NCBI GenBank assembly: GCA_945873195.1
Contig: CAMCDA010000003.1
Location: 1 to 64,000 of the forward strand
Direction of reading: 5' to 3'
Origin: Asaia bogorensis
GTDB lineage: Bacteria; Pseudomonadota; Alphaproteobacteria; Acetobacterales; Acetobacteraceae
DNA length: 64,000 bases
A program made the position numbers and the translations under genes. How positions within the stretch are numbered: the first letter of the stretch is position 1; every line of letters begins with the position of its first letter. The notes beneath the pieces were generated by a model, which was not told the origin of the DNA, did not search any database, and saw nothing but the letters and a program-made list of their open reading frames with translations. Of the stretch, positions 1 through 64,000 are shown one piece after another.

Positions 1-139
1 CGCCACCTGCAACGGGAAGCTGGGCCAGCTGACCGGGTCACACCCCGAGTCACGTAACCCAGCCTGATACAAAAAGCGGTGTCCAGGAGAGTCGCGGCCT
101 GCATGGACATAGTAATGCGGGAATCAAAAATGAGGGGAG

Positions 140-916
140 TCATGAGAGTGTAGACAGCATGTTGTCGCTGGTCGTGATCACCCGGCTGTTCATCTCATAG
201 GCGCGCTGGGCGGTGATCAGGTTGGTGATCTCGGTCACGACGTTGACGTTCGACGTCTCGACAAACCCCTGCATGACGGACCCGAACCCGGCCGAGGCGG
301 GGTTGCCCGTCACCGGCGCGCCGGATGCCGCGGTCTGGATGAACAGGTTGTCGCCCTGTGCCTCCAACCCCGCCTCGTTCGGGAAGACGGCGGTCTGCAA
401 CTGCCCAACGGTCGTTGGGGCGGTCTGCCCGGTCAGGGTCACCTGCACCTGACCCGAGGTATTGACCGTCACCCCGGTGGCCTGCGGCGGGATCTGGATG
501 CCTGGCTGCACGACATAACCGTCGGCGGTCACGATCGTGCCGTCCGGCGCGAGGGCGAATGTCCCGTCCCGGGTGAAGGCGGTTTCGCCGCTGGGCAGGG
601 TGATCTGGAAATACCCGTTGCCCTGGATCGCCATGTCCAGCGTGTTCGATGTCTGTTGCAGGTTGCCCTGCGCGCTGATCCGGTAGATCGCGGCGGTCTT
701 CACGCCCAGGCCGACCTGGGCGCCGGCCGGCACGATGCTGCCGGTGTCGGAGCTGTTGGACCCGACGCGGCGCAGGTTCTGGTAGATCAGGTCCTGGAAC
801 TCGGCCCGCCGGCGCTTGTAGCCTGTGGTGGTCATGTTCGCGATATTGTTGGAAATGACTTCGACATTGGTCTGCTGCGCGAGCATCCCCGTGCCGGCGA
901 TATCAAGTGAGCGCAT
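140..916 (-). CDS. flgG: Flagellar distal rod protein FlgG
   Basis: FlgG builds the distal (outer) rod of the flagellar basal body, between the proximal rod and the hook, in the periplasm and through the peptidoglycan. At 258 residues it has the family's usual length of about 260. The N-terminus carries the rod/hook signature (SLDIAGTGMLAQQ then NNIANMTTTGYKR, about residues 3-35), and the C-terminus has the matching helix with TNLITAQRAYEMNSR. It lies 25 bp downstream of flgF and is probably cotranscribed from the sigma-54-type promoter in front of flgF. In relatives flgA and flgH usually follow, but the window ends 139 bp after this stop and no convincing flgA start is visible there. Identity is certain at family level. 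Confidence 0.96.
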   Translation of the reverse strand: MRSLDIAGTGMLAQQTNVEVISNNIANMTTTGYKRRRAEFQDLIYQNLRRVGSNSSDTGSIVPAGAQVGLGVKTAAIYRISAQGNLQQTSNTLDMAIQGNGYFQITLPSGETAFTRDGTFALAPDGTIVTADGYVVQPGIQIPPQATGVTVNTSGQVQVTLTGQTAPTTVGQLQTAVFPNEAGLEAQGDNLFIQTAASGAPVTGNPASAGFGSVMQGFVETSNVNVVTEITNLITAQRAYEMNSRVITTSDNMLSTLS

Positions 917-941
917 GGCGAACGGTCCTGTCGGTCAAGGG

Positions 942-1682
942 TCAGCGTTGCGACGGCAGCAGCCGGTCGATGGCGTCCCGGCCGCGTTCGGAGGCGGCCT
1001 GGATGAACTGGGCCACGAACTCGAACTGCCGGTGGTCGTTGATCATGCGGGTCAGTTCCAGGACCGGCTGCACGTTGGAATCCTCGACCGCGCCCTGCAC
1101 CAGACCGGGGGCGGTCATGGCGACGGTGGGGGACTCGGCGCTCAGCAGGGTCCCGCCCTCATTGGTCATCCGCATCGGGTCCTCGGGGCGGACAACCCCG
1201 ATGCGGGCCAGCTGGCCGTTCTCGCTGGACACGGTGCCGTCGCCGGAGACGGAGATGCGGGTGTCCTGCGGTGAGATCTGGATTTTGCGCCCGTTGCTGT
1301 CCAGCACGGCGTTGCCGGCGCCGTCCGCGATGGTGCCGTCGGGCATGGGGGTGAACCGGCCGTCTCGGGTCAAACGTGGCCCGCGGGGGGTGTCGACCGT
1401 GAAGTAGCCGTCTCCGGTCAAGGCGAGGTCAAAGGGATTGCCCGTGTGCTGCAGCGGGCCGGGCCGCTGGTCCCGCCAGGTCGCGCGGTCCTGGGTAAAG
1501 GCGATGGAGCGGCCGCCGGGCGGGGAGGCCGTGTTGGTCTGCCGGCTCAGCCAGTCGCTGAACTGCACCCGCGTGGTGCGGTAGCCGGGGGTGCTGGCAT
1601 TGGCGATGTTGCCGGCGGTGACGTCCATCGCGCGCTGCTGGGCAACCAGGCGGGACGTGGCGACAGAGGAGGCGATGTCCAT
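942..1682 (-). CDS. flgF: Flagellar proximal rod protein FlgF
   Basis: FlgF is a proximal rod subunit of the flagellar basal body. The 246-residue product starts MDIASSVATSRLVAQQRAMD and continues with GNIANASTPGYRTTRVQF, the flagellar basal-body rod signature. The C-terminal helix contains LTRMINDHRQFEFVAQF. The open frame extends upstream to 1844, but that extension has low rod-protein similarity and runs through the promoter, so the ATG at 1682 is preferred; a second candidate is the ATG at 1700. It is the first gene of a flgF-flgG unit and is divergent from fliL, with 196 bp between the two starts. Confidence 0.93.
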   Translation of the reverse strand: MDIASSVATSRLVAQQRAMDVTAGNIANASTPGYRTTRVQFSDWLSRQTNTASPPGGRSIAFTQDRATWRDQRPGPLQHTGNPFDLALTGDGYFTVDTPRGPRLTRDGRFTPMPDGTIADGAGNAVLDSNGRKIQISPQDTRISVSGDGTVSSENGQLARIGVVRPEDPMRMTNEGGTLLSAESPTVAMTAPGLVQGAVEDSNVQPVLELTRMINDHRQFEFVAQFIQAASERGRDAIDRLLPSQR

Positions 1683-1717
1683 GGGCGGCGTCCGGTTCAT
1701 TGTTCGGACGGGACACC

Positions 1718-1732
1718 GCAAGCGGCATGCCA
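1718..1732 (-). promoter_or_regulatory. Candidate sigma-54 promoter for flgF-flgG
   Basis: On the minus strand the sequence reads TGGCATGCCGCTTGC. This matches the sigma-54 consensus TGGCAcG-N4-TTGC at every fixed position except one (T for C), with the required GG/GC spacing. Transcription would start near 1706, about 24 nt before the flgF ATG. Sigma-54 control of flgF operons is known from Caulobacter; its use here is inference. Confidence 0.6.
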
Positions 1733-1878
1733 AGGCCGATTTCCGGCGGCTTTGGCCGGGATTGGGCGGGACAACGGGTGTTGGGGCGGTTTCGCCCATC
1801 GGCAAATAATGCCGGTCCGGGCAAAACGACCCGGCAGAATGCACCCTTTGTTAATACTCTTTTGGCAGCTTGGGTGGC

Positions 1879-2397
1879 ATGGGCGCGACGCCCCCCGAGA
1901 CCCATGCCGCCCCAGCCGAGGGCGAGGAAGCCGCCGGCAAGAAGTCGGGCGGCAAGATGAAGCTGATCCTGATCGCGGTCCCCGTGCTGCTGATCGCGGT
2001 CGGGGCCGGCCTCTGGCTCACCGGAATCCTGCCGAAGATGCTGGGGATGGGCAAGAAGGACGATGCCGCGGAGGCGGTGGCCAAGCCCGTGCCGCCCAGC
2101 TTCATCGACCTGCCGGAATTGGTGGCCAACCTGAACGGCAACCCGGGCCGCCCGGCCTATGTAAAGGTCGTCGCTCGGCTGGAGATCCCCCGGCCGGAGG
2201 ACGTGGAAAAGGTCCGCGCCGTCATGCCCCGGTTGCAGGACATGATGCAGACCTATCTGCGGGAGATGCGCCCCGATGAGCTTCGGGGCTCCGCCGGCAC
2301 CTACCGCCTGCGGGAGGAACTGATCGCCCGGGCCAATGTCGCCGCCGCCCCGGCCAAGGTGTCCGACGTGTTGTTCAGCCAGATGCTGATCCAATGA
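1879..2397 (+). CDS. fliL: Flagellar basal body-associated protein FliL
   Basis: FliL is a single-pass inner-membrane protein that surrounds the stator at the basal body and supports motor torque. The product has a short acidic/Lys-rich cytoplasmic N-terminus, one transmembrane segment (LILIAVPVLLIAVGAGLWL, about residues 29-47) and a periplasmic stomatin-like domain with FIDLPELVANLNGN and a C-terminal SDVLFSQMLIQ, typical of FliL. The ATG at 1879 is preferred; an in-frame TTG at 1870 would add three residues, and neither has a clear Shine-Dalgarno sequence. Its stop overlaps the fliM start (ATGA), so the two are translationally coupled. Confidence 0.9.
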   Translation: MGATPPETHAAPAEGEEAAGKKSGGKMKLILIAVPVLLIAVGAGLWLTGILPKMLGMGKKDDAAEAVAKPVPPSFIDLPELVANLNGNPGRPAYVKVVARLEIPRPEDVEKVRAVMPRLQDMMQTYLREMRPDELRGSAGTYRLREELIARANVAAAPAKVSDVLFSQMLIQ

Positions 2398-3479
2398 GCG
2401 ACACGCCCGAACAGTCGGACGAAGAGCTGGCCGCCGCCTGGGGGGCGGAGACCGACGCCGAGGCCGAACCGCCGGGGGAAGGCGGAGAGGTCGAGGCGGT
2501 CCAGCCGACCAGGGTTCTGAACCAGGCGGAAATCGACAGCCTTCTGGGCTTCGACGACGGGCCGGCGGGCGGGGAAGCCCGCACCGGCATGCAGAAGATC
2601 ATCAGCTCCGGCCTCGTGTCCTACGAGCGGCTGCCGATGCTGGAGATCGTCTTCGACCGGCTGGTCCGGATCATGTCGACCAGCCTGCGGAACTTCACGT
2701 CCGACAACGTGGAAGTCGGGATCGACAACATCCTGAGCCTGCGGTTCGGGGACTATCTGAACTCGATCCCGTTGCCGGCCATGCTGGCCGTGTTCAAGGC
2801 CGAGGAGTGGGACAATTACGGCCTGATGGTCGTCGACAGCTCGATGATCTACTCGATCGTGGACGTGCTGCTGGGTGGCCGGCGCGGGACGGCGGCCATG
2901 CGGATCGAGGGCCGGCCCTATACGACGATCGAACGCACCCTGGTCGAGCGGCTGATCCAGGTCGTGCTGGCCGATCTGTCCGCCAGCTTCGACCCGCTGT
3001 GCCCGGTCACGTTCCGGTTCGAGCGGCTGGAGGTGAACCCCCGCTTCGCCACCATCAGCCGCCTGTCGAACGCCGCCGTCCTTGCGCGCCTGCGCATCGA
3101 CATGGAGGACCGCGGCGGGCGGCTGGAACTGTTGCTCCCCTACGCGACCCTGGAACCGGTCCGCGAACTGCTGTTGCAGCAGTTCATGGGGGAAAAGTTC
3201 GGCCGGGACTCGATCTGGGAAACCCATCTGGCCGAGGAGCTGTGGAACACCGACGTCGAGCTGGACGTGGTGCTGGACGAACAGACCATGCGTCTGGGCG
3301 ACATGGTGGACCTGAAGCCCGGCATGGTGATCGCCCTGAACACGGGCCCCGGCGCGATGGTGCAGATCCGCTGCGGGACGGTCGGTTTGTTCGAGGGCCG
3401 GGTCGGCCGCCGCAAGAACCACGTCGCCGTGCGGATCGAGCGCGACATCCCCCGTGGCCCGCAGGCCGAACGATCATGA
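2394..3479 (+). CDS. fliM: Flagellar motor switch protein FliM
   Basis: FliM is the C-ring component that binds phospho-CheY and sets rotation direction. The 361-residue protein has an acidic N-terminal tail followed by the CheY-binding motif LNQAEIDSLLGF at about residues 42-53. A CheC-like middle domain follows (with LGGRRG in the pseudo-symmetric core), then a C-terminal SpoA/FliN-like domain (WNTDVELDVVLDEQTMRLGD onward). It overlaps fliL by 4 bp. fliN does not follow, so the remaining C-ring genes must lie elsewhere. CheY and CheZ are encoded 1.3 kb downstream in the same direction. Confidence 0.96.
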   Translation: MSDTPEQSDEELAAAWGAETDAEAEPPGEGGEVEAVQPTRVLNQAEIDSLLGFDDGPAGGEARTGMQKIISSGLVSYERLPMLEIVFDRLVRIMSTSLRNFTSDNVEVGIDNILSLRFGDYLNSIPLPAMLAVFKAEEWDNYGLMVVDSSMIYSIVDVLLGGRRGTAAMRIEGRPYTTIERTLVERLIQVVLADLSASFDPLCPVTFRFERLEVNPRFATISRLSNAAVLARLRIDMEDRGGRLELLLPYATLEPVRELLLQQFMGEKFGRDSIWETHLAEELWNTDVELDVVLDEQTMRLGDMVDLKPGMVIALNTGPGAMVQIRCGTVGLFEGRVGRRKNHVAVRIERDIPRGPQAERS

Positions 3480-3537
3480 CCGATGACGGGTCAAAATGGC
3501 TGCTCATCAACATCTTGTTAACGATCGGGAGCGCAAA

Positions 3538-3984
3538 ATGCCGCCCATGGAATGGATGCTCGAACTCGTTCTGGTTGCGATGCTGGGGGTAACCCTGTTC
3601 CACGCCGTGCGGCTGGAGCGCGCCCTGGGTGTCCTGAAGCGGGACCGCGCGACGCTGGAAGCCCTGGTCGCCGGCTTCAACACGAGCACCCGCCAGGCGG
3701 AACAGGGGGTGGAACGGCTGCGGTCGGCCGCGGATGGCGCCGGCCGGCAGATCGCGCGCCAGTCCGAGGCGGCCATCGCCCTGAAGGACGATCTGAGCTT
3801 TCTGATGGAGCGGGGCGAGAAGCTCGCGGATCGCCTGGACGGGTTGGTGCGGTCGGCGCGTCCACTCGCGGCCGATGGGCCGGCCTTGGCCATGGCGGGT
3901 GCCGAACGCCCCGACCCGGGCGAGCCGCGACTGCGCAGCCAGGCGGAGCGGGAACTGCTCAAGGCCTTGAGGATGGCGCGATGA
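3538..3984 (+). CDS. DUF6468 flagellar-operon membrane protein
   Basis: This 148-residue protein has one N-terminal transmembrane helix (about residues 5-22, MLELVLVAMLGVTLFHAVRL), followed by a long helical, probably coiled-coil segment rich in Ala, Arg and Glu. It matches the pattern of DUF6468 proteins found between fliM and motE in alphaproteobacterial flagellar operons. The biochemical role is unknown. The ATG at 3538 is chosen because GGGAG lies 7 nt upstream; an ATG at 3547 is also possible. The position suggests a stator or C-ring accessory role, which is inference from synteny only. Confidence 0.75.
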   Translation: MPPMEWMLELVLVAMLGVTLFHAVRLERALGVLKRDRATLEALVAGFNTSTRQAEQGVERLRSAADGAGRQIARQSEAAIALKDDLSFLMERGEKLADRLDGLVRSARPLAADGPALAMAGAERPDPGEPRLRSQAERELLKALRMAR

Positions 3985-4012
3985 GGGAACGGCGGGCGTC
4001 CTCGACCCAGGC

Positions 4013-4765
4013 ATGGCGGCCTTTGTCATGATCCCGCGCGTCCCTCTGCCACGTTGGTTGCCGGCGACGATCGGCGTCCTGGCCGGCCTGCTGGCGGTGA
4101 AGTCGGTGACGCTGGTCCGCGCGATCACGGCGTCGGAGCCCACTGCCGATTTGTCGTTTCTGTACAGCAACGCCTGCGCGGCGGCTTCGGCCGAAACGAC
4201 CCCGGCAAAGCCCCCACCGGACAAGCTGGCGGACAAAGGCGCAGACAAGCCTGCCGACCAAAAGGCCGCCGAACCGCAAAAGCCACCTGCCGAACCCCCG
4301 CTCAGCGCGGCCGAGAGGACTGTCTTGCTGGAACTCCGACAGCGCCGGCAGGAACTCGACGCCCGCGAAACGGTCCTCGGGGAACGTGAATCCGTGCTCG
4401 CGGCGGCGCAGGACAAGCTGTCAGCCCGGGTCGAGGAGCTTCAAGGCCTGCAACAGCGTCTGCAAACGCTGGAGGCTGATCGCCGCCGCCAGGACGACGT
4501 CAGTTGGCAGGGCTTGGTCAAGCTCTACGAAACGATGAAGCCCCGTGACGCGGCAACGATCTTCAACGACCTGGCGATGCCGGTGCTGGTGCAGGTCATG
4601 GACCGGATGAAGGACGCCAAGGCGGCCTCCGTCCTGGCCGCCATGGACCCCGAAAAGGCCCGCCTCCTGACCCAGGAACTCGCCCGCTTGCGCACCCGGA
4701 GCGCCGCCGAGGCGAAGCCGGACGGCAAACCCGCCCCCACCCGGCCTCGACCACCCAATGGTTGA
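4013..4765 (+). CDS. motE: MotE-like flagellar motility chaperone
   Basis: MotE proteins are periplasmic chaperones for the stator protein MotC or its analogues. This 250-residue protein has an N-terminal membrane anchor (about residues 14-36) and a Lys/Pro/Ala-rich linker (about 58-95). A strongly helical coiled coil follows (about 98-160), then an MgtE-N-like domain with LVKLYETMKPRDAATIFNDL and MDRMKDAKAASVLAAMDPEKA. The C-terminal 20 residues are basic and Pro-rich. An alternative ATG at 4028 would shorten it by five residues; neither start has a strong ribosome-binding site. It sits between the DUF6468 gene and cheY, the usual alphaproteobacterial context. Confidence 0.8.
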   Translation: MAAFVMIPRVPLPRWLPATIGVLAGLLAVKSVTLVRAITASEPTADLSFLYSNACAAASAETTPAKPPPDKLADKGADKPADQKAAEPQKPPAEPPLSAAERTVLLELRQRRQELDARETVLGERESVLAAAQDKLSARVEELQGLQQRLQTLEADRRRQDDVSWQGLVKLYETMKPRDAATIFNDLAMPVLVQVMDRMKDAKAASVLAAMDPEKARLLTQELARLRTRSAAEAKPDGKPAPTRPRPPNG

Positions 4766-4798
4766 GCCGGCCTTATCACCCCCAAAGGATGACTGACC

Positions 4799-5185
4799 AT
4801 GGCAATCGACAAATCCATGAACGTGCTGATCGTGGATGACTACAAAACAATGCTTCGTATCATCCGCAACCTGCTGAAGCAGATCGAGTTCAACAATGTC
4901 GAGGAAGCGACCGATGGGGCCGAGGCCTTGTCGAAGCTCCGCGCCGGCAGTTTCGGCCTGGTGATCAGCGACTGGAACATGCAGCCCATGACCGGCCTGC
5001 AGCTGCTGCAGGAAGTGCGGGCCGACGCCAGGCTGAAGCAGATGCCGTTCATCATGATTACGGCTGAAAGCAAGACCGAGAACGTCATCGCGGCCAAGCA
5101 GGCGGGCGTGTCCAACTACATCGTCAAGCCCTTCAACGCCGAGACGCTGAAAGAGAAAATCGAAAAGGTCCTCAATCATGGATGA
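4799..5185 (+). CDS. cheY: Chemotaxis response regulator CheY
   Basis: A stand-alone receiver domain of 128 residues that when phosphorylated binds FliM. All catalytic residues are present: the acidic pair D13/D14, the phosphoacceptor D58 in ISDWNM, T88 in MITAES, Y107 and K110 in IVKPF. The sequence closely resembles classical CheY (RIIRNLLKQIEFNNVEEA, DWNMQPMTGL). AAAGGA lies about 10 nt before the start. It overlaps the following cheZ by 8 bp, so kinase-output protein and phosphatase are made together. No cheA, cheW or receptor gene is in the window. Confidence 0.95.
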   Translation: MAIDKSMNVLIVDDYKTMLRIIRNLLKQIEFNNVEEATDGAEALSKLRAGSFGLVISDWNMQPMTGLQLLQEVRADARLKQMPFIMITAESKTENVIAAKQAGVSNYIVKPFNAETLKEKIEKVLNHG

Positions 5186-5840
5186 CGCGCGAACAGCGTT
5201 TCGGGCGGCGCGACGTGATAACGGCGCGCTCTCCGTCCGGCTGCGGTCCATACGGGACCGCCGCCCCGATCATGATCCCGATGTCATTGCAGAGGTGGTG
5301 CGTGCCGTGCTGTCAACCATGAGTGGCGATCTGACCTCCAAGGAAACCACGTTGCTGCATGAGGTCGAGGAGCTTGGCCTCACCATCGCCAACGCCAAGG
5401 CCGAGATCGCGGCCCTGCGCGTCGACGATATCAAGCAGCGGGACATCCCGTTCGCGACGGATGAGCTTGACGCCATCGTCGCCCACACGGCCTCGGCCAC
5501 GCACAGCATCCTGGAAAGCTGTGAGACGCTGGACCAGGTGGCGGAGACCGTGACCGGTGACGGGGGCAACCGGTTGCGGGATGCAACGACCAAGATCTAC
5601 GAGGCCTGCAGCTTCCAGGACATCACCGGCCAGCGCATCACGAAAGTGGTCACCACGCTCAAGACCATCGAGGCGAAGATCGGCCATATCATCTCCACCT
5701 TTGGTTCCGGTCCGACGGCCGACATGGATGCTCGGGCCACGGATCCGACCGGAGAGGCCGCGTTGCTGAACGGCCCGCAATTGCCCGCCATGGCCATGGA
5801 CCAGTCCGATATCGACAAATTGCTGGCCAGTTTCGAGTGA
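5178..5840 (+). CDS. cheZ: Protein phosphatase CheZ
   Basis: CheZ dephosphorylates CheY-P. The 220-residue helical protein carries the active-site motif QDITGQR at residues 147-153 (catalytic Asp148 and Gln152 by family pattern). It also has a C-terminal amphipathic peptide, DQSDIDKLLASF, equivalent to the CheY-tethering tail of enterobacterial CheZ. A flexible linker (about 178-205) separates the four-helix core from that tail. It starts inside the end of cheY with an 8-bp overlap. CheZ is absent from many alphaproteobacteria but common in Rhodospirillales, which supports the taxonomic guess. Confidence 0.9.
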   Translation: MDDARTAFRAARRDNGALSVRLRSIRDRRPDHDPDVIAEVVRAVLSTMSGDLTSKETTLLHEVEELGLTIANAKAEIAALRVDDIKQRDIPFATDELDAIVAHTASATHSILESCETLDQVAETVTGDGGNRLRDATTKIYEACSFQDITGQRITKVVTTLKTIEAKIGHIISTFGSGPTADMDARATDPTGEAALLNGPQLPAMAMDQSDIDKLLASFE

Positions 5841-5862
5841 CCGCATGCCTGGGGGAAGAACC

Positions 5863-8800
5863 ATGACAGCACGCGGGCCCGCCGGGGTGGTGGCCAGGCG
5901 GATAACGTTGCTTGCGGCGCTGGGGCTGCTGACCGCGCAGGCACCCGTGCCGGACATCGGCCGAACCGCGCCTGTGAACACCCCCGAACCGACGGCGGTG
6001 GCTGAAAAGGCGGTTGTCCCGGTGCGCACCGGGACCCACCCGGGGTTCGGACGGATCGTCCTCGATGCGCCGCCCAAGGCCCGCTATCGCCTGACGCGTG
6101 AGGGTGATCAGGTCACGATCCGTCTTGTCGACGACCTGACCTTGGGCACCCCCGGTGCGCCCCCACGCAACGTCTCCCGCCTGGGCGTCTCGGGCGCGCG
6201 GGCGGAGTTCACGGTTGCCGCGGGCGCCACGCTCCGGGAGGCTCGCCTGGGCCAGCGTATCGTCATCGATGTCGTTGATCCGACCACCCCCGCGACACCG
6301 CAGGAACCCCGCCCCACCCGTACGCCCACCGCGAAGGAGGCCCGCACGCGGGCTGAGCCGCCGCCGACCCGCCCCGCGACCGTGGTGCCGATCGTTGCGT
6401 CGGTGCCACAAGGCCCCGTTCCCGTGGCATCGCGTCCCGTGGCGCCCGAGCCTGTGAAGACACTCCCGTCGCCCTCGGCGGCAGTGTCGAAAGCCGTTCC
6501 GCCTCCGTCTGCACCAACACCGGCTGCGGTCGAGCCACCCGCACCGGCACCAGCCCCCCGAATCCCGGTGCAGGCCGATCCGCCGCCGGAACCCTTGACC
6601 AGTCCCGGGGCCAACCCCCCTGCGGTCGTCGCCGCGCCCCCGCCTGCGCCCGCCGCATCCCCCACCCCGGCACCGCCTCAACCCACGCCGCGCGGACCCA
6701 TGGCCCTGATCGCGCGTCGTCTGCCATCCGCCCCGGCCTCCGATGTCTCCGCGATGGTCGTGCCCTTCAGCGACTCGGTCGGCGCCGCTTTGTTCCACCG
6801 GGAATCCGCCGTCCTGGCCGTGTTCGGGGAACGTCGCCCCGTCGATATGACCCTGCTGCGGGACGATCCGGTGTTCGCCTCCGCCACCGTCCACCTGTTG
6901 CCCAACGCAACCCTGCTGCGGCTGCCGATCCCCGACGGCCGCTCGGTCAGCATGGCAACGACCCCGCAAGGCTGGCGCATCGCCATCCTGCCCGTCTCGG
7001 CGCCCCGGCCGGCCATCACCCCCATCTTCGCCGACGGTCGGGTCATGTTCGCCGTCGCCGCCCCTGCCGAGGTCGTGACGATCAGCGACCCCGATAGCGG
7101 CGCGACCCTGCTGGTCGGCACGGTCGCGCGCGCGCAGGAGGCGATCACCACCGAGCGGCGGGCCGTCGAATTCACCCTGCACGCCACCCTGCGCGGGGTC
7201 CTGGTGGAACCGCTGTCCGACTCCGTCTCCCTCCGGGTCGTGCCGAAGGGCTTTGTGTTGACCGGCCCACCCGACGGCCTCGCCCTCAGTCCGCCGTCCG
7301 CCATGACCAACACCATGCTCGCCGCCGCCCGGCTGACCCGCCGCTTCCGCTTTCCCGCCATGCCGATCGAGGGCCTGGCCCAGCGCGTCCTCGCCCATGT
7401 CCGCGAGGCCGCCTCCATGCCCCCCCTGGCCCGAGGCCCCGCCCGCAAGGTGGCCGCCGAAACCATGGTGGCGCTGGGGATGGCCGCCGAGGCCGACGCT
7501 CTGCTGCGGGTCATCTCGGAACAGGACCCGAAGGAAGCGGCCTCTCCCGATACCGTCATCCTGCGGGCGATCGCCGCCCTGCTGGCGGGCCGTCCGAACG
7601 ACGCTCGCCCGCTCGCCGATCCCCGCTTTGCCGGCACGGACGAAGACGCCTTGTGGCGGGCGGTCCTGCTGGCCACCCGCCAGGAAGGATCGCCCGAGGC
7701 CGCCCAGCTTTTCGCCAGCACCGCCCCGCTGATCCTGCTGTATCCGCCAACCTTGCGTGACCGGCTGCTGCCGCTCGCGCTCGAAACCATGGTCCTGGGT
7801 GGCGGTAGGGCCGCGGCGGAGGAGATCCTGACGGAACGCCCCGACGATCCGTTGCTGCGGATCGCGAGCGCGCTGGTGCGGCAGGCCCGCGGCGATACCG
7901 ATGGCGCCCTTGCGTTGTTCGACGAAGTCGCCCGGGGCCGTGACCAGTTGGCCCGCGCCCGGGCGGCCGTGCGCGCGGTAGAGGTGCGCCTGGCGAGCGG
8001 TAGGCTGGAACCGGCCGCCGCCGCGGATGCCCTGGATCGCCTGCTGTATGCTTGGCGGGGCGACTGGCGGGACCTCAGCCTGCGGCGGCGCATCGCCGAA
8101 CTGCGCCAGCACTCGGGGTCTTGGCGCACCGCCCTGTCGATCCTGCGGGATGCGCTGCCGGACTTCTCCGCCTATGCCAACCAGATCCAGTCCTGGCAGC
8201 AATCGGCCTTCGCCGAACTGGTTCATGGCGACGACGTGGACAAGCTCGACCCGATGGAACTGATCGGCCTGGTGGAGGAAAACGCTGACCTGCTGCCGGC
8301 CACCGAACAGGGGGACCGCCTGCGGGATCGGCTCGCGGACCGGCTGCTGGCGCTGGAACTGCCCAAGCGCGCCGACACGGTGCTGACCAAGCTGATGCAG
8401 ACCGCACCCACCGAGATGGGACGTGCGGGCTATGGCACCCGGCTCGCTCGGCTGCGCCTGAACGAGGGTGACGCCGAGGGCGCGCTGGCCGCGCTGGGGC
8501 AATCGTCGAACCCCGCCCTGCCACAGGCGATCAAGGATGAACGGCTGCTCACCTCCGCCGCGGCCCTGGGACGCCTGGGCAATACCAAGGGGGCCCTCAA
8601 CGCGCTGGCGGGCCTGGACAGCGCGGCGGCCGATGAGACTCGCGCGGCGGTCCAGGAACAGGCCAAGGATTGGCGCGGGGCCGGACAGGCGCTCGCCAGC
8701 CTCGCCCGTCGCACCCTGCCCGAGACGGGAGAGCTTGATGATCCGCAACGACGCATCCTGCTCCGCCTCGCGACCGCCGCGGCCCGGGCAGGCGACAATG

Positions 8801-8994
8801 CGACGCTGGCCAGGCTGCGGGAGAAGGAAGCGGAACGAATGGGCGGCGGCCCGTTGGGCGATATGTTTCGCTTGCTGACAGCCGAATCGGTGCGGGGGGC
8901 TGACGATTTACCCCGCGCCCAGCAAGAGATCGGCCTGGCACGCGCCCTGCCGGCTGGATTGAAGGCACTGGATGGCCCCCCAAGGCCCCCGTAA
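5863..8994 (+). CDS. Large exported repeat protein of the flagellar locus
   Basis: A 1043-residue protein of unknown function. It begins with a signal peptide (TLLAALGLLTAQAPVP, about residues 13-30). An AMIN-like beta domain follows at about 45-140 (GFGRIVLDAPPKARYRL, RIVIDVVDP), then a very Pro/Ala-rich linker at about 145-275. A second beta-rich region runs from about 285 to 470. The C-terminal half is helical and resembles tetratricopeptide repeats (ALFDEVARGRDQLARARAAV and similar Ala/Leu-rich helices). The ATG at 5863 is preferred over one at 5845 because GGGGAAG precedes it at good spacing. It follows cheZ by 22 bp, so it is probably the last gene of the fliL operon and may act in the periplasm around the motor. 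That role is inferred from position only. Confidence 0.75.
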   Translation: MTARGPAGVVARRITLLAALGLLTAQAPVPDIGRTAPVNTPEPTAVAEKAVVPVRTGTHPGFGRIVLDAPPKARYRLTREGDQVTIRLVDDLTLGTPGAPPRNVSRLGVSGARAEFTVAAGATLREARLGQRIVIDVVDPTTPATPQEPRPTRTPTAKEARTRAEPPPTRPATVVPIVASVPQGPVPVASRPVAPEPVKTLPSPSAAVSKAVPPPSAPTPAAVEPPAPAPAPRIPVQADPPPEPLTSPGANPPAVVAAPPPAPAASPTPAPPQPTPRGPMALIARRLPSAPASDVSAMVVPFSDSVGAALFHRESAVLAVFGERRPVDMTLLRDDPVFASATVHLLPNATLLRLPIPDGRSVSMATTPQGWRIAILPVSAPRPAITPIFADGRVMFAVAAPAEVVTISDPDSGATLLVGTVARAQEAITTERRAVEFTLHATLRGVLVEPLSDSVSLRVVPKGFVLTGPPDGLALSPPSAMTNTMLAAARLTRRFRFPAMPIEGLAQRVLAHVREAASMPPLARGPARKVAAETMVALGMAAEADALLRVISEQDPKEAASPDTVILRAIAALLAGRPNDARPLADPRFAGTDEDALWRAVLLATRQEGSPEAAQLFASTAPLILLYPPTLRDRLLPLALETMVLGGGRAAAEEILTERPDDPLLRIASALVRQARGDTDGALALFDEVARGRDQLARARAAVRAVEVRLASGRLEPAAAADALDRLLYAWRGDWRDLSLRRRIAELRQHSGSWRTALSILRDALPDFSAYANQIQSWQQSAFAELVHGDDVDKLDPMELIGLVEENADLLPATEQGDRLRDRLADRLLALELPKRADTVLTKLMQTAPTEMGRAGYGTRLARLRLNEGDAEGALAALGQSSNPALPQAIKDERLLTSAAALGRLGNTKGALNALAGLDSAAADETRAAVQEQAKDWRGAGQALASLARRTLPETGELDDPQRRILLRLATAAARAGDNATLARLREKEAERMGGGPLGDMFRLLTAESVRGADDLPRAQQEIGLARALPAGLKALDGPPRPP

Positions 8995-9072
8995 TGAAAA
9001 ATGCGCAATGGGACACGAATTCCCTTGCGTCCGGACCCCCATTTCATCATGTTCCGCCGCCTTGGCCCCAGG

Positions 9073-9143
9073 GGACAGTAGTCGGACGGAGTGGCCTCCG
9101 TCTGTATGTACTGTCCAACAGGCCGTCTACTGGTAGGAAGGAG
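9073..9143 (+). promoter_or_regulatory. Nested hairpin leader upstream of speD
   Basis: GGACAGTA (9073-9080) pairs perfectly with TACTGTCC (9109-9116). Inside it GACGGAG (9085-9091) pairs with CTCCGTC (9096-9102) around a TGGC tetraloop. The 5' strand can instead pair with a second copy of the 3' element, CCGTC plus TACTG, at 9123-9132, which ends just before the Shine-Dalgarno sequence (9135-9143). Two mutually exclusive folds next to a start codon suggest a cis-regulatory RNA. No known family was recognised. Confidence 0.55.
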
Positions 9144-9149
9144 TACGCG

Positions 9150-9617
9150 GTGAACGCACTCAGCCCGCTGGGGATGGTCTCGGAATTCCCGAGCAGCAAC
9201 CAGACGAACACGAACGCACTGCCGGGTGGCGAGGCGGATGAACAGAAGGACTACTTCGTCGAAAAGGACGGAGTGAAGTTCGCTGGCACCCATCTGCTGA
9301 TCGACCTTTGGGGCGCATCCAACCTCGCTGACCCCGAGCATGTCGATCGCGCCTTGCGTGACGCGGCCGAGGCCGCGGGCGCGACAATCCTGCATGGGCA
9401 TTTCCACCACTTCTCGCCAAATGGCGGGGTCAGTGGCGTCCTGGTGTTGGCCGAGAGCCATATCTCGATCCACACTTGGCCGGAACGGAACTTCGCGGCG
9501 ATCGACATCTTCATGTGCGGCGCCTGCAATCCCTACATGGGACTGCCGGCTCTGAAGGCGGCGTTCCAGCCGGCCTCGATCAACCTGGGTGAGCAGCGCC
9601 GCGGCCTGATCGCCTGA
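9150..9617 (+). CDS. speD: S-adenosylmethionine decarboxylase proenzyme (SpeD)
   Basis: This pyruvoyl enzyme decarboxylates S-adenosylmethionine to supply the aminopropyl donor for spermidine. The motif AESHISIHTWPE places the self-cleavage site between Glu102 and Ser103, with His108 and Cys123 (FMCGAC) as the other catalytic residues. The spacing is identical to that of the Thermotoga-type class 1B enzyme. The product has 155 residues and carries about 40 extra N-terminal residues compared with that type. The start is GTG at 9150, chosen because AGGAAGGAG lies 6 nt upstream. speE follows, so the two enzymes complete spermidine synthesis from putrescine. A strong hairpin terminator separates them. 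Confidence 0.93.
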   Translation: MNALSPLGMVSEFPSSNQTNTNALPGGEADEQKDYFVEKDGVKFAGTHLLIDLWGASNLADPEHVDRALRDAAEAAGATILHGHFHHFSPNGGVSGVLVLAESHISIHTWPERNFAAIDIFMCGACNPYMGLPALKAAFQPASINLGEQRRGLIA

Positions 9618-9636
9618 TCCGATTTCCGATGCAACA

Positions 9637-9671
9637 ACGCGCGGCCCGGGCGAACCGTCCGGGCCGCGCGT
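9637..9671 (+). terminator. Hairpin terminator or attenuator between speD and speE
   Basis: ACGCGCGGCCCGG (9637-9649) pairs perfectly over 13 bp with CCGGGCCGCGCGT (9659-9671), with a 9-nt loop. Only a short T-containing tail follows (GTTTG), so it may reduce rather than stop read-through into speE, 51 bp downstream. Confidence 0.65.
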
Positions 9672-9722
9672 CGCGTTTGTGGACCGATCAAAGCCCAACC
9701 ACGGCTTTGGCGCAGGGGAACC

Positions 9723-10592
9723 ATGATGACCACCGATAGCTGGATCAACGAATCGCTGTACGCCGAATGGGGCCAACGGTTCCTGGTGAAGCGCGAACTC
9801 GCGCGGGTCAAAAGCGACTTCCAGGACATCGTGATCTTTGAAAGCTTCACGCATGGCCGGGTCATGGTCCTGGATGGCGTCATCCAGATCACGGAAGGCG
9901 ATGAGTTCGTCTACCAGGAAATGCTGACCCATGTGCCCCTGCTGGCCCATGGCGCGGCCGAGAACGTCCTGATCATCGGCGCCGGTGACGGCGGAGTCCT
10001 CCGCCGTGTCCTGATGCACAAGGGCGTCAAGCGCGCCGTCATGGTCGAAATCGACGGTGAGGTGATCCGCCTGTGCAAGGAATTCCTGCCGAACATCGCC
10101 GGTGAAGCCTGGAACGATCCGCGCGCCGATGTGATCGTGGGTGACGGCATCGACTATGTGAAACGCGCCCCCGACGGCGCCTTCGACGCGATCGTTGTCG
10201 ACTCGACCGATCCGATCGGTGTGGGCGAAGTGCTGTTCACCGATGAGTTCTACGAGAACTGCGCCCGCATCCTGTCCCCGCGCGGCCTGGTCGTGAATCA
10301 GTGCGGGGTGCCCTTCATGCAGGCGGATGAACTGCGGGACACCAGCCTCCGCCGTCGCAAGTTCTTTCCCCATGTCAGCGCCTATGTCGCCGCCGTGCCG
10401 ACGTATGTTGGCGGCTTCATGACCCTCGGCTGGGCGGCGAAGGATGCGGGTCTGACCTCGGTTCCGGCCGAAACGATCCGCGCGCGGGCCGCCGCCGCCG
10501 GCATCCTGGGCACCACTGAATACTGGACCCCGGAAATCCACGTCTCCGCCTTCCACCTTCCGCCCTACATCGCTCGGCATTTACCGGTCTGA
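9723..10592 (+). CDS. speE: Spermidine synthase (polyamine aminopropyltransferase)
   Basis: SpeE transfers the aminopropyl group of decarboxylated S-adenosylmethionine to putrescine. The 289-residue protein has the N-terminal beta domain (ILV-rich, with FESFTHGRVMVLDGVIQITEGDEFVYQEML) and a Rossmann methyltransferase fold. It carries GAGDGGVLRRVL, the acidic VEIDGEV and VGDGID positions, and the gate-loop motif VDSTDPIGVGEVLF with the catalytic Asp. ATG occurs twice in tandem (9723 and 9726); GGGGAA lies just upstream. Its partner enzyme SpeD is encoded immediately before it. Confidence 0.95.
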   Translation: MMTTDSWINESLYAEWGQRFLVKRELARVKSDFQDIVIFESFTHGRVMVLDGVIQITEGDEFVYQEMLTHVPLLAHGAAENVLIIGAGDGGVLRRVLMHKGVKRAVMVEIDGEVIRLCKEFLPNIAGEAWNDPRADVIVGDGIDYVKRAPDGAFDAIVVDSTDPIGVGEVLFTDEFYENCARILSPRGLVVNQCGVPFMQADELRDTSLRRRKFFPHVSAYVAAVPTYVGGFMTLGWAAKDAGLTSVPAETIRARAAAAGILGTTEYWTPEIHVSAFHLPPYIARHLPV

Positions 10593-10671
10593 ACTGCTTG
10601 TGTCTGAACCGGCCGTTGCCCCAGGCCTTCGTCGTCTCTACGGTTTGCCGCCCGTCATAAGGAGGAAATCC

Positions 10672-11439
10672 ATGGTCGAAGGCCTGAAGGTCACCCGGAA
10701 CGGTTCGGTGATGGAAATCACCTTCGACCGCCCCGAAAAGAAGAACGCCCTGACCCGGGACATGTATACCGGGGTCGTCTCGGCGTTCGAGGCTGCCGAC
10801 GCCGATCCGGCCGTGCGGGTCATCCTGCTGACGGGCGCCGGGGATACGTTCACCTCTGGTAACGACATCAAGGACTTCCAGGCCCGCGCCCGTGGGAATG
10901 AGCAACGGGACGGTTCCCCGTTCCTGACCGCGCTTTCGACGCTGAAAACCCCCCTGATCGGCGCGGTCAACGGCGCGGCGATCGGCGTGGGGACCACGAT
11001 GCTGGCCCATTGCGATCTGATCATCGCGGCCCGGTCGGCCCGGTTCATCATGCCCTTCACCAGCCTCGGCCTGGTGCCGGAGGCCGGGAGTTCATTGCTG
11101 TTCCCCCGACTGGTCGGCATGCAGCGGGCCAGCGCCCTGCTTCTGCTGGGCCAGCCGCTGGATGCTGAGACCGCCCTGAACTGGGGCTTTGTCAACCAGG
11201 TCGTCGATGACGCGGACCTGATGGACACGGCCCGCACGATGGCGGAAAGGCTGGCGGCCCTGCCGCCCCAGGCGGTCCGCCTGACCAAGCAATTGATAAA
11301 GCAGGGTTCCCAGGACCTGACCGACCGCATCGCCGAGGAATTGGTGATCTTCAAGGAACGGGTCAAGTCGCCGGAGGCCGGGGAAGCCTTTGCCGCGTTC
11401 GTGGAAAAGCGGCGGCCCGATTTCTCACGCTTTGAATGA
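10672..11439 (+). CDS. Enoyl-CoA hydratase/isomerase (crotonase) family protein
   Basis: A 255-residue crotonase-fold protein acting on an acyl-CoA. The oxyanion-hole segments are TSGNDIKDF and GAVNGAAIGVGTTMLAHCDLI. The active-site loop reads TSLGLVPEAGSS, with a single acidic residue in the second position. Classical hydratases have two glutamates, so a delta3-delta2-enoyl-CoA isomerase activity is as likely as hydration. The start at 10672 is fixed by AAGGAGG eight bases upstream; the open frame extends further upstream but without a ribosome-binding site. It stands alone, ending in a hairpin shared with the convergent NIPSNAP gene. Confidence 0.88.
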   Translation: MVEGLKVTRNGSVMEITFDRPEKKNALTRDMYTGVVSAFEAADADPAVRVILLTGAGDTFTSGNDIKDFQARARGNEQRDGSPFLTALSTLKTPLIGAVNGAAIGVGTTMLAHCDLIIAARSARFIMPFTSLGLVPEAGSSLLFPRLVGMQRASALLLLGQPLDAETALNWGFVNQVVDDADLMDTARTMAERLAALPPQAVRLTKQLIKQGSQDLTDRIAEELVIFKERVKSPEAGEAFAAFVEKRRPDFSRFE

Positions 11440-11446
11440 CGGACAT

Positions 11447-11469
11447 CCCCTCTCCCCATGGGAGAGGGG
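11447..11469. terminator. Hairpin between convergent genes
   Basis: CCCCTCTCCC (11447-11456) pairs with GGGAGAGGGG (11460-11469) around a 3-nt loop. It lies between the convergent crotonase and NIPSNAP genes and could end transcription from both sides, though there is no long T-run. Confidence 0.55.
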
Positions 11470-11484
11470 GTTCGACCGGCCGGA

Positions 11485-11820
11485 TCAGCCCTTCGGCTTG
11501 ACCGCGGGGGTGAAGAACGGCGCCGGGGTCATCAGATTGTTCCGCTGGGCGAGCAGATACCCGGCCTCGGCGTTCATCTTCAGATAGGCCTGCCATTCCG
11601 GATCGGCCTGCATCGCGGCCCGCTTGGCCGAACGGTCGGCCGCGTCCTTGTAGATCCAGCCATGGACGTAGGTGTTGATTTCGCCCGATTCGGTGATCAG
11701 GTAGATCAGCGGCTCTCCGAGGTGCCGCTTCTGCGCGGCCATGCCGTGCTTTTCGTACAAGGCCATCTGAGGGCCCATGGTGCCGGGCTTGAGGGTATAG
11801 GTGCGAAGGTCGATCAGCAT
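11485..11820 (-). CDS. NIPSNAP family protein
   Basis: A 111-residue protein of the NIPSNAP family, small ferredoxin-like (dimeric alpha/beta barrel) proteins of uncertain function. Family hallmarks are the opening LIDLRTYTLKPGTMG, the central GEINTYVHGWIYKDAADRSAKRAAM and the ending NNLMTPAPFF. No catalytic residues can be assigned. It is followed on the same strand by no related gene and precedes a hairpin shared with the crotonase gene. Start ATG at 11820. Confidence 0.85.
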   Translation of the reverse strand: MLIDLRTYTLKPGTMGPQMALYEKHGMAAQKRHLGEPLIYLITESGEINTYVHGWIYKDAADRSAKRAAMQADPEWQAYLKMNAEAGYLLAQRNNLMTPAPFFTPAVKPKG

Positions 11821-11879
11821 GACGGATCCTGTCCCGTGAGCAGCGCCGCGGGAATGCGGCTGGCGCAGCTAAGCACGGA

Positions 11880-12386
11880 TCAGCGCAGATGCCGAACGAT
11901 GACCTCGGCCAACGCTTCGCACCCGGTCAGATCGTCCTGGTCGAAGCGGTTCAGGTCCGGGCTGTCGAGATCCAGCACGCCGATCAGCCGGCCATCGGCC
12001 AGCAACGGGATCACGAGTTCGGACCGGGAGGCCGTGTCACAGGCGATATGGCCGGGAAATGCTTCCACGTCCGGGACCAGAATCGACTGTTTCCGTTCGG
12101 CCGCCGAACCGCAGACGCCCTTTCCGAGAGGAATGCGCACGCAAGCGGGCCGGCCCTGGAAGGGGCCGAGGACCAATTCGCCGTCACGCAAGAAATAGAA
12201 ACCGGCCCAGTTCAGGGCTGGCAGGCTGTGATAGATCGCCGCGGCCGCGTTCGCCGCGTTGGCGGTCGGGTCCGGCTCTCCGGTCAGAAGCCCGTCGAGT
12301 TCAAGGGCCAGGTCCTTATAGAGAACGGCCTTTCCCTGGGCCGGCTGCGCGCCGGTCCAGGGGGATGGTCGGGAGGCGTCATGCAT
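11880..12386 (-). CDS. msrC: Free methionine-(R)-sulfoxide reductase (GAF domain)
   Basis: fRMsr reduces free L-methionine-(R)-sulfoxide and protects against oxidative damage. The 168-residue protein is a single GAF domain with the signature NWAGFYFL, GPFQGRPACVRIPLGKGVCG and FPGHIACDTASRSELVIPLL. The three redox cysteines are C82, C92 and C116, spaced as in the E. coli enzyme. The first 18 residues are Pro/Gln-rich and variable. It lies between the NIPSNAP and MarR genes on the same strand with short gaps of about 60 bp. Confidence 0.92.
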   Translation of the reverse strand: MHDASRPSPWTGAQPAQGKAVLYKDLALELDGLLTGEPDPTANAANAAAAIYHSLPALNWAGFYFLRDGELVLGPFQGRPACVRIPLGKGVCGSAAERKQSILVPDVEAFPGHIACDTASRSELVIPLLADGRLIGVLDLDSPDLNRFDQDDLTGCEALAEVIVRHLR

Positions 12387-12447
12387 GAAACGCGGTTCCG
12401 CTCGGGCCAGCCGGATCGGCGCTGGCCAATTGTCGTGATGTTATGGC

Positions 12448-12861
12448 CTAGCGCGCGGCGCGCGCCGCGGTCTTTGCGGCGGCCGGCTTGGTCGCGCGGG
12501 CCTTGGTGGTGCCGCCTTCGGCCGCGGCGGCCGAGGACTTCAGGATGCTCTTGATTTCACGGAAGAAAGCCGAACCAGCCGGGGTCCGCTGCACCAGGAC
12601 GCTGCGGCGATCCTGCGGGTCGGTCTTACGGCGCACGAGTTCGAACTCGGCCAGGCGATCGAGCGCGCGAGAGATCGCGGGCTTGGAGATATCCAATGCC
12701 TCGGCCAAGCCACGGACGGTCTGAGCCTCATTCTCGATGTAGCAGATCAGGAATACGCCGAACTGCCGAGCGGAGAGGTCATGCCCGTCGCGACGGACCA
12801 GCTCCACGATGGTTCGGCGCAGGACGCCGGCGAGCCCTTCCCCGTCTTCGTTTGTTGCCAT
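12448..12861 (-). CDS. MarR family transcriptional regulator
   Basis: A 137-residue winged helix-turn-helix regulator. The recognition region is TVRGLAEALDISKPAISRALDRLAEFELVRR and the wing is KTDPQDRRSVLVQRT. The C-terminal 35 residues are Lys/Ala/Thr-rich with AAKTAARAAR, a basic histone-like tail unusual for MarR proteins that may add non-specific DNA binding. ATG at 12861 is preferred (AAAGGA nine bases upstream); an in-frame TTG at 12870 is the longer alternative. The ligand is unknown. About 400 bp of non-coding DNA lies upstream. Confidence 0.85.
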   Translation of the reverse strand: MATNEDGEGLAGVLRRTIVELVRRDGHDLSARQFGVFLICYIENEAQTVRGLAEALDISKPAISRALDRLAEFELVRRKTDPQDRRSVLVQRTPAGSAFFREIKSILKSSAAAAEGGTTKARATKPAAAKTAARAAR

Positions 12862-13171
12862 GTCATTCAATCCTTTCTGACGGCCAGCCGCCGCCGCCGT
12901 CGGTTGACCGTTACCGGTTGTATCGTTTCGTCAGCAACCACACCGTGCGTGATAAAGCACACATTGTTTGAAACGTCCGTACCAGATTTCCCTCCCCCGG
13001 TCGGCCGCCGTTGCTGGGACAAGGGTGTTATGATCACCGATTGTCCCGTACCTGACAAGCATATGGTAGCGACATCGCCCGTTGTCTATCCATTGAAAAA
13101 CGATCTCGTGATCCAGGCGGGTGATCAGCCATGTGTCTGGGTCACGCCAGAACGAAATGATGACGATACGT

Positions 13172-13185
13172 TTGATCTGAATCAA
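13172..13185 (+). promoter_or_regulatory. FNR/FixK-type box
   Basis: TTGAT-CTGA-ATCAA is a perfect match to the FNR/FixK consensus (TTGAT-N4-ATCAA). Its centre lies about 90 bp before the ATG of the 49-residue membrane protein. A CATTCT at 13208-13213 could serve as -10, giving a start near 13220, about 41.5 bp from the box centre, the classical activating position. The rest of the 12862-13268 gap holds the MarR promoter region and nothing else I recognise. Confidence 0.65.
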
Positions 13186-13268
13186 GGCGGCGTTTGCGGC
13201 GTGGTCACATTCTGGCGCTACGTTCACGGGCCCTGGAAGGGCCAAGATGCACATCAGAGGAGCCTGTC

Positions 13269-13418
13269 ATGACCACCACGCACGCATCCGCCGAAGCACA
13301 TCCTTGGGTTGAAGTAACCGAGCGCTCCGACGGGCATTTCCTGCCATTCGTCACGGGGGTGCTGTTTTTCGTCGTGACGGCCGTTGCCGCGATCCTGGTG
13401 TCGGGTTTGCCGCACTGA
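13269..13418 (+). CDS. Small single-pass membrane protein (49 aa)
   Basis: A 49-residue protein with a polar N-terminus (HASAEAHPWVEVTERSDG) and one hydrophobic helix (LPFVTGVLFFVVTAVAAILV, residues 25-44). AGGAG lies 7 nt before the ATG. It has its own terminator and a perfect FNR-type box upstream, so it looks like a genuine single-gene unit induced by low oxygen. Small single-pass proteins of this kind often stabilise respiratory oxidases, but no family was recognised and the role is unknown. Confidence 0.65.
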   Translation: MTTTHASAEAHPWVEVTERSDGHFLPFVTGVLFFVVTAVAAILVSGLPH

Positions 13419-13475
13419 CGGCTGCCCGTCTGGGAACTTCCGGGCCGCGCCAGGCAAAAATCTGATTGATCCGAT

Positions 13476-13503
13476 ACGGCTCCCTCGGTTCCGAGGGGGC
13501 CGT
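13476..13503. terminator. Terminator between the small membrane gene and kup
   Basis: ACGGCTCCCTCGG (13476-13488) pairs with CCGAGGGGGCCGT (13491-13503), followed by TTTCGTGTT on the plus strand. It separates the convergent small-protein gene and kup. Confidence 0.65.
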
Positions 13504-13554
13504 TTCGTGTTGTACGCCGGCTTGTTTTACGTGATTCGAGAGTGGAGCACCCGC

Positions 13555-15486
13555 TCAGATTGCGATCCGCACGCCCAGCTCGACCACGCGATCGCTTGGA
13601 ATCCGGAAGAATTCGGTGGCCGGCACGGCGTTGCGCGCCATCGCCAGGAACAGCCAGCGGCGCCACCAGGACAATTTCGGTTCCATGCCCGGCACAAGCA
13701 CTTCCCGCCCGAGAAAATAACTCGATTGCATGGCGTCAAAAGCGACGTCGGCGCCGAGGCTTTCCAACTCACGCGGGATATTCGGGCTTTCCATGAAGCC
13801 GTAGCGCAGGATCACCCGGTGGATTCCCGGTGCAAGTTCGGACAATTCGGTCCGCCGGGAGGGTGCGACCTCGGGTTCGTCGGTGGTCTGGACGGTCACG
13901 AACAGCACGCGCTCGTGCAGGACCTTGTTGTGCTTGAGATTGTGCAACAGCGAGGTGGGCACGTAGTCGGGGGTGCCGGTCAGGAAGACAGCCATGCCTG
14001 GCACGCGGATGGTGCGAGACTGGGGCAGACGGGCGAGGAAGGGGGCGAGCGGCATGCTGTCCTGTTTCCAGCGGGCCATCATCAGGTCGCGGCCGCGTTT
14101 CCAGGATGTCATCAACGCGACGAGTCCGATCCCGACGACCAGGGGTACCCAGCCGCCTTCGTGTACTTTCAGCAAATTGGCGGCGAAAAACATGCCATCG
14201 ATCAGGAAGAACACGCCGAACGTTCCAATTGTCAGCCAGCGGGACCAGTTGAAACGGCGGCGAAACACGATCACCGCGAGCATCGTCGTGCACAGGAACG
14301 TTCCGGTCACCGCGATGCCATAGGCCGCGGCCAGATGCTCGGAGGAGCGGAATGACACCATCAGGATCACGGCCCCGATCGCCAGCAGGGTGTTGATCTG
14401 GGGCACGTAGATCTGGCCGGCTTCAAGGTTGGATGTGTGGCGGATCGTCATACGCGGCAGGAAGCCAAGCTGCATGCACTGGCGCGCGACGGAATAGGCG
14501 CCGGAGATCATGGCCTGGCAGGCGATGACGGTTGCCGCGGTGGCGAGGAGCACGAGGGGCAGTCGGAACCATTCCGGGGCAAGGAGGAAGAACGGGCTTT
14601 CCAGCGCGGCCTGGTCGCTGAGGATCAAGGCGCCCTGGCCGAGATAGTTCAGCATCAGGCAGGGCAGCACGAAGAACAGCCAGGCGAGGCGGATCGGCCT
14701 CGCGCCAAAATGGCCCATGTCGGCGTAAAGCGCCTCGGCCCCTGTAACGCACAGGACGACCGCGCCCAGCACCATGAAGGCCAGGAATTTATATTCGACG
14801 CAGAGCGCGACGGCATAGGTGGGGGAGATGGCCAGCAGGACATAGGGGTGGCGGATGATCTCGATCAGGCCCAGGACGCCGAGTGTCAGGAACCAGACGG
14901 TCATGATCGGGCCGAAGACCCGGCCGATGCTGGCGGTGCCATACTGCTGGATGGCGAACAGGGCGACGACGATGGTCACGCTGATCGGTATGATCGCCGG
15001 CGCCAGACGTGGCAGGGTGACCTGAAGTCCCTCCACCGCCGACAGCACGGAGATGGCCGGCGTTATGGTGCCGTCGCCAAAGAACAGGCAGGCGCCGGCG
15101 ATGCCCACCAGCGCCAGGACCGCGCGGAGGGTTGTGCCGGATGCGGTGCGCTGTGCCAGGGCCATCAGCGCGAGGATCCCGCCTTCGCCGCGGTTGTCCG
15201 CGCGCAGGATCAGGAAGACGTACTTGATGGTGACGACCAGCACGAGCGCCCAGAAGAACAGCGACATCACGCCCAGGATTTCAAACGCCGTGATGGTCGA
15301 TCCCTTGAAGGGCATCAGGCTCGCCTTCACGGCGTAGAGCGGGCTGGTTCCGATATCGCCGTAGACAACGCCCAGGACGCCAAGCATGGCACCGGCGGTG
15401 AGCGGTCGCTTGTCGCCGTGAGATTCATCGGCGGGCGCGTGTCCGGCGGGCGAATTTTCGGCGGGGGCATCTGCTGGGGTGGTCAC
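13555..15486 (-). CDS. kup: Potassium transport protein Kup
   Basis: Kup is a KUP/HAK-family K+/H+ symporter of the inner membrane. The 643-residue protein has an N-terminal hydrophilic tail and the signature [16 protein letters not shown] at about residues 39-54. About 12 transmembrane helices run to about residue 455, with [17 protein letters not shown] in the core, and a cytoplasmic C-terminal domain follows. The start is GTG at 15486, overlapping the stop of a 14-codon upstream reading frame that has its own Shine-Dalgarno. Upstream lies a 400-bp gap with 19-bp direct repeats. No regulator is adjacent. Confidence 0.95.
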
Positions 15487-15527
15487 GGCGTGCTCCGGAT
15501 GCTGTCCCGGGACCCTGCTGCGGTCAT
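15483..15527 (-). CDS. Possible leader peptide upstream of kup (14 aa)
   Basis: An ATG at 15527, preceded by GAGGA at about 7 nt, opens a 14-codon frame ([14 protein letters not shown]) whose TGA overlaps the kup GTG start as GTGA. This arrangement would couple kup translation to the leader. It may also be chance; the peptide itself has no recognisable function. Confidence 0.35.
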
Positions 15528-15645
15528 GCGAAATCCTCGTCGACCGTTGCCGCCCGTGGCGGACGGCGGACGCTTACGCCGCGCGGCCAATGCATGCAAG
15601 CGTTCTGGCGGGGGGCCGTGCCCGGGCGGGGGGATGATGGTGGGT

Positions 15646-15738
15646 TTCTCACGGTGCATGGGGTGTTACCGCATGCAATTTTTCCTGGTCCGGGCAGGCC
15701 GCGCCGGGGCCATGGCCGGTTCTCACGGTGCATGGGGT
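15646..15738. repeat. Pair of 19-bp direct repeats in the kup upstream region
   Basis: TTCTCACGGTGCATGGGGT occurs exactly at 15646-15664 and again at 15720-15738, 74 bp apart. The octamer GCATGCAA also occurs at 15592-15599 and 15671-15678. They lie 160-250 bp upstream of kup in the gap 15487-15890. They may be operator sites or remnants of a duplication; no protein is known to fit. Confidence 0.6.
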
Positions 15739-15860
15739 CCTGCCGAGGGCATTTTCTCAGCGGCAAGGGCTAGGTCGCGGGGGTTGGTCGTTCATGATTT
15801 GTTCATAACAAAACCAGCTGATCGAGGCAAGTATGTGTGGCAACCAGACCGTGGTAACGG

Positions 15861-15881
15861 TCCCCGGCGCCAGGCCGGGGA
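15861..15881 (-). terminator. Hairpin downstream of gcrA
   Basis: TCCCCGGC (15861-15868) pairs with GCCGGGGA (15874-15881) just after the gcrA stop. There is no clear U-tract, so its role as a terminator is tentative. Confidence 0.45.
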
Positions 15882-15890
15882 TGCCGAAGT

Positions 15891-16451
15891 TCAGGCCGCG
15901 TCCTCGCGGCGGTCGCGGACCTTCACGTAGGCGAGCTTCGCATGCTCCCCGCAATAGGGCTTCCCGGGTTCGGAGGCATCGTCGCAGAATTTGAAGCCGC
16001 GCGTGCCAGGCTCTCCGATCGGCCAGCAGCAGGTGATGACCCGCCCATAGGGCCGGTACTGCGCGGGCTGCTGGCGCGGCACGGCGACCGGAACCGGACG
16101 AGCGGCCAACACCGCGGGAGCGACAGGCGGTGCGGGTGGGGGGGCGGCCGGCGCCTCGGCGACGACAACGACGGGTGCCACCTCGATCACCGGCAAGGGT
16201 ACTGGCACATCGGTGCTGGCCAGCGGCGGCAGGGTCGAACCCTCCACGCGCCGTGTGGGCGCCGGTCGCGGCGTCTCGGCGGAGACCGGGTCGCGGCGGA
16301 TGGGGGATGGGCGCGCGGGCAGGTCGAGGCGATGGGCCTTGCCGACGATCGCGTTCTTCGAAACCCCAAGCCGGCGGCCGATCTCGGCCGTGGAATGACC
16401 CTCCGCCCAAAGGGCACGCAGGCGGGCAATGACTTCCTCGGTCCAATCCAT
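15891..16451 (-). CDS. gcrA: Cell-cycle regulator GcrA
   Basis: GcrA is an alphaproteobacterial cell-cycle transcription factor that binds the housekeeping sigma factor and acts at promoters with CcrM-methylated GANTC sites. The 186-residue protein has the N-terminal helix-turn-helix (MDWTEEVIARLRALWAEGHSTAEIGRRLGVSKNAIVGKAHRL, in sections). A Pro/Val/Ala-rich linker follows at about 55-130. The conserved C-terminal domain has the Cys pattern ITCCWPIG, FKFC and PYCGEH. The start codon fits the family exactly. The upstream 258-bp region holds a palindrome containing a near-perfect DnaA box. The target genes cannot be read from this window. Confidence 0.93.
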   Translation of the reverse strand: MDWTEEVIARLRALWAEGHSTAEIGRRLGVSKNAIVGKAHRLDLPARPSPIRRDPVSAETPRPAPTRRVEGSTLPPLASTDVPVPLPVIEVAPVVVVAEAPAAPPPAPPVAPAVLAARPVPVAVPRQQPAQYRPYGRVITCCWPIGEPGTRGFKFCDDASEPGKPYCGEHAKLAYVKVRDRREDAA

Positions 16452-16532
16452 ATCCTGGGTTCCCCTCCCGGTCTAACCACAAAATACGGTATAGACCCTC
16501 GCCGCTCGGCTCAATCCCGGAGTTGGGTCAAA

Positions 16533-16552
16533 CCACAAAAAGTTGTGGACAA
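16533..16552. promoter_or_regulatory. Palindrome with DnaA-like box upstream of gcrA
   Basis: CCACAA-AAAG-TTGTGG (16533-16548) is a perfect inverted repeat, and its right half extends into TGTGGACAA (16544-16552), one mismatch from the DnaA box TGTGGATAA. The element AACCACAAAA also occurs at 16475-16484, between the palindrome and the gcrA start. DnaA activates gcrA in Caulobacter, so the position is suggestive. Confidence 0.4.
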
Positions 16553-16709
16553 CCGGTCGGACCACCACCAGCGTTAGTTTTTTTCGACGGTATGGCCCAG
16601 CCTTTTGGCCCTGCTGGTGGGCGGCGGGTTGATCTCGGGTTCAGCCTTGACAAACGACGGCCGGAAGGGCCGGGTTCCCCGTATAGGGATAAGGTAAGGA
16701 CGGCCGACG

Positions 16710-18632
16710 ATGACGGTGGATTTCCGCGCGCTGACGCGTGACGAGGCGCTGATGACCCAGGCGCTGGACGGAGCCGACCTGGCGCCATTGCTGATGGCGC
16801 TGGTACATCTGACCGGGGAGGAACACTGGCTGGATGAGGTGGCGCCGCACATCACCGGCCCGTGGAACTTCATGGAGAACGCGCCCGACTCCCTGAAGCA
16901 GCGCCTGCGGGACCGGCTGCGGGTGGCGCTGCGGGACTATGCCGACTCCAACCGACCGCTGCCCGAGGAACCGCCGTCGCATCTGCTCCGCCGCATGCTG
17001 AGCGTGGGCGTCGGGCAGGAGGTCCCCGAGGAATACATGCCGCTGATCCTGGAGGAGACCGCCCAGGACCGCGAAGACCCCAAGACCGTGGCCTGGCGCG
17101 CGAAGCCGGATGACAGGCGGCTGGCCGCGTTCCGCGCGGTGATCGTGGGCGCCGGCGTGTCCGGCCTGTGCATGGCGATCAAGATGCGGGAGGCCGGCAT
17201 CCCCTTCACGATCATCGAGCGCAACCCGACCGTCGGCGGCACCTGGTACGAGAACGGCTATCCCGGCTGCGGCGTCGATACGCCCAACCATTTCTATTCC
17301 TTCTCGTTCGAGCCCAACCACGACTGGCCGCGCCATTTCTCCCCGCGGCGGGACCTGTGGAACTATCTGGAGCGGATGGCGGACGACTATGACATTCGCC
17401 GCGACATCCGATTCAACACCGATGTGACCGGCGCGCGGTATGACGAGGCGTCGCGCAAGTGGTTCGTCTCGGTGCAGGCCAAGGACGGATCGGCTGAAAC
17501 GATCGAGGCGAATGCCTTCATCACCGCGGTCGGGCAGTTGAATCAGCCTCAGATTCCGCCGATCCCGGGGTTGGAGGATTTCGCCGGGCCGGCGTTCCAT
17601 ACCGCGCGATGGGATGAGAGCGTCGATCTGACCGGCAAGCGCGTGGCGATGATCGGCACCGGCGCGTCCGGCATGCAGGTTGGGCCGTCGATCGCGGGGG
17701 ATGTGGCGCATCTGACGATCTTCCAGCGCTCCCCGCACTGGGCGGTGGCCAATCCGAACTATCATAAGGATGTGGGCGCGGGGAAAACGGCGGCACTGAA
17801 GTTCATCCCGTTCTATGCGAAGTGGTACCGGTTCCAGTTGCTGTGGGCTTCGTCGGACGGGCTGCACGCGTCGCTGCACGCCGATCCCGCCTGGCCGACG
17901 CCGGACCAGTCGCTGAACGCGCCAAACCAGAAATTCCGGGAAGACCTGATCGCCTACATCAAGGGGCAGATCGGCGATGATCCGGAGCTGCTGGCCAAGG
18001 TCGTGCCGGCCTATCCGCCCTACGGCAAGCGGATGCTGCGCGACAATCACTGGTACAAGATGCTGACCCGCCCGAACGTCGACCTGGTGACCAGCCCGGT
18101 GGAACGGATCACCGCCGACGCGATCGTGACTCGCGACGGGGAGACTCATCCGGCCGATATCCTCGTGCTGGCGACCGGGTTCCATGCGCAGCGGATGCTG
18201 GCGCCGATGGAGATCACCGGCCGCGATGGCGTCAGCGTGCGCGGGCTGTGGGGCGAGGATGAGCCGCGGGCCTATCTGGGCATCACCGCGCCCGGCTTTC
18301 CGAACATGTTCATGCTTTATGGCCCCGGCACGAACCTGGCGCATGGCGGCAGCATCATCTTCCACACGGAATGCCAGGTTCGCTACATCATGCAGTGCCT
18401 GCGGGAGATGCTGGAGACCGGTGCGGCGGCCATGGAGTGCAAGGCCGAACCCTTCGCGGCCTACAACGAACTGCTGGATGCGACGCATGAAGGGATGGTG
18501 TGGGCGCATCGGGGCGTCGGGAGCTGGTACAAGAACAGCAGCGGGCGGGTGGTGACGAATTCCCCGTTCCGGCTGGTGGACTACAGGCGGATGACCGAGG
18601 CGTTGAAGCGGGATGACTACGTGATGGCTTGA
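16710..18632 (+). CDS. Baeyer-Villiger-type flavin monooxygenase
   Basis: A 640-residue FAD- and NADPH-dependent monooxygenase that would insert oxygen next to a ketone carbonyl. The FAD Rossmann motif is GAGVSG at residues 147-152 and the NADP motif is GTGASG at 316-321. The class B BVMO fingerprint FxGxxxHxxxW is FAGPAFHTARW at 291-301. The typical GGTWYENGYPGCGVDTPNHFY segment (in part) follows the first motif. The first 140 residues form an additional helical domain seen in longer BVMO-like proteins. It stands alone, with GcrA divergent on one side and a toxin-antitoxin-like pair on the other. The substrate is unknown; steroid or cyclic ketones are possible given the nearby catabolic genes. 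Confidence 0.87.
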   Translation: MTVDFRALTRDEALMTQALDGADLAPLLMALVHLTGEEHWLDEVAPHITGPWNFMENAPDSLKQRLRDRLRVALRDYADSNRPLPEEPPSHLLRRMLSVGVGQEVPEEYMPLILEETAQDREDPKTVAWRAKPDDRRLAAFRAVIVGAGVSGLCMAIKMREAGIPFTIIERNPTVGGTWYENGYPGCGVDTPNHFYSFSFEPNHDWPRHFSPRRDLWNYLERMADDYDIRRDIRFNTDVTGARYDEASRKWFVSVQAKDGSAETIEANAFITAVGQLNQPQIPPIPGLEDFAGPAFHTARWDESVDLTGKRVAMIGTGASGMQVGPSIAGDVAHLTIFQRSPHWAVANPNYHKDVGAGKTAALKFIPFYAKWYRFQLLWASSDGLHASLHADPAWPTPDQSLNAPNQKFREDLIAYIKGQIGDDPELLAKVVPAYPPYGKRMLRDNHWYKMLTRPNVDLVTSPVERITADAIVTRDGETHPADILVLATGFHAQRMLAPMEITGRDGVSVRGLWGEDEPRAYLGITAPGFPNMFMLYGPGTNLAHGGSIIFHTECQVRYIMQCLREMLETGAAAMECKAEPFAAYNELLDATHEGMVWAHRGVGSWYKNSSGRVVTNSPFRLVDYRRMTEALKRDDYVMA

Positions 18633-18644
18633 GCGTGGCGTATT

Positions 18645-18677
18645 CCTGCATTTGCTGTATATTGCAGCAAATGCAGG
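18645..18677. promoter_or_regulatory. Perfect 13-bp operator palindrome of the toxin-antitoxin pair
   Basis: CCTGCATTTGCTG (18645-18657) and CAGCAAATGCAGG (18665-18677) are exact inverted repeats around TATATTG. A -10-like TATATT (18658-18663) sits at the centre, and the antitoxin ATG is 8 bp downstream. This is the layout expected for autorepression by a Phd/YefM-type antitoxin. Confidence 0.75.
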
Positions 18678-18684
18678 GGTGACC

Positions 18685-18936
18685 ATGACAAGCTACACCA
18701 CCAGTGATTTATCCCGGCGATCGGGCGACATCATCGCCGACGCGCTGCGCCATCCGGTGACCATCACCCAGCGGAACAAGCCGCGCCTCGTGCTGCTCAG
18801 CATCGACGACTATCGCCAGTTGGTCGAACGCGCGGAAACGCGGGTCGCCGGGACGATCGAGGCGATGCCGGATGACCTGCTCGCCGATGTCCAGGCCGCC
18901 GTGGACTCCTACGCGCGGGAACCGGGCGAGGCGTGA
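18685..18936 (+). CDS. Phd/YefM-type antitoxin
   Basis: An 83-residue protein with the Phd/YefM fold pattern: TSDLSRRSGDIIADALRHPVTITQRNKPRLVLLSIDDYRQL (in part), a DNA-binding N-terminal half followed by an acidic C-terminal tail that would wrap the toxin. The segment LVLLSIDDYRQL is the family hallmark. ATG at 18685 is chosen because it follows AGGGGTG and the operator palindrome; the longer frame from 18652 would run through the operator. The stop overlaps the next gene (GTGA). Confidence 0.85.
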   Translation: MTSYTTSDLSRRSGDIIADALRHPVTITQRNKPRLVLLSIDDYRQLVERAETRVAGTIEAMPDDLLADVQAAVDSYAREPGEA

Positions 18937-19346
18937 GCTTCGACGCGATCCGCACCGCGAGCGTCATCCGATACCCTTGCCTCTGGGCGCGCCAGGCGGA
19001 CTCGGGCGAAACCGAGGGCCGCAAGGATCGCCCCGTCGCCGTGGGCGTGCGGATCGCGCGGGAGGGCGGCGACCGGTTGCTGCTGCTGCCCATCACGACG
19101 TCACCGCCAGGGCCGGACCGGAAGGCGATCGAGGTTCCGGCGGCCGAGACGCGGCGCGCCGGCCTCGATACGGATCGCCGCGTCTGGATCATCCTCGATG
19201 AATACAATCTCGATATCATCTGCCGATCTTTCCACCTCGCGCCCGACCCGCCGATCGGCCGTTTCAGCCAGGCGTTCTTTCTGCCGCTGGTGCGGACATT
19301 CCTCGCGCGCGTCGCGGAGGCTCGGCGGGTCGCCCGAGGGCAATGA
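18933..19346 (+). CDS. Putative toxin partner (possibly PemK/MazF-like)
   Basis: A 137-residue protein starting with GTG and overlapping the antitoxin by 4 bp. Visible blocks are RYPCLWARQADSGETEGRKDRPVAV, here given only as key segments: an aromatic/Arg-rich start, a KDRPVAV strand, LLLLPITTSPPG, and WIILDEYN with a conserved-looking FFLPLVRTFLARV at the end. The RPV strand after a charged loop followed by a TT-containing strand recalls PemK/MazF endoribonucleases, but I cannot confirm the fold. Coupling to a Phd-type antitoxin makes toxin function likely; the mechanism is unknown. Confidence 0.6.
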   Translation: MSFDAIRTASVIRYPCLWARQADSGETEGRKDRPVAVGVRIAREGGDRLLLLPITTSPPGPDRKAIEVPAAETRRAGLDTDRRVWIILDEYNLDIICRSFHLAPDPPIGRFSQAFFLPLVRTFLARVAEARRVARGQ

Positions 19347-19412
19347 CCCTGTGACTTGCCCCCGGCCGCAACCTCCCTCAGGATTGGTGCCAACCCGGGA
19401 GAGGAACCGTTC

Positions 19413-20018
19413 ATGGCCCTGCACATCGATTACTATGCCTCCTTGAACTCGCCCTGGACCCATCTGGGGGCCGCGCGGATCGAGGCGATGGCCATGGCGA
19501 ATGGCGCCACGTTGCGCATCTATCCGGTTGATTTTGGTGAGATTTTCTCCCACTCCGGCGGCTTGCCGCTGCCTAAGCGCGCGCCGCAGAGGCAGGCGTA
19601 CCGGTTGCAGGAACTGGCCCGGTGGCGGGAAGACACCGGTATCCCGATCAACATCAAGCCGAAACATTTCCCCTCCGACGAGTTGCCGGCCGCCGCCTGT
19701 GTCATTGCGCTGCGTGAAACCGTGGGGGACTGGCCGGCGATCCGCCTCGCCCATCGCGTGCTGAAGGCGGTCTGGCAGGAGGAAAAGAACACCGGCGACC
19801 GCGACACGCTGTCGGCCCTGATCGCCGATATCGGGCTGGACCCGGCCAAGGTGCTGCCCTTCGCTGACGACCCGCAATGGCTGGAGCGGCGCAAGGCCGA
19901 CACCCAGGCCGCGCTGGATCGGGGCGTGTTCGGGGCGCCGACCTACGTGATCGGAGAGGATATTTTCTGGGGGCAGGATCGGTTGGCATTCGTCCAGCGC
20001 CGCCTGGCACGGGGATGA
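19413..20018 (+). CDS. 2-hydroxychromene-2-carboxylate isomerase family (DsbA-like)
   Basis: A 201-residue thioredoxin-fold protein of the HCCA isomerase / kappa-GST family, which isomerises aromatic ring-cleavage intermediates with glutathione. Motifs are YYASLNSPWTHLGA near the N-terminus (Ser in place of the DsbA CxxC), PKRAPQRQAYRLQEL, and the C-terminal GVFGAPTYVIGEDIFWGQDRL with cis-Pro. ATG at 19413 follows GAGAGGAACC. It may belong with the downstream SDR and acyl-CoA dehydrogenase genes, although a REP-like inverted repeat lies in between. The substrate is unknown. Confidence 0.85.
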   Translation: MALHIDYYASLNSPWTHLGAARIEAMAMANGATLRIYPVDFGEIFSHSGGLPLPKRAPQRQAYRLQELARWREDTGIPINIKPKHFPSDELPAAACVIALRETVGDWPAIRLAHRVLKAVWQEEKNTGDRDTLSALIADIGLDPAKVLPFADDPQWLERRKADTQAALDRGVFGAPTYVIGEDIFWGQDRLAFVQRRLARG

Positions 20019-20031
20019 AAGTCGTTTGGTC

Positions 20032-20111
20032 CGTCATCCCCGGGCTTGTCCCGGGGAGCAATCGCGGCACGGGCGGTGGTGTTGGTCCCCGGGACAAGCC
20101 TAGGGATGACG
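20032..20111. repeat. REP-like inverted repeat, copy A
   Basis: Arm 20032-20057 (CGTCATCCCCGGGCTTGTCC...) is mirrored by 20086-20111, with one 2-bp difference. Each arm is also a small hairpin with a CTTGT loop. Read on the opposite strand, this copy aligns along its whole 80 bp with the repeat at 62537-62615, including the GCCGCGATTG spacer segment. Confidence 0.75.
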
Positions 20112-20139
20112 CGAAGGGCATGTTGGAGGAGGCAACACC

Positions 20140-20892
20140 ATGCGTGGCCTGAACGGACGGCGCGTCATCCTCACCGGCGGGGCCAGCGGCATCGGGCGCG
20201 CCGCCGCCATCCGCTTGGCGCAGGAAGGCTGCGTGGTCGGCATCTTCGACCTGAACGAAGCCGGCGCCCAGGAAACCGCCGCCCTCTGTCCCAACGCCCG
20301 TGCCTACAAGGTCGATATCGCCGACCGCGCGCAGGTCACCGCGGCCATGGAGGACTTCGAGCGTGAATGCGGCCCGACCGAGGGCCTCGCGAACGTCGCC
20401 GGCTGGGATGTGCCGATCAACTTCCTCGATACCGATGAGGATTTCTGGGACAAGGTTACGCGTATCAACATGCGTGGTCCGCTCGTCATGCACCATGTCG
20501 TGACGCGCGGCATGGCGCAGCGCGGGTTCGGGCGGGTGGTGAACGTGGCTTCCGACGCCGGCCGGGTCGGATCGTCGGGCGAATCCGTCTATTCATTCTG
20601 CAAGGGCGGGCTGATCGCCTTCACCAAGACGCTGGCCCGCGAACTTGCCCGCAAGGGCATCACGCTGAACGTGCTGTGCCCCGGCCCGACCGACACGCCG
20701 CTGTTCGATGGGTTCCTCGCGTCGTCTCCATCAGGCGCCAAGATCGGCGAGGCGATGGCGCGCGCCATCCCCCTGCGCCGCATCGGCCAGCCCGATGACT
20801 ATGCGGGGATGATCGCCTTCCTGCTGTCCGACGATTCCGCCTACATGACCGGCCAGACCGTCAGCGTCTCGGGCGGTCTGACGATGGTATAG
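20140..20892 (+). CDS. Short-chain dehydrogenase/reductase
   Basis: A 250-residue classical SDR using NAD(H). The cofactor motif is TGGASGIGRA and the active-site Tyr-Lys is YSFCK (YxxxK), with the upstream Ser in NVASDAGRVGSSGESVYS. NVAG replaces the usual NNAG. The C-terminus has the typical GQTVSVSGGLTMV. Overall similarity suggests the 2-hydroxycyclohexanecarboxyl-CoA or 3-hydroxyacyl-CoA dehydrogenase group, which fits the CoA-thioester genes that follow. The next gene begins 3 bp after its stop, so it is the first gene of a four- to five-gene operon. Confidence 0.9.
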   Translation: MRGLNGRRVILTGGASGIGRAAAIRLAQEGCVVGIFDLNEAGAQETAALCPNARAYKVDIADRAQVTAAMEDFERECGPTEGLANVAGWDVPINFLDTDEDFWDKVTRINMRGPLVMHHVVTRGMAQRGFGRVVNVASDAGRVGSSGESVYSFCKGGLIAFTKTLARELARKGITLNVLCPGPTDTPLFDGFLASSPSGAKIGEAMARAIPLRRIGQPDDYAGMIAFLLSDDSAYMTGQTVSVSGGLTMV

Positions 20893-20895
20893 ACA

Positions 20896-21942
20896 ATGCG
20901 CGTCTTCACCAAAGTTCCGCTCGGCAACTGGCGCGACGTCGCCCCCGCCGCGCAGGCGGCCGAGGCCGCGGGCTTTGCCGCGTTGATGACGGTTGAAACC
21001 GGCTACGACGCGATGACCCCGCTGGCGCTGGCCGCGATGGCGACGCAGCGGATCGAACTGACACCGTCGGTTGTTGTCGCTTTCCCGCGCAGCCCGACCG
21101 TTCTGGCCTCCCAGGCCTGGGACCTGCACGCCAATTCCGGCGGCCGCTTCGTGCTGGGCCTCGGCAGCCAGGTGAAGGGGCACAATGAACGCCGCTTCGG
21201 CATTCCCTGGACCGCGCCGGCCCCACGAATGCGCGACTATGTCCGCGCTCTGCGCGCTGTATGGACAGCATGGGAGACGCGGGGCCCGCTGCGCTTTGAC
21301 AGTGAGCATTACAAGCTGTCTCTGATGACGCCGGATTTCTCCCCCGCGCCCACCGGCCTGCCGATGATCCCGGTCACCATCGCGGCGGTGGGAGAGGCGA
21401 TGCTGCGCGTCGCCGGCCAGGTTGCCGATGGCGTGCGGCTGCACCCGATCTGCTCCCGCAAATACCTCGAGGAAATCTGCATGCCGCAGCTTCTCGAAGG
21501 CATGCGTCGTTCAGGCCGATCCCGCGAACACTTCGACATCCATGGCGGTGGCTTCGTCTGCACCGGCCCCGATGAGGCAACGGTTGCGGCTGAAATGGAT
21601 ATCGCGCGCCGCCGCATCGGCTTCTATGCCTCAACCCGCACCTATCTGCCGATCCTGGAAATGCACGGCCTGCGCGACCTGGGCCTGAAGCTGCACAGGA
21701 TGTCGGTGGAGGGAAAATGGGATCAGATGGCGGATCACGTCTCGGACGATGCCGTCCGTATCTTCGCCGCCTGCGGCACCTATGCCGAACTGCCCAAGGC
21801 GGTCGCCGACCGTTTCGGTGGCGCCGCTGATTCGATCGACATTCACTTCCCCGCGGGCGCGCCCGCGGGCCTGGTGAAGGAACTCGTCACCGACATCCAA
21901 CGCATCCCGCATGGCTTCGCGGGATTCAATACGATCTGGTAA
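20896..21942 (+). CDS. LLM-class F420-type oxidoreductase (TIGR03617-like)
   Basis: A 348-residue luciferase-like TIM barrel that probably uses F420H2 or FMN. Characteristic segments are MTVETGYDAMTPLALAAMAT, FVLGLGSQVKGHNERRFG, MRDYVRALRAVW and VTIAAVGEAMLRVAGQVADG. The order and wording fit the TIGR03617 subfamily. It lies 3 bp after the SDR and 12 bp before the first acyl-CoA dehydrogenase. The reaction is unknown; members occur in catabolic operons for cyclic or branched acids. Confidence 0.88.
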   Translation: MRVFTKVPLGNWRDVAPAAQAAEAAGFAALMTVETGYDAMTPLALAAMATQRIELTPSVVVAFPRSPTVLASQAWDLHANSGGRFVLGLGSQVKGHNERRFGIPWTAPAPRMRDYVRALRAVWTAWETRGPLRFDSEHYKLSLMTPDFSPAPTGLPMIPVTIAAVGEAMLRVAGQVADGVRLHPICSRKYLEEICMPQLLEGMRRSGRSREHFDIHGGGFVCTGPDEATVAAEMDIARRRIGFYASTRTYLPILEMHGLRDLGLKLHRMSVEGKWDQMADHVSDDAVRIFAACGTYAELPKAVADRFGGAADSIDIHFPAGAPAGLVKELVTDIQRIPHGFAGFNTIW

Positions 21943-21954
21943 AGGGAAACGACA

Positions 21955-23103
21955 ATGGCGACACCGATGTTCCGGTTCGACCCAACCGAACTGCCCCCCG
22001 AGGCGGACGTCATCCGCAAGGAAGTCCGCGCCTTCATCAAGGAAAATGAGCACCTGATGGGCTTCTCGAAAGGGGAGTTCAACCGCGACTTCTCCAAGGC
22101 CATGGGGAAGAAGGGCTGGATCGGCATGACCTGGCCCAAGCAGTACGGCGGCCATGAACGCTCCGCCTTCGAACGCTATGTGATCATCGAGGAAATGCTG
22201 GTGGCCGGCGCGCCGTTGTCCGCCCACTACACCGGCGATCGCCAGAGCGGCCCGTCCATCCTGAAGTTCGGCACCGAGGAGCAGAAGCAGTTCTTCGTCC
22301 CCCGGATCGCCGCGGGTGAAATCACCTTCTGCATCGGCATGAGCGAGCCGAACTCCGGCTCCGACCTCGCCGCCACGCGCACCCGCGCGGTGAAAGTGGA
22401 CGGCGGCTACAAGATCAACGGGTCCAAGCTTTGGACCTCGGGCGCGCATCGCGCCGACTATGCCATCATGTTCTGCAAGATGACGCAGGAGGGCCAGGAG
22501 GAAGTCGATCGCCACGCCGGCGGCACGCAGTTCCTGCTCGACCTGAAGGCGCCCGGCATCGACATCCGCCCGGTGATCAACCTGCTGGGTGAGCATCACT
22601 TCAACGAAATCTTCCTGACCGACGTGTTCATCCCGGACAGCCGCCTGCTGGGGAAGGAAGGCAACGGCTGGAACCAGGTGACCGGCGAACTCGCGTTCGA
22701 ACGCAGCGCGCCCGACCGGTTCCTCGTGCTGTTTCAGATGCTGCGCGAAATGGTCCGCATGGCCGGCCCCACCCCCGACAAGGCCACCGCCGCCGCGCTC
22801 GGCAAACTGATCGCCCAGCTTGGCACGCTGCGCAGCATGTCCGTCTCGATCGCCGGCATGTTGCAGGATGGCATCAATCCGAACAGCGAAGCCGCGGTCG
22901 TGAAGGACCTCGGCACCCGGTACGAACAGGACATCCCCGTCGTCGCCCGCCAGTTGTTTCATACGGAACCGGAACTGGAAGCGGTCGATCTCTACGCCTC
23001 GATGGTCGCGCGCAGCACGATGAACGCGCCGCGCTTCTCGATCCAGGGCGGCACACGTGAAATCCTGCGCGGGATCATCGCCCGCGGTCTGGGCCTTCGG
23101 TAA
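21955..23103 (+). CDS. Acyl-CoA dehydrogenase, first of a pair
   Basis: A 382-residue flavoprotein that would introduce a double bond into an acyl-CoA. It has the helical N-terminal domain with MTWPKQYGG, the FAD/substrate motif CIGMSEPNSGSDLAATRTRAV, the beta domain with INGSKLWTSGAHRADY, and a C-terminal helical domain ending IQGGTREILRGIIARGLGL. The adjacent second dehydrogenase is shorter and divergent. Such pairs form heteromeric enzymes in steroid side-chain and cyclic acid breakdown in actinobacteria and proteobacteria; that this pair does so is inference. Confidence 0.93.
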   Translation: MATPMFRFDPTELPPEADVIRKEVRAFIKENEHLMGFSKGEFNRDFSKAMGKKGWIGMTWPKQYGGHERSAFERYVIIEEMLVAGAPLSAHYTGDRQSGPSILKFGTEEQKQFFVPRIAAGEITFCIGMSEPNSGSDLAATRTRAVKVDGGYKINGSKLWTSGAHRADYAIMFCKMTQEGQEEVDRHAGGTQFLLDLKAPGIDIRPVINLLGEHHFNEIFLTDVFIPDSRLLGKEGNGWNQVTGELAFERSAPDRFLVLFQMLREMVRMAGPTPDKATAAALGKLIAQLGTLRSMSVSIAGMLQDGINPNSEAAVVKDLGTRYEQDIPVVARQLFHTEPELEAVDLYASMVARSTMNAPRFSIQGGTREILRGIIARGLGLR

Positions 23104-23114
23104 GGAGACGCATC

Positions 23115-24194
23115 ATGGCTGTTCGTGACGAAACGAGGATGCTGCTCGAAACCATGCAGCGCCTGTTTGAAGATATGGCGACCAAGCAGGTTGCCGACGC
23201 ATCGGAAACCGGCAAGTTCGCCGCCGATCTGTGGGCGGCAGTGGCCGAAACCGGTGTGCCGCACGCGGCCTTGCCGGAGTCAGCCGGCGGCGCCGACGCC
23301 GAATGGGAAGATCTGTACTACGTCCTGCGCGTGGCCGGCCGCTTCTCCGCCCCGATCCCGCTGGCGGAAACCATGCTCGCCGGCTGGGTCGCCGCCAGCG
23401 CGGGTCTGGACACGGTCGATGGACCGATGACGGTCGGGCCGGTGCGTGCCACCGATGTCCTGACGCTGACGGCCGATGGCAATGGCTGGCGCCTGAACGG
23501 CACCGCGAGCCGCCTGCCCTACGCCACCAGCGCCGAACGCATCATCCTGATCGCGGACGGCCCGGATGGAGAGATGGCGGTCGCGCTCGATGGCACCGCC
23601 GGTGCAACGGTCGCCCCCGGCAAGAACATCGCCAATGAGGCGCGCGACACGCTGACCTTCGACAACCTGCGCCTCGAAGCCGACGCCGCCCGTCCCTTGG
23701 GTGCCGGTGTGTCCCGCGCCGCGCTCTATCGCCGGGGCGCGCTCGCGCGGGCCACGATGATGTCGGGCGCTATGGAGAACGCGATGGACCTGGCCTGCAC
23801 CTACGCCCAGCAGCGCGTGCAGTTCGGCCGTCCGATCTCGAAGTTCCAGGCCGTGCAGCAGAACCTGGCCGTCCTCGCCAGCCAGACCGCCGCCGCCGTG
23901 GCCGCCGCCAACCTGGGCATCCAGGCGCTGAACAAGGATGAGGAACGGCAGGAATTCCTGATCGCCACAGCCAAGGCCCGCGTCGGCGAAGCCGCGACCC
24001 TGGCGTGTGAAATCGCGCATCAGGCCCATGGCGCGATCGGGTTCACGAAGGAATACGCGCTGCAACTCTCCACCCGCCGCCTGTGGTCCTGGCGGGAGGA
24101 ATTCGGCTCCGACCCCGAATGGGCGGCGAAGCTGGGCGCCTATTTCTGCGCGAAGGGGGCCGATGAGCTCTGGCCGACGCTGACGGCGGCGTGA
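23115..24194 (+). CDS. Acyl-CoA dehydrogenase, second of a pair
   Basis: A 359-residue acyl-CoA dehydrogenase-family protein. The N-terminal domain (LPESAGGADAEWEDLYYVLRVAG) and the C-terminal domain (YAQQRVQFGRPISKFQAVQQNLAVLAS, AHQAHGAIGFTKEYALQLSTRRLW) are clear. The central beta domain is short and lacks the usual T-E-P-x-x-G-S-D flavin motif seen in its neighbour. This suggests a partner subunit that contributes to the active site rather than a stand-alone enzyme. It starts 11 bp after the first dehydrogenase, preceded by AAGGAGACG, and its stop overlaps the C13 lipoprotein gene (GTGA). Confidence 0.9.
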   Translation: MAVRDETRMLLETMQRLFEDMATKQVADASETGKFAADLWAAVAETGVPHAALPESAGGADAEWEDLYYVLRVAGRFSAPIPLAETMLAGWVAASAGLDTVDGPMTVGPVRATDVLTLTADGNGWRLNGTASRLPYATSAERIILIADGPDGEMAVALDGTAGATVAPGKNIANEARDTLTFDNLRLEADAARPLGAGVSRAALYRRGALARATMMSGAMENAMDLACTYAQQRVQFGRPISKFQAVQQNLAVLASQTAAAVAAANLGIQALNKDEERQEFLIATAKARVGEAATLACEIAHQAHGAIGFTKEYALQLSTRRLWSWREEFGSDPEWAAKLGAYFCAKGADELWPTLTAA

Positions 24195-24973
24195 TCCAAC
24201 GCAAAGGGGCGGCCGGCCTTGGATGGCTGGCCGCCCTGTTGTTGGTACTGACCGGGTGCGTGCAGACGTCTGAGATCCCCGGCCATGCCACCGGGCCGAC
24301 CACGATGCTTCCCTATCGCGCCGTGCTGGTCGCCGGCAGCGATGACACGCAAGCGTTCGACAACGCCGTCGCCCGCATGCGCGCATGGCTGCTGGAAACC
24401 GAGGGCGCCCGGCCCGCCGCGATTACTGCCTTTAGCGCCACGCCGGCCGTCGCCGGCCAGAATGGGATCGGGCGGGCCGATGCGACGGCGGTCATGCGCC
24501 GGATCGCCAACCTGCGCCCCGACTCCGGAGAAGGCTGCTTCGTCTTCGTCACATCCCACGGCGTGCCGGAGCGGGGCGTCGCCATGACCGCCAGCCGCCA
24601 GACGATCGGCCCCGAGGTGCTGCACAGCGCGCTCCGCGCCGGCTGCGGCGACCGGCCAACGGTCGTGATTGTCTCCGGCTGTTTCAGCGGGTTGTTCGCA
24701 CAGCCGCCGATGCGCCAGGACAACCGGATCATCCTGACCGCGGCGCGCATGGATCGGCCGTCCTTCGGATGCGGCGCGTCCGATCGCTATACATATTTCG
24801 ATGAATGTCTGTTCGACAGCCTGTCGACTGGGCCACGTTGGAGCGACATCTATCGCGCGACCTCGGCCTGCGTGTCGTACAAGGAGGCCCAGCAGAAAGT
24901 GCCGCCATCAATGCCACAAGCCTGGTTCGGCGCGGTGGACGCCACGGTCGTGGCGCCGAGCGTCAGGCGGTAG
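24191..24973 (+). CDS. C13 (legumain/caspase-like) peptidase-family lipoprotein
   Basis: A 260-residue protein with a lipoprotein signal (LLLVLTGC, Cys23) and a caspase-like fold. Strand-end motifs FVFVTSHG (His123) and VVIVSGCFSG (Cys164) give the His/Cys dyad of clan CD family C13 proteases. It would be anchored in the outer or inner membrane facing the periplasm. It begins with GTG overlapping the stop of the acyl-CoA dehydrogenase, so it is cotranscribed with a catabolic operon, an odd context. A strong terminator follows. Substrates of bacterial C13 proteins are unknown. Confidence 0.8.
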   Translation: MIQRKGAAGLGWLAALLLVLTGCVQTSEIPGHATGPTTMLPYRAVLVAGSDDTQAFDNAVARMRAWLLETEGARPAAITAFSATPAVAGQNGIGRADATAVMRRIANLRPDSGEGCFVFVTSHGVPERGVAMTASRQTIGPEVLHSALRAGCGDRPTVVIVSGCFSGLFAQPPMRQDNRIILTAARMDRPSFGCGASDRYTYFDECLFDSLSTGPRWSDIYRATSACVSYKEAQQKVPPSMPQAWFGAVDATVVAPSVRR

Positions 24974-24978
24974 GAGGG

Positions 24979-25003
24979 GCGCCCTCCTGAACCAGGAGGG
25001 CGC
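24979..25003. terminator. Terminator between the C13 gene and ftsZ
   Basis: GCGCCCTCCTG (24979-24989) pairs perfectly with CAGGAGGGCGC (24993-25003) around AAC. It lies between the convergent C13 lipoprotein and ftsZ genes and probably serves both. Confidence 0.75.
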
Positions 25004-25017
25004 GTTGTCCCATCAGG

Positions 25018-26619
25018 TCAGGAAGACTGCCGCCGCAGGAACGCCGGGATCTCGATCCCGACATCGCTGTTGGTCTGCGCCTGTGGCGCGGGCGCCGCCT
25101 GGGTTTCCGACACGACTGGAGTCATCGTCGGGGCACGCCGTTCGGTCTGCGGTGCCACGGGTGCCGCTGGAGCCTGCCCCGCGCTGCGCCGGAACACGCC
25201 CGTCACCGCCTTGAACAGCTTGTTGCCAACCGGTTCATTCGCCGACGGAGTCACCGGGGTGCTGACCGGCGGGGTGGTCGCCGGGCGCAAGGTCTCGGTG
25301 AACAACTCACCGCGCGGCGGCGGCTGCTGCGGCTGCTGCGGTTGGGCGTGCGTGCGCAACTGAAGCGTCTGAGGCTGCTGCACCTGCGGCTGCTGCGTGA
25401 ACTGCGTGGCCGGATGCTGGATCTCCACTTCCTGTTCGGCGACCTGCTGCATGCGCGGGGTCACGATCGGCTGCGGCATGATCTGACGCACGGTATTGCC
25501 CACCGTCATCGTCGCCATCAGCGGCTGCGCCGACTCGTGGTCGTCCGAGTCGCCGCCATGCGACACGCCATGGGGCGCAATCGGCTGCGGTGACGGCATT
25601 CCGCCGCCGTTCACCACGGTCAAGGGCGGCCGCTGCCGTTCCCCACGCGGCGAATCGATGCCGGTCGCGACGACCGAGACCCGGATTCGCCCGGTCAGCG
25701 ACTCGTCGACGGCGGAACCGAAGATCACGTTCGCTTCCTCATCCACTTCCTCGCGGATGCGGTTGGCGGCCTGGTCGACCTCGAACAGGGTCAGGTCGTC
25801 GCCGCCGGTGATGTTGATCAGCAGGCCGCGCGCGCCCGACATGCTGGTGTCTTCCAGCAACGGGTTGTTGATTGCGGATTCGGCGGCGCGGATGGCGCGG
25901 TTCTCGCCCTCGGCTTCGCCCGTGCCCATCATCGCCTTGCCCATTTCCGCCATGACGGTGCGGATATCGGCGAAGTCGAGGTTCACCAAGCCATGGACCA
26001 TCATCAGGTCGGTGACGCCGCGCACGCCCATGTAAAGGACCTGGTCGGCCATCTGGAACGCGTCCTTCCAGGTGGTCCGCTCATTCGCCATCCGGAACAG
26101 GTTCTGGTTCGGGATAACGATCAGCGTGTCCACATACTGCTGCAGCTCGGCGATACCGGCCTCGGCCGCCTTTTGCCGGCGCCCGCCTTCGAACCCGAAG
26201 GGCTTGGTGACCACGCCGACGGTCAGGATGCCGCGCTCGCGCGCCATGCGGGCGATCACGGGGGACGCGCCGGTGCCGGTGCCGCCGCCCATGCCGGCGG
26301 TGATGAACACCATGTGCGATCCGCTCAGGTGGCGGTCGAGCTCATCGGCGGCTTCCTCGGCCGCGGCGCGCCCGATCTCGGGCTTCGCGCCGGCGCCCAG
26401 ACCCTCGGTCAGATGCGGGCCGAGTTGGATGCGCCGGTCGGCTTTGCTGTGGGTGAGCTGCTGGGCGTCGGTATTGGCCACCACGAACTCCACCCCCTGG
26501 AGGTTCAAGGCGATCATGTTGTTGACGGCGTTCGTGCCACCACCGCCAACACCGATCACGGTGATGCGGGGGGTGAAATCCGTATGGCTGATGGTCGGCG
26601 GGATCAGGTTGAGTGTCAC
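25018..26619 (-). CDS. ftsZ: Cell division GTPase FtsZ
   Basis: FtsZ polymerises into the division ring. At 533 residues it is long because of an extended linker. The GTP-binding motif GGGTGTG is at residues 111-117 and the catalytic T7 loop NLDFADIR at about 213-220. The globular core ends near residue 325. A Gln/Pro-rich disordered linker of about 190 residues follows, then the C-terminal anchor peptide [14 protein letters not shown] that binds FtsA and other tethers. It is the last gene of the dcw cluster, 75 bp after ftsA, and ends at a strong hairpin. Confidence 0.98.
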
Positions 26620-26694
26620 TGCGGTTCTCCCCCGTATTTGGACGGGTCGGCGGTTAAGGTCGTAGTTACGACAGAGGCTCCGATTCGCGAGAGG

Positions 26695-27990
26695 TCACAC
26701 GCGATCCTTGAGAAAATTTACAACCCAGCGGAACCATCCGGGCTGCTCCGGCGGGTCCAGGTCGACGTCGTGAAAGGTCCGACCCTCGCCGGCTGACCAG
26801 GCCAGCAGGCCGGCGGCGACGGCAAAGGCCGGGCCGGAGGCAAGTTCGGGCAAACCACGGATGGTTGCCGGACGTCCCAACCGCACCTGCCGGCCGAGCG
26901 TCCGGGCCGCCATTTCGCGCAGGCCGGGCAATTGGCAGGCTCCGCCGGTCAGCACGATCCGGGTGCGGCCCATCCCGGCGCTGTCGAGGCGATCCTTAAC
27001 GTATTCAAAGGTTTCCTCGATGCGGGGGCGGATGATGTTCACCACCATGCTGCGCGGCACGCGGGCCAGCTGGTGGTCTTCTTCTTCTCCCACCAACGGC
27101 ACCGGCAGCATTTCGTTATCGTCGTCCGGGCTTTTCTCGACGTTGCCGTAAAGCGTCTTCAGCCGTTCGGCATGGGCGAGCGTGGTGGAAAGCCCGGTCG
27201 CGAGGTCCTTGGTGACATGCAGCCCGCCGATCGGCAGTTGGGCGGTGTGCAGCAACTGGTTTTCCGCGAAGACCGCGATCCCGGTGGTGCCGCCGCCCAT
27301 GTCGATGACGGTGGCGCCCAGTTCCCGCTCATCCGGGACCAGCGTGGACAGGCCGGCGGCCATGGGGGCGGAGACCAGCTCCTCGATTTCCAGGTCGCAG
27401 CGGGCGATGCAGGCTTCCAGCGACCGCAGCGCGGTGGCGGCGGCGTCGACGATGTGCAGGCGGGCGCCGAGGGTCGTGCAGAACAGGCCGCGAGGGTCGG
27501 TAACGCGGTCGGTGGCGTCGGCCGAGAATTGCAGCGGGATCGCATGGATCGACTGCCGGCCGTCGATCAGCGCCCGGGTGCGGCCTTCGTGGACGACGCC
27601 GCGAATGTCCTCATCGGACACGGCGCGCCCGCCGACGGGCCATTGCACGTTGTAAAGGCGCGATTCCGGCTGGCCGCAGCTCAGGTTCACGATCACCCGT
27701 TGCAGCCGGGTGTCGGCCATGTCCTCTGCCTGGCCGACACAGGCGCGGATGGCGCGTTCGGCCTGCTCCAGGTCGACGATCCCGCCGCCATTCACGCCCC
27801 GACCCTTTTGCCAGCCGAAGCCCAGCACCCGCGGCTTGCCGTCGCTGTCGATGCGGGCGATCAGGCAGGCGACCTTGGTGGTGCCGATATCCAGCACGCC
27901 GAACGAGCCGGTCCGGTGCGGCCGGCCGCGGTCCGGTTCGGCGGGCGGTTCATCCGGCGGAGGCAAAGCGCGACGGGGCATGTCATTCAT
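26695..27990 (-). CDS. ftsA: Cell division protein FtsA
   Basis: FtsA is an actin-like ATPase that tethers FtsZ to the membrane. The 431-residue protein shows GVLDIGTTKVACLIAR (phosphate 1), VIDMGGGTTGIAVF (phosphate 2) and IVLTGGACQLPGL (adenosine motif). The C-terminus GWFRWVVNFLKDRV is the amphipathic membrane-targeting helix. The first 27 residues are Pro-rich and not conserved. It follows ftsQ with a 12-bp gap. Confidence 0.97.
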   Translation of the reverse strand: MNDMPRRALPPPDEPPAEPDRGRPHRTGSFGVLDIGTTKVACLIARIDSDGKPRVLGFGWQKGRGVNGGGIVDLEQAERAIRACVGQAEDMADTRLQRVIVNLSCGQPESRLYNVQWPVGGRAVSDEDIRGVVHEGRTRALIDGRQSIHAIPLQFSADATDRVTDPRGLFCTTLGARLHIVDAAATALRSLEACIARCDLEIEELVSAPMAAGLSTLVPDERELGATVIDMGGGTTGIAVFAENQLLHTAQLPIGGLHVTKDLATGLSTTLAHAERLKTLYGNVEKSPDDDNEMLPVPLVGEEEDHQLARVPRSMVVNIIRPRIEETFEYVKDRLDSAGMGRTRIVLTGGACQLPGLREMAARTLGRQVRLGRPATIRGLPELASGPAFAVAAGLLAWSAGEGRTFHDVDLDPPEQPGWFRWVVNFLKDRV

Positions 27991-28002
27991 TCCCGGGCAT
28001 CC

Positions 28003-28887
28003 TCAGATGGGTTTCTTGCTGCTGGCGGGCAGCGTGGGGGCGCCGACGGTCGCCGTATCCCCCTTGCCCTCGCCCTTGGCGTCGGCGCGCGGACGCACCA
28101 CCAGCCGGTCGGGTAGCCGCAGATCGATGGTGGACAGCGGCCGGTCGAGGATCGCCTGCGTCTGCTGCAACTGGATCAGCCGATCCAGCGCCGCGATCTC
28201 ATGCCCCTCGGGCAGCATCACGTCGGCGTTGTTCTTCATGCGCAGGTTCCAGCGGCGCTCCGCCACCCGCACGGCGGCGACCACGCGGCCGGTCAAGGCG
28301 GGGCGTTCCCGGATGGCGTCCAGCAGAACGGCAGCCGGCACGGGCGCGCCGGCCCCGACGACCAGGGGCAGATGGCGGAAATGCGCGACGTCCTGATTAT
28401 CGACCACCAGGCCGGCGCGATCGATCAGCACGAACTTGCCGTTGTGCTGCCAGATGGCGAAGGGGCGGCGTTCCTGGAGGAACACGACGACGGTATTGGG
28501 CAGCCGGCGCTCGACCGTGGCCTGCTCCACCCAGGTCAGTTCCTCGATCCGCTTGCGGGCCTGCTCGACCGAGAAGCCGAGGATCGGATCCCCCTTCGTC
28601 ACCCCCAACGCCGCCCGCAACATCGGTTCAGGCGTATTCGCTCGGCCTTCAATCACGACGTCCGTGATGCGGAGGCCGGCGAAGCCCATGGCGCCGCCCA
28701 CGCGGTCCCGGAAGGACAGGACGCTGCCGCTGGGATCGGCGGTGCGGACGATGGCGGCGCCGAGGGCCAGGACCAGGACGGTGAACAGCACCCAGGCGGC
28801 CGGCCGCGTGTATTTACGCAGGCGGCGCTTGGCCATGTCCCACTTGGACAGCCGGTCCTTGACCGAGTTGCTGGGGCGCTTGCTCAT
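28003..28887 (-). CDS. ftsQ: Cell division protein FtsQ
   Basis: FtsQ is a bitopic divisome scaffold. The 294-residue protein has a basic cytoplasmic N-terminus and one transmembrane helix (AAWVLFTVLVLALGAAIV, about residues 31-48). A POTRA domain begins at GLRITDVVIEGRANTP, and a beta domain with VVVFLQERRPFAIWQHNGKF follows. The C-terminal tail is Lys/Gly-rich. The 358-bp gap upstream, unusual in this tightly packed cluster, holds a long REP-like hairpin, so ftsQAZ may be transcribed partly from its own promoter. Confidence 0.93.
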   Translation of the reverse strand: MSKRPSNSVKDRLSKWDMAKRRLRKYTRPAAWVLFTVLVLALGAAIVRTADPSGSVLSFRDRVGGAMGFAGLRITDVVIEGRANTPEPMLRAALGVTKGDPILGFSVEQARKRIEELTWVEQATVERRLPNTVVVFLQERRPFAIWQHNGKFVLIDRAGLVVDNQDVAHFRHLPLVVGAGAPVPAAVLLDAIRERPALTGRVVAAVRVAERRWNLRMKNNADVMLPEGHEIAALDRLIQLQQTQAILDRPLSTIDLRLPDRLVVRPRADAKGEGKGDTATVGAPTLPASSKKPI

Positions 28888-29008
28888 GACGTTGCCCGCG
28901 GTGCCTGGGGGGTGGGTCCAACGGGCATCGGGACCGGCGGTGGTGAGGAGAGGGAATTGCCCTTCCCGCCATGGCCATGTGTGAGGCGGCGAGCACCCAT
29001 CTCCTCTC

Positions 29009-29119
29009 CGTCATGGCCGGGCTTGACCCGGCCACCCGCTCGATGGCGGAGCAACCCGGGAGGGCGGGTGTTGGTCCCAAACGTGGGGGTGGGTGGCCGG
29101 GTCAAGCCCGGCCATGACG
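29009..29119. repeat. REP-like inverted repeat, copy B (ddl-ftsQ gap)
   Basis: Arms of 29 bp at 29009-29037 and 29091-29119 are perfect inverted repeats (CGTCATGGCCGGGCTTGACC... mirrored). Each arm also folds on its own around a CTTGA loop. It fills much of the 28888-29245 gap inside the dcw cluster. No promoter is obvious in the rest of the gap. Confidence 0.8.
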
Positions 29120-29245
29120 AAGGGGGAGCGGGAAGCGCGCACAAGCCCGCCTTTGCCGGAAGGGGGATGGGAAGCAAGCGCCCGCCCGCCCATGACGGAG
29201 GGGTTGGGGCCGGTGCCCTCTCCCAACGCGTAACACCACCCTGCG

Positions 29246-30169
29246 TCACATCCGGCATGACGCGTTCTCCACCATCCAGGCGCACAGACGCGGGAAGCTC
29301 ATGCCCATGTGGGCGGCTTGCTCGGGCAGCAGCGATGTGGGGGTCAGGCCGGGCTGGGTGTTGATTTCCAGCAGCACCAGCCGCCCCGGCTCGCCCGCCG
29401 TGTCGTCGTAGCGGAAGTCGCAGCGGGACGCGCCGCGGCAGCCGATCGCCCGGTGCGCCGCCAGCGCCACATCCAGCGCCTGGGTATAGGCATCGGGATG
29501 CACCGGGGCGGGGATCAGATGGCGCGACCCGCCATCGGCGTATTTCGACTCATAATCATAGAACACCCCGGCATCGGCCAGGATCTCGGTCACCGCCAGC
29601 GCCCGGTCGCCCATCACGCCCACGGTCAGTTCGCGGCCGGGAATGAACTCCTCCACCATCGCGACCTTGCCGAAGCGCCAGGCGCGCGCGACCTCGGCCC
29701 GCCGGTTGTCGCCCGACCGGATGATCTCGACCCCGACCGAGGACCCCTCGTTCACCGGCTTGACCACGTAAGGCAGCGGCAGCGGATCGGCGGCCTCCAG
29801 TTCGGCGATATCGACCTCCCGCCCGCGCGCGATCGGCAGGCCGGCCGAGGCGAACACGGCCTTGGCCGCGGCCTTGTCCATCGCGACGGCGGAGGCCCGC
29901 ACGCCGGAATGCGTATAGGGAATGCCCATCCAATCGAGCACGCCCTGGATCGCCCCGTCCTCTCCGAACCGGCCATGCAGCGCGTTGAATGCCGCGTCGG
30001 GACGGGCGTCCTTCAGGGCGGCGATGACCGCGCCGAGGTCTTCCCCGACGTCGATCGGCGTGACGTCGAAACCGACCTCCCGCAGGGCGTCGATGACCTT
30101 CAGGCCGGATGACAGGCTGACTTCGCGTTCGGCGGAGATCCCGCCATACAGGACGGCGACTCGGGTCAT
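29246..30169 (-). CDS. ddl: D-alanine--D-alanine ligase
   Basis: Ddl joins two D-alanines for the peptidoglycan stem peptide in the cytoplasm. The 307-residue ATP-grasp protein has [14 protein letters not shown] (catalytic Glu), [15 protein letters not shown] (catalytic Ser), [19 protein letters not shown] (the Tyr typical of D-Ala specificity) and the metal-binding [23 protein letters not shown] at 30169 overlaps the murB stop as ATGA; the longer frame to 30241 lies inside murB and is rejected. Confidence 0.96.
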
Positions 30170-31215
30170 GACAGGGGCTCCGGTGACGTGCTGTCCAGAG
30201 GTGGCGGGGCGGTGGGAATGCCGATGCGGCGGATTTCCCATTCGAGGGTCACGCCGGTGGCCGAACGGACGCGGCGGCGGACTTCCTCGCCCAGCGCCTC
30301 GATCTCGGTGGCGGTGCCGCCGCCGGTGTTGATCAGGAAGTTGCAGTGCTTCTCACTGACCTGTGCCCCGCCGAGGCGCAGGCCGCGGCAGCCGGCGGCG
30401 TCGATCAGTTCCCAGGCCTTCATCCCGTCCGGGTTGCGGAACGTGGACCCGCCCGTGCGCGACCGCACCGGCTGGGAGGCATCGCGCATCGCCCGGATTT
30501 CCCGCATCCGCTCCGCGATCACGGACGGCGCGCCGCGCAGGGCGTGGAAGCGGGCCGACACCACGACGGAGGCCGGTGGCAGGGAGGCATGGCGGTAGCC
30601 AAAGCGCAGGTCGGAGCCGAACAACCGCCGCCGCTCCCCCGAGCGGGTCACGATGTCGGCCCAATCCAGCGCCCCGGCGATATCGCCGCCATAGGCACCG
30701 GCATTCATCGCCACCGCGCCGCCGACGGAGCCGGGGATGCCGGACATGAACTCCAGCCCGGTCAGGCTGGCGGCGGCGGCATGTTCGGCGACGGTGACAT
30801 CCAGCGCGGCGGCACCGGTTTCGACCGCGGACCCGTCGACGCGCACGGCCGAGAAGCCACGCGCCAGCCGGACGGTCACGCCCGGCAGGCCGCCGTCGCG
30901 CACGATCAGGTTGGAGCAGGAGCCGATCACATGGACCGGGATTTCCAGCGGCAGGCGCGCCAGGAATTGCGCCAGGTCGTCGGCATCGGCGGGCCGGATC
31001 AGCACCTCCGCGTGGCCGCCGGCGCGGAACCAGGTGAATGGGGCCAGCGGCGCGTCGAATTGCACTCGGCCGCGCAGGGGCGGCAGCCGGTCGGCCGGCA
31101 CGGTGCGCGCGGGCAACGAGCCGCCCGACACGGTGATCGCGGGCGGTTGGCCGCCGGCCGATCCGGCGCCATTGCCGGCCCGGACCAACAAGGGAAGCGT
31201 GGTCGCGCCGCTCAT
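30166..31215 (-). CDS. murB: UDP-N-acetylenolpyruvoylglucosamine reductase
   Basis: MurB reduces UDP-GlcNAc-enolpyruvate to UDP-MurNAc with FAD and NADPH. Of 349 residues, about 55 are an N-terminal extension of low complexity. The flavin motifs are [28 protein letters not shown] and [20 protein letters not shown], and the proton-donor serine lies in [13 protein letters not shown] at 31215 overlaps the murC stop (ATGA). Both ends overlap neighbours, so murC, murB and ddl are one translational block. Confidence 0.96.
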
Positions 31216-32654
31216 CCGCCACCGCCCGCGGCGCGCCGTGGGCTGCCGGATTGCAGTTCCGTGAGTTCCCCCGGCAGCGCGGCGGCCCAGTTGGTGATCG
31301 ATCCGGCGCCGAGGCACACCACGAAATCGCCGGGGCGGGCGATGGCATGGACCATTTCGCCGAGGCGGCCAGGGCTGGGCAGCGGCACGACGCTGCGGTG
31401 GCCGCGGGCGCGCAGGCCCTCCACCAAAGCGTCGCGGTTGATGCCGGGGATCGGCGCTTCGCCGGCGGCGTAGACATCGGCGATGATCACCGTGCCGGCG
31501 TCGTTCATGCAGGTGCAGAACTCGGCGAACAGGGATTCCAGGCGCGTGTAGCGGTGCGGCTGCACGACCGCCACGACATCGCGCGCGCCGGCCTGGCGGG
31601 CTGCCTTCAGCACGGCGGCGATTTCCACCGGGTGGTGGCCGTAATCGTCGATGACGGTGATGCCGCCGGCTTCCCCGGTCTTGGTGAAGCGGCGCTTGAC
31701 TCCCTTGAAGCCGAGGAAGGCGCTGCGCAGCGTGGCGTCGTCGATCTCCATTTCCACGCCCACGGCGATCGCGGCGAGCGCGTTCTGCACGTTGTGCGCG
31801 CCCAGCATCGGCAGGCGGAACGGCCCCATCCGGCGCGGCCTGTTGCGGAGCCTGTCGGTCACCGTGACCTCGAACGTCGAGCCCAGCTTGTCCGGCACGA
31901 CGCGGTCGGCGCGGACATCGGCCTGGGGGGAGAAGCCGTAGGTGATGATCCGGTGGTCCGACAGGCGCGGGATCATCTGCTGCACGCCGGGATGGTCGAT
32001 GCAGAGCACCGCGAAGCCGTAGAACGGGATATTGGCGACGAACTGGTCATAGCCGGCGACCATCGCCTCGGCGGTGCCCCAGTGGTCGAGGTGCTCCGGG
32101 TCCATGTTGGTGACGACGGCGATGACGGCGGGCAGGCGGAGGAAGGACCCGTCGCTCTCGTCGGCCTCCACCACCATCCACTCGCCGCCGCCCAGGCGCG
32201 TGTTGGTGCCGTAGGCATTGATGATGCCGCCGTTGATGACGGTGGGATCGAGCTGGGCGGCTTCCAGCACGCAGGCGATCAGGCTGGTGGTCGTGGTCTT
32301 GCCATGGGTGCCGCCCACGGCGATCGACCATTTCAGCCGCATCAGTTCGGCCAGCATCTCGGCACGCCGGACGACGGGGATCAGGCGGGCGCGGGCGGCG
32401 GCGACCTCGGGGTTGTCGCGCTTGACGGCGGTGGAGACGACGACGACCTGCGCGCCGCCGAGGTTCGCGGCGTCATGGCCGATGGTCACCGGGATGCCGG
32501 CGGCGCGGAGGCGCTGGACATTGCCGGACTCGGCGATGTCGCTGCCCTGCACGGCGTAGCCGAGGGTGTGCAGCACCTCGGCGATCCCGGACATGCCGAT
32601 GCCGCCGATGCCGACGAAGTGGATGGTGCCGATGGAAAGCGGTAGCGCCCTCAT
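31212..32654 (-). CDS. murC: UDP-N-acetylmuramate--L-alanine ligase
   Basis: MurC adds the first amino acid, L-alanine, to UDP-MurNAc. The 480-residue protein has an N-terminal Rossmann domain ([17 protein letters not shown]), the ATP P-loop [13 protein letters not shown] at about residues 113-125, the central [13 protein letters not shown], and a C-terminal domain with [14 protein letters not shown] and [10 protein letters not shown]. It overlaps murG upstream and murB downstream by 4 bp each. Confidence 0.97.
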
Positions 32655-33769
32655 GACCGGGCCTCCTGGTGCATGTGGGCTTCAACGAGGTCCGCGAGGC
32701 GGGCGGCGGCGTCCGGGCGGGCGGCCGCGCGGGTGGCCTGGGCGGCATCGGCCAGTTCGGCGGGGTCGGTCAGTAATCCGACAAGGCGTTCGGTCAGCGC
32801 GGTGGCCGTGAAGGCGGGTTGCGGCATCAGCCAGGCGGCTCCGGTGTCGGACAGCGCGCGGGCATTGGCGTCCTGGTGGTTGTCGATCGCGCCGGGCAGC
32901 GGCACCAGGATCGAGGGCCGGCCGGCGACCGCGATCTCCGCCACGGTAGAGGCGCCGGCGCGGGCGATCACCAGATGCGCGGCGCCGAGGCGGGCCGCGA
33001 CGTCGGCGAAGAACGGCGCGAGATCGGCGGTGATCCCGGCGGCGTCATAGGCGGCGCGAACCCGTTCCATGTCCTCGGTCCGGCATTGCTGGGTGATGGA
33101 CAGGCGGGCACGGAGGGCGTCCGGCAGCGCGACCAGGGCGGCGGGGACGATGTCGCTGAACACCCGCGCGCCGAGGGAGCCGCCCAGGACCAGCAGACGA
33201 ATTTCGGCGTCGGGCGGGGTGTAGGGGGCGTCGAACAGGGCCTGGATGTCGGGGCGGACCGGGTTGCCGGTGACCTCGGTGCGGGTCGCGGCCGGCACGC
33301 GGGTGGTGCCCCGCAGGCTCAGCGCCAACGTGGCGCACCAGCGCGACAGCATCCGGTTGGCGCGTCCCAGCACGCCGTTCTGCTCATGCAGGATGATGGC
33401 GGGGCGGGGGCGGGAGAAGGCGGCGGCGACCACGGGCGCGACGGCGGGATAGCCGCCGAAGCCCACGACGACGGCGGGGCGGAGGTCGCGCATGATCCGG
33501 CGCGCCTCGCGGATGCCGGCGGCCAGGGCCAGGATGGAGCGGGCCGCTCGGATCACGCCGCGTCCGGCGATGCCGGAGCCTTGCAGCACGAAATGCTCCC
33601 GGTCGGCGAAGACCGCGCTGCGGAGCCCGCCCGAGCGGGCGTCCGTCATCAGCACGATGCGATGGCCCCGGCGAACGAGTTCGGCGGCCAGCGCCTCGGC
33701 CGGGAAGAAATGCCCCCCGGTCCCGCCAGCCGCGATCACGATAGGGTGCGTGGCGGCAGCTTCCGTCAC
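32651..33769 (-). CDS. murG: UDP-GlcNAc:undecaprenyl-PP-MurNAc-pentapeptide GlcNAc transferase
   Basis: MurG makes lipid II from lipid I at the inner face of the membrane. GT-B fold motifs are [18 protein letters not shown] at the N-terminus, [27 protein letters not shown] and [11 protein letters not shown]. The start is uncertain. A GTG at 33769 gives a normal 372-residue protein beginning just before the first motif and follows a purine-rich GGGGAGGGG. A TTG at 33892 overlapping the ftsW stop would add 41 residues, translated from a G/C-rich repeat, and is less likely. Confidence 0.93.
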
Positions 33770-33775
33770 AGCGCC

Positions 33776-33811
33776 CCCCCTCCCCTTGAGGGAGGGGGCT
33801 GGGGGGAGGGG
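33776..33811. repeat. G/C-tract hairpin and quadruplex motif before murG
   Basis: CCCCCTCCC (33776-33784) pairs with GGGAGGGGG (33790-33798). Continuing on the plus strand are four G-runs (3, 5, 6 and 4 G; 33790-33811) separated by 1-2 bases, a G-quadruplex motif on the template strand of the dcw operon. It lies between ftsW and the likely murG start. Similar C/T-rich hairpins occur at 11447 and 51685. Confidence 0.6.
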
Positions 33812-33888
33812 TGCAACGGCACGGTCCGCGGTGGTGGCTGAACCCATGCCATCCCCCCGCAACTGATGCGTTGACGCGAGGACGTCAC

Positions 33889-35007
33889 TCAAGACTCATC
33901 CTCCCGATGCCGGCGCCGGGTCAGCCCCAGCAGCATGCCCATCCCGATCGCGACCGCGAGCGCGGAGGACCCGCCATAGGACACGAAGGGCAGCGTCATC
34001 CCCTTGGTCGGGATCAGCTTCAGCGTGGAGGCCATGTTGATGAACGCCTGCAACCCGAAGCCGGTCACCAGCCCGGTGCATGCCAGCACGACGAAGGGAT
34101 CATGCTCCCGCAGCAGGCGCAGCAGGCCGCGCATCACGATGAAGGCGAAGATCAGCAAGATCACCAGGCAGATGACCAGGCCGAACTCCTCCCCCACCAC
34201 GGCGAAGATGAAGTCGGCATGGGCGTCGGGCAGCGAGTCCTTGACCCGTCCCTCGCCCGGGCCGCGGCCCAGCAGGCCGCCATTGCCAAAGGCCTCCAGC
34301 GCGGTGCGGACCTGGTAATCGTCGCCCTCTCCGTACCAGAACCGGTCCACGCGGCTGCGGACATGGGGGAAGAAGGAATAGGCGAAGACCGCCACCCCGC
34401 TCACGACGCCGGCTGCCGCGCCGACCAGCACCAAATGCAGGCCATTGACGAAAAGCTGCGCCAGGAAGACGGCGACGATGACGCCCATCATGCCGATATC
34501 GGGTTGCAGTTTCAGCAGCCCGACGATCAGGCCGAAGATGACGAAGGCGATCAGCATGCCGGGGAAGCGCGCGGTGCGGCGGCCCTCGGCGATCAGCCAG
34601 CCGGCGGCGACGGCGAAGAACGGCTTCAGGAACTCGGACGGCTGCAAGGAAATCAGCGGCAGCGTGATCCAGCGGCGGGCGCCCTTGATCTCGGTGCCCA
34701 GCACCATGGTCGCGGCGGTCATCACCAGGGCGGCCAGGCAGCCGATGATTGCCAGCCGCTTGATGGCGCGGGGCGTCAGCAGGGACACGCCGACGACCAC
34801 GCCGCCCGCTAGCGCCAGGAAGACCACCTGCTTGAGGATGAACATCTCCCGGTTCGTGCCGATCCGTTCGGCCACTGCCGGGGTCGCGGCGAGCATCATG
34901 ATGTAGCCGACGCCGATCAGCGTGCCGATGGCGCCCAGGGTCCAGCGGTCGACGGTCCACCACCAGCGGCCCAGCAGGGAGTTGTCGGCGCGGTCGAACG
35001 TGGCCAT
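33889..35007 (-). CDS. ftsW: Lipid II polymerase FtsW
   Basis: FtsW is the SEDS-family septal peptidoglycan glycosyltransferase, working with FtsI. The 372-residue membrane protein has about ten transmembrane helices, the ISLQPSEFLKPFFAVAAGW motif and the catalytic-loop segment LLGRGPGEGRVKDSLPDAHADFIFAVVGEEFG. The C-terminal region reads GMTLPFVSYGGSSALAVAIGMG. ATG at 35007 shares one base with the murD stop (TGATG). The longer frame up to 35127 reads through the end of murD and is rejected. Confidence 0.96.
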   Translation of the reverse strand: MATFDRADNSLLGRWWWTVDRWTLGAIGTLIGVGYIMMLAATPAVAERIGTNREMFILKQVVFLALAGGVVVGVSLLTPRAIKRLAIIGCLAALVMTAATMVLGTEIKGARRWITLPLISLQPSEFLKPFFAVAAGWLIAEGRRTARFPGMLIAFVIFGLIVGLLKLQPDIGMMGVIVAVFLAQLFVNGLHLVLVGAAAGVVSGVAVFAYSFFPHVRSRVDRFWYGEGDDYQVRTALEAFGNGGLLGRGPGEGRVKDSLPDAHADFIFAVVGEEFGLVICLVILLIFAFIVMRGLLRLLREHDPFVVLACTGLVTGFGLQAFINMASTLKLIPTKGMTLPFVSYGGSSALAVAIGMGMLLGLTRRRHREDES

Positions 35008-36413
35008 CAGGCGCCTCCCTTGAGCGCGTCGCCCGAGGGGGCGCGGGTTTGTGTAGCGCCCGTGAGGGCGCGGGCCAGTTCGGCGAACCGATCCCCGCGC
35101 TGGTCGAATCCGGTGAACTGGTCCCAACTCGCGCAGGCCGGTGAGAGCAGGACGACATTGGCCCCCTGCGCGCGGGCGGCGGCGAGGGCGGCGGGAACCG
35201 CGGCTTCCAGCGTGCCGACCGTTTCATGCGGCGCGCCGTGGGCGGAGAGTGTGGCGGCGAGAATCGGGGCGTCCTGGCCGATCAGCAGGGTCTGGGCGAT
35301 TCGGGGGAAGTATTCGGTCAGCGACTCGATGCCGCCCTCCTTCGATTCGCCGCCGGCGATCCAGATGATGCGCTCGTGGCAGCCCAAGGCGCGGGCGGTC
35401 GAGTCGGCGTTGGTCGCCTTGCTGTCATTGATAAAGGCGATGCCGTCGATGGTGGCCACCAGTTGCTGGCGGTGCGGCAGGCCGGGATAGGTGCGGATGC
35501 CCGCGACGATTGCGTCCCGTGCCACGCCGAGGAACGCGCACACGGAAACGGCGGCGGCGGCGTTCTGCGCGTTATGGGCACCGGGCAGGGTGAGGGCTTC
35601 CCGCAGGTCCATCACCGGACCGGCCGCATCCCGCAGGATCGCGCCATCGCCCCAGACGTCGGCCGCCTGGAAGCCTGACACGGTCATGCGCCGAGCCTGG
35701 GAGCCGGAGCCGGCCAGCGCGCGCGCCGGCCATTCGTCGTCGATGCCGATCACGGCCAGGTCCTCGGGCCGCTGGCGGTGGAAGACAGCAGCCTTGGCGA
35801 GCGCATAGCCGGCCATGTCGCCGTGGCGGTCCAGATGGTCGGGCGACAGGTTCAGCATGATGGCGGCGTCGAACACCAGCGTGTTCAGCCGTTCGAGCAT
35901 GTAGGACGACATTTCCAGCACATAGACGCCGTCGTCGGTCAGCAGCGGCAGGGACAGCGCGGCGGTGCCGAGGTTGGCGCCGGCCGCCATCGGCACGCCG
36001 GCGGTTTCCAGCACATGAGCGATCAGGGCGGTGGTCGTGGACTTGCCGTTGGTGCCGGTGATGCCCACGAAGCGGGCCTTGGAGCCGGCGGCGCACACCG
36101 CCTGGAACAGCAGCTCCGAGTCGGTCCAGATCGGCACGCCGGAGGCCGCGGCGCGCACCGCGATCGGATGCGCCTTCACGCCGCGATGGTGGATGCCGGG
36201 GGACAGGATGATCGCGTCCACCTCCAGCCCGCCGCCGCGCAGGTCCTGGATGGTCAGGCCGGTGGCTGCCTCGCGAGCCTTTTCGTTGTCGTCCCACACC
36301 ACGACCTCGGCGCCCATGGCGACCAGGGCACGGGCGGCGGGAAGGCCGGCGCGCCCGAGTCCGACGACCGCGAAGCGTTGTCCAGCGAACAGATCGGGCG
36401 GGAAGGTGCTCAT
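35007..36413 (-). CDS. murD: UDP-N-acetylmuramoylalanine--D-glutamate ligase
   Basis: MurD adds D-glutamate to UDP-MurNAc-L-Ala. The 468-residue protein has the N-terminal [17 protein letters not shown], the ATP loop [19 protein letters not shown], the [11 protein letters not shown] motif and the C-terminal [17 protein letters not shown] with the Lys-Ala-Thr region for ligand binding. It overlaps mraY by 4 bp and ftsW by 1 bp. Sequence and length are ordinary for alphaproteobacteria. Confidence 0.97.
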
Positions 36414-37498
36414 CGGATCTTCAAGGTCGCCAGACCGACCAGGGCCAGGATCATGGAGACGATCCAGAAGCGGATCACGATCGTCGGTTCGGCCCAGCCT
36501 TTTTTCTCGAAGTGATGGTGCAAAGGCGCCATCAGGAAGACCCGGGTGCCGGTGCGCTTGAACCAGAAGACCTGGATGATGACCGACACGGTTTCGACCA
36601 CGAACAGCCCGCCGACGATCATCAGCACGAGTTCATGCTTGGTGGCCATGGCGACCGCGCCCAGGGCGCCACCCAGGGCCAGGCTGCCGATATCACCCAT
36701 GAACACGGCGGCGGGCGGGGCGTTGAACCACAGGAACCCCATGCCGGCGCCGATCAGGGCGGAGCAGAAGACGGTCAGCTCGCCCACCCCCGCGACGGGA
36801 TGCAGTTGCAGGTAGTCGGCGAAGATGCGGTTGCCGACCAGGTAGGCGATCAGCGCGAAGACCCCGGCGCAGATGATGGTCGGCACGATCGCCAGCCCGT
36901 CCAGCCCGTCTGTCAGGTTCACCGCGTTGGACGCGCCCATCATCACCAGCATGCCGATGAAGGGGAAGAACCAGCCGAACTGGATCGCCGCCTCCTTGAA
37001 GATCGGGAAGGTCAGCGACGTGCCCAGCGCGTTGCGGGACAGTGACACGATCCAGACGGCGGCGATGAAGCCGATCACCGCCTGCACGATCAGCTTGACC
37101 CGGCCTGGAACGCCCTTGGAGTTGCGCCGGCTGACCTTGAGGTAGTCGTCGGCGAAGCCCAGCACGCCATAGCCCAGCGTGACGAACAGCACGGCCCAGA
37201 CATAGCCGTTCCGCAGATCGGCCCAGAGCAGGGTGGAGATCGTGAGCGCCAGCAGAATCAGCAGCCCGCCCATCGTGGGCGTGCCCTTCTTGGTGACCAA
37301 GTGGCTTTCCGGCCCGTCCTCGCGGATCGGCTGGCCGTGCTTTTGCACCTTGCGCAACCAGCGGATCATCATCGGGCCAAGCCAGAAGCACACGATCAGC
37401 GCCGTGATGCAGGCCGCGCCCGACCGGAACGTGATGTAGCGGACGAGGTTGAACAGGATGAAATCGTCGGCCCAGGGGCGGAGCAGTGTGGTGAGCAT
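36410..37498 (-). CDS. mraY: Phospho-N-acetylmuramoyl-pentapeptide transferase
   Basis: MraY is the integral membrane enzyme that makes lipid I from UDP-MurNAc-pentapeptide and undecaprenyl phosphate. The 362-residue protein has about ten transmembrane helices. The catalytic Asp motifs are [17 protein letters not shown] and [13 protein letters not shown], and the late cytoplasmic loop carries [12 protein letters not shown]. It overlaps murD by 4 bp and murF by one base. Confidence 0.97.
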
Positions 37499-38895
37499 CA
37501 GGCCGCTCCGGTGGTCGGGGAAGGAAGGGGTGTCAGGGCATTGATCGCGTCGACGATGGGCTTCATGCGGGTGCCGAGGCTGCCCTTCACGAGGATGACG
37601 TCGCCGGGGGCGAGGGTGGCCGCGACCATGTCGGCGAGGTCGGTCGAGACCTCGGCATGCGCGGCGCGGAGATCGGCGGGGATGGCGTCATGCAGGCCCG
37701 ACATCAGCGGGCCGCAGGTGAACACCAGGTCGGCGGAGGCAATCACATCCGGGGCGAGGCCGGTGTGTTCGGCTGGGCCTTCGTCACACAGTTCCCGCAT
37801 GTCGCCCAGCACGGCGATGCGCCGGGTCGCGGGTTGCAGGCGCAGGATTTCCAGCGCCGCGCGCATCGAGGCCGCGTTGCCGTTGTAGCTCTCGTCGAGC
37901 AGCAAGGCGGTGCCGCCGGCCACGGCGATCCGCCGGCGCGCGCCGCGACCCGGAAGGGACTCGAAGCCCCCGAGGGCCGTGGCGGCCTTTTCGATCACCG
38001 CGGACCCAGGGCCCGCCATAACCGTCAGCAGCGCCGCGAGCGCGTTCATCGCCATGTGCCGGCCCGGCGCGTTCAGGCGGAAGCGGACCAGCCGGCCTCC
38101 GATCTCGGCTTCAATCAGGGAGCCGTCGGCGTCCTGGTCCATGCCGATCAGGCGCGCGTCGGCCCCGACGGTTGCGCCGAAGGTCAGCACGCGATGGGCG
38201 CCGGCCGCGACGCGCAGGCGGGGAAACTGGGGGCTGTCGAGCGGCAGGATCGCGATGCCGCCGGGTTCGAGGCCGGTCAGGATGGAGGCTTTCTCGTCCG
38301 CGATCGCCTCGATGCCGCCCATATGGCCGACATGCGCCTTCTCGATCGCGGTGATCACCGCGATGTGCGGGCGGGCCAGGCGGGCGAGCGGCGCGATCTC
38401 GCCGGGGTGGTTCATGCCGATCTCGACCACGCAGAACCGGGAGTCGAGCGGCGCGCGGGCGAGCGTCAGCGGCAGGCCCCAATGGTTGTTGTAGGACGCG
38501 ACGGCGGCATGGGTCGGGCCGAAGGCGGACAGGATGGTCCGCAGCATCTCCTTCGTCGTGGTCTTGCCGACGCTGCCGGTGACGGCGATGACCGGGCCTT
38601 CGAACCGAGCGCGGGCGAACCCGCCCATGCGGGTCAGGGCCGCCAATGTGTCATCGACCAGCAGGACCCGATCGGCGCCGGGCACGGGGCGGTGGACCAT
38701 GGCGCCAGCCGAACCCTTGGCCAGGGCGTCGAGGACGAAGTCATGACCGTCGCGGCCCTCGCCCAACAGCGCGATGAACAGGTCGCCCGGTTGCAGCGTG
38801 CGGGTGTCGATCGAGACGCCGGTCGCGTCGAACGGCGTGGCGAAGTCGCCGCCGGTGGCCTCGGTCAGGTCGAAGGCGGTCCAGAGCTGGGTCAT
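37498..38895 (-). CDS. murF: UDP-MurNAc-tripeptide--D-alanyl-D-alanine ligase
   Basis: MurF adds the D-Ala-D-Ala dipeptide made by Ddl. The 465-residue protein has an N-terminal UDP-binding domain with [28 protein letters not shown] (in part), the ATP loop [15 protein letters not shown] at about residues 104-118, [15 protein letters not shown] and the C-terminal [18 protein letters not shown]. It overlaps murE by 4 bp. Its N-terminal domain resembles that of MurE next door, as is normal for the family. Confidence 0.96.
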
Positions 38896-40370
38896 CCCAC
38901 CCCCTCCGGCCCGGTCGCTTGAACCAGGGCGCGCACCGCGCCGACGTCGTCGAAGGGGATGACCGTGTCGCCGATGGTCTGACCTTGCTCGTGGCCCTTG
39001 CCGGCGACGGTGAGGACGTCGCCGGGGCGCAGCATCGACAGGGCGGCTTCGATCGCCTGGGCCCGGTCGCCGATTTCGATCGCGTCGGGGCAGGCGGCGC
39101 GGATTTCGGCGCGGATGGCGGCGGGGTCCTCGGACCGAGGGTTGTCGTCGGTGACGATCGCGACGTCGGCCAGGCGGATGGCGGCCGCGCCCATCAAGGG
39201 CCGCTTGCCGCGATCCCGGTCGCCGCCGGCGCCGAAGACGACCAGCAGCCGGCCCTCGGTATGCGGCCGCAGGGCCAGCAGCAGGCGTTCCAGCGCATCG
39301 GGTGTGTGCGCGTAGTCGACATAGACGGTCGCGCCGTTGGGCAGGATGGCCGCGCGTTCCATCCGGCCGCGCACGCCGGTCAGATGCGGCAGGCGGGACA
39401 GCGGGTCGGTATCGCCCATGGCTTCGGCCAAGGCGGCGGCGAGCAGCACGTTGTCGGCCTGGAACCGGCCGGGCAGCGGCAGGACGATGTCGCGGCGGAT
39501 GCCGGCGGCCTCGATGGTCAGGATCTGGCCGTCGGGGCGGGGGGTTGCCTGGATCAGGCGGTAGAAATCGCCACCCTCGCCCACGATCCGCAGGTCCAGG
39601 CCGCGTTCCCGGGCGATCCCGCGCAGGGCGGTCATCGTGTCGGTATCGACCCCGGCATGGACGATGGCTGGGGCGCCGGCGGGCAGCAGGGTGCGGAACA
39701 GGCGCAGCTTGGCGTGCCGGTAGGCCTCGATCGTGCCGTGGTAGTCGAGGTGATCGCGGGTCAGGTTGGTGAAGGCGGCGGCGGCGAGGGTCACGCCATC
39801 GAGGCGGAACTGGTCGAGCCCGTGCGACGATGCCTCCAGTGCCACGCGGCGGATGCCGGCGCGGGCGAGGCCGGCGAGGGATTCCGCGAGGCTGACCGGA
39901 TCCGGGGTGGTCAGGCCGGGTCCGGGATCGAAGCCGGGAGCGATCAGGCCCAGGGTGCCGAGGCTGGCGGCCCGCTGGCCGGCCAGTTCCGTCAGCTGTC
40001 GGACGAACTCCACCGTGCTGGTCTTGCCGTTGGTTCCGGTGACGGCGACCACCTGGTCCGGCTGCGGGCCGGCGAAGACGGCGGCGAGGCGGGCGAGGCT
40101 GCGGCGGGGCTCGACATCGACGATCATTGGCCGCCGGGGCACGCCATCGGGCCAGGGTGTGCCTGTGGGGGCCAGGATGGCGGCGGCGCCGCGCGCCACG
40201 GCGTCACCGATATAGCAGCGGCCATCGACCCGGTGGCCGGGCAGGGCCACGAACAGATCGCCGGGCGCGACCTGCCGGCTGTCGGCGGTGATCCCGGCGA
40301 TGTCCATCTCGGCGAGGGTTTGCCACGCCGCGCTGGGGGACATCTCGGTGATCGAGGCAAAATGCCGCAT
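38892..40370 (-). CDS. murE: UDP-MurNAc-L-Ala-D-Glu--meso-DAP ligase
   Basis: MurE adds the third residue of the stem peptide. The 492-residue protein has the N-terminal GITADSRQVAPGDLFVALPG, the ATP loop AVTGTNGKTSTVEFV and the C-terminal VTDDNPRSEDP. The DNPR motif predicts meso-diaminopimelate rather than lysine as substrate, as expected for a Gram-negative. ATG at 40370 begins 5 bp after the ftsI stop; a TTG at 40388 inside ftsI is the longer alternative. Confidence 0.96.
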   Translation of the reverse strand: MRHFASITEMSPSAAWQTLAEMDIAGITADSRQVAPGDLFVALPGHRVDGRCYIGDAVARGAAAILAPTGTPWPDGVPRRPMIVDVEPRRSLARLAAVFAGPQPDQVVAVTGTNGKTSTVEFVRQLTELAGQRAASLGTLGLIAPGFDPGPGLTTPDPVSLAESLAGLARAGIRRVALEASSHGLDQFRLDGVTLAAAAFTNLTRDHLDYHGTIEAYRHAKLRLFRTLLPAGAPAIVHAGVDTDTMTALRGIARERGLDLRIVGEGGDFYRLIQATPRPDGQILTIEAAGIRRDIVLPLPGRFQADNVLLAAALAEAMGDTDPLSRLPHLTGVRGRMERAAILPNGATVYVDYAHTPDALERLLLALRPHTEGRLLVVFGAGGDRDRGKRPLMGAAAIRLADVAIVTDDNPRSEDPAAIRAEIRAACPDAIEIGDRAQAIEAALSMLRPGDVLTVAGKGHEQGQTIGDTVIPFDDVGAVRALVQATGPEGVG

Positions 40371-40374
40371 GAGA

Positions 40375-42441
40375 TCAGCGCCCCGCAACGGAGGCGACCG
40401 CTGTCCCAGGCGCGGACGCCTGGGACGAGGCTGGCATGACCGCCGCCTGCTGGCGCGCTGGCTTGGCGGCCGGCGGGATCGTGGCGGGCGGCAATTGCGT
40501 GGGCGGCACGGTCAGGGTCGGCTTGACCGGCGTCTGGCCCGATGGGGGCCGGTCGGACGCTACGGCGGGGCCGCGTGGGGCATTGGTCGGGCGGCCGGGC
40601 TGGAGCGGCACGTGCAGCGATTGGTTGATCGCGGCGGCGTTCTGGATCTCCGGCATCATGCCGAGCATCGGGCCGATCCGGGAGATGACCTTGCCAGCGG
40701 CGGGAGCGGCGACCCAGCCGGCGGTGGCATAGCCGAAGGTGCTTTTGTTTCCCTTGGCCTCATCCAGCATCATGTAGACGGCATAGCGCGGGGCGTGCAT
40801 CGGGAAGACGCCCATGAAGGCGGCGACGTTGGCCTTGCGCTTGTAGCCGGCTTTGCTGGCCTTCTCGGCGGTGCCGGTCTTGCCGCCTGGGTAGTAGCCC
40901 GTGACCTCGGCGGTCTTGCCGAACCCATCGGTGACGATCAGGCGCATCAGCCGGCGCATCATGTCCGACGTGGCCTGCTGCATGACCCGCGTGCCCTCGG
41001 GCTGTTCGCCGGCCTGCACCGCCAGGATGGTTGGCGGGCGGACGATGCCGCCGTTGGCGATCGCGGCGGTGCCTTTGACCACATGCATGGGCGACACGGA
41101 GATACCGTGCCCGAAGCCCACGGTCAGGGTCGCGATTTCCTTCCAGTTCGCGGCGGCCTGCACCAGCGGGCGGGCGGCTTCCGGCAACTCGATGCCGACG
41201 CGGTTGAACATCCCCATCTCGCGCAGCCAGTTGCGCTGGCGTTCCGCGCCGACCAGCTTGGCGATCTGCGCCGCGCCGAGGTTGGAGGAATAGGCCAGCA
41301 CCTCGGGGAACATGAGGACGCGCTTCTTGCCCTCGAAGTCATTGATGGTGAAGCGGCCGATATGGATCGGGCGGGAGGCGTCGAAGCTGTCCCACAGCCG
41401 GACGGCGCCGTAATCCAGGGCCATCGAGGCGGTTTGCAGCTTGAACGTGCTGCCGGGTTCATAGATGCCGGTCAGCGGGCGGTTGAAGCGCTCATCGATC
41501 GTGGCCTTGCGGAAGTCATTGGCGTCGTAGTCGGGCAGGCTGACCATCGCCAGGACCTCGCCCGTGTTGACATCCATGACGATGCCGCAGGCGCCGATCG
41601 CCTCGAAGGTGGTCATCGCGGCCTGCAATTCTTCCCGCACGACGGCCTGGACGCGGATATCGACCGACAGGCGGAGTGGGGCGGTCTGTTCGCGCAGGCG
41701 CTTGTCGAACGCGGCCTCGGCCCCGGCGACGCCGCCTTCATCCACGTCCACGCCGCCCAGTATATGGGCCGCGGTGCGGCCGAGGGGGTAGTGGCGCTGC
41801 CCGGTGGGGCGGAAGTCGATGCCTGGCACGCCGAGGTTGTTGATCGCCAACTGCTCGCGAGGGGTGATCTGGCGTTCGAGGTAGACGAACTTCTTATCCG
41901 ATGACAGGCGCAGCAGGGCCCGTTCCTCATCGAGGCGGGGCAGGACGGATTTCAGTTTCCGCACGGCGTCGAGCGGGTCGATGATCTGGCGCGGGTCGGC
42001 GAAGACCGAGACGGTGTTCAGGGAGATCGCCATCGGTCGGCCGTTGCGATCGGTGATCATCGCGCGCTGGCCGGGGATGCTGGTTTCCAGGTCGCCCTTG
42101 GGCGCCGAGGCGGCGACGATCGCGGCGATCTGCTTTTCCGGCCGGTGGGGCGCCAGGGGCACGATGACGGTCGCGAGGCTCAGCTTCACGACGACGGCGC
42201 TGAACAGCACGGCGAAGGCGCTGGCGGCGAAGACCAGCCGGCCGCGGGTCTTTTCGAGGTATTTCCGCCGATCCAGGTCGGGTTGGGTAACGTGGACGGT
42301 CTCGATATGCGGGCGGCTGTCGGCCATCGCCGCGCCCAGGCGCCGCTTCGGCCGGCCTGCCTTGCCGTTGTTGAGCGGGGGCGAGTCGGGCGGTGGTGAA
42401 CCGGGGGGGGGCGAACCGGTGGGGGGGATGTGATCGGTCAT
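40375..42441 (-). CDS. ftsI: Peptidoglycan DD-transpeptidase FtsI (PBP3)
   Basis: FtsI crosslinks septal peptidoglycan in complex with FtsW. The 688-residue protein has a Pro-rich cytoplasmic N-terminus and one membrane helix (LVFAASAFAVLFSAVVVKL, about residues 69-87). A dimerisation domain and then a transpeptidase domain follow, with the catalytic STFK (in EPGSTFKLQTASM), YSSN and GKTGTAEK boxes. The C-terminus is a Pro/Ala-rich extension of about 100 residues. Codons 5-20 include C-tracts of seven and nine bases (on the coding strand), prone to slippage. It follows ftsL by 3 bp. Confidence 0.96.
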   Translation of the reverse strand: MTDHIPPTGSPPPGSPPPDSPPLNNGKAGRPKRRLGAAMADSRPHIETVHVTQPDLDRRKYLEKTRGRLVFAASAFAVLFSAVVVKLSLATVIVPLAPHRPEKQIAAIVAASAPKGDLETSIPGQRAMITDRNGRPMAISLNTVSVFADPRQIIDPLDAVRKLKSVLPRLDEERALLRLSSDKKFVYLERQITPREQLAINNLGVPGIDFRPTGQRHYPLGRTAAHILGGVDVDEGGVAGAEAAFDKRLREQTAPLRLSVDIRVQAVVREELQAAMTTFEAIGACGIVMDVNTGEVLAMVSLPDYDANDFRKATIDERFNRPLTGIYEPGSTFKLQTASMALDYGAVRLWDSFDASRPIHIGRFTINDFEGKKRVLMFPEVLAYSSNLGAAQIAKLVGAERQRNWLREMGMFNRVGIELPEAARPLVQAAANWKEIATLTVGFGHGISVSPMHVVKGTAAIANGGIVRPPTILAVQAGEQPEGTRVMQQATSDMMRRLMRLIVTDGFGKTAEVTGYYPGGKTGTAEKASKAGYKRKANVAAFMGVFPMHAPRYAVYMMLDEAKGNKSTFGYATAGWVAAPAAGKVISRIGPMLGMMPEIQNAAAINQSLHVPLQPGRPTNAPRGPAVASDRPPSGQTPVKPTLTVPPTQLPPATIPPAAKPARQQAAVMPASSQASAPGTAVASVAGR

Positions 42442-42444
42442 GGC

Positions 42445-43512
42445 TCAACCGCCTCCGTCATGCGCTGGGGCGGAGAAGGGGGTCGGCCGGGGCAACGGGA
42501 CGGGCGCGCCGCGCTGGGCGCCGCCGAGCATTGAGCCGCTGCTCGTGGCGCTCAGGGGGGCGCTCAGGGGGGCGCCCAGGGGGGCGCCCAGGGGCGCGGA
42601 GACAGGCTGGTAGGCGTTGGGTTGCGCGGGCTGCGGGCGGGTGGTGGGCGCGATATAGGGGCGGGGCGCGGGTTGCGCGCTGGCCTGCACCATGGGGGCG
42701 CCGGCGCCCTGCGCCATGGGCGTGCCGGCGCCAGGGGCAACGGGGCGCGGCGGCGGGGTTTGCGGCGAAGCGGCTGCTTGCAGCGGCGGTCTTGGCGCGG
42801 ATGCGACGCGAGTCTCGGTTGGCCTGGTCTCGTTGGTCCGCGTTTCGGCGGGACGCACCTCGGCGGGACGGGGGGCGGGGCGTGGGTCGGCCTGGGCTTG
42901 CAGCGGCGGACGGATCGCCGGTGCTTCGGGACGGGGTGCTTCGGGGCGCGGGGCGGCCATCTGGGTGGGCGGCGCGGGCTGGGCGGACGGCGCGGGACGG
43001 GGCGTGGTGGCGGCGATCGCGCCGGCGGCCGTGGCCGGCTGGGCGGCGAAGGCCGGCGGCGGCACCATTTGGGGCGGCAGCGGCAGCACTTCCTCGGCGA
43101 CGATCACCGGGGCCGGCTCCTCGGTGGCGCGGGGTTCGGCCGATGTAACGTCGGTGACGGGCTGGCCCATCAGGGGGGAGCCGCCGGCGGGGGCCTGGAT
43201 GGGGGCGGGTTCCGGTTCGGGCGCGCGGGGGGCCGGCAGCCGGCCGGCGAGGTCGGCCATCGTCGTGAACTGCGGCGGCGCCAGGGGCTTCAGGGCCAAA
43301 TAGCGGTCGGCGAACTGGCGCAGGCGCTCGGGGTCGTTCAGCAGGGTCCATTCGGCGTGCAGCAGGCGTGTGTGATCGGTGATTGTTGTGGTATCGCGCG
43401 CGATCTTCTCGATCCGGCGGTCCAGCATCAGGACCGCGTTCTTCGCGTAGTACATATAGATGCCCGACAGAATGGCCATCAGCGCGGTGATCAGGGTGAT
43501 CGGACGGATCAT
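42445..43512 (-). CDS. ftsL: Cell division protein FtsL with long Pro-rich extension
   Basis: FtsL is a small bitopic divisome protein that activates FtsWI. The first 75 residues look normal: a transmembrane helix ([19 protein letters not shown], about residues 5-23), a coiled coil and the segment [23 protein letters not shown]. The remaining 270 residues are a Pro/Ala/Arg-rich, probably disordered extension, including a repeated APLG/APLS tetrapeptide encoded by a 12-bp tandem repeat. Typical FtsL is 90-130 residues, so the extension is unusual. It overlaps rsmH by 4 bp. Confidence 0.88.
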
Positions 43513-44462
43513 CGGTTGCCCCCTTCCTCGGCGGGCGCTTGCAGGCGTTCCAGCGCGCGCAAACGGGCGCTGCGGGCGCGCGGATTGGCGGCGGTTTCGG
43601 CCGAGGTCGGGCGCAGGGCCTTCGACGTCAGCAACCGGAAGTCGGCGCGCGGGCGGGTCATCAGGCCGCGCGGATCGTGGCGGGACGGGGCGGGCATGCG
43701 GCCAGCGGCCTCGACCATGAAGCGCTTGACGATGCGGTCTTCCAGGCTGTGGAAGGACACGACGACCAGGCGTCCGCCGGGGGCAAGCAGGCGGGTGGCC
43801 TGGTCCAGGGCGCGTTCGATTTCCCCCAGCTCGTCGTTCACCTTGATCCGCAGCGCCTGGAAGCTGCGGGTGGCGGGATCGTTGCCCGAGGCGTCGCGCG
43901 GCAGGACGGAGCGGATGATGGAGCCGAGGCGGCCGGTCGTCTCGATCGGCGCGACGGCGCGTTCGGCGACGATGGCCTTGGCGATCCGGCGGGAGGCGCG
44001 TTCCTCCCCCAGGGTATAGAGAATGTCCGCCAGCGCCGCTTCCGGGGTCGTGTTCACCAGATCAGCGGCCGTCATCCCATGGTGTCCCATGCGCATGTCG
44101 AGCGGCCCATCGAGCCGGAAGGAGAAGCCGCGGGCCGGATCGTCGATCTGGTAGGACGATACGCCGAGGTCGAGCACCACGCCGTCGAGGGTGGAAACCC
44201 CCGCATCGGTCAGCAGCGTCAGCATGTCGCCGAAGCAGCCTTGCACCAGATGCAGCCGGCCGGGATGGCGGGCGGCGAGGCTGGCGCCGCGCGCGATGGC
44301 CGCCGGGTCACGGTCGATCGCCCAGACGGTGCAATCGGCGTGCTCCAGGATCGCGGCCGAGTAGCCGCCGCCGCCGAAGGTGCCATCAAGATAGACTCCG
44401 CCGGCGCGCGGATTGAGCTGTTCCAGCGCCTCGGCCGGCATGACGGAGATATGGCCGCTCAT
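43509..44462 (-). CDS. rsmH: 16S rRNA (cytosine-1402-N4)-methyltransferase RsmH
   Basis: RsmH (MraW) methylates C1402 in the ribosomal P site using SAM. The 317-residue protein has [19 protein letters not shown] at the N-terminus, the SAM motif [35 protein letters not shown] with the DMRMG segment, and the C-terminal [15 protein letters not shown]. Overlaps of 4 bp with mraZ and with ftsL show tight coupling at the head of the dcw operon. Confidence 0.97.
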
Positions 44463-44935
44463 GCCGCCACCTTGGCGCGCAGGGCGGCCTGCTGGTCGCG
44501 GACGCGCTGGCGGGCCTGTTCCTGGCGGGCCGCGGCGGCGCCGGGTTCCCAGATCTGGAAGCGGGAGCCGATGCCCATGAAGGCGATCGGGCCGGTGATG
44601 CCGGCGTGCTTCAGCAGGTCGTCGGACAGGACGACGCGGCCTTCCTTGTCGCTTTCCACCGGATAGGCGTTGGCGAATAGCGTGGTCGCGAGGTCTTCAT
44701 GTTCCTCGCTGATTTCGTTGAATTGTTCGAGTTCGGTGGTCAGCGCGTGGAACGCATTGACCGGCCAGGCCTCGATGCACGCATACTGGTGGGAAGGGCG
44801 GAGGACGAGGGCGACCTCGAGGTCGCCATTGTCATGTTCCCGCAACGACCGGAGGGCGGCGCGAAATGGGGCCGGGACCGATACACGTCCCTTGGAATCC
44901 AGCTTCGATTGGTGGGTTCCAAGAAATTGGGCCAT
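44459..44935 (-). CDS. mraZ: Division/cell wall cluster transcriptional repressor MraZ
   Basis: MraZ is a ring-forming AbrB-like DNA-binding protein that represses its own operon. The 158-residue protein has two tandem SpoVT-AbrB repeats, each with the DxKGR-type core: [14 protein letters not shown] near the N-terminus and [14 protein letters not shown] in the second half. It is the first gene of the dcw cluster. A putative operator of four TGGG boxes lies about 140-170 bp upstream, over the likely -10 region, which fits autorepression. Confidence 0.95.
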
Positions 44936-45073
44936 CCGGACCGGTCCGCCTCTTCCCTTGTCCGACGTTCACATGAAGGGCGGATTGCAGCCTTGCCGGC
45001 GATGGGTGCGAACAGTCCGCCCGCGAGATTCGACCCGATCGATCCGTCAGGGCATGCGCGAGGGTGCTGTGCA

Positions 45074-45124
45074 TGGGTTCCCGTGGGACAATTTGGGATA
45101 CCATGGGGAAAGCTGGTCCGTCAA
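45074..45124 (-). promoter_or_regulatory. dcw promoter with four-box MraZ-type operator
   Basis: TGGG occurs at 45074, 45084, 45094 and 45104 (plus strand), exactly 10 bp apart, the spacing known for MraZ boxes. On the minus strand a sigma-70-like promoter reads TTGACG (45124-45119), 18 bp, TATCCC (45100-45095). The array therefore covers the -10 and start region of mraZ transcription, leaving a leader of about 150 nt. Confidence 0.7.
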
Positions 45125-45249
45125 ACACTTGCTTCGGGAATTCGTGGTTTGCGGCGGTTTTTTGCCGCGTGCATCAAAGGTTTACGAAAGCGGGTTGTAT
45201 TGAGCGTGACTCGTGCACGTCCGTACCGCGAGTGTTTCTCCTCCGTTCC

Positions 45250-45282
45250 TGTTGATTACTCTGTTGATGAGTCTGTGGATAA
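45250..45282. promoter_or_regulatory. Three tandem DnaA-box-like 12-mers
   Basis: TGTTGATTACTC, TGTTGATGAGTC and TGTGGATAAC start at 45250, 45262 and 45274, a strict 12-bp period. The last contains a perfect DnaA box (TGTGGATAA, 45274-45282). They lie between the dcw promoter and the 3' end of rnpB. The other part of the 44936-45305 gap is mraZ leader. Confidence 0.55.
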
Positions 45283-45305
45283 CATAGCACAATCGGGGCG
45301 CTAGC

Positions 45306-45705
45306 GTCAGGTGGCCTGTAAGCCGGGTTCTGTCCCGCCTTGCGGCGGGGACGGCCATTCCTCTGGGACCTGCCTCGCGGCAGGCCTCACGCGACCGACC
45401 CGGACGGAGAGCGGGAATGCCCTTGTACCTCGAGGGTACACCGTCCCTATGTGGTCTTGCTCCCGGTGGGGTTTACCCTGCCGCCCCTGTTGCCAGGGGC
45501 GCGGTGCGCTCTTGCCGCACCGTTTCGCCCTTGCCCGCGGGGTGACGCGACCTTGCGCGGGCGGTTTGTTTTCTGTGGCACTGTCCCTGGGGTTGCCCCC
45601 GCCGGCCGTTAGCCGGCACCGTATTCCCGTGGAGCCCGGACTTTCCTCCATCCCCGGGTGATCCTTGCGGAAGGCCCGAGGACAGCGGCCGCCCAGCCAC
45701 CTGAC
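45306..45705 (-). ncRNA. rnpB: RNase P RNA, bacterial class A
   Basis: The catalytic RNA of RNase P, which trims tRNA 5' ends. On the minus strand the 5' part reads GAGGAAAGTCCGGGCTCC (conserved CR I) and the 3' part reads ACAGAACCCGGCTTACAGG (conserved CR V). The ends pair as helix P1: GTCAGGTGGC at the 5' end (45705-45696) with GCCACCTGAC at the 3' end (45315-45306). The length of about 400 nt suits type A. Ends are set by the P1 helix and may be off by a few bases. Confidence 0.93.
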
Positions 45706-45839
45706 GGGCGGGGCATGCGCCCTGGGCTTCGGGGCGTCAAGCGGGAGGGTTTGCTCCGAGGGGGGCGATCCCGCACACTTGACCGCGCCCGTTCCGCCCC
45801 ATACCGACCAGGGAAGGAACACAGACAGGAGGAAACCCC

Positions 45840-46880
45840 ATGCGCCTCGGCATTACCGTCGATATGTCCGGCCCACATCCCAAACTCGACATGGACCGCG
45901 TGATGGAGGCCGAACGACTCGGCTTCTCCCAGGTCTGGACCGGAGAGGCGTACAGCACCGACGCTGTCTCCCCCGTCGCCTGGATCCTGGCGCGGACCAC
46001 GAAGATCCACGCTGGCACGGGCATCATGCAGATGCCGGCCCGCACCCCGGCCTGCGCGGCGATGACCGTCCTCTCGCTCCAGGCTTTGTCCGGCAACCGC
46101 TTCATCTGCGGCGTCGGCGCCTCTGGCCCGCAGGTGGTCGAGGGCTGGCACGGCGTGCCCTTCGGCAAGCCGATGACCCGCACCAAGGAATACATCGCGA
46201 TCATCAAGCAGGTGCTGGCGCGCGAAAAGCCGCTGGAATTCCATGGCGAGATCTATGACATCCCGCTGACGGGCCCCACCGCCTCGGGCCTCGGCCGGCC
46301 GCTGCGCTCGATCGCGCATGGCAATCCGGACGTGCGTTTCTTTACCGCGTCGATCACGCCGGCCGGCCTGCGCAACTCCGGTGAGGTCGCGGACGGCAAT
46401 TTGCCGATCTTCTATTCCCCGGAACGGCCCGAGATCGTGACGGTGCCGACGATCGAGGGGCGCGTGAAGGCCGGCCGTCCCGCCGACCTGTCCAACTACG
46501 ACGTCGCCCCCTATGTCCGCGCCAAGCTGGGGCCGGACGTGCAGGCCTGCCGCGATGCCATCAAGCCGGAACTTGCCCTATACATTGGTGGCATGGGCGC
46601 GCGGAAGAAGAACTACTACAACGACGTCGCCGTGAAGATGGGCTACGAGGGCGAGGCGAAGGCGATCCAGGACCTGTACCTGGATGGCAAGCGCAACGAA
46701 GCCGCCGCCCTGGTGCCCGACGCCCTGGTGGATGAGATTTCGCTGTGCGGCCCCGCCGACCGGATCAAGGACCGGCTGGGCGCCTGGCGGGATGCCGCCA
46801 AGGCCGGCCATATCGGCACGATGGTGCTCAAGGGTGCCAGCGTGGACGCGATGCGCGTGGTCGCCGAGGCGGTGCTGTAA
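45840..46880 (+). CDS. LLM-class flavin/F420-dependent oxidoreductase
   Basis: A 346-residue luciferase-like monooxygenase-family TIM barrel. Key segments are AERLGFSQVWTGEAYSTDAV, TTKIHAGTGIMQMPARTPACAAM, FICGVGASGPQVVEGWHGVPFGKP and TRTKEYIAIIKQVL; the C-terminus has SLCGPADRIKDRLGAW. It belongs with F420-type reductases of the TIGR03559/Mer group rather than true luciferases. AGGAGGAAA precedes the ATG. It has its own hairpin after the stop, so its link to the downstream phosphonate transporter genes is uncertain. The substrate is unknown. Confidence 0.88.
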   Translation: MRLGITVDMSGPHPKLDMDRVMEAERLGFSQVWTGEAYSTDAVSPVAWILARTTKIHAGTGIMQMPARTPACAAMTVLSLQALSGNRFICGVGASGPQVVEGWHGVPFGKPMTRTKEYIAIIKQVLAREKPLEFHGEIYDIPLTGPTASGLGRPLRSIAHGNPDVRFFTASITPAGLRNSGEVADGNLPIFYSPERPEIVTVPTIEGRVKAGRPADLSNYDVAPYVRAKLGPDVQACRDAIKPELALYIGGMGARKKNYYNDVAVKMGYEGEAKAIQDLYLDGKRNEAAALVPDALVDEISLCGPADRIKDRLGAWRDAAKAGHIGTMVLKGASVDAMRVVAEAVL

Positions 46881-46899
46881 CACAACCGTCCTGAAAACC

Positions 46900-46923
46900 G
46901 GGGGCGCGACCGACCGCGCCCCC
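46900..46923 (+). terminator. Hairpin after the LLM oxidoreductase gene
   Basis: GGGGGCGCG (46900-46908) pairs with CGCGCCCCC (46915-46923) around a 6-nt loop, followed by TGATTTCC. A plausible intrinsic terminator with a weak U-tract. Confidence 0.6.
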
Positions 46924-47000
46924 TGATTTCCGCAAACTGTCACACACACCCGCCCCGGCGGGCCGTATCCGTTGCCCCGATCAAGCGGACCGGGGGATTG

Positions 47001-47798
47001 ATGCTGACGATTGAGGGGCTTTCACGGCGGTTCGGCAACAAGGTCGCCGTCGACCAGGTGGATCTCTCGATCGGACACGGTGCCTTTGTCGGCATCATCG
47101 GACGCTCCGGCGCCGGCAAGTCCACCCTGCTGCGGATGATCAACCGCCTGCAGGAACCCAGCGCCGGCCGGATTTCCTGGAACGGCAACGACGTCACCGC
47201 GCTGAAGGGTGACGCGCTGTGCGAATGGCGTGCCCAATGCGCCATGATCTTCCAGCAGTTCAACCTGGTCGGCCGGCTGGATGTCCTGACGAATGTCCTG
47301 ATGGGCCGGCTGAACCACGTGCCCACCTACCGCTCCCTGCTGCGCTGGTGGACCGAGGAGGACAAGGCGATCGCTTTGTCCGCGCTGGAGCAATTCGACA
47401 TCGGCAGCCTGGCCGCCCAGCGCGCTGATCGCCTGTCCGGCGGCCAGCAACAGCGCGTCGCCATCGCACGCGCCATGGTGCAGGAACCCGCCTTGCTGCT
47501 CGCGGATGAGCCGATTGCCTCGCTCGACCCGCGCAATACGAAAGTGGTGATGGACGCCCTGCAACGGCTGAACCGCCACTTCGGCATCACCGTGATCTGC
47601 AATCTGCATTCGCTCGACCTGGCGCGCGGCTACTGCGACCGCCTGGTCGGCATGGCCGCCGGCCGGGTCGTGTTCGACGACGTGCCCGCGGCGCTGACCG
47701 ACGATATCGCCCGCCAGCTTTATGGGCTGGAGGCCGGCGACGTCATCGAGGCCGCGGCCGAAGCGGCACCCCAGGGCAGCTTGGCCGAAGCCGCCTGA
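47001..47798 (+). CDS. phnC: Phosphonate ABC transporter ATP-binding protein PhnC
   Basis: The ATPase of a phosphonate-type importer on the inner face of the membrane. The 265-residue protein has Walker A GRSGAGKS at about residues 34-41, the Q-loop [21 protein letters not shown] typical of PhnC, the signature [15 protein letters not shown], Walker [13 protein letters not shown] and the H-loop LHSLDLA. ATG at 47001 follows GGGGG; a TTG three bases upstream is equivalent. It is the first gene of phnC-phnD-phnE-phnE. No C-P lyase or phosphonatase gene is nearby. Confidence 0.95.
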
Positions 47799-47833
47799 TC
47801 CTTTCCCATTCCGACATCCAAAGGAACGCCGAC

Positions 47834-48748
47834 ATGCTGACTCGCCGGACGATGACGCTTGCCTTGACGGGTGCGGCCATGCTGCCCGCGACCGCTTTCG
47901 CCCAGGCCGATTGGCGGGCGCAATATCCGGAACTCGTGATCGCCATCGTGCCGGCCGAAAACGCGTCCGGCCTGGTCGATCGCTACGGCCCCTTCAACGC
48001 CTATCTCAGCAAGGCGCTGGGCGTGAAGGTCACGCTGCGGATCGCGTCCGACTATGCCGCGGCCATCGAGGGCCAGCGCGCCGGCAACATCCACATCGCG
48101 TTCTACGGCCCGTCGTCCTATGTCCGCGCCTGGACGGTCACCAAGGGCGGCGTCGAGCCCTTCGTCACCACCGTCAACGCGGATGGTTCGGTCGGCTTCT
48201 ACTCGGTCGCCTATGTCCGCGCCGACGACAAGGCACAGAAGTTGGAAGACCTGAAGGGCCGCAATCTGGGCCTGGTCGATCCGAACTCCACCTCGGGCAA
48301 CAATGTCCCTCGCTATGCCATGAGCAAGATGGGGATCGAGCCGGCGGTGTTCTTCTCCAAGGTCGTCTACGCGGGTTCGCATGAGAACGCGGTGCTCGCG
48401 CTGAAGAGCAACACCGTCGACGTGGCCTTCAACTGGTGGAACTCCGAGACCGACTCGAACTTCACCCGCATGGTCAACAAGGGCATGGCGAAGGCCGACG
48501 ACGTCCGGCTGATCTACAAGTCGCCCCTGCTCGCCGGATCGCCCTATGCCTGGCTGACCAGCCTGCCGCAGCCGCTGAAGGACGCCATCATGAAGGCGTT
48601 CGTCGAGGCCCCGAAGGCCGACAAGGCCGCCTTCGACAAGCTGTCGGATGGCAAGGACCTTGGCTTCAAGCAGGTCACCCACGCCGACTACCAGTCGGCG
48701 GTGGAACTGCAGGAGTTCGTCGACCAGCTCCGCAAGAAGCGTAGCTGA
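47834..48748 (+). CDS. phnD: Phosphonate ABC transporter substrate-binding protein PhnD
   Basis: The periplasmic binding protein of the transporter. It has a signal peptide with twin arginines (LTRRTMTLALTGAAMLPATAFA, cleaved after about residue 23) and a PhnD fold. Characteristic segments are NASGLVDRYGPFNAYLSKALGV, HIAFYGPSSYVRAW, DPNSTSGNNVPRYAM and DVAFNWWNSETDSNF. The phosphonate-ligand serines in YGPSS and STSGNN fit the family. Which phosphonate, phosphite or other ligand it binds cannot be read from the sequence. Confidence 0.94.
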   Translation: MLTRRTMTLALTGAAMLPATAFAQADWRAQYPELVIAIVPAENASGLVDRYGPFNAYLSKALGVKVTLRIASDYAAAIEGQRAGNIHIAFYGPSSYVRAWTVTKGGVEPFVTTVNADGSVGFYSVAYVRADDKAQKLEDLKGRNLGLVDPNSTSGNNVPRYAMSKMGIEPAVFFSKVVYAGSHENAVLALKSNTVDVAFNWWNSETDSNFTRMVNKGMAKADDVRLIYKSPLLAGSPYAWLTSLPQPLKDAIMKAFVEAPKADKAAFDKLSDGKDLGFKQVTHADYQSAVELQEFVDQLRKKRS

Positions 48749-48759
48749 AGCCCGCCGCC

Positions 48760-49644
48760 ATGGCGCACGCGCTGACCCGCCTGCCCGATATCCAGCTGGA
48801 CCCGCTGCGGCGGGCCTATGCGGAAGCGCGGTCGGCCAAGCGCCGGCAGGCCTTGCTGGGCGTTGTCATCCTGGTGCTGATGATCGCCATCAGCGCCTGG
48901 ACCGCCGAGGTAAGGCCGGCCACGCTGTGGCGGAACATCGACGACTTCTTCAACTATTTCATCCGGCTGTTCTTCTTCGATAACGGCGCGCCCGTCTGGA
49001 CCGATTTCGGGGAGTGGTTCTGGGGCCTGCCCGACTGGCTGTCGCAGCTTTTCGATACGATCCTGATCGCCTACCTCGCGACCTTGGCCGGATCGATCGG
49101 CGCTTTCTTCGCCTGTTTCCTCGCGGCCCAGAACCTGGGGCCGAACCCGGTGCTGCGTTCCGTCGTGAAGCGCATGCTCGAACTGTGCCGCACCGTGCCG
49201 GAGATCGTCTTTGCCCTGATCTTTGTCGTGGCGTTCGGGCTTGGCCCGGTGCCGGGCGTGCTGGCGATCGCGCTCCATACGTTCGGCGCCAATGGCAAGC
49301 TGTTCACGGAAGTTGTCGAGAACATCGACATGAAGCCGATGGAGGGCGCCATCGCGTCCGGTGGGTCCTGGACCGAATCCATCCGTTTCGCCGTGCTGCC
49401 CCAGGTGCTGTCCAGCTTCGCCAGCTACGCGCTGCTGCGGTTTGAAATCAACGTGCGCGGCGCCTCTGTCATGGGCTTTGTCGGCGCCGGCGGTATCGGG
49501 CAGGACCTGATCGAGGCCATCCGCAAGTTCTACTACACGGACGTGTCCGCCATCCTGCTGATGATCCTGCTGACCGTGTTCGTGATCGATGCCGGCACGC
49601 AACAGCTGCGCCATGCGCTGCTGGGCCGGGAGGACAGGGCATGA
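48760..49644 (+). CDS. phnE: Phosphonate ABC transporter permease PhnE (first copy)
   Basis: One of two related inner-membrane permease subunits. The 294-residue protein has about six transmembrane helices and the EAA-loop region ENIDMKPMEGAIASGGSWTESIRFAVLPQVL, with GASVMGFVGAGGIGQDLIEAI nearby. The N-terminal 40 residues are cytoplasmic and basic. It begins 11 bp after phnD, and the next permease gene overlaps its stop (ATGA). The two permeases probably form a heterodimer. Confidence 0.93.
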   Translation: MAHALTRLPDIQLDPLRRAYAEARSAKRRQALLGVVILVLMIAISAWTAEVRPATLWRNIDDFFNYFIRLFFFDNGAPVWTDFGEWFWGLPDWLSQLFDTILIAYLATLAGSIGAFFACFLAAQNLGPNPVLRSVVKRMLELCRTVPEIVFALIFVVAFGLGPVPGVLAIALHTFGANGKLFTEVVENIDMKPMEGAIASGGSWTESIRFAVLPQVLSSFASYALLRFEINVRGASVMGFVGAGGIGQDLIEAIRKFYYTDVSAILLMILLTVFVIDAGTQQLRHALLGREDRA

Positions 49645-50516
49645 CCGCGACCCACGGCCTGCGCGCCAATGCGCTGAGCGACCTGCCCGGGCTGCGCGCG
49701 CGCCACCCGGGCGTCTTCAACCCCGGCCCGATGCGGCGCGTGGTCACAATCGGCGTGCTGTCGCTGTTGCTGGGCTTTGTGGTCCTGGCGATCGTGCGGC
49801 TCGAATTTTCCTTCTCGCGCATCCTGACGGGGATGGGGGAGCTTGGCCGGATCGTTGGCCACATGATGCCGCCCGTGCCACATTCGTGGGCTCAGGCGAC
49901 CCTCTATCTGCATGCGCTGGCCGAGACGGTCGCGATTGCCTTCCTGGGCACGCTGCTAGGCGCCGTGCTGGCTGTGCCGCTGGCACTGATGGCGGCGCGC
50001 AACACAACCATCAACCGCGTGGTCCAGTTCTTCGCTCGGCGCTCCTCCGACACGATCCGCGGCGTGGATCAGCTGATCTGGGCGCTGATCTGGGTGAATG
50101 TGGTGGGTCTTGGTCCCTTCGCCGGGATGCTCGCGGTGATGACCAGCGATATCGGCAACCTGTCGAAACTGTTCTCCGAGGCGATCGAAACCGCCGACCG
50201 CAAACCGGTCGAGGGCGTCATCTCCACCGGCGGCACCCGCATGCTTGGCATTCGCTTTGGCGTGATCCCGCAGGTCCTGCCGGTGATCGCCAGCCAGGCA
50301 CTGTATTTCTTCGAGTCGAACACGCGTTCCTCGACGATCATCGGGATCGTCGGCGCGGGCGGGATCGGACTGCATCTGGCTGAACAGATCCGGACGCTGG
50401 AGTTCCAGTCAGTGGCGTTCATCATCCTGCTGATCCTGGGTGCCGTGATCGCGATCGATTATGTTTCGGGGCTGCTGCGACAGGCGATCACCGGGCGGGC
50501 GACGCTGGTTCATTAG
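49641..50516 (+). CDS. phnE: Phosphonate ABC transporter permease PhnE (second copy)
   Basis: The second 291-residue permease. It shares the core of its partner: ETADRKPVEGVISTGGTRMLGIRFGVIPQVLPV as the EAA loop and STIIGIVGAGGIGLHLAEQI near the end. The hydrophilic N-terminus (about 30 residues) precedes the first helix. The stop at 50516 is followed after only 10 bp by the end of a broken toxin gene on the other strand, which suggests that the transporter block was inserted or rearranged here. Confidence 0.93.
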   Translation: MTATHGLRANALSDLPGLRARHPGVFNPGPMRRVVTIGVLSLLLGFVVLAIVRLEFSFSRILTGMGELGRIVGHMMPPVPHSWAQATLYLHALAETVAIAFLGTLLGAVLAVPLALMAARNTTINRVVQFFARRSSDTIRGVDQLIWALIWVNVVGLGPFAGMLAVMTSDIGNLSKLFSEAIETADRKPVEGVISTGGTRMLGIRFGVIPQVLPVIASQALYFFESNTRSSTIIGIVGAGGIGLHLAEQIRTLEFQSVAFIILLILGAVIAIDYVSGLLRQAITGRATLVH

Positions 50517-50526
50517 GCGCGCTTGA

Positions 50527-50592
50527 TCACCGTGCCTCTAACGTAATCAACGGCGCCGTATCGACCACGAAAATCTTCAGATCACGCGACAT
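50527..50592 (-). pseudogene. Truncated PIN-domain (DUF3368-like) toxin remnant
   Basis: A 21-codon frame (MSRDLKIFVVDTAPLITLEAR) that begins inside the end of the antitoxin gene and stops at 50527. VVDTAPLITLE is the opening strand and first catalytic Asp of a PIN-type toxin, which normally runs to about 130-160 residues. The rest is missing; DNA beyond the stop is the convergent phnE. It is therefore best read as the 5' stump of a deleted toxin gene. Confidence 0.6.
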
Positions 50593-50794
50593 GCTTTGGG
50601 AACATCCAGGCACGCGCGCGGGCAATCTGGGCCTCTCGTCCGACCTGTGACGCGCGTGGCAGCGGCAAACCCGCTTCGCTCAACAGGCGCAGCACTTCCC
50701 CATAGGTCGCGTTGCCGAGGCGACGGCGCAGTTCAAGCGCTGTCATGCGGCCGCTCGAATAGGCCTCCAGGGCGAGTCTTGTGGTGTCATCCAC
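50582..50794 (-). CDS. UPF0175-like antitoxin (orphan)
   Basis: A 70-residue protein with a short helix-turn-helix-like N-terminus (LALEAYSSGRMTALELRRRLGNATYGEVLRLLSEAGLPLPR, in part) and a basic C-terminal segment REAQIARARAWMFP. The pattern fits small antitoxins paired with PIN/DUF3368 toxins. Its stop overlaps the start of the truncated toxin by 11 bp, the normal layout for such pairs. With the toxin gone it is an orphan, possibly kept as a regulator or simply decaying. Confidence 0.65.
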   Translation of the reverse strand: MDDTTRLALEAYSSGRMTALELRRRLGNATYGEVLRLLSEAGLPLPRASQVGREAQIARARAWMFPKHVA

Positions 50795-50924
50795 GGCTGA
50801 AACTCCAGTCCGGCGCGCATTCTATCATGTGAAGGGACGTCATACATCAAGATCGCAACCGACCACCTTGCCCCCGGACCATCCCCGAACGATGATCCCG
50901 CTCCTATCGCAAGGGAGAGAAGCA

Positions 50925-51668
50925 ATGCGGCTCAAGGACAAGGTCGCCATCATTACCGGTGGCGCGCACGGCATGGGTGAAGCCGAGGCTCGGCTGTTCG
51001 CCAAGGAAGGCGCGGCGGTCGTCATCGCCGACGTCCTGACTGACAAAGGCGAAGCCGTCGCCGCCGACATCAATGCCGGCCAGGGCCGAGCGATGTTCGT
51101 GAAAACGGATGTGACGTCGGAAGCGGACTGGAAGGCGCTGATCGCGAAGACCATCGCGGCCTATGGCAAGCTCGACATCCTGGTGAACAACGCGGGCATC
51201 AGCGGCAGCGCGGTCGGCGACCAGGACTCTCTGGAAGGCTGGAACAAGCTGATCGCCATCAACCAGACCGGCGTGTTCCTCGGCACGACGCTGGCGGCGA
51301 AGGAAATGGCGAAGGCCGGCAAGGGCGCGATCGTCAACATCTCCTCCATCATGGGCTTCATCGGCGGGGCCGAGGGCAGCCTGGGCTACTCCGCGTCCAA
51401 GGGCGCCGTCCGCATCATGAGCAAGTCCGCCGCCCTTCGCTGGGGTCCGCAGGGCGTGCGCGTGAACACCGTCCACCCCGGCTACATGCCGGCGATGCTG
51501 AACGGCACCAACGCCGGCGGCCGCGCGGCGAAGATCCCGGTGACCCCGCTGCGCCGCCTCGGCGAACCGATCGAGGTCGCGCATGGCGTCCTGTTCCTGG
51601 CCTCGGACGACGCTTCCTTCATCACCGGCACGGAACTGGTGATCGACGGCGGCTACATCGCGCAGTAA
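50925..51668 (+). CDS. Short-chain dehydrogenase/reductase (3-alpha/20-beta-HSD-like)
   Basis: A 247-residue classical SDR. The NAD-binding motif is TGGAHGMGEA, NNAG is intact (DILVNNAGISGSA), the catalytic Ser is in NISSIMGFIGG, and Tyr-Lys is YSASK. GGGAGAGA precedes the ATG at 50925; the frame extends upstream to 50781 without a ribosome-binding site. The sequence resembles cyclopentanol or 3-alpha-hydroxysteroid dehydrogenases. It heads a run of accessory metabolic genes. The substrate is unknown. Confidence 0.9.
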   Translation: MRLKDKVAIITGGAHGMGEAEARLFAKEGAAVVIADVLTDKGEAVAADINAGQGRAMFVKTDVTSEADWKALIAKTIAAYGKLDILVNNAGISGSAVGDQDSLEGWNKLIAINQTGVFLGTTLAAKEMAKAGKGAIVNISSIMGFIGGAEGSLGYSASKGAVRIMSKSAALRWGPQGVRVNTVHPGYMPAMLNGTNAGGRAAKIPVTPLRRLGEPIEVAHGVLFLASDDASFITGTELVIDGGYIAQ

Positions 51669-51684
51669 TCAGGCATCCGAACCG

Positions 51685-51706
51685 CCCCCTCCCGCACGGG
51701 AGGGGG
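51685..51706. terminator. GC-rich hairpin between SDR and MBL genes
   Basis: CCCCCTCCCG (51685-51694) pairs with CGGGAGGGGG (51697-51706) with a minimal loop. It lies in the 63-bp gap and may weaken read-through; there is no U-tract. Confidence 0.4.
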
Positions 51707-51731
51707 ACGTGCCCGCACGACAGGAGAGTCC

Positions 51732-52619
51732 ATGATCCCCGCCCCCTCCGCCCAAATCCCGGGCGTCTACCACCGCCGCATCGGCGACATCGTCGTCACC
51801 GCCCTTTCCGACGGATACCTCGATGGCGCGGTCGAGGTGATGCACAACATCGCCCCCGCCGACGCGACCCGCATGCTGGAGGAGAAGTTCCGCCCCGGCC
51901 GCCGCACCTCGGTCAACTGCTACCTGATCTACAACAAGGGCCGCCTGGCGCTGGTCGAGACAGGCTCGGGCAACTATCTGCTGCCGACCGCGGGCAAGCT
52001 GCTGCAGAACCTCAAGGCCGCGGGCGTCAACCCGGCCGACATCGACACCGTGATGCTGACGCACATGCATCCCGACCACTCGGCCGGCCTGGCCAATCCG
52101 GCGACCGGCGAGAAGTATTTCCCCAACGCCGAACTGGTCGCCCATGCGAATGAGCCGAAGCATTGGCTCGACGATGGAGAGATGAGCCGAGCGGGCGAGC
52201 GGGAAAAGAAGATGTATTTCGCGGCGACGCGGGAGCAGATCGCGCCGTATCACAACCAGATGCGGACCTTCGACAAGGATACCGAGGTGTTCCCCGGCGT
52301 CCGCTCGGTCGCGATGCACGGCCACACGCCGGGCCATAGCGGCTACATGATCGAGTCCGGCGGCAAGTCGTTGCTGATCTGGGGCGACATCATCCATGTG
52401 CCGGAAGTGCAGGTGCCGCGTCCGGAAGTGACGATGGCGTTCGACACCGACCCGCATGCCGCCGCGGCGACCCGCAAGCGCGTGTTCGACATGGTGGCGA
52501 CCGACCGGCAGTTGATCGCCGGCATGCACGTCCACTTCCCCGGCTTCGCGCATCTGGTGAAGCAGGGCGACAACTTCCTGATGCTGCCCGAGCCCTGGGA
52601 CCAGGCGTTCGGCGGGTGA
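51732..52619 (+). CDS. MBL-fold metallo-hydrolase
   Basis: A 295-residue metallo-beta-lactamase-fold hydrolase. The zinc motif is THMHPDH (His111, His113, Asp115, His116). A downstream His lies in MHGHTPGHSGYM and an Asp in LLIWGDIIHVPE, followed by GMHVHFPGFAHL. It resembles quorum-quenching lactonase-like or methyl-parathion-hydrolase-like members, but the substrate is unknown. There is no convincing signal peptide. Its stop overlaps the LysE gene (GTGA). Confidence 0.9.
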   Translation: MIPAPSAQIPGVYHRRIGDIVVTALSDGYLDGAVEVMHNIAPADATRMLEEKFRPGRRTSVNCYLIYNKGRLALVETGSGNYLLPTAGKLLQNLKAAGVNPADIDTVMLTHMHPDHSAGLANPATGEKYFPNAELVAHANEPKHWLDDGEMSRAGEREKKMYFAATREQIAPYHNQMRTFDKDTEVFPGVRSVAMHGHTPGHSGYMIESGGKSLLIWGDIIHVPEVQVPRPEVTMAFDTDPHAAAATRKRVFDMVATDRQLIAGMHVHFPGFAHLVKQGDNFLMLPEPWDQAFGG

Positions 52620-53251
52620 CCTTCGGGCTGCTGCTGGCTTCGGCCGTTTCCGGCGCCGCCTATACCCTGGCGCCGGGGCCGGCCTTCCTGGCCTTGCTGG
52701 GGATTGGGGCCGGCAGCGGCCGTCGCGCGGGTGCCCTGTTCCTGGCGGGGCATTTCGTCGGCGACGTCGTCTGGGCGTCGCTGTCTTTGGTCGCGATCAT
52801 CGGCGCCCGCACGATGGGCACGCTGGTGTTCGACATCCTCGGCCTGGCCTGTGGCGCCTATCTGTGTGTCCTGGGCTGGCGCGCCGTCACGGTGCGGCGC
52901 GGCGTCGACGGGTCCCTGACAACCGAGCCTCGGCGGCCGTTGATCCGAGGCCTGGCGTTTGGCCTGTCCAACCCGAAGGCTTATCCGGTGGCGGTCGCGA
53001 TGTTCACCGCCTTGCTGGCGGGCCATGCGAGCGCTCTGGACTGGTCGTCCTTCGCCCCGCTGCTGGCCGCCGCCTGCGTGGGGTTCGTCATCGCCGACAT
53101 CATCCTCGTCACCGTGATCGGCGCGTCCTTGGTCCGCCGTATCTACCAGCGTCACGCACTGTGGGTGACGCGGATATCGGGTGTGCTGTTCCTGGGCTTC
53201 GGCTTGCAGGCGATCAGCGCGTCGGGGTCAGCACTCCTCCGGCGGGGGTAG
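52616..53251 (+). CDS. LysE/RhtB family exporter
   Basis: A 211-residue inner-membrane exporter of the LysE superfamily (amino acids and related compounds), with about six transmembrane helices. The N-terminal YTLAPGPAFLALLGIGAGSGRRAG and the central LGLACGAYLCVLGWRAV plus LIRGLAFGLSNPKAYPVAVAMF are family hallmarks. It starts with GTG overlapping the MBL hydrolase gene by 4 bp. Its 3' end overlaps by 24 bp the end of the convergent carboxymuconolactone decarboxylase-like gene. Confidence 0.88.
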   Translation: MTFGLLLASAVSGAAYTLAPGPAFLALLGIGAGSGRRAGALFLAGHFVGDVVWASLSLVAIIGARTMGTLVFDILGLACGAYLCVLGWRAVTVRRGVDGSLTTEPRRPLIRGLAFGLSNPKAYPVAVAMFTALLAGHASALDWSSFAPLLAAACVGFVIADIILVTVIGASLVRRIYQRHALWVTRISGVLFLGFGLQAISASGSALLRRG

Positions 53252-53869
53252 CCTGGCGCGCTGGCGTTCCTGTTCGATGCCAAGCGTGTCGGTCCCCTCG
53301 ATCGGCACTTCCAGCCCGATCGCCAGCGCCGACACCGCCATGTAATAGGCCGTCAGCAGTGCGATATCGACGATCTGGCGGGCGTTGAAATGTTCGTGCA
53401 TCGCCTCCGCCACGCGCGGGGGAATGCGCCGCCCGGCGGAGATTTCAAACGCATAGTCGCACAGCGCGATCTCGGCCGACGGCAGGCTGCGCGGCGTGCG
53501 GCCTTCCCGGATCAGCAGCAACTGCTCCTCGGTCACGCCGGTGGCACGCGCCAAGGGTTCGTGATGCGCCCAGCCGTAATGCACATCCCGGACGGCGACC
53601 ACGATCACAAGTTCGCGCTGCGTTTCGTTCAGCAACGTGCCGAACCGGCAATAATCGCCAAGGGCCGAGAAGGGCCGCAGACCGTCCGGCGCCAAGGCGA
53701 GCGTCTGCATCAGGTTGGATACATAGCCCCGGCTTGTCGCGATGTCGGTAAGCGTCGCCTCCAGTTCGGCCTCGTTGATCGGGGGCAGTTCAGGGATATC
53801 GGTTATGGCCGGGGACTCCTGGACGACGCGATTTCCTGCACCAGGGCCTCGGTCGTTACCTGCCGACAA
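53228..53869 (-). CDS. Carboxymuconolactone decarboxylase-like (AhpD-fold) protein
   Basis: A protein of up to 213 residues with an all-helical AhpD-like domain: NLMQTLALAPDGLRPFSALGDYCRFGTLL, RELVIVVAVRDVHYGWAHHEPLARATG and ALCDYAFEISAGRRIPP. The CxxC pair of true AhpD is absent (YGWAHH at that place), so peroxidase-reductase activity is unlikely. The start is unclear: the only upstream in-frame start codon is a TTG at 53869, inside the isochorismatase gene, giving a 67-bp overlap. Internal alternatives would truncate the domain. Confidence 0.8.
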   Translation of the reverse strand: MSAGNDRGPGAGNRVVQESPAITDIPELPPINEAELEATLTDIATSRGYVSNLMQTLALAPDGLRPFSALGDYCRFGTLLNETQRELVIVVAVRDVHYGWAHHEPLARATGVTEEQLLLIREGRTPRSLPSAEIALCDYAFEISAGRRIPPRVAEAMHEHFNARQIVDIALLTAYYMAVSALAIGLEVPIEGTDTLGIEQERQRARLPPPEEC

Positions 53870-54480
53870 TAGCCGCGGTTGTTTCGCAGCGACCAGTCAT
53901 GCCGTTCCTGGCTGTGCGTGGCGCAAGCGTCGGTGGGCACCGTGACCAGATACCCAAGGTCGCAGGCATCGCGCACCGCGGAGTCCACGCATTGGTCCGT
54001 CAGCACGCCCGCCAGGATCAACGACCGCACGCCGAGGTTCCGCAGCACATAGTCCACGTTGGTGGACATGAAGACGGATGAGGAGGTCTTGGGGATCACG
54101 ATCTCATCTCCCGCCGGCGCGATGGCGGGCAGCACCTGGGCGTCCCACGATCCGCGCGGGACGAACAGGTTGCTGATCTTGTAGTCCAGGCTCATGTCTC
54201 GCCCGTCCTGGGTGAGGGACTCGATGACGGTGTACAGCACCTCGATCCCGCTGGTCCGGCAGGCGGCCTGTATCCGTTGCATGTTCGGCACGGCGGTGTC
54301 GCGCATCGCGCCCAGGAAGAAGCCGTAGCGCGCGTCGCGTTCAGCCTCCGTCATGGTCGTGTAGTTACCGCCGTCCGGACGCGCGTTGTAGTTCTGCACG
54401 TCGATGAACAGCAGCGCCGCGTGATCCGGATCGATCGGGATATCGCGGCTGAGCGACTGGGCGCGCCAATCCCGGGTCAT
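53803..54480 (-). CDS. Isochorismatase-family cysteine hydrolase
   Basis: A 225-residue alpha/beta hydrolase of the isochorismatase/nicotinamidase superfamily. The catalytic triad is visible as Asp27 (LLFIDVQN), Lys in EIVIPKTSSSVF and Cys in GVLTDQCVDSAVRDA. The cis-peptide AGVLTD region is typical. The reaction could be amide or biuret-type hydrolysis; the substrate is unknown. It lies 10 bp downstream of an SDR gene and overlaps the CMD-like gene, suggesting a three-gene minus-strand operon. Confidence 0.9.
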   Translation of the reverse strand: MTRDWRAQSLSRDIPIDPDHAALLFIDVQNYNARPDGGNYTTMTEAERDARYGFFLGAMRDTAVPNMQRIQAACRTSGIEVLYTVIESLTQDGRDMSLDYKISNLFVPRGSWDAQVLPAIAPAGDEIVIPKTSSSVFMSTNVDYVLRNLGVRSLILAGVLTDQCVDSAVRDACDLGYLVTVPTDACATHSQERHDWSLRNNRGYCRQVTTEALVQEIASSRSPRP

Positions 54481-54490
54481 GGCCTGGGGT

Positions 54491-55405
54491 TCACATCGGA
54501 TCCCAGGGGAACGCCTGCTCGGAGGTATCCAGCGGCATGAACGCCGCCTTCAGCGCCGGCGCGGCCATCTCGGCAATGCGTTCCGGCGTCCAGCCGTCGT
54601 CCCGCTGCACGATCCGGGCGGGGCGATGGGAGCTGAACAGATAGATCTCGTTCATCCGGGTCCCGAACACCTGCCCGGTCACGTCCTTGGCGGCATCCGA
54701 ACTGAGATACACCGCCAGCGGCGCGTTCTTGTCGGGCGTCATCTTCTGCGCCTTCTCGACCGCGGCCTTCTGTTCCTCGGTGGTCGTGGGGATGGAACTG
54801 GTCATCCGGCTCCAGGCCCAGGGCGACAGGCAGTTGGAGCGGACGCCGTACCGCGCCATGTCCAGCGCGATCGACTTCGACAGCGCGGTGATGCCCAGCT
54901 TGGCCGCCGCGTAGTTCGCCTGGCCCAGGTTGCCGATCAGGCCGGATGTCGAGGTGATATGCACAAACGACCCGCTCTCCTGCTTGCGGTACTCTTCAGC
55001 GGCGGCACGCGAGACGAAGAAGCTGCCGTTCAGGTGGACCGAGATGACCGACATCCAGTCATCCGGCGACATGCGGTGGAAGATGCCGTCGCGCAGGATG
55101 CCGGCGTTGTTCACCACCGCGTCGACGCGGCCGAAATGATCCATCGCCGATTGGATGATCTTACGCGCGGAGTCCCAGGTGGAAACGGATTCCGTGCAGA
55201 TTTCCGACACGCCGCCGTTCTGCGCGATCAGCGCCTTGGTCTGTTCGGCCGGCGTGGCCGACCCGCCCTCCCCGGACAGGGAGGCGCCGATATCCGCGAT
55301 GATAACCTTGGCGCCCTGGCCGGCCATCATGATCGCGATCTCGCGCCCGATGCCGCCACCGGCGCCGGTCACGACCGCGACCTTCCCTTCCATCATTCCT
55401 GGCAT
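54491..55405 (-). CDS. SDR family protein (multifunctional-enzyme-type dehydrogenase)
   Basis: A 304-residue SDR resembling the hydroxyacyl-CoA dehydrogenase part of peroxisomal multifunctional enzyme type 2. The cofactor motif is TGAGGGIGRE, NNAG is in VDAVVNNAGILRD, the catalytic Ser in HITSTSGLIGNLG and Tyr-Lys is YAAAK. The C-terminal 60 residues (EIYLFSSHRPARIVQRDDGWTPERI, in part) are typical of this subgroup. ATG at 55405 follows AGGAG; the longer frame lies in non-coding DNA. The context of CoA-transferase and CoA-ligase genes fits a 3-hydroxyacyl-CoA substrate. Confidence 0.9.
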   Translation of the reverse strand: MPGMMEGKVAVVTGAGGGIGREIAIMMAGQGAKVIIADIGASLSGEGGSATPAEQTKALIAQNGGVSEICTESVSTWDSARKIIQSAMDHFGRVDAVVNNAGILRDGIFHRMSPDDWMSVISVHLNGSFFVSRAAAEEYRKQESGSFVHITSTSGLIGNLGQANYAAAKLGITALSKSIALDMARYGVRSNCLSPWAWSRMTSSIPTTTEEQKAAVEKAQKMTPDKNAPLAVYLSSDAAKDVTGQVFGTRMNEIYLFSSHRPARIVQRDDGWTPERIAEMAAPALKAAFMPLDTSEQAFPWDPM

Positions 55406-55476
55406 GCCATCGTCTCCTGTACGCCGGTCTATCTGATCGGCGCACAATGCCGTCCGGAGCGGTCGGCGTCGAGACG

Positions 55477-56142
55477 TCAGGGCTTGTCCACCACCTGATG
55501 CAGGACGTTCGACGCGCCGGTCAGCAGCATCTGGATGCCGATGCACAGCAGCAGGAACCCCACCAGGCGGGTGGCCGTGCGTTCCCCCACCGGTCCCAGC
55601 CACCGGGCCAGCAGGTCGGCGTAATGGTAGCACGCCCAGACCGAGGCGGCGGCGGCGGTCGAGGCCAGGACGATCCCGCTGACAAAGCCGGTGTCGAACG
55701 TGAAGCTGGACGCGTGGACACTCCCGAAGGCGATCAGGATGGAGATCGTTGCCGGCCCCGCGGTCAATGGAATGGTCAGCGGCACGACCGCCAGGTCGCG
55801 CAAGGCAACGTTTGTGTCAGGGGAAGGCGCGTCGGCACCTGGGGGCGCCGTCAACAGCTTCCAAGCGCTCATGCCCACCATCAGCCCGCCGGCGATCCGC
55901 ACCGCTTCCAGGCTGATCCCGAACAGGCTGAGCAGATAGGACCCGCTGAACAGGGACCCCAGCATGACGATCAGGGAATACAGCGCCACCTGCCGCGCGA
56001 GCGTGACCCGTTCCTCCCGCGTGCCGTGCGACGTCATGGTGCGGAACACCAGGGCTGTGCCGAGCGGATTGAGCATGGCGAAGAGGGCGGGGAAGCCGAT
56101 CTGGAAGGCGTGCAGCATGACCGCGGGATCGAAGGCGGTCAT
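55477..56142 (-). CDS. MarC family integral membrane protein
   Basis: A 221-residue inner-membrane protein with six predicted helices. MarC hallmarks are FPALFAMLNPLGTALVFRTMT near the start (in part), GSYLLSLFGISLEAVRIAGGLMV, PLTIPLTAGPATISILIAFG and the C-terminal GFLLLCIGIQMLLTG. The family was once linked to multiple antibiotic resistance but has no proven function. ATG at 56142 is the family start; the long frame continuing upstream is antisense to the acyl-CoA synthetase and is not coding. Confidence 0.9.
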   Translation of the reverse strand: MTAFDPAVMLHAFQIGFPALFAMLNPLGTALVFRTMTSHGTREERVTLARQVALYSLIVMLGSLFSGSYLLSLFGISLEAVRIAGGLMVGMSAWKLLTAPPGADAPSPDTNVALRDLAVVPLTIPLTAGPATISILIAFGSVHASSFTFDTGFVSGIVLASTAAAASVWACYHYADLLARWLGPVGERTATRLVGFLLLCIGIQMLLTGASNVLHQVVDKP

Positions 56143-56310
56143 CGCGCGGGGGTTGTGATCGGGCGTGTCTTTCTGCGTTCTCGCACCGTTGGCACCTCCA
56201 TCCTTGCGGGCATAGGAGGGAATTCTTCGGCGTTCGGCAAGGGCCCGCCGGTTGCCGATGGAACGCTCATCGCGCCACAATGGCCGCGGACGGAGACGAC
56301 AAGATACGCC

Positions 56311-57912
56311 ATGCTGGGATTGAATCACGACTTCCCCCTGTTGCTGCCGACGATCCTGGAGCACGGGGCGATGAATTTCGGCGCCACCGCCGTCATCTCC
56401 CACGGGCGGGAGGAGGTGGTGAGGACCGACTATGCCCGCACCGCCGACCGCGCGCGCCGTCTGGGATCGTCGCTGGTGCGGCTGGGCTTCGGGCCGGGGA
56501 TGTTCGCGGGGTCGCTGGCCTGGAATTCCCACCGGCATCTTGAACTGTTCTACGGCATGACCGGCGTCGGTGGCGTGTTGCACACGGCCAACCCCCGTCT
56601 GCCGCCGGAGACGGTTGCCTATACGATCAACTTCACCGGCTATCGCACTCTGTTCATCGACCCGGACACGGTGCCGCTGGTCGAGCAGATCGCCCCGCTG
56701 CTGGAGACGGTCGAGCAGTTCGTGATGATGGCGCCCGGGCCGGTTCCGACTTCCCTGCCGAACGTCATAGCGTATGAGGACCTGATCACCGCCGGTGATG
56801 CCGATTTCGCCTGGCCCGTGCTCGATGAACGTTCGGCCTGCCTGCTGTGTTTCACCTCCGGCACAACCGGCGCGCCGAAGGGGGCGCTTTACAACCATCG
56901 CGGCACGGTGCTGGGGGCGATGTCCACCGGATCGGGGAACGGCTGGGGGCTCAGTGCGAATGACGCGATCATCGCTCTCCCGGGCTTCTTCCACTGCAAC
57001 GGCTGGGCGATCCCGTTCTTCGGTCCGATGTATGGCGCCAGGCTGGTGATCCCCGGCCGCAACATGGACACCGCCTTCCTGCATCGCCTGATCGTGGACG
57101 AAGGCGTGACCGCCGGTCCCGGCGTGCCGACGATCTGGCTGTCGATGCTGGAGCACGTGCGCCAGACCGGCCAGGGCCTCGGGCGGCTGAATCGATTGTT
57201 CTCGGGCGGTTCGGCTCCGCCGGCCGCGATGATGGAGGCGTATTTCCACGACCATGGCGTGCGCACGACCCATGGCTGGGGCATGACCGAAACGACCAGC
57301 GGGTCCACCATCTCCTTCGCGCCGGATGACATGCCGGAGGACGAGGCGATCGCCGCGATGCGGACCCAGGGCAAGCCGCTCTATGGCAACGAAATCCGCA
57401 TCGTCGATGAGGACGGGCGCTTGCTGCCGCGCGATGGGAAGACTCCGGGGCATTTGCAGGCGCGCGGGGCCTGGATCGCGGGCGGCTATTTCCGCCGGCC
57501 GGAGGTGGACTCGCAAAGCACCGATGGCTGGATGAAGACCGGCGATGTCGCGGTGATCGATCCCGACAACACGCTGCACATCGTCGATCGCGCCAAGGAC
57601 GTGATCAAGTCGGGCGGGGAATGGATCAGTAGCCAGGCGCTGGAGGACGCGGCCACGCATCACCCGATGGTGCAGGAGGCCGCGGTGCTCGCCATCCCCC
57701 ATCCGCGTTGGCAGGAGCGGCCGTTCCTGGTCGTGGTGGCGTCGGGTCCGGTCTCGGCCGAGGAGCTGCGCGCGCATCTGACCGATCGGGTGCCGAAATG
57801 GTGGCTGCCGGATTCGATCGCCTTCGTTGACGCGCTGCCGCATGGGCCAACCGGAAAGCTGGCCAAGAATGTGCTGCGGGATTGGATGGCCGAGGGCAAA
57901 CTGACGCCATGA
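56311..57912 (+). CDS. Long-chain fatty-acid--CoA ligase / acyl-CoA synthetase
   Basis: A 533-residue adenylate-forming enzyme that activates a carboxylic acid to its CoA thioester. Motif A10-type ATP loop [10 protein letters not shown] lies at residues 182-191. [10 protein letters not shown] is the A5 region, [14 protein letters not shown] the A7 region, [17 protein letters not shown] the hinge and A8, and [11 protein letters not shown] contains the catalytic Lys. The closest overall type is medium/long-chain AMP-ligases of the FadD/AlkK group. ATG at 56311 gives a complete enzyme; no strong ribosome-binding site is adjacent. It is divergent from marC. Confidence 0.93.
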
Positions 57913-57999
57913 TCGCCCCGTTCAGCCGCACTCTGGCGGAATTGCCGGGGGGGAGCAGGCGGATCGCTACGAGGACCAGCCGGCGATGACGTCGCGGCA

Positions 58000-58030
58000 C
58001 GTCATGGGCGCGCTTGACCCGCCCACGACG
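58000..58030. repeat. REP-like single arm (copy D)
   Basis: CGTCATGGGCG (58000-58010) pairs with CGCCCACGACG (58020-58030), one mismatch, around CGCTTGACC. It follows the CGTCAT...CTTGAC pattern of the inverted repeats at 20.0, 29.0 and 62.5 kb but occurs here as a single unit in the 163-bp gap after the acyl-CoA synthetase gene. Confidence 0.5.
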
Positions 58031-58075
58031 AAAGCAGCCGCCCCGGGGGCCAGGACCCCCTGCCGTCCCAGCCCC

Positions 58076-58963
58076 CTACCGCCGCCGCGCGGCCAGCGCT
58101 TTTGCGCGGTTCACAACATTCCGTGCCCGGTTCACCACCGGCACGTCGATCATCGCGCCTTCGAATTGAACCGCGCCCAGGCCCTGGGCATAGGCCTCAT
58201 CATACGCGGCGATCATCTTCTCCGCCCGTTCGACATCCTCGGCTGACGGCTGGAACTCCTCGTTCAGTACCGTCACCTGCAACGGATGCACCGCGCTGGC
58301 GCACATGAAGCCCATCCGGCGAGACCGGCGCACGATGGCGCGGAACGCGTCCTGGTCGCGGAAATCGGCGATCGAGCCCACGAAGCCCATCGGCATGATC
58401 CCCGCGGCCTTGGCGGCGAACAGCGTGCGCTGCTTCGGGTAGAACAGCGTCTCCGGGTCGGCGACCGCGCCGATATCGGCGGCGAAGTCCTCGGACCCCA
58501 GGCTGAGACCCACAAGCCGGCGGCTGGACTTGGCGATATGCTCGATCTTGAAGAACCCGTTGGCGTCCTCCACCAGCGCGACGAACTTGATCTTGCCCAG
58601 CGGCAGGCCGCGTTCGGCCTCCAGCTCATCGACGATGGATTCGATCGCCTGGACATGCTCGGGGCTGTCCACCTTGGTCAGCATCAGCGCGGCGACGCCT
58701 GGGATGACGGCGGCTTCCAGATCGCGCACCAGCAGGCGCCAGGGGCGGTTCACGCGCACCAGCACATCGGCGCCGTTGCGGTTCACCTGCGGGATCGCGT
58801 CGGCGATCAGGGTGCGGGCGCGCTCCTTCTGGGATGGGGCGACCGCGTCCTCCAGATCCAGGATGATGGCGTCGGCGCCGCGGTCGGCACCGGTGCGGAC
58901 GAACTTCTCGGCCGTCACCGGCACGAACATCAGCGAACGCCAGGCTGGCAGGTCATCACGCAT
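58076..58963 (-). CDS. HpcH/HpaI aldolase / citrate lyase beta-like CoA-ester lyase
   Basis: A 295-residue TIM-barrel lyase of the CitE/malyl-CoA lyase family, which cleaves or hydrolyses beta-hydroxyacyl-CoA esters with Mg2+. Motifs are SLMFVPVTAEKFVRTG, GADAIILDLEDAVAPSQKERAR (metal-binding Glu/Asp), VRVNRPW, LVEDANGFFKIEHIA and GLSLGSEDFAADIG. The C-terminus ends in a basic helix. It lies 2 bp downstream of a CaiB-type CoA-transferase gene, so a CoA ester made by the transferase is the natural substrate. The compound is unknown. Confidence 0.92.
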   Translation of the reverse strand: MRDDLPAWRSLMFVPVTAEKFVRTGADRGADAIILDLEDAVAPSQKERARTLIADAIPQVNRNGADVLVRVNRPWRLLVRDLEAAVIPGVAALMLTKVDSPEHVQAIESIVDELEAERGLPLGKIKFVALVEDANGFFKIEHIAKSSRRLVGLSLGSEDFAADIGAVADPETLFYPKQRTLFAAKAAGIMPMGFVGSIADFRDQDAFRAIVRRSRRMGFMCASAVHPLQVTVLNEEFQPSAEDVERAEKMIAAYDEAYAQGLGAVQFEGAMIDVPVVNRARNVVNRAKALAARRR

Positions 58964-58965
58964 GA

Positions 58966-60186
58966 TCAGGCTTCCTTGATTACGCCGTCGGCCACCATCG
59001 CCGCGATGCGCGCGGGGTCGTAGCCGAGGGATTGCAGAATGGCATGGGTATGCTGGCCGAGGTTCGGGGCCGGCGTGCGGATGCGGCCAGGCGTGTCCGA
59101 CAGGCGCGGGATCACGTTGTGCATCAGCACGGTGCCCGCTTCCTCGTCCGGGGCTTCGACCAGGATGCCGCGTTCCTGGACATGCGGGTCCGCGATCAAC
59201 TGGTCGACCTCATAGATCGGGGTCGCCGTGACCTCGGCCGCCGAGAAGATGTCCATGTTCTCCTTCAGCGTGCGTGCCAGGATGAAATCGGCGACGATCC
59301 CGTCGCATTCATCGATGTTGCGGACGCGGTCGGTGTTGGTGCGGAACTTCGGGTCGTCGATCATGTCGGCCCGCCCGATCGCGCGGAACAGCCGCTCCGC
59401 CATCGCCTGGATCGACGCCGAGATCGCGATGTAGCGCCCGTCCGATGTCTCATAGGCATTGCGCGGTGATGTCGTCAGCGACCGACTGCCGGACCGTTGC
59501 GGCTTCTGCCCGCTGACCTGATAAATCGCCGGATCGGGCCCCAGGATCGAGATGATCGGGTCGAGCAGCGGCAGGTCGATGACCTGACCCTTCCCCCCGG
59601 CCTCCACGACCCGCAGCGCCACCATGATCGCATAGGCGCCATAGAGGCCGGCGATCATGTCGGCCATCGCGAGCGGGGGCAGCACCGGCGGCCGATCCTC
59701 GAACCCGTTCTTGGAGGCGAAGCCGGACATCGCCTCCACCAGTGTGCCGAAGCCGGGGCGGTCGCGGTACGGGCCATCCTGGCCGAAGCCGGTGATGCGG
59801 ACGATGATCAGGCCCGGGTTGCGCGCATGCAGGACGTCGGGGCCGATACCCATCTCCTCCAGCGTGCCGGGGCGATAGTTCTCGATCAGCACATGGCTGG
59901 TGGCCAGCAGGTCGGCCAGCGCGTCGCGGCCGGCCTGGGGGCGCAGGTTGATCGCCAGGCTCTTTTTGTTGCGCGCATAGACCTTCCAGTGCAGCGACAT
60001 GCCCTTGGTGCGCCAGGCGCGCAGGGGATCGCCGACTTTCGGGTCCTCGATCTTGATCACCTCGGCGCCCTGGTCGGCAAGCTGGAGGCTGACCATGTTG
60101 CCGGCGACGAGGCGGGAGATGTCGACCACACGGATGCCGTCGAGCGGTGCCGGGGCGGTGGGGTCGAACTGGATACGTTTCAGCAT
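58966..60186 (-). CDS. CaiB/BaiF (class III) CoA-transferase
   Basis: A 406-residue family III CoA-transferase that moves CoA between carboxylic acids through a covalent Asp intermediate. The catalytic residue is Asp176 in PLAMADMIAGLYGAY. Other hallmarks are GIRVVDISRLVAGNMVSLQLADQGAEVIKIE (in part), IENYRPGTLEEMGIG, RITGFGQDGPY and the C-terminal HTHAILQSLGYDPARIAAM. It is the first gene of a two-gene operon with the HpcH-type lyase. Donor and acceptor acids cannot be read from sequence. Confidence 0.94.
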   Translation of the reverse strand: MLKRIQFDPTAPAPLDGIRVVDISRLVAGNMVSLQLADQGAEVIKIEDPKVGDPLRAWRTKGMSLHWKVYARNKKSLAINLRPQAGRDALADLLATSHVLIENYRPGTLEEMGIGPDVLHARNPGLIIVRITGFGQDGPYRDRPGFGTLVEAMSGFASKNGFEDRPPVLPPLAMADMIAGLYGAYAIMVALRVVEAGGKGQVIDLPLLDPIISILGPDPAIYQVSGQKPQRSGSRSLTTSPRNAYETSDGRYIAISASIQAMAERLFRAIGRADMIDDPKFRTNTDRVRNIDECDGIVADFILARTLKENMDIFSAAEVTATPIYEVDQLIADPHVQERGILVEAPDEEAGTVLMHNVIPRLSDTPGRIRTPAPNLGQHTHAILQSLGYDPARIAAMVADGVIKEA

Positions 60187-60213
60187 TGCGGACTCTCGTG
60201 GTTGCGCTAGTCT

Positions 60214-60376
60214 TCCGTCAGACGACGGTGGCCCGCAAGGGCTGAAACGGGAACGCGAAGAGCGGCTGCCCCCGCAACTGTGGTTGGTGAGTTCCGGTCC
60301 AACGTGCCATTGCCGAAAGGCGAGAAGGCGGGCCGGGGTGTTGACCCAACCAGCCAGGAGACCGGCCGGCGTCTAG
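60214..60376 (+). promoter_or_regulatory. Cobalamin (adenosylcobalamin) riboswitch
   Basis: Conserved elements in order: GGGCTGAAACGGGAA, the core GGCTGCCCCCGCAACTGT (60254-60271), and the B12 box AGCCAGGAGACC (60352-60363). Together they define a cobalamin riboswitch. It lies in the 280-bp gap 60187-60466, directly upstream of a btuB-type receptor, and would repress it when cobalamin is plentiful. The GGAGG ribosome-binding site (60456-60460) is outside the aptamer, where an expression platform could act. Confidence 0.9.
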
Positions 60377-60466
60377 ACTGCGCGCGTGCGACGGGCGGGG
60401 TGCACCGGTGCGGCGGGGAGAAACCCGTATGCGAGCTGTCGACACCTTGGTCGATGGAGGACCCGC

Positions 60467-62461
60467 ATGCGCACAAAAACCGCGCTGCTGGCAACACTGT
60501 TCTGCGTCCCGGCACTCGCCGGTTCGGCTTCGGCGCAGGAGCCGATCCTGACGCTCCCCGATGTCGCCATCACGGCGACCCGCGTGCCCACGGAACTGGA
60601 TCGCATCCCCGCCGGCGTCACGGTCATCACCCGCAAGATGATCGAGGACAACGGCTTCAACACCCTGACCGACGCGCTGATCGGCATCCCCGGTGTGCGC
60701 GTCAGCCCTGCTGGTGGGCCTGGCGGGCAGGCGAGCATCTTCGTCCGTGGTACCAACTCCAACCACGTGCTAGTGCTGCGTGACGGCATGCCGATCAACG
60801 ATCCGTCGGAGGCGACGGGGGCGTTCAATTTCGGTGTTGATACGTTGTCGGATATCGAGCGGATCGAGGTCGTGCGGGGGCCGATGGCCGCCTTGTATGG
60901 CTCGGGCGCGATCGGCGGCGTGATCAACATGATCTCTCGTCGGGGGACGAAGGAGGGGTTCCATCTGCAAGGGGATCTTGCGGGCGGGGCGCCCGAGCAG
61001 ATCAGGGGCAGCGTTGTCGCCTCGGGTATCAGCGGCAAGTTCGACTATGCGGTGACGGCGGAGTCGCAATCGCAGCGCGGCTACGACGCCATTCCGCAGC
61101 GCATGAGCATCTATACGGGTGTTCCGCAGGGCTTCCGGGATCGGGTGGGGACGATCAACCTCGGCTATTCGCCGGTGGAGGGGACGCGGCTGTCGTTGTT
61201 CCTGCGCGGGCGGCAGGCGCTGTTCGGTTTCAACAACCTGGGTTTTCCGACGTTCGACAACACCAATTCGTCGGGGTCGGCGGAGTCCTTCCTCGGGCGC
61301 GTCGGGGTGACGTCGGTGTTGTTCGACGGGCTGTATGAGACAAATCTGTTTGTGGGCCGGCTGCAGGATGGGCGGCACTACAAGCAGTATCTGGAGCCGG
61401 CTGATCCCAACCAGGCTTCCGGGGATTCGCGCTACAACGCGTACCGCACTGATATCCAGTGGAACAATACGATCCGGCTGGGGCAGGTCTTGAAGTCCTC
61501 GGTTGTGACCGATGCCGCGGTGACGTTCGGCTACCAGCATCTGGTGGATTCGATCCGGGTTCGGACCAACAGCGTGACCGGCGGTTTCGCGTTTGATCAG
61601 AGCGCGGATGCCTCGATGAACACGAACGCGCTGTATCTTGGCGCGCAGGGGACGTTGTGGGACCGGCTGGATGTCACCGCGCAGGTCCGGCAGGACTGGG
61701 TGACGGGCAACGCGCCCACCACCTGGCGGCTGGGGACCGTCGTGCGGTTGCCGGAGGTTTATACGAACCTCAAGTTCTCCTATGGCACCGCGTTTCGGGC
61801 GGCATCCTTGTTCGACCGGTATGGGGTTGATTCGTTCGGCTATGTCGGCAATCGCAATCTGAAGCCGGAGAGCTCGCAGGGATGGGAGGCGGGGTTTGTC
61901 ACCACGCTGCCGGCATTGGGGCGGGACAATTTCCTGACCTTCAGCGCGAGCTACTTCAACCAGCAGGTCCAGAACCTGATCACGACGCAGTTTTCTCCGG
62001 TCTATACGTCGGTCAATATAGGGTCGGCGCATGTGCAGGGGGTGGAGACGGAGCTCAGCCTGCGGGCCACGTCGTGGCTGGTGGTGCATGCGACCTATAC
62101 CTACACCGACACGCTGGCGATCGGGGCGGCGCCGGCGACGGGGTCTCGGTTGCTGCGGCGGCCACCGAACGTTGCGTCCCTGGACATGACGATCACGCCG
62201 ATGCCTGGGCTGACGATCGTGCCGCGTATTGCCTATACGGGGTCGTTCCGGGACTTCCTGTATGACAATGGCGGGTTCCCGACGGCGAATGGCAGTTCTC
62301 CGGGTGGAACGATTGCCAGCATCGCGGTCACGTATGACGTGGCGCCGAATGCTCAGGTTTATGTGAATGCGTGGAACGTGTTTTCGTCTCGGTTTGAGCC
62401 TGTGAACGGGTTCCAGACGCCGGGGCCGAGTGGGATCGTGGGGGTGCGGGTGAAGTTATAA
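60467..62461 (+). CDS. btuB: TonB-dependent vitamin B12 receptor (BtuB-like)
   Basis: An outer-membrane receptor importing cobalamin, energised by TonB. The 664-residue protein has a signal peptide (cleaved about ASA-QEP), a TonB-box-like DVAITATRVPTEL, and a plug domain with VRGTNSNHVLVLRDGMPIND and ERIEVVRGPMAALYGSGAIGGVINMIS (in part). A beta-barrel follows. It lacks the usual aromatic C-terminus but ends VGVRVKL. ATG at 60467 is preceded by GGAGG. The riboswitch upstream makes B12 the likely substrate. No btuCDF or tonB gene is in the window. Confidence 0.93.
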   Translation: MRTKTALLATLFCVPALAGSASAQEPILTLPDVAITATRVPTELDRIPAGVTVITRKMIEDNGFNTLTDALIGIPGVRVSPAGGPGGQASIFVRGTNSNHVLVLRDGMPINDPSEATGAFNFGVDTLSDIERIEVVRGPMAALYGSGAIGGVINMISRRGTKEGFHLQGDLAGGAPEQIRGSVVASGISGKFDYAVTAESQSQRGYDAIPQRMSIYTGVPQGFRDRVGTINLGYSPVEGTRLSLFLRGRQALFGFNNLGFPTFDNTNSSGSAESFLGRVGVTSVLFDGLYETNLFVGRLQDGRHYKQYLEPADPNQASGDSRYNAYRTDIQWNNTIRLGQVLKSSVVTDAAVTFGYQHLVDSIRVRTNSVTGGFAFDQSADASMNTNALYLGAQGTLWDRLDVTAQVRQDWVTGNAPTTWRLGTVVRLPEVYTNLKFSYGTAFRAASLFDRYGVDSFGYVGNRNLKPESSQGWEAGFVTTLPALGRDNFLTFSASYFNQQVQNLITTQFSPVYTSVNIGSAHVQGVETELSLRATSWLVVHATYTYTDTLAIGAAPATGSRLLRRPPNVASLDMTITPMPGLTIVPRIAYTGSFRDFLYDNGGFPTANGSSPGGTIASIAVTYDVAPNAQVYVNAWNVFSSRFEPVNGFQTPGPSGIVGVRVKL

Positions 62462-62479
62462 GGGCAGCGATGGTGCATT

Positions 62480-62510
62480 GCGCGTGCCGTCCTCCGTGGC
62501 ACGCGCTTTT
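62480..62510 (+). terminator. Intrinsic terminator after btuB
   Basis: GCGCGTGCC (62480-62488) pairs perfectly with GGCACGCGC (62498-62506) around a 9-nt loop, followed by TTTT. Standard intrinsic terminator. Confidence 0.8.
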
Positions 62511-62536
62511 CCCTGTGATCCAAGACCGCTTTAACC

Positions 62537-62615
62537 CGTTATCCTCGGCCTTGTGCCGAGGACCCTCCCCAGCACCCTGCCGCGATTGGTCCCCGGGACA
62601 AGCCCGGGGATGACG
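62537..62615. repeat. REP-like inverted repeat, copy C
   Basis: A degenerate arm (CGTTATCCTCGGCCTTGTGC, from 62537) faces a good arm (ending GGGGATGACG, 62615). Reverse complementing copy A at 20032-20111 gives an end-to-end alignment, including the shared GCCGCGATTG. A further CG-rich palindromic stretch, partly similar, follows at about 62650-62692. The rest of the gap to 62754 shows nothing else. Confidence 0.65.
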
Positions 62616-62754
62616 GGGGAAAGTCGTGGGTGCTGGGCCGGAGCCTGTCGTCGGGCCGGCCTTCCGCCGGACCCGGGGGCCCAGCATGACGAGGTACGGG
62701 CATCACGATGTGGCCGCCGCCAGCGCGGCCCGCTACGAAAAGCCCCGGCCAGGC

Positions 62755-63915
62755 TCAGGCCGCGCGCCTTCCCCACAGGTCATCCGACGCGATCCTCGCC
62801 CCTTCCGCCGCCGCGGCGAGCTTCAACCACACCACTTCCTCCGCCACGTATTCCCGGCCAGCGAAGGTCCCAAAGCCGCAATCCGTGCCGGCGATCACGC
62901 GTTCCCGGTCTCCGACCGCTGCCACGGCTTCCTTCAGACGCCGAGCGACGACTTGCGGGTGTTCGACGAAGTTGGTGGTGGTGTCGAGGACTCCGGGGAT
63001 CAGCGCCATGTGCGCGGGCAGGGGGTTGGCGCGCAGTGCCTCGTATTCATGCTGGTGGCGGGGATTGGCGAACTCGATCGAAAGGGCGCCGACATTGGCA
63101 CGATACAACTCGGGCAGGATCGTCGCCATCGCGATGTCGTAGATGTGCGGGGCGTCGTTGTTGCCCCAGCAGACATGCAGGCGGACGCGGTCGCGGGGAA
63201 TGCCCTCGATCCCCTTGTTGATGGCGGCGATGTGCAGCGCCAACTGGGTCAGGAACCCGCGGTCATCCAGATGCCCGAAGAATCGGTGGCGTTCCATCGC
63301 CAGGTCGGGGCTGTCGATCTGAAGCACGTGCCCGGCCGCGTGGATCGCGCGGTATTCGTTGCCCAGCGCCGTGGCCAGGGCCATCAGATAGGCCTCGTGG
63401 GTGTCGTAGTGCTGGTTGATCATCGTGGTCGCGACGATGCCGGGGGACGGCGCGGTCATGAACGTCTCCCGGAAGCCCGTGCCCATGCGGCGCAAGCGGG
63501 CGGCGTCTTCCTGGATCGGGGCGCCGTTGACGTACAGCACTTCGTTCAACGCGGCGGGTGCGTTGGCGACGCGGGCCGAGTGCGGGAAGCGCGCGTTCAT
63601 CTGCTTGAAGTAGCTCGGGAACTCGATCTGGTCGCGGGCGGGCGGCCGCTTGGACTCGCCGCCGAAGCCGCACATGCAGCGCGGGACGTAGGTCTGGAAG
63701 CCGACGCGCGACTGCTCGCCATCATTGCCGATATCGACCCCGGCCTTCATCTGGCTGGTGATGACATGGTTGGTCGCGGCTTCCACGCGACGGGCGAGGT
63801 CGGCGGTGTCGATCGCCTCCCCGGCTTCCTGGCGGATCAGCAGATCGGCCAGGGCTTCGTTGCGCGGCAGGCTGCCGACATGGGTCGTGAGGATGCGGTC
63901 GGTGCTGATGAGCAT
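62755..63915 (-). CDS. Cobalamin-independent methionine synthase II-like protein (MetE C-terminal family)
   Basis: A 386-residue TIM-barrel protein related to the C-terminal half of MetE. The zinc ligands are visible as His247 and Cys249 (LHVCWGNND), Glu281 (LSIEFANP) and Cys346 (GTDCGFGTF). It opens with TTHVGSLPRNEALADLL. Stand-alone proteins of this kind act on thiols and methyl donors but often do not make methionine; some cleave or transfer epoxide- or CoM-linked groups. No N-terminal MetE half is present, so the activity is uncertain. It is convergent with btuB, separated by the terminator and a REP-like repeat. Confidence 0.88.
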   Translation of the reverse strand: MLISTDRILTTHVGSLPRNEALADLLIRQEAGEAIDTADLARRVEAATNHVITSQMKAGVDIGNDGEQSRVGFQTYVPRCMCGFGGESKRPPARDQIEFPSYFKQMNARFPHSARVANAPAALNEVLYVNGAPIQEDAARLRRMGTGFRETFMTAPSPGIVATTMINQHYDTHEAYLMALATALGNEYRAIHAAGHVLQIDSPDLAMERHRFFGHLDDRGFLTQLALHIAAINKGIEGIPRDRVRLHVCWGNNDAPHIYDIAMATILPELYRANVGALSIEFANPRHQHEYEALRANPLPAHMALIPGVLDTTTNFVEHPQVVARRLKEAVAAVGDRERVIAGTDCGFGTFAGREYVAEEVVWLKLAAAAEGARIASDDLWGRRAA

Positions 63916-64000
63916 GGCGGGAGTCCTCCATTTGGGACCACCCTAGACCAGGGGGGAGGATTGCCGCACCCTCCGATTATAATGACCGAGCAAACAATTC

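Follow-up and report, generated by a model that had tools for sequence, protein, structure and literature searches.

The TGGG boxes that overlie the mraZ promoter in the window, by which we mean the whole 64-kb stretch of DNA analysed here, most probably (probability about 0.85) form an operator for MraZ, reversed in polarity and interleaved with the promoter, at which MraZ would repress its own transcription by occlusion; both binding and its sign are predictions. The argument starts from features seen directly in the genomes compared: the array, its phasing, its overlap with the promoter, its conservation and its dependence on the presence of mraZ. The parts of the original prediction of a MraZ operator at the dcw promoter that are open to a sequence test hold, and the operator stands as a predicted one.

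Results

TGGG occurs on the (+) strand at 45074, 45084, 45094 and 45104, and direct reading of the letters bears out both the four coordinates and the exact 10-bp steps originally reported. The boxes read TGGGTTCCCG (45074), TGGGACAATT (45084), TGGGATACCA (45094) and TGGGGAAAGC (45104), the bases ahead of TGGG being A, G, T and A, and a degenerate fifth box, TGGT, stands in register at 45114 (TGGTCCGTCA). TGGG/GTG direct repeats with the 10-bp period of MraZ operators are present in the window. In a stretch of 67% GC, two TGGG boxes 10 bp apart are frequent and not significant by themselves (6 seen, 4.0 expected). The run of four is unique within the 64 kb; base composition predicts ~1.5e-9 such runs per site, ~0.016 per whole genome and ~1e-6 when 400 bp are read on both strands. 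Three-box runs were found in the genome sequence searched only as two overlapping runs at the array and at one unrelated place.

The array sits at the promoter that directly precedes mraZ (44459–44935, (–) strand, ATG at 44935). The encoded protein of 158 aa contains both DxxGR motifs, scored 170.3 bits against NCBIfam NF001477 (cut-off 162), passed Pfam PF02381 and reached 69.1 against TIGR00242, below the cut-off of 98.35; judged by these family profiles, the gene downstream of the array is a genuine mraZ. Solved MraZ structures similar to the window protein are 1n0e and the recent entries 9qlr, 9qlg and 9sx6. On the same strand follow rsmH (mraW; 43509–44462), gene two of the dcw cluster, a 355-aa ORF at 42445–43512 placed at ftsL by position only and having no Pfam match, an ftsI-type transpeptidase gene (40375–42441) and murE (38892–40388), with rsmH, the ftsI-type gene and murE assigned by family profiles; this is the gene order of the dcw cluster. 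The ORF at the ftsL position is rich in proline and alanine and far longer than usual FtsL. An RNase P class A RNA gene (45303–45704, (–)) lies directly upstream of mraZ on the same strand, an arrangement that Woeseia and many loci of the class share. A luciferase-like monooxygenase gene (PF00296) lies at 45840–46880 (+), and the ORFs after it resemble a substrate-binding ABC transporter.

The (–)-strand promoter, TTGACG-N18-TATCCC as first described, is interleaved with the boxes ~160 bp before mraZ and is conserved across the class. Its -35 element, TTGACG, occupies 45119–45124, with TTGAC in register across the class, and its conserved -10 element, TATCCC, occupies 45095–45100 and overlaps box 2. 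One base ahead of the -10 stands the conserved TG of an extended -10 (TGnTATCCC; 45103–45102, (–)), a feature absent from the original description. Counting 12 nt from the 5' base of the -10 puts the predicted transcription start at 45088 (–), which with the mraZ ATG at 44935 gives a predicted 5' leader of ~153 nt (44936–45087, (–)). Box 1 (45104–45107, (+); CCCA on the mraZ strand) falls in the -35/-10 spacer; the GGG of box 2 (45094–45097, (+)) supplies the CCC of the TATCCC hexamer; box 3 (45084–45087, (+)) falls at the predicted start site; box 4 (45074–45077, (+)) falls at the start of the predicted transcribed leader; and degenerate box 5 (45114–45117, (+)) lies beside the -35. Together the boxes span about -19 (or -29 with the weak fifth) to +14 on the strand opposite mraZ. 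A generic promoter scan of the window did not detect the TTGACG-N18-TATCCC promoter, because TATCCC is without the final T that the scan demands; what supports the promoter is hence its conservation, not a consensus match.

Relatives, the class of the window's genome (Alphaproteobacteria throughout this text) and other classes of the phylum supplied the mraZ upstream regions for comparison. The gene was located by an iterated profile, and the best four-box run at 10-bp period was scored on each strand of 420 bp (maximum 16; threshold at least 13, reached by at most 0.5% of shuffles). The nearest named MraZ loci were mostly from Acetobacteraceae, Inquilinus, Magnetospira and Paracoccaceae; one of the loci, titled 'Mycobacterium sp. 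KBS0706' (L008), is nearly identical to the mraZ locus of Inquilinus limosus and is probably misnamed. The 88 alphaproteobacterial regions represent ~40 families, ~30 of them being non-independent regions from the window's own genus. Scores of at least 13 were found on the antisense strand in 75/88 regions and on the sense strand in 0/88; with eight short or misplaced regions taken at full length, the antisense count was 80/88, and three sense scores reached 13. In ~10% of class members the arrays were weak or unrecognised. Spacings between CCCA boxes peaked at 10, 20 and 30 bp (170, 109 and 59 pairs), with mostly 1–3 pairs at neighbouring spacings. Column conservation in the class was 0.87–1.0 for box 1, 0.94–1.0 for box 2 and 0.76–0.87 for box 3; the columns equivalent to box 5 are CCCA in 59–87%, and the position of box 4 varies. 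The comparison with relatives that had been proposed as a check thus found the 10-bp array conserved across the class, and we conclude that it is probably a class-wide operator, putatively bound by MraZ.

Outside the class, the mraZ strand scored higher in all 40 regions (37 genomes, including E. coli K-12), and 28 of the 40 reached at least 13 on that strand. The suggestion that TGGG reads on the strand opposite mraZ, unlike the enterobacterial layout, is borne out by these counts (antisense in 80/88, sense in 40/40). The other-class set contains 30 loci chosen by best MraZ score and 8 chosen by a three-box match near mraZ, strand ignored; since all 30 of the former are sense, the polarity is not a selection effect. 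The base before TGGG also differs: among 179 boxes from alphaproteobacterial pairs it is A in 150, and among 39 boxes from other classes it is G in 35. One apparent exception to the antisense rule, sense three-box matches 611 bp upstream of mraZ in genome G056, was dismissed because that locus (L065) also has a degenerate antisense array where one is expected. Six further arrays in relatives (L124, L125, L126, L127, L128 and L129) were rejected as extra targets because no MraZ gene lies within the ~1 kb fetched and the ORFs suggest that most are coding. Among these, L125 (genome G318, which is without MraZ) is a six-copy TGGGATATAA tandem repeat inside an ORF and looks unrelated.

The alphaproteobacterial arrays share a core, CCCATGnTATCCCA on the mraZ strand, that contains the -10 and the extended TG. 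Alignment anchored on this core gave the class consensus TTGACgcCCAT..aaTCCCATGnTATCCCATg..atCCCA (mraZ strand), and because of the anchoring the analysis was repeated without it. Unanchored, 56 loci had three or more exact CCCA boxes, and in 46 of them exactly one spacer read TGnTAT. Where the core is exact, TTGAC stood 17–18 bp upstream in 40/53 loci, against 6/1855 at other offsets; thus one inter-box spacer doubles as the extended -10, with the -35 in register. In a phylum sample of 398 genomes the core TGGGATAnCATGGG occurred in 55 alphaproteobacterial and 8 other genomes, and its backward control occurred in 0 alphaproteobacterial genomes.

The presence of the array tracks that of mraZ. 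The rsmH locus was examined in 26 alphaproteobacterial genomes without a Pfam MraZ match. At 20 of these loci there was no MraZ-like ORF, and none of the 20 had an antisense array scoring at least 13. At one locus a MraZ ORF turned up beside rsmH, accompanied by an array scoring 15/16. The remaining five, all of one family (f13; L155, L158, L162, L163 and L165), have a divergent MraZ-like ORF below Pfam detection, and three of the five have degenerate CCC-only runs of 10-bp period, possibly reflecting a changed box specificity. The array therefore follows the gene. Complete alphaproteobacterial genomes with neither a recognisable mraZ beside rsmH nor the array include G097, G272, G278, G301 and G345, and the same state was seen in G364, G368, G372, G375 and others.

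Eraso et al. in 2014 reportedly located the E. coli MraZ operator at Pmra. Likeness to that site is clear in the 10-bp-period TGGG boxes just before mraZ, with mraZ heading dcw. In E. coli K-12 the boxes lie on the mraZ strand (AGTGGGAAATTGTGGGGCAAAGTGGGAATAAGGGG, read from NC_000913.3), as three good GTGGG boxes and one weak one. The E. coli mraZ leader is 38 nt (as cited in PMC5089854), which places the boxes at about -5 to +29, compared with about -29 to +14 on the opposite strand in the window. Burkholderia cenocepacia MraZ binds four repeats of 10-bp spacing that overlap the dcw start site, as in the window; they had been searched for as repeats of GTG and, like the E. coli boxes, are located downstream of the -10 (PMC7761207). 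The original prediction had also counted four boxes as a possible departure from the enterobacterial layout, and this part fails, given three boxes and a weak one in E. coli and four in B. cenocepacia (PMC7761207). The E. coli/Burkholderia layout of mraZ-strand boxes downstream of the -10 was not found in the window, nor was a consistent G before TGGG: the class has mostly A (ATGGG, where E. coli has GTGGG), and the window A, G, T and A. Read from these layouts, the true differences are polarity, position relative to the -10 and -35, and the base before TGGG. In Mollicutes, a direct-repeat series at the mraZ promoter is again found, with the MraZ box AAAGTG[T/G] (Fisunov et al. 2016, as cited in PMC8475190); its core is GTG, in contrast to ATGGG in Alphaproteobacteria.

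Four genomes of one family (f23), taken as Rhodobacteraceae-like because their leaders resemble that of R. sphaeroides, have a long mraZ leader with a strong terminator-like hairpin; the leader sequence is common to a named Paracoccaceae MAG (L012). By the 12-nt rule used for the window, their leaders are predicted to be 263, 266, 295 and 303 nt long, and the distance from predicted start to hairpin end is 215–220 nt. In R. sphaeroides the mraZ leader was measured as 268 nt and the sRNA UpsM as 206 nt (PMC5089854), and the start mapped there for the dcw/UpsM transcript matches the predicted promoter position. That promoter is an alphaproteobacterial dcw promoter with a mapped start, and it differs in its long attenuated leader, which produces UpsM (PMC5089854). 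An Rfam search of the Rhodobacteraceae-like loci returned no known leader RNA. What looks like a degenerate MraZ array, antisense to mraZ, is present at the UpsM-type promoters of L065, L121, L122, L123 and L012. The abundant sRNA UpsM may itself be under MraZ control; MraZ boxes or an array at the UpsM promoter were not found in the text of PMC5089854.

Discussion

MraZ binding, ring polarity and repression are what we infer from the layout of the array, by the following mechanism. A MraZ ring would lie on one face of the DNA, along which the boxes recur one helical turn (10 bp) apart, and would occupy about -29 to +14, covering the spacer, the -10 and the start site. Bound MraZ would then block RNA polymerase at the dcw promoter and so exert negative feedback. 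Relative to its placement in E. coli and related bacteria, the complex would be reversed in polarity and sit ~20 bp further upstream.

Repression as the sign of this control is the main doubt, because MraZ of Neisseria elongata acts as an activator: there, dcw transcription falls when mraZ is deleted and rises when it is overexpressed (PMC9395523). The same operator might likewise serve activation in Alphaproteobacteria, with MraZ aiding polymerase at the weak -10, and TATCCC is indeed a poor -10. We consider this unlikely, since the boxes overlie the -10 and the start, where a bound protein normally excludes polymerase, and since repression of dcw by MraZ has been reported in both E. coli and M. 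genitalium (PMC8475190). A little less likely again is that alphaproteobacterial MraZ reads CCCAT on the sense strand in an E. coli-like physical orientation, its base recognition having changed and its polarity having been kept. Such a change would fit the different base before TGGG (A versus G) and the different residues that classes show beside the DxKGR motif. However, TGGG and the 10-bp period are shared between the two groups, and a half-site that was kept and turned is the simpler explanation.

The remaining alternatives do without MraZ. GGG-N7 repeated four times fits the usual G-quadruplex motif, and in S. aureus a G-quadruplex of the mraZ promoter reportedly reduces expression of dcw (PMC11796246), so that the array might act as such a structure, or else be bound by another regulator. 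The G-quadruplex pattern (four G3 tracts, loops of 1–7) is present in the window and in 47 of the 88 regions of the class. It is thus found in only about half of the alphaproteobacterial promoters and in few others, whereas the box register is found in nearly all, and the disappearance of the array together with mraZ argues against both a G-quadruplex and another regulator; we regard either as improbable. Least credible is that high GC content alone produced the TGGG run by chance: TGGG pairs spaced 10 bp are frequent in the window, but a four-box run is expected 0.016 times per genome, and conservation of the array across ~40 families already refutes a chance origin.

For the reversed, promoter-interleaved MraZ operator that we favour, an evolutionary origin can be sketched, at somewhat less than even odds. 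The ancestor of Alphaproteobacteria would have acquired an inverted operator merged with the -10 of the dcw promoter, on which the MraZ ring docks in reverse, directly over -35 to +1. This would have fixed occlusion of initiation, as opposed to a block at or downstream of the start site, with matching changes in MraZ, and would have brought UpsM under MraZ in Rhodobacteraceae. Both DxxGR motifs are kept in alphaproteobacterial and other-class MraZ, and nearby residues differ (K11 vs N11 and S19 vs A/S, window numbering); these differences may be tied to the changed box.

MraZ operators as such were already known. In the mainly open-access literature searched, we found no account of an inverted, promoter-interleaved, class-wide operator of the ATGGG type. 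In practice, the motif CCCATGnTATCCCA with TTGAC 17–18 bp upstream finds the alphaproteobacterial dcw promoter without RNA data. Few features of bacterial genomes are as conserved as MraZ and the dcw cluster, yet reports differ on the role of MraZ. Two large classes in which the operator differs in polarity and position would make it possible to ask if MraZ owes its effect to the direction and site in which it binds.
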